From Bacteroidales bacterium UBA5266 (GTDB lineage: Bacteria > Bacteroidota > Bacteroidia > Bacteroidales > WCHB1-69): a DNA stretch of 12,610 nucleotides. Position 1 is the stretch's first letter, and every line of letters begins with the position of its first letter. This document shows, piece by piece, positions 1 to 12,610 of the stretch. Below the pieces are notes generated by a model that was not told the DNA's origin, did no database searches, and saw only the letters and a list, made by a program, of their open reading frames with translations. The stretch lies in NCBI GenBank assembly GCA_002411545.1, contig DHTG01000093.1:50401-63010 (forward strand), given 5' to 3'. A program made the position numbers and the translations under genes.

Positions 1-242
1 AGCAGGAAAACAAGAAAATGGATGATGGGTGCTTTTTCGTGTTGTGTCGAAAAATTAACCGGTAAACGGGCGATTAGGATTCACTTGCTGACTTGATCTG
101 TTCAACGACAGTTAACGACAAAAATGGCTTGACTGCACATATTCACCTGTGCGAGAGGCGAAAATTTTAATTCGACTTGACTTTATCATTCATCATTATT
201 TTTACTATTTTTGCATTTCCGAATCATTAAAAAACATACGAT
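1..242. other. Upstream region without a convincing gene
   Basis: No supported gene lies here. Two frames are open from the left edge: frame 3 ends at TAA 63-65 (tail reads ...MDDGCFFVLCRKINR) and frame 1 ends at TGA 94-96. Either could be the last codons of a gene that begins outside the window, but the piece is too short to identify. A direct repeat AACGACA occurs at 104-110 and 114-120. The rest is AT-rich leader ending in a possible Bacteroidota promoter element just before capF. Confidence 0.5.
206..213 (+). promoter_or_regulatory. Possible Bacteroidota -7 element (TATTTTTG) upstream of capF
   Basis: TATTTTTG matches the Bacteroidota housekeeping -7 consensus TAnnTTTG and sits 29 nt before the capF ATG. 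The expected -33 TTG at 19-21 nt spacing is missing; the nearest clear TTG (177-179) is 26 nt upstream, which is too far. In AT-rich DNA a single 8-mer match is weak evidence, so this is a candidate only. Confidence 0.35.
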
Positions 243-1376
243 ATGAAAATCCTCCTCACCGGTGCAAAAGGCTTTGTTGGCAAAAATTTAAGTTTAGAGT
301 TGAAAAATAGAGGATATACAGACTTGTATCTTTATGATCTTGACAGTGATCCGTCGGTATTGTCGGACTATTGCCGCGATTGTGACTTTGTGTTTCACTT
401 GGCTGGGGTGAACCGACCCAAGCAGGTGTCGGAGTTCAAAACCGGCAATGTAGATTTTACGGCCAAGCTCTTAACCTGTTTAGATGCTCATCGGAATCCT
501 TGTCCCGTGATGTTGTCCTCCTCCTCCCAGGCGGCTTTAGACAATCCGTACGGTTTGAGCAAGCAAGAAGGGGAGAAGCTGGTACGCGTTCATGCCGAAA
601 AACACCAAACACAAGCCTATATCTATCGTTTTCCCAATATCTTCGGTAAATGGTGTCGACCGAATTACAACAGTGCCGTGGCTACCTTTTGTTACAACAT
701 CAGCCGCAACATAGACATACAAGTCAACGACCGCGAGGTGATTATGAATTTAGTCTATATTGACGACGTGGTCGACGAGCTCATTGAGGCCTTGGAGCAG
801 CGTGAACATCGCAATGGCGATTTTTGTTTTGTTCCAGCAGTCTATAACCGTCGCTTAGGCGACATCGTCGACTTGCTCTATCTTTTTAAAAGCACCCGCC
901 GTGAACGCAGTCTGCCAGATATGTCGGATGCTTTTACCAAAAAGCTCTATGCTACCTATTTATCCTATTTGCCCAAAGATGGCTTTTCCTATCCCCTCAG
1001 CATGCACATCGATGAAAGAGGCTCGTTTACCGAGTTTATACGGACACCCACACGGGGACAGTTTTCGGTCAACATTACCAAGCCAGGCATTACCAAAGGC
1101 AATCATTGGCATCATACAAAAAATGAAAAGTTTTTGGTCGTCAGCGGAAAAGGAGTGATACGCTTCCGCAACATGGATGCCGGAGACGAGGCTGCCGGCG
1201 AAATCATCAGCTATTATGTCAGCGGCGAAAAATTGGAAGTTGTCGACATTCCCGTAGGGTATACCCACAACATCGAAAACCTCGGCGACACGGATATGGT
1301 TACCTTTATGTGGAGTAACGAAATTTTCGATCCCATACATCCCGATACCTATTTCGAGGAAGTGAAAAATAGTTGA
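243..1376 (+). CDS. capF: CapF-type UDP-2-acetamido-2,6-dideoxy-hexulose reductase/epimerase (SDR + cupin)
   Basis: This 377-residue protein has the two-domain layout of CapF/FnlB/WbjC. Residues 1 to about 245 form an extended short-chain dehydrogenase with the NAD(P) loop GAKGFVG (7-13) and the catalytic pair Tyr103/Lys107 in NPYGLSK. Residues about 250-377 form a cupin with metal-type ligands in HWHH (288-291), Glu295 and His342. In the characterised family the cupin epimerises C3 of the UDP-4-keto-6-deoxy-acetamido sugar and the SDR domain reduces C4 with NADPH, giving the acetamido-6-deoxytalose precursor of UDP-N-acetyl-L-fucosamine. It acts in the cytoplasm for capsule or O-antigen synthesis. 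Its usual partners CapE and CapG are not in the window; the 5' neighbour is cut off. The ATG start puts the nucleotide-binding strand right at the N-terminus, as expected. Length is close to the family norm. Confident on family, less so on the exact sugar. Confidence 0.88.
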   Translation: MKILLTGAKGFVGKNLSLELKNRGYTDLYLYDLDSDPSVLSDYCRDCDFVFHLAGVNRPKQVSEFKTGNVDFTAKLLTCLDAHRNPCPVMLSSSSQAALDNPYGLSKQEGEKLVRVHAEKHQTQAYIYRFPNIFGKWCRPNYNSAVATFCYNISRNIDIQVNDREVIMNLVYIDDVVDELIEALEQREHRNGDFCFVPAVYNRRLGDIVDLLYLFKSTRRERSLPDMSDAFTKKLYATYLSYLPKDGFSYPLSMHIDERGSFTEFIRTPTRGQFSVNITKPGITKGNHWHHTKNEKFLVVSGKGVIRFRNMDAGDEAAGEIISYYVSGEKLEVVDIPVGYTHNIENLGDTDMVTFMWSNEIFDPIHPDTYFEEVKNS

Positions 1377-1446
1377 AAGTTTGTAAAGTCGAAAGACAGT
1401 CGCGAGTACTGAGTCAACGCATTGAAAAACTGAAAACTGAAAACTT
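1377..1446. repeat. Degenerate 7-nt periodic array after capF
   Basis: Starting directly after the capF stop codon, the DNA can be read as about ten 7-nt units. AGT recurs exactly 7 nt apart at 1398, 1405 and 1412, and AAAACTG/AAAACTG/AAAACTT follow at 1426, 1433 and 1440. The array ends in a run of T. Similar heptad arrays fill two more gaps in this window. The remainder of the gap to the aminotransferase (1447-1519) is AT-rich, with no promoter or hairpin that I can support. Confidence 0.6.
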
Positions 1447-1519
1447 TTTTTTCTCTTACATACCAAACGCATCATTTCGTCGTTCTTTAAACAAAAAATA
1501 ACAAAAAACCTTATTTCAC

Positions 1520-2644
1520 ATGCAATTTCGAGATTTAAAAAAACAGTACGAAGTCTTAAAACCTGAGATGGATCAAGCCATGTTGGACGTAGCGGCCTCT
1601 TCCGCTTTTATTATGGGCAAGCCTGTCAAGGAATTAGAAAGTAAACTAGCCGAATACGTAGGCGTAAAACATTGTGTTAGCTGTGCCAATGGAACCGAAG
1701 CCTTAACCCTGGCCTTGAAAGTATGGGACATTAAAGCCGGCGATGCCGTATTTGTCCCCGATTTCACTTTCTTTGCCTCCGCCGAAGTAGTTTCCTTTGA
1801 AGGGGCTACCCCTGTTTTCGTGGACGTAGATCCTCGCACCTTTAACATCGACGTCAAGCACTTGGAACAACAGATAGAAAAGACCTTGCGAGAAGGCAAG
1901 CTGACGCCCCGTGTAATCATCACCGTCGATTTGTTCGGTCTGCCCGCCGATTATGGGGCGGTAAGAAAAATAGCCGACAAGTATCATTTATATATATTGG
2001 AAGACAGCGCACAAGGTTTCGGTGGCAACATCAAAGGACAGCGGGCTTGCAGTTTCGGCGATATTTCCACCACCTCCTTTTTCCCGGCCAAACCTCTGGG
2101 TTGCTATGGCGACGGAGGAGCTTTGTTTACCGATAAGGATGAATGGGCTATGTTAGCCGATTCCCTCCGAGTGCATGGAAAAGGGACTTTTAAATACGAC
2201 AACGTACGCATTGGTATGAATTCCCGTTTGGATACCTTACAAGCCGCCATACTATTAGTCAAATTTAAAGCTTTTCAGGAATATGAACTGGAAAATGTCA
2301 ACAAAGCCGCTGCTTGTTATACCGCTAAATTGCAGGATGTGGTTATTACGCCCTACATTCCCAAAGACTATTATTCCTCCTGGGCTCAATATACCATCAT
2401 ATTGAAAAGTCAAGAAGAAAGAGATCGTCTGCAAGCTGCTTTAAAAGAGAAGAGTATACCTACCATGATCTATTATCCAACCCCCATGCACGCACAAACC
2501 GCCTTTAAGGATTTAGGATATAAAGAAGGAAATGTCCCTGTAAGTGAAAAACTCTGCCAAACCGTACTTTCTTTGCCCATACACCCTTATCTAACAGTGG
2601 AAGAAATAGATACCATTTGTATGACAATAAGAGAGAATCTGTAA
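1520..2644 (+). CDS. DegT/DnrJ/EryC1/StrS-family UDP-sugar aminotransferase (WbpE-like)
   Basis: A 374-residue fold-type I PLP aminotransferase that transfers an amino group to a keto-sugar nucleotide, normally C3 or C4. The PLP-binding Lys191 lies in SFFPAKPLGCYGDGG (186-200), with SCANGTEA (54-61) for the phosphate, and Asp162/Gln165 in EDSAQ for the pyridine ring. VNSRLDTL-type sequence appears as MNSRLDTLQAAIL (233-245). The strings SFFP-K-PLGCYGDGGA and NSRLDTLQAAIL are typical of the WbpE/WlbC group, which makes UDP-2-acetamido-3-amino-glucuronate, so a 3-amino sugar product is the best guess. The dehydrogenase and acetyltransferase that would complete that pathway are not present, so the substrate is inferred. 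Length is normal and the protein is intact. It shares strand with capF, 143 nt downstream, and with the glycosyltransferase that follows, suggesting one polysaccharide locus. Confidence 0.88.
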   Translation: MQFRDLKKQYEVLKPEMDQAMLDVAASSAFIMGKPVKELESKLAEYVGVKHCVSCANGTEALTLALKVWDIKAGDAVFVPDFTFFASAEVVSFEGATPVFVDVDPRTFNIDVKHLEQQIEKTLREGKLTPRVIITVDLFGLPADYGAVRKIADKYHLYILEDSAQGFGGNIKGQRACSFGDISTTSFFPAKPLGCYGDGGALFTDKDEWAMLADSLRVHGKGTFKYDNVRIGMNSRLDTLQAAILLVKFKAFQEYELENVNKAAACYTAKLQDVVITPYIPKDYYSSWAQYTIILKSQEERDRLQAALKEKSIPTMIYYPTPMHAQTAFKDLGYKEGNVPVSEKLCQTVLSLPIHPYLTVEEIDTICMTIRENL

Positions 2645-2649
2645 AGATG

Positions 2650-2741
2650 CAAGTCACAAGTCGCAGGTCTCAAGTTGAAAAAATGACCTGCAACTTGAGA
2701 CTTTTTCGGAACAAAAAAAATGAAAACTCATAACTGACAAC
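2650..2741. repeat. 7-nt periodic array with inverted halves between the aminotransferase and GT9 genes
   Basis: Four tandem heptamers of the type CAAGTCN occupy 2650-2677 (CAAGTCA, CAAGTCG, CAGGTCT, CAAGTTG). The same motif then appears inverted as NGACTTG-like units at 2684-2704. Three TGANAAC-like heptamers follow at 2721-2741 (TGAAAAC, TCATAAC, TGACAAC). The opposed arrays create the hairpin listed separately. The 15-mer ACTTGAGACTTTTTC at 2693-2707 recurs exactly at 4454-4468. Confidence 0.65.
2667..2706 (+). terminator. Hairpin followed by T5, possible intrinsic terminator
   Basis: GTCTCAAGTTG (2667-2677) is perfectly complementary to CAACTTGAGAC (2691-2701), giving an 11-bp stem with a 13-nt loop, followed directly by TTTTT (2702-2706). 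It stands 22 nt after the aminotransferase stop, where a terminator would be expected. The stem is only moderately GC-rich and the U tract short, so it may be partial. It is built from the heptamer repeats, so termination may be a by-product of the array. Confidence 0.5.
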
Positions 2742-2748
2742 GAAAAAC

Positions 2749-3978
2749 ATGCAAGTTTCAACTATGCGCAGCCTCGATCGGTATATAGGAATACCCTTGT
2801 GTTTCCTGATGGATATCGTATGGGTTATAGCTTCTTTTTTTCGTTCGCATAAGAAGCGGGAACCTGATTTGAGTCGTACGCTCTTTATCGAACTATCGGA
2901 GATGGGTAGTGCTGTTTTGGTTGATCCTGCTATGCGTTATCTCAAAGAAAAACAAGGCAGTGAGTTGTTTTTCGTGATTTTTGCTTCCAATGCCGAGAGT
3001 TTGGATATCTTGGACACGGTGGCAAGGGAAAATCGTTTCTACCTGCGTATGCATAATTTGCTTGTTTTGGCAATCGATGTAGTGCGTTTCATGCGTTGGT
3101 GTCGACGCAAGCAGATTACGGCCGTCATCGATTTGGAATTATTCTCCCGTTTTACGGCTTTGCTTACAGTCTTGAGTGGGGCCTCTCATCGTTGCGGTTT
3201 TTATGCTCATTTCGATGAGGGTTTTTACCGCGGCCATCTCCTCAACTATCCCGTACGCTACAATGCCCATGTACACATTAGCATTAATTTTATGTCCTTA
3301 GTACATAGTGCTATGGGCTATCATAAGAGTCCTTATCCCATCACACCGGTCGAACCGGAGCGGCTCATTCCCGTCCAAGCCCGGATCAGTGCCGAGGAAA
3401 TAAACGCTTCACAGCATGTATTGGATCAACTGTTTCCTGCTTGGAGGGACATGAAAATAGTGCTCTTCAACACCAATGCTTCCGATTTGTTGCCTCAACG
3501 TCAATGGATGGAAAACTATTTTGTGGAGTTGGCCGGAATATTGTTGCGAGAGCGCGCCGATGTGCTTGTGGTGGCTATAGGTTCCGAGGAAGAACAGAAA
3601 GAGGTGCAGGCCATTGTCGACGAGGTCAACGACAATCGTTGTTGCTCCTTAGCCGGGAAAACCCATCTGCGTCAACTTCTTGCCCTTTATCATCAAGCTA
3701 CTTGTTTGTTGAGTAATGACTCTGGTCCGGCCCAATTCGCCGCTGTAACTCCACTGAAAACCTTTGTTGTTTTCGGACCAGAAACCCCCGATTTGTACCG
3801 TCCCTTGGGCCATCACATCGAGACCTTCTACCTGGCTTTACCCTGTTCGCCCTGTGTGAGTGCGAGCAATCACCGTAAAACCAACTGTACGAACCGTCAA
3901 TGTCTGAGTGGTATTTATCCGCAAAAGGTCAGCAAAGCGCTCTTAGATTATTTGCACTCTCTTGATCAAGCTACCTAA
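2749..3978 (+). CDS. Glycosyltransferase family 9 protein (heptosyltransferase-like)
   Basis: A 409-residue protein with the GT9 (GT-B) signature in its C-terminal half: NTNASDLLPQRQW (241-253), SLAGKTHLRQLLALY (300-314) and SNDSGPAQFAA (322-332), then VVFGPETPDLYRPLG (340-354). The NDSGPA loop binds the nucleotide-sugar donor. Many GT9 proteins have His after NDSGPA; here it is Gln329. Cysteines in CSPC (366-369), Cys380 and Cys385 form the C-P-C...C...C pattern seen in many GT9 members. Residues 13-31 are hydrophobic and may anchor it to the inner membrane face. Known family members add ADP-heptose or similar sugars to LPS core; the sugar here is unknown. The start is ATG 2749; an in-frame ATG at 2764 (Met6) is a possible alternative. 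It follows two sugar-nucleotide genes and precedes a VanZ-like gene by 30 nt, which supports a role in surface glycan assembly. Confidence 0.85.
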   Translation: MQVSTMRSLDRYIGIPLCFLMDIVWVIASFFRSHKKREPDLSRTLFIELSEMGSAVLVDPAMRYLKEKQGSELFFVIFASNAESLDILDTVARENRFYLRMHNLLVLAIDVVRFMRWCRRKQITAVIDLELFSRFTALLTVLSGASHRCGFYAHFDEGFYRGHLLNYPVRYNAHVHISINFMSLVHSAMGYHKSPYPITPVEPERLIPVQARISAEEINASQHVLDQLFPAWRDMKIVLFNTNASDLLPQRQWMENYFVELAGILLRERADVLVVAIGSEEEQKEVQAIVDEVNDNRCCSLAGKTHLRQLLALYHQATCLLSNDSGPAQFAAVTPLKTFVVFGPETPDLYRPLGHHIETFYLALPCSPCVSASNHRKTNCTNRQCLSGIYPQKVSKALLDYLHSLDQAT

Positions 3979-4008
3979 AACCTTTTCTAATTCACACATT
4001 ATACCTTT

Positions 4009-4392
4009 ATGATAACACGTAGACTTCTTGGATTCTTTTTATTTGTTCTTTACATCTTGGCGGTGTTTTTGTTTAATATACTTCCCTTGGGGTTTGTTGA
4101 AAAAATACAAGAACCTCTGTGGGGTGAATTTCGTTTGGATTACTTGGCTCATGCCTTGGTGTTTTTGCCGTGGATATTTTTTCACCTCTGCTTCCCAACC
4201 ATTAAAAAACGACGATGGTTTGTGGTCGGATTGATGATGGCCTTGCTGATTGAAGGGATACAATATTATTTACCTTACCGCGGTTTTAATATGTATGATA
4301 TCATTTTCAATGTAGTCGGTTTACTCATGGGATACCTCCTTTTTACCGGCTTATATTTTAAACTTCAAACCTATCTGGAGGGGAAGAAATAA
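4009..4392 (+). CDS. VanZ-like family integral membrane protein
   Basis: A 127-residue protein with about four hydrophobic segments (roughly 5-26, 44-63, 69-87, 94-116). It carries the conserved polar residues of the VanZ-like family: D44 and H48 in DYLAHALVF, E82 and Q85 in IEGIQYY, R91 in YRGFN, then D97, N101 and G104 in MYDIIFNVVGLLMG. The family is named for VanZ of the teicoplanin-resistance cluster, but most members are of unknown function; small versions are common in Bacteroidota next to housekeeping or envelope genes. No resistance role can be inferred here. It begins 30 nt after the GT9 stop and probably shares its transcript. The product is complete and of normal size for the short members. 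Confidence 0.82.
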   Translation: MITRRLLGFFLFVLYILAVFLFNILPLGFVEKIQEPLWGEFRLDYLAHALVFLPWIFFHLCFPTIKKRRWFVVGLMMALLIEGIQYYLPYRGFNMYDIIFNVVGLLMGYLLFTGLYFKLQTYLEGKK

Positions 4393-4404
4393 AAAATAAA
4401 GTTC

Positions 4405-4489
4405 GCGACTCGCGGATTAAAACTGAGGACTGACTCCTGTTCTGTAACTTGCGACTTGAGACTTTTTCTGAGAACTGAGAACTGAGAAC
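4405..4489. repeat. 7-nt periodic array between the VanZ gene and valS
   Basis: The gap can be read as about twelve 7-nt units. They include AAAACTG (4419), AGGACTG (4426), ACTCCTG (4433), ACTTGCG (4447), ACTTGAG (4454) and ACTTTTT (4461). It ends in three perfect tandem copies of TGAGAAC (4469-4475, 4476-4482, 4483-4489). It shares a 15-mer with the array at 2650-2741 and the TGANAAC unit with both other arrays. It ends about 20 nt before the valS promoter element. Confidence 0.7.
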
Positions 4490-4511
4490 TGATTTTATTC
4501 GTTTTTTTTTG

Positions 4512-4519
4512 TACTTTTG
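4512..4519 (+). promoter_or_regulatory. Bacteroidota-type -7 element TACTTTTG before valS
   Basis: TACTTTTG is a perfect match to TAnnTTTG, the -7 element of the Bacteroidota primary sigma factor. It ends 20 nt before the ATG at 4540, a normal short leader. No clear TTG -33 box is seen at the ideal spacing, although the region upstream is T-rich. It suggests that valS is transcribed separately from the polysaccharide genes. Confidence 0.6.
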
Positions 4520-4539
4520 CAAGTTTAAAAATTGTGTAT

Positions 4540-7161
4540 ATGGAAATCTCATCAAGATATAATCCCTCACAGATAGAGGAGAAGTGGTATAGTTATTGGA
4601 TGGAAAAATCTTATTTTCATTCCGAGCCGGACGAGCGTAAGCCTTTTACGATTGTCATACCACCGCCCAATGTAACGGGAGTGTTGCATATGGGTCATAT
4701 TTTAAACAACACCATACAAGACATATTGATACGTCGGGCGCGTATGCAGGGTTATAATGCTTGTTGGGTACCCGGTACCGACCATGCCTCCATAGCTACC
4801 GAAGCCAAAGTAGTTCATATGCTTAAAGAAAAGGGCATCTCCAAAAAAGACATAAGCAGAGAGGAGTTTATGCATTATGCCTGGCAATGGAAAGAAAAGC
4901 ACGGCGGAATTATCTTGCAACAGCTCAAACGTTTGGGTATTTCGTGCGATTGGGACAGACTCTCCTTCACTATGGATGAGGCTTTGTCGGAATCGGTAAC
5001 GGCAGTTTTCGTCGACCTTTATCGCAAAGGTTATATCTATCGCGGAATTCGTATGGTGAATTGGGATCCCAAAGCACTGACGGCCGTATCGGATGAAGAG
5101 GTCATATACAAAGAAGTACAATCCCACTTATACTATTTGCGCTATCGCGTAGAAGGCAGTGAACAAGATTATATCAGCATAGCCACTACCCGTCCCGAGA
5201 CTCTCTTGGGCGATACGGCGGTATGTGTACATCCCGATGACCCACGCTATCAACACTTCCTAGGAAGAAGGGTGATAGTACCCCTGGTGAATCGTTCCGT
5301 ACCGGTGATTGCCGATACCTATGTCGACCGTGATTTCGGAACCGGTGCCTTGAAAATTACACCGGCACACGATATCAACGATTATCAATTGGGAATAAAA
5401 TATAAATTGGAAAGCATTAATATTTTCAACGACGACGGCACGTTGAACGAATTCGCCGGTTTGTTGGTGGGCATGGATAGGTTTGAAGCCCGCAAAGCCA
5501 TTTTACCCTTGTTGGAAGAAGCGCAACTGCTGATAAAAGTTGAAAATTACGTCCATAAAGTGGGATATTCCGAACGTACCCAAGAGGTGATAGAACCCAA
5601 GCTCTCCCGTCAGTGGTTTTGCGACATGGCAGCCTTGGCGCGTCCTGCCTTGGAAGTGGTGATGAATGACGAGGTGAGGTTCTTTCCCGATAAATTCAAA
5701 AACACCTATGCCCATTGGGTGGAGAATGTCAAAGACTGGTGTATCAGCCGACAATTGTGGTGGGGACACCGCATTCCGGCCTATTACCTACCCAATCAAG
5801 AGGTAGTGGTAGCTGCCAGTCAAGAAGAAGCCTATCACCTGGCCAGGGAGAGATTTCCGGAATTGGATATTCGCATTTCCGATTTACAACAAGAAGAAGA
5901 TGTGTTGGACACCTGGTTTTCGTCCTGGTTGTGGCCCATTACGGTATTCGATGGCATGCGATATCCCGACAACGATGACATACGGTATTACTATCCCACT
6001 TCGGTTTTGATAACAGCTCCCGATATCATTTTTTTCTGGGTGGCACGCATGATTATGGCAGGCATGGAGTGGAGGGGTGAAATCCCTTTTCGAGATGTGT
6101 ATTTCACCGGTATGGTGAGGGATCATCTGGGACGAAAAATGTCGAAATCACTGGGTAATTCACCCGATCCCATTGCGTTGATGGATACCTATGGTACAGA
6201 TGGCATACGCATGGGCATGTTGTTGAGTGCACCTGCCGGCAATGATTTGATGTTTGATGAAAGCCTGTGTGAACAAGGACGTAATTTTAATAATAAGATA
6301 TGGAATGCGCTGCGTTTGATTAAAGGTTGGAAAGTAGATGATAAACTGTCCATACCTGCCCATGCTAACATCGCCGTAGAGTGGTTCGATGCTCGTTTTA
6401 ATCAAGTTCTTGCCGAAATTGACGATGCTTTCCAAAAATACCGACTCTCCGATGCCTTGATGAGTGTATATAAATTGATATGGGATGACTTCTGTGCCTG
6501 TTTTTTGGAAATCGTAAAACCACCCTATCAACAGGCTGTGGATGCTGTAACTTATCAAGCCGCTTGTACAAATTTAGGTCGGCTGATGCAAGTATTGCAT
6601 CCCTTTATGCCCTTTATCACCGAGGAAGTATGGCATCTGTTGTACGGAGAGGAGAAGGGCGATATCATTGTGTCGAGTATGCCTCAAGTACTAACCTTCG
6701 ATGCCTCTATCATCGAGACCTTTGTCTTCAGCATGGAAGTGGTTGAACAAATCAGAAGAATACGGACAGAGAAAAATATAGCTCAAAAACACAGCTTGGA
6801 ATTATACCTTAGCCCCCGGCAACAGCAGGCGATGTTTGAGGAGGTTGTTATCAAACTCTGTAACCTGTCGAAGATTCAAAGGGTCGACACCAAACCTACG
6901 GCCACTCTTTCGTTTATGTTGCATACACAGGAGTTTTTTATACCTTTTGGCGAAACGTTAGATGTGGAAGAAGAAAAACGCAAACTACAAGAGGAAATGC
7001 AGTATTTAGAAGGCTTTTTGGACAAGGTAGAAAAGAAACTTTCGAATCAGGCTTTTGTGGAAAATGCTCCTGAAAAAGTAGTCGAGATAGAACGGAAAAA
7101 ACAAAACGACGCACGGCAGAAACTAAGCCTCTTGCAACAAAAATGGCAAGATTTGGACTAA
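4540..7161 (+). CDS. valS: Valine--tRNA ligase (ValRS)
   Basis: This 873-residue class Ia synthetase charges tRNA-Val with valine in the cytoplasm. The ATP-binding signatures are HMGH at 50-53 (in [13 protein letters not shown]) and KMSKS at 533-537 (in [10 protein letters not shown]). Between them is the CP1 editing domain with [13 protein letters not shown], which hydrolyses mis-made Thr-tRNA-Val, followed by [17 protein letters not shown]. The anticodon-binding domain follows, and the last 60 or so residues are a charged coiled coil, the usual ValRS tRNA-binding arm. I chose ATG 4540 because [17 protein letters not shown] matches the normal N-terminus; an in-frame GTG at 4534 would add only two residues and lies very near the probable transcription start. 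Full length, no frameshift. The next gene starts 55 nt later on the same strand. Confidence 0.97.
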
Positions 7162-7216
7162 AACTGTACATATTAGGATTAGAATCAGTAAACACTGAGA
7201 TGATAAATAAAACACT

Positions 7217-8890
7217 ATGAACAAAGATACCTATCAACTTTTTGGTGGAAAAATGTTTCGACAGCCTTTGTTGCATATACAAGCCCTGAAAAGCATAGAA
7301 TTAAAAGAGGCTTTTGAAGCGGTAGAGGGGTATGCCCGTAGGCATTATGTGTTGGGGTATGTGAGTTATCAAGCCAAAGATGTGTTTTTAGGAAAAACAT
7401 TCGAAAGTGAAACCCCTTTGCTTTATTTTGAAGTCTTTGATAGGTGCTATGATTATCAAGCTCACCCATTTCGGCAATCATTATGTTTATTTCCACAGCC
7501 TCAAGTAGATTATCCCCAATATGACAAAGCCATTGCAGCTATAAAAGACGAAATAGCATGCGGTAACACCTACGAACTCAATTATACCTATGCTTGTAAA
7601 CTCCCTTATAAAGGAGATGTGTATGCTCTTTTTGATAGCTTGAGTGCACAACAACAAACACCCTATCAAGCATTGATACAAAATGCTTATGAGGAGGTGC
7701 TTTCTTTTTCTCCGGAATTGTTTTTCAGTTTGGAGGGGAATCGCATACGAACCAAACCCATGAAAGGGACCATCGCACGCAAAACGAATGAAAGAGAAGA
7801 TTATCGACAGCGGGAGATCCTAAAGAATGATACTAAGAACCGCGCCGAAAATGTAATGATAGTCGATTTGCTCCGCAACGACCTAAGTAAAATAGCTCAG
7901 ACCGGCAGTGTTAAAGTAAACAAATTATTTGAGATAGAGACCTATCAAACATTGCATCAGATGATATCGGAAGTAGAGGCAAGCTTGCACCCGGATGTAA
8001 GCCTTTACGATATTTTCCAAGCGATATTTCCTTGCGGTTCGGTTACCGGTGCACCTAAGATCAAAACTATGGAACTTATTGACAGAATTGAAAAACAGCC
8101 ACGGGATATATATTGCGGAGCCATTGGCTTGCTTTCGCCCGAAGCCTGTGTTTTCAGTGTTCCCATTCGCATCTTACAGCGCAAAAAAGGCGAAAAGGAC
8201 TTTCGCTATCAAGTAGGAGGGGCTGTAGTGTGGGATTCTCGTCCGGAAGAAGAATGGGAGGAAACCCGCATTAAAAGTCTTTTTCTTACACGCAACAATC
8301 CGGAATTCAGTCTAATAGAAACCATAAAAGTAGAAAAGTTTTCTATGCTGTTTTGGGAGGCACACTTGCAACGCATGAAACTATCGGCACATGCATTGGG
8401 CTTTTATTTTAATCCCGAATTGGACAAGCTGCAAGCTACACAAAACGGTATCATGCGTATTGTTTTGGCAAAAGATGGAAATTATACAATTGACTATGCT
8501 GCTTTTGAAGAATCAACTTGCGATAAGGTTTCTCTCGCTTGCCGGGGGGTGGATAGTACGCATCCCTTGTTATACCATAAAACTACCTATCGTCCCCATT
8601 ATGAAGAAAGCATGCTGAAGATACGAAGGGGAGAAATCTACGATGAGTTGTATTACAATGAAAAAGACGAACTGACTGAAGGAGCACGTTCGAATATTAT
8701 ATTGAAAATAGAGGGGCAGTATGTAACACCTAAAGTAGAAAGCGGTTTGTTGAACGGTATTTACCGACAAAAACTCCTGGAACAAAAATTTTGTGTGGAA
8801 AAGACATTGTATGTTTCCGATTTATATAAGGCGACACACATCTTTTGTGTAAATGCTGTCAGGGGAATAAAAAAAGTAAGATTACTATGA
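7217..8890 (+). CDS. pabB: Bifunctional aminodeoxychorismate synthase component I / 4-amino-4-deoxychorismate lyase (PabB-PabC fusion)
   Basis: A 557-residue fusion of two folate-pathway enzymes. Residues up to about 345 are a chorismate-utilising domain. It has KPMKGTIAR with Lys183, the PabB-type nucleophile position (TrpE lacks this Lys), plus ENVMIVDLLRNDL, FPCGSVTGAPK and VVWDSRPEEEWEET. Residues about 350-557 are a class IV PLP aminotransferase-fold domain with Lys455 in YHKTTYR as the Schiff-base lysine, then ELTEGARSNI and SGLLNGIYRQKLLE, as in PabC. The first half aminates chorismate using ammonia from PabA; the second eliminates pyruvate to give p-aminobenzoate. PabB-PabC fusions are known in several bacterial groups. 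The stop overlaps the pabA start by ATGA, so the two subunits are translationally coupled. Both active-site lysines are present, so both activities look intact. Confidence 0.93.
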   Translation: MNKDTYQLFGGKMFRQPLLHIQALKSIELKEAFEAVEGYARRHYVLGYVSYQAKDVFLGKTFESETPLLYFEVFDRCYDYQAHPFRQSLCLFPQPQVDYPQYDKAIAAIKDEIACGNTYELNYTYACKLPYKGDVYALFDSLSAQQQTPYQALIQNAYEEVLSFSPELFFSLEGNRIRTKPMKGTIARKTNEREDYRQREILKNDTKNRAENVMIVDLLRNDLSKIAQTGSVKVNKLFEIETYQTLHQMISEVEASLHPDVSLYDIFQAIFPCGSVTGAPKIKTMELIDRIEKQPRDIYCGAIGLLSPEACVFSVPIRILQRKKGEKDFRYQVGGAVVWDSRPEEEWEETRIKSLFLTRNNPEFSLIETIKVEKFSMLFWEAHLQRMKLSAHALGFYFNPELDKLQATQNGIMRIVLAKDGNYTIDYAAFEESTCDKVSLACRGVDSTHPLLYHKTTYRPHYEESMLKIRRGEIYDELYYNEKDELTEGARSNIILKIEGQYVTPKVESGLLNGIYRQKLLEQKFCVEKTLYVSDLYKATHIFCVNAVRGIKKVRLL

Positions 8891-9447
8891 TTTTGATTGA
8901 TAATTACGATTCCTTTACGTATAATATCGTTCACTATTTCAAAGAAATGGGAGTTAACCCACGTGTGTTTACCCGCAATGAAATCAATGTAAAAGCATTT
9001 GCCGATATAGACTTCGATCGAATTGTTCTTTCCCCCGGTCCCGGGCATCCTATAGAGGCGGATTTGTGTTTGGATTTAATACATCGCTATCACCCAACGA
9101 AAAAGATACTCGGTATTTGTTTAGGTCATCAGTGCATAGCTCACGCTTTTGGGGCAAGCATAGGGAAAGATCAATGTCCTACCCATGGCAAGACCTCGGC
9201 TGTATATCATACAGGAACTTCTCTTTTTAAAGGGATACCTCAAGGATTTTCGGCCTGTCGTTATCATTCCTTGATTGTGGATAGGCATACACTTCATCCT
9301 CCCTTGGAAATCACAGCCCAAACCCAAACGGGCATAGTGATGGGTATTCAACACCGTTATTATCCGATTTTCGGTTTGCAATTTCATCCTGAGGCCATTT
9401 TAACGGAATATGGAAAAGTCTTGTTGAGAAATTTTTTAGATTTTTAA
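8887..9447 (+). CDS. pabA: Aminodeoxychorismate synthase component II (glutamine amidotransferase)
   Basis: A 186-residue class I glutamine amidotransferase that hydrolyses glutamine and passes ammonia to the PabB domain encoded just upstream. The catalytic triad is visible: Cys78 in GICLGHQC, His167 and Glu169 in FHPEA. LSPGPGHP (48-55) and the N-terminal ILIDNYDSFTYN are typical of PabA/TrpG. The true start is ATG 8887, overlapping the pabB stop as ATGA; an upstream in-frame ATG at 8845 would add 14 atypical residues inside the previous gene. The TrpG family is nearly identical, but the partner being a PabB-PabC fusion and the absence of other trp genes here favour PabA. It may serve both pathways. 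The gene ends 22 nt from the convergent peptidase gene. Confidence 0.92.
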   Translation: MILIDNYDSFTYNIVHYFKEMGVNPRVFTRNEINVKAFADIDFDRIVLSPGPGHPIEADLCLDLIHRYHPTKKILGICLGHQCIAHAFGASIGKDQCPTHGKTSAVYHTGTSLFKGIPQGFSACRYHSLIVDRHTLHPPLEITAQTQTGIVMGIQHRYYPIFGLQFHPEAILTEYGKVLLRNFLDF

Positions 9448-9469
9448 GTCTGGCAGCCAATGGCTATGC

Positions 9470-10936
9470 TCAAAAGACATAGGCCAATTGCAGAAAAAAT
9501 GCATTGTTTTTAATGCTTTTGTCGTGATGGAAGAGAGGGTAGAGATCGAAACGGAAGATACTTTCGATGTTCACAGGGGCAATGTGTAAACCCAAGCTGT
9601 ATTGCAGACCGTAACGATGCGGGTAGATATCTTGCACTAAAGACAGCTTTTGATTCCTTATTTTGGCGGAAAAGACATAACTGTAATAGCCGCCCAGACC
9701 GACATAAGCATATATAGATTCGTCGAAGGTAGTGCGAAGCAACAGGCTAAGAGGAAAGTACAAGGATTGTAAATGCAGTTTTTCAATGTGGGATGTATAG
9801 CTTGATGTGCTGGGTTGGTAAAAGTTTTCATAGGTATAGCTACATTCGGGACGTATTGATAAATAGGAGTTGATGCGGATTTGCAGCAACAGCCCTCCTT
9901 TGTAAGCCCAGCCCGAACGTCCTTTGGCAAAAGCTCCTTGGGTATAGCGCAAATGGCTCATGCCGAAGGCCGATAATAGCCCGAAGGCTACGACTTTATC
10001 TTTGGGGTGGATGGCATTTCTTCGGTGTGAATAGCTCAAGGATTCATTTTGTGACATGCGTAAGGTGAAGCTGTGCATAAAGTCGGTGATGATGCTTAGT
10101 CCTTCATAATCGATTTCATCGGCATCGTCTTGTGGTTTATGGTAGGGAGATAGCATACCGGTGGTAATATGAAAAGCCGGAATGTTTTCCATGGCAAAAT
10201 AGCGGGTATCGGTGGCGGCGAAGAGGGTCTTTTCGAAATTTTGCATGCGAAGGTTCAAAGGAGCAGTAAAGGCGATGTCCTGGATGTTTGTTTTGCCGTC
10301 TTTTAAAGTGGCTACACCTTTGATAAATAGCTTGTTGCTTTTTTTGTAATAGCCAACCATATCCATGCTGACCATGAGTTTAATATGTTGCAAGGGAAGT
10401 TGTGAAACCAAAAATTTAGATCCCAGCAGTCCTCTTTCTTCGGCATCGAAGGCCACGAGCATGACGCTACGTTTCAGTTGATGTTCGTTGGCTTTGAGCA
10501 GGCGTGCCAGTTCAATCAAGGCGGCAATACCCGAAGCATTGTCATCAGCGCCGTTATAAACCTCAATTGCATTCTCTTTGATGCGATATCCTATATGGTC
10601 GTAATGAGCGCCTATAATGATGTATTCCTGTTTTAATAGGGAATCTTTTCCTTCGATGATACCAATTACATTTTGACATTTGATGTTTTGATTGATGAGG
10701 AAGTATTGAAAATAGGAATCCTGCTCATAAGAAATTAAGCCAATTTCTTTGAAATACTGAGCAATATAAATTGCCGACAATAAACCTTCTTGGCTGCCTG
10801 CCGAACGTCCACGCATGGAATCGGAGGCAAGGGTATAGACATGTTGGCGCAGTAATTGTGGGTCGCTCGTTTGAGTATAGGCGGTAAGGATGAGCGAGAA
10901 CCCTAGAAAAGTACATAAAAAAACCGATTTTTTCAT
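9470..10936 (-). CDS. Secreted M28-family zinc metallopeptidase with C-terminal outer-membrane beta-barrel-like domain
   Basis: A 488-residue protein beginning with a signal peptide (MKKSVF, hydrophobic to about residue 20). Residues about 25-295 are an M28 (aminopeptidase Y/S-like) domain with all expected di-zinc residues: His111 in GAHYDHIG, Asp131 in GADDNASG, Glu166 (base) and Glu167 (ligand) in AEERGLLGS, Asp192 in SMDMVGY, and His266 in YHKPQDDADEID. Residues about 315-488 lack the peptidase fold. They alternate polar and hydrophobic residues in strand-like stretches (GLLLQIRINSYLSIRPECSY, YAYVGLGGYYSYVF, YGLQYSLGLHIAP) and end in Phe, like a PorT-type outer-membrane barrel. I infer an outer-membrane-tethered aminopeptidase facing periplasm or surface. 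It starts 17 nt downstream of a tRNA-Leu on the same strand, with no promoter visible between, so read-through from the tRNA unit is likely. Substrate unknown. Confidence 0.85.
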   Translation of the reverse strand: MKKSVFLCTFLGFSLILTAYTQTSDPQLLRQHVYTLASDSMRGRSAGSQEGLLSAIYIAQYFKEIGLISYEQDSYFQYFLINQNIKCQNVIGIIEGKDSLLKQEYIIIGAHYDHIGYRIKENAIEVYNGADDNASGIAALIELARLLKANEHQLKRSVMLVAFDAEERGLLGSKFLVSQLPLQHIKLMVSMDMVGYYKKSNKLFIKGVATLKDGKTNIQDIAFTAPLNLRMQNFEKTLFAATDTRYFAMENIPAFHITTGMLSPYHKPQDDADEIDYEGLSIITDFMHSFTLRMSQNESLSYSHRRNAIHPKDKVVAFGLLSAFGMSHLRYTQGAFAKGRSGWAYKGGLLLQIRINSYLSIRPECSYTYENFYQPSTSSYTSHIEKLHLQSLYFPLSLLLRTTFDESIYAYVGLGGYYSYVFSAKIRNQKLSLVQDIYPHRYGLQYSLGLHIAPVNIESIFRFDLYPLFHHDKSIKNNAFFLQLAYVF

Positions 10937-10953
10937 AGATAAACTTAAAAAAG

Positions 10954-11037
10954 TGCCCCGAACAAGATTTGAACTTGCACAACCTTGCGATTACTACACC
11001 CTGAATGTAGCGCGTCTACCAATTCCGCCATCGGGGC
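10954..11037 (-). tRNA. tRNA-Leu (anticodon CAG)
   Basis: An 84-nt cloverleaf on the minus strand. The acceptor stem GCCCCGA pairs fully with TCGGGGC, followed by discriminator A; CCA is not encoded. The D arm contains GGCGGAATTGGTAGACGC, the anticodon stem CTACA/TGTAG encloses loop TTCAGGG with anticodon CAG (complement of 11001-11003), the long variable arm (AATC-GCAA-GGTT) is class II as for Leu, and the T arm reads GCAAG-TTCAAAT-CTTGT. It is the second of two tandem tRNA-Leu genes and lies 17 nt before the peptidase start codon. Confidence 0.95.
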
Positions 11038-11065
11038 ATTTCGTAAAAATTCATGTGGTATGTGG

Positions 11066-11149
11066 TGTCCGGAACAAGACTTGAACTTGCACACCCTTTC
11101 GAGCTCTAGTACCTGAAACTAGCGTGTCTACCAATTCCACCATCCGGGC
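11066..11149 (-). tRNA. tRNA-Leu (anticodon CAG) with an acceptor-stem mismatch
   Basis: An 84-nt class II tRNA with anticodon CAG (complement of 11113-11115) in loop TTCAGGT closed by CTAGT/ACTAG, variable arm GCTC-GAAA-GGGT and T arm GCAAG-TTCAAGT-CTTGT; discriminator A, no encoded CCA. The 5' acceptor strand is GCCCGGA but the 3' strand is TCCGGAC, so position 2 (C) faces position 71 (A): one mismatch, the others pair. This may be a mutation, a sequencing error or a hybrid of two tRNA-Leu genes, since its 5' side adjoins the seam to spirochaete-like DNA. Same anticodon as the neighbouring tRNA, 28 nt away. Confidence 0.9.
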
Positions 11150-11215
11150 AATACTCTTAAATGAAGTATGTTGTTACTATATAAAATCTTAGCCGTCATG
11201 TCAAGCAGTGCCGGA
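11150..11215. other. Probable seam between Bacteroidota-like and spirochaete-like DNA
   Basis: Everything to the left has Bacteroidota gene content and signals; the two genes to the right resemble Treponema pseudouridine synthases. The 66 nt between hold a sigma70-type promoter and no repeat, insertion sequence or integrase. The break could lie here or inside the adjacent tRNA-Leu, whose conserved sequence suits both recombination and misassembly. Taxonomic assignment is from protein character only. Confidence 0.45.
11176..11204 (-). promoter_or_regulatory. Sigma70-type promoter reading into the tRNA-Leu pair
   Basis: On the minus strand TTGACA (complement of 11199-11204) is followed after exactly 17 nt by TATAGT (complement of 11176-11181). 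That places transcription start near 11169, about 20 nt before the first tRNA-Leu. This is a near-perfect classical sigma70 promoter, unlike the TAnnTTTG elements used by Bacteroidota and seen before valS. It lies 12 nt from the stop of the downstream pseudouridine synthase gene and so may belong to the spirochaete-like side of the seam. Confidence 0.6.
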
Positions 11216-11971
11216 TCAGACTGTAAAAGTAATTTTTTTGCCGGTAACCGGATGAAAAAAACTTATTTTAAATGCTTCGAAATTAAAAAGAACTGTCTCT
11301 TCCGAAGGATCATAAAGAGGATCTCCTGCAATAGGAAAACCTATCCAAGCCAAATGAGCCCTGATTTGATGGCGGTACCCTTCCGCTATTTCACATTCAA
11401 CCGGTATTATTTTTTCAGCGGATGCATTTTTCAAAAGCGTTATTTTTGTTGTGTACAATTTTTTACCGCTTTTTTTCAATGCAGATTTTCCTGAAGAACC
11501 GGTTACCGGGCGAACTTGAGCGTTTTTTAATCCGAACGGTCTGAATGCTGAGGTCACTGTAATGCATCTGTTTTTCAAGAGATCCTGATAAAATCCTTGC
11601 TGCGGCGGAAAAGCGTCCAAAACAACGGGTGTATCGGCTTTGTTTCTGCACAAAGCCTTATACGTTTTTATAAACTTATGCTGCTTTTGTTCCTGCAAAA
11701 GAGTTTCATAAGCATTCTGAGAGGATGCAATGACTAAAAGTCCCCTTGTATCTGTATCAATCCGGTGTAAAAGACCATATTCGCATTTTTTTTTGCCGCT
11801 GACAGTACGAATTTGGGGAAACAGCCGGGCAGCCTGAAAAACAGCATTATTTTGTTCACCGTCTTTAAGCGGAGCTGACGGAAGCCCTGACGGTTTATAA
11901 ATGACAATAAAAGGATTATCCTTTGAAGGTTCCTGAATAATTTTAATTTGCAAATCTTCTGTTCCGCTCAT
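11216..11971 (-). CDS. RluA-family RNA pseudouridine synthase
   Basis: A 251-residue enzyme that isomerises uridine to pseudouridine in rRNA or tRNA. The catalytic motif is HRIDTDTRGLL (69-79), with Asp72 as nucleophile. The N-terminal VIYKPSGLPSAP and the C-terminal EGYRHQIRAHLAWIGFPIAGDPLYD are the flanking family motifs. It has no S4 domain, as in the short RluA-like enzymes. ATG at 11971 overlaps the TGA of the upstream synthase as ATGA, so the pair is translationally coupled. The target base cannot be told from sequence. The protein reads most like spirochaete (Treponema) homologues, an impression from memory and not a search. Adjacent tandem RluA-family paralogues suggest distinct targets. 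Complete at both ends. Confidence 0.85.
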   Translation of the reverse strand: MSGTEDLQIKIIQEPSKDNPFIVIYKPSGLPSAPLKDGEQNNAVFQAARLFPQIRTVSGKKKCEYGLLHRIDTDTRGLLVIASSQNAYETLLQEQKQHKFIKTYKALCRNKADTPVVLDAFPPQQGFYQDLLKNRCITVTSAFRPFGLKNAQVRPVTGSSGKSALKKSGKKLYTTKITLLKNASAEKIIPVECEIAEGYRHQIRAHLAWIGFPIAGDPLYDPSEETVLFNFEAFKISFFHPVTGKKITFTV

Positions 11972-12610
11972 TTTGTTATAATTTCCTTCCGAAATTTTGA
12001 ATGCAGAGATGCAAGCACCTTTTTAAAACGTACAGGCACTGCTGCGTAAAACGTTGCAGCTTTTTTTTCTCCAGGAAGCCGTATTTTAAGAAACCGCGAA
12101 TGCAGCATAAGCGTTGCGTCTGGAAACAGTTCTTCTTTTTTCTGGTTATAGACAGAATCGCCCAGAATAGGACAGCCAATAAATTTAGCATGAACTCTTA
12201 TTTGATGGGTTCTACCTGTTTTAAGCCTGAAGCGCATTAGCGAATAATTTCCATAACAGGCAATGCAGTGGTAAATAGTCTTTGCATATTTTCCTTCAAC
12301 AGTGTTTCCAACAGCTTTAAATCTTTTTCTATTTCCGGGATCCCGTATAATTTGCGTGCTGATTACGCCGCCTTTATGCGGCGGACGCCCGCTTACTATT
12401 GCTATGTATTCTTTTTGCACATGGCGTTTTTGAAACTGCTGCTGCAAAAAATCCTCAGAAAGCCGGTTCCGTGCCGTAATAATGATTCCTGAAGTTTCTT
12501 TATCAAGCCGGTGAACAATTCCCGGACGGTTTGAAACAGTATTTTTTACAGCCTTTTGATTCCAGCGGTACAGCAAGGCATTCACTAACGTACCGCTCCA
12601 GTTTCCTGCC
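11968..12610 (-). CDS. RluD-like pseudouridine synthase, 5' end beyond the window
   Basis: The reading frame runs past the window edge: upstream of GTG 12585 it continues in frame as ...GNWSGTLVNALLYRW, the conserved segment before the catalytic domain in RluC/RluD enzymes, so GTG 12585 is not the start. The catalytic motif PGIVHRLDKETSG carries the nucleophilic Asp, and KTGRTHQIRVHAKFIGCPILGDSVY closes the fold. RluD modifies helix 69 of 23S rRNA in known cases; the IRDPGNRKRF stretch is a common family element. The N-terminal S4 RNA-binding domain, if present, is outside. Stop TGA overlaps the next gene. Target assignment to RluD is tentative; membership of the RluA superfamily is secure. 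Confidence 0.87.
   Translation of the reverse strand, partial: AGNWSGTLVNALLYRWNQKAVKNTVSNRPGIVHRLDKETSGIIITARNRLSEDFLQQQFQKRHVQKEYIAIVSGRPPHKGGVISTQIIRDPGNRKRFKAVGNTVEGKYAKTIYHCIACYGNYSLMRFRLKTGRTHQIRVHAKFIGCPILGDSVYNQKKEELFPDATLMLHSRFLKIRLPGEKKAATFYAAVPVRFKKVLASLHSKFRKEIITK

Follow-up and report, generated by a model that had tools for sequence, protein, structure and literature searches.

Can the end of a contig change from one bacterial phylum to another inside a tRNA gene because DNA was exchanged in the cell, or because reads from two organisms were joined during assembly? This question is raised by contig C34 (DHTG01000093.1) of the genome of Bacteroidales bacterium UBA5266 (GCA_002411545.1; G000 below). 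The contig has 63,010 bases, and the window, that is, the whole stretch of 12,610 nucleotides analysed here, comprises its bases 50,401-63,010. The last base of the window is also the last base of C34; the foreign part thus amounts to some 1.5 kb at the tail of this 63-kb contig. The genome measures 1.78 Mb in 107 contigs and is rated 71.87% complete, with a contamination of 0.1%.

The original prediction was made from the letters of the window. It placed a taxonomic seam at about 11,150, possibly inside a hybrid tRNA-Leu gene, and preferred an assembly chimera to a true recombination as its cause. The features on which the analysis turns are the following (all on the minus strand).

9,470-10,936 (-): M28-type peptidase with a C-terminal beta-barrel-like domain (Pfam PF04389 and PF13568), the native left neighbour
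10,953-11,037 (-): native Bacteroidota tRNA-Leu(CAG), intact (ARAGORN), the partner of tRNA-Leu(GAG) in genomes G001-G003
11,063-11,149 (-): hybrid tRNA-Leu, called with anticodon CAG by ARAGORN and also found by Rfam RF00005
11,063-11,068 (-): 3' end of a native Bacteroidota tRNA-Leu(GAG), holding A71, by exact matches to G001-G003
11,069-11,092 (-): splice interval of 24 nt, which takes in the T-arm and some of the 3' acceptor strand, by exact matches
11,093-11,149 (-): 5' part of the tRNA-Leu, 57 nt from the first acceptor strand to the variable arm and including the anticodon CAG, Treponema-derived, by exact match to T. parvum
11,150-11,215 (-): Treponema intergenic region with TTGACA-N17-TATAGT, between the end of the RluA gene and the tRNA
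11,216-11,971 (-): RluA-family pseudouridine synthase of 251 aa, Treponema (Pfam PF00849)
11,968-12,609 (-): second pseudouridine synthase, RluA/RluD type, Treponema, its 5' end lost at the contig end

Gene order on the two sides

Two tRNA-Leu genes lie side by side in the window, at 10,953-11,037 and 11,063-11,149. ARAGORN reads the anticodon CAG in both, and they score 51.8 and 46.8 bits, respectively, against Rfam RF00005. The hybrid tRNA-Leu suspected at the border is one of a pair: its hybrid nature is confirmed, while the native tRNA-Leu(CAG) is the gene at 10,953-11,037 and the anticodon of the hybrid is that of Treponema.

The order of genes to the left can be compared with that in related genomes. 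A DNA search of 41 genomes (G000 and 40 relatives) found matches of 80-84% in G001, G002, and G003, which take in both tRNA genes and break off where the second one begins (its 5' end), near window position 11,147-11,150. In these three genomes, all from the same genus, the order is purA (divergent), tRNA-Leu(GAG), tRNA-Leu(CAG), and M28 peptidase, the last being cut by a contig end in G003. A fourth genome of the genus, G004, has purA, a single tRNA-Leu(GAG), and the M28 peptidase. This comparison covers four of the five genomes of the genus, as G005 gave no purA match. Among the family loci fetched from outside the genus, purA does not stand beside tRNA-Leu(GAG), so the comparison of native order rests on these four genomes.

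Judging from this order, the gene that belongs at the site of the hybrid is a tRNA-Leu(GAG), not a tRNA-Leu(CAG). The locus in G001-G003 agrees with the window in the order and kind of everything left of 11,069. It differs in that, where the window has its Treponema part, it carries the anticodon GAG, the acceptor strand GTCCGGG, the upstream motif TAnnTTTG, and purA. The 3' part of the hybrid, which had been assigned to the Bacteroidota member, is identical to the 3' end of the tRNA-Leu(GAG) in that genus.

The names of protein relatives divide in the same way. Only two of the 120 listed relatives of the M28 peptidase name an organism, and these are Dysgonamonadaceae and Bacteroidales. For each of the two synthases, 120 relatives were listed; most of these rows are nameless, among them two near-identical clusters (98-99%), and every organism that appears in the names shown is Treponema or Spirochaetaceae. 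A taxonomic seam, as originally proposed, is thus present. The second synthase scores 168 bits against TIGR00005, where the curated cut-off is 192.7, because the contig end truncates the protein.

A scan of genome contigs with the 251-aa protein gave at least 592 pattern matches, at least 526 of which were confirmed, and the best 80 loci were kept (L018-L097). The titles of all 80 name Treponema, Spirochaetaceae, Spirochaetales, Spirochaetia, or Spirochaetes, and 39 of the loci contain a tRNA-Leu(CAG). In 35 of the 80, this tRNA is at most 134 bases away from the RluA stop codon or overlaps the end of the RluA frame, and in the remaining four it is 1.1-2.4 kb off. Among the 35, 8 have the tRNA and the gene in the same direction, which is the arrangement of the window, and 27 have them opposed. 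Many of the opposed loci have a tRNA-Leu(CAG) that overlaps the end of the RluA frame by about 50 bases. The neighbourhood of tRNA-Leu(CAG) and RluA-family gene is kept in Treponema despite the flipped orientation.

The closest arrangement is found in T. parvum (L018, NZ_CP054257.1), where an RluD-type gene, an RluA gene, TTGACA-N17-TATAGT, and tRNA-Leu(CAG) follow one another in one direction. This locus shares with the window the gene order, the orientation, the hexamers and spacing of the promoter, and an exact tRNA 5' part of 49 nt, as expected if the promoter and the 5' part of the tRNA are spirochaetal. In contrast to the hybrid of the window, the T. parvum tRNA is intact, GCCCGGA standing opposite TCCGGGC. 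Protein identities to T. parvum are about 49% for the RluA protein and 73% for the RluD-type protein, which indicates that the donor is another Treponema species. A search of 200 genomes of the group did not reveal the exact donor; the best DNA match there is T. parvum itself, with 67% over 809 bases.

The splice within the tRNA gene

Maximal exact matches locate the change from one organism to the other. Along the minus strand, the window matches T. parvum exactly over 49 nt, from 11,151 to 11,103, and again over 28 nt, from 11,096 to 11,069. It is identical to G001, G002, and G003 for 28-29 nt, from 11,092 or 11,093 to 11,065. The two sets of matches overlap at 11,069-11,092, a block of 24 nt common to the tRNA-Leu(CAG) of T. 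parvum and the tRNA-Leu(GAG) of G001-G003. From these matches, the splice can apparently be placed to those 24 bases, inside the tRNA gene.

The seam is accordingly not at about 11,150, since the Treponema match continues through the tRNA to 11,069. The idea of a join within conserved tRNA sequence, on the other hand, would fit the shared block. The tRNAs of T. parvum and G001-G003 have exact blocks of 24-25 nt and 23 nt in common, T. parvum being a relative of the donor and not the donor itself. A shared stretch of 24 bases would fall in the range of the shorter word lengths with which assemblers of short-read metagenomes work.

Composition had been named as a check on the seam and was compared here as 5-mers. 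The mean log-odds (Bacteroidota versus Treponema) range from +0.007 to +0.055 in seven overlapping intervals that cover 9,001-11,000. The value is -0.007 at 10,751-11,250 and lies between -0.023 and -0.068 beyond, so that the sign changes from the interval 10,501-11,000 to the interval 10,751-11,250, near the seam. This result is weak, because the differences are small and because the Treponema training loci (L142-L147) had been selected for their resemblance to the right-hand segment under test and thus include relatives of its genes, which favours such an outcome.

The acceptor stem of the hybrid also bears on the splice. Its two strands had been noticed not to match fully, and the Rfam alignment contains one non-standard pair, C2-A71. 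The A at position 71 is the Bacteroidota state (GTCCGG/CCGGAC), and the C at position 2 is that of T. parvum (GCCCGG/CCGGGC). The mismatch noticed earlier is this single pair, and it is most likely a one-base imprint of the splice. With the best offset and G-U pairs allowed, the acceptor is fully paired in 72 of 75 distinct tRNA-Leu genes compared, and the hybrid is among the three exceptions. The other two, one from L071 and one from L072, are both Treponema; because 2 of the 74 other tRNA-Leu genes thus also lack a pair, a single acceptor mismatch is weak evidence when taken alone.

Further evidence comes from the promoters. A sigma70-type promoter, foreseen in front of the tRNA, is indeed found there as TTGACA-N17-TATAGT. 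The corresponding test in Treponema used 38 of the 39 tRNA-Leu(CAG) genes; that of L024, for which the upstream sequence is missing, was dropped. Within 80 nt upstream, the loose pattern TTGnnn-N16-18-TAnnnT occurs at all 38 genes, whereas shuffling the bases leaves it at 6.8 of 38 on average, and the stricter form with TTGA occurs at 36 of the 38, compared with 2.3 in shuffles. In the 80 nt upstream of the five native Bacteroidota genes (those of G001-G004 and one on contig C41 of G000, described below), the loose pattern is absent.

Instead, these five genes have TAnnTTTG, a Bacteroidota promoter element. It reads TAATTTTG at 20 nt upstream of the gene on C41 and TACTTTTG at 20-22 nt in G001-G004. 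The motif is no proof on its own, because 4 of the 38 Treponema genes also carry it within 60 nt upstream.

A functional hybrid tRNA should have a fully paired acceptor stem and a promoter of the host's type. With C2-A71 the stem is one pair short, and the 60 nt upstream of the hybrid contain no TAnnTTTG, compared with its presence at 5 of 5 native genes. The hybrid reads CAG, and the gene at the same position in G001-G004 reads GAG. The hybrid tRNA with its C2-A71 pair is most likely found in no cell, and is then an artefact for trimming rather than a piece of biology.

The missing native half and the origin of the join

If the window lost the 5' half of its tRNA-Leu(GAG) in assembly, that half may be expected elsewhere in the same genome. 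It is found at the edge of C41, a contig of 5,868 bases, which consists of an outer stretch of 57 nt, the 5' half of a tRNA-Leu(GAG) at 58-103, and then purA. The tRNA half, together with the four bases before it, is an exact match of 50 nt to G001, and the purA gene is 86% identical to that of G001. The acceptor strand on C41 (GTCCGGG) can pair with the 3' strand in the window (TCCGGAC) at 7 of 7 positions, with one G-U pair.

From the half tRNA, its promoter, purA, and the fit of the acceptor strands, C34 and C41 look like true neighbours that were broken at the tRNA gene, and each of them looks to bear a false extension there. The native junction between the two is drawn from the relatives rather than read directly, because the edge of C41 is itself joined to the 57-nt stretch. 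Positions 1-57 of C41 (L017) fail to continue the adjoining tRNA half and do not occur elsewhere in G000. This tRNA gene thus seems to have been wrongly joined a second time, at the edge of C41. An initial idea, suggested by letters near the end, was that the 57 nt are the 3' half of a tRNA from a third organism, and ARAGORN found no tRNA in C41. The stretch is open as a frame of 19 codons, although frames so short are often open by chance.

On this evidence the seam is almost certainly an assembly chimera, in which a Bacteroidota contig and a Treponema fragment were put together through a shared stretch of tRNA-Leu. The assembler would have joined C34 (left of 11,069) to the Treponema fragment (right of 11,092) through about 24 shared bases. 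C34 would truly continue into the remaining 5' half of tRNA-Leu(GAG), the TAnnTTTG promoter of this gene, and then purA, as now seen at the edge of C41. The two sides of the seam belong to different phyla, and each retains the native order of its own group (L018 on the right, G001-G004 on the left). We infer that the join was made in software rather than in the cell; the missing 5' half and purA at the edge of C41 support the preference for a chimera in the original prediction.

A true recombination between phyla would mean that a Treponema segment crossed over inside the tRNA-Leu gene of a Bacteroidota chromosome and left a hybrid tRNA behind. The chromosome would then carry an anticodon-switched hybrid, with a Treponema 5' half, a sigma70 promoter, and the pseudouridine synthases. 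Although the shared blocks of 24-25 nt and 23 nt could serve crossing over as well as mis-assembly, such an event is very improbable. It would put a second tRNA-Leu(CAG) in the place of tRNA-Leu(GAG), and yet the native 5' half of the latter is still in the genome with purA, broken at the same gene. It would also leave the acceptor mispaired and the tRNA under a type of promoter seen at 0 of 5 native genes, and the foreign part is merely a tail at the end of a contig.

Less probable still is the view that the tRNA-Leu gene was the insertion site of a mobile element or genomic island and that part of the tRNA was restored at one of its ends. Genes for tRNAs are common integration sites, and a seam in the T-arm and acceptor part would suit such an insertion. 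Integration normally leaves the gene's own 5' half and promoter, however, and here the 5' half and promoter are the foreign ones. The genes right of the seam are of the RluA family and in Treponema order, family scans of 10 window proteins revealed no integrase, and the right part of 1.5 kb ends with the contig. This explanation was rejected on account of the foreign 5' half with its promoter and the lack of a mobility gene in the 1.5 kb.

An old and settled transfer of the synthases and the tRNA into the Bacteroidota lineage, equally far from being credible, was rejected by two surveys, even though genes of the RluA family occur in many kinds of bacteria (in 10 of 14 control genomes). When up to one mismatch is allowed, the initial 46 nt of the hybrid are present in 34 of the 196 genomes searched in the T. 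parvum group. Of the 104 genomes of the Bacteroidota family, two have them, namely G000 itself and G119, so that only 1 of 103 other family genomes has them. In G119, which has a contamination of 7%, the Treponema-like tRNA-Leu(CAG) is intact and its flanking ORFs are unlike those of the window locus (L150, on G119:C178). Both features suggest that G119:C178 is probably a misbinned Treponema contig. Bacteroidota homologues of the synthases with the same neighbours, which would have spoken for native genes, did not appear in the second survey either: of 30 tRNA-Leu loci from the family, each covering at most about 3.4 kb, only that of the window itself (L106) has an RluA gene nearby.

Consequences for contig ends and other features of the window

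As a discovery the assembly chimera has no significance, but it can serve as a caution. A foreign tail of about 1.5 kb stands in a genome rated 0.1% contaminated, and ARAGORN took the spliced tRNA for an ordinary tRNA-Leu(CAG). For tRNA genes at contig ends, a cheap test for splices is to compare the anticodon, the pairing of the acceptor, and the promoter with what relatives lead one to expect.

The part of the GUNC paper that deals with misassembly (PMC8201837) describes it as fragments of several sources wrongly put into chimeric contigs, and as relatively rare. The present case is similar in that fragments of two sources share one contig, the foreign part being a short end tail. It differs from that description in that the splice is placed to a 24-nt block in a tRNA gene and that the likely partner contig end can be named. 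Splices inside tRNA genes are not treated in the titles and abstract openings of the literature searched.

Several contigs of family genomes start in or at a match to tRNA-Leu (G011:C71:1-74, G074:C34:1-74, G083:C67:3-84, and G013:C146:3-92). Such starts are expected if conserved genes of this kind are frequent break points of assemblies.

Other features of the window lie away from the seam. The gene at 7,217-8,890 encodes a PabB-type aminodeoxychorismate synthase, and residues 366-555, the C-terminal third, match PRK07546 with 111.6 bits, the cut-off being 223. This gene is probably a fusion with the separate family PRK07546. A PabA-type gene follows directly at 8,887-9,447.

Finally, similar-looking words can be seen by eye in three intergenic regions of the window, at about 1,376-1,450, 2,645-2,710, and 4,395-4,490. 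Examples are aactgagaactgag and caagtcgcaggtctcaagtt, which may be decayed repeats or terminator-like hairpins.
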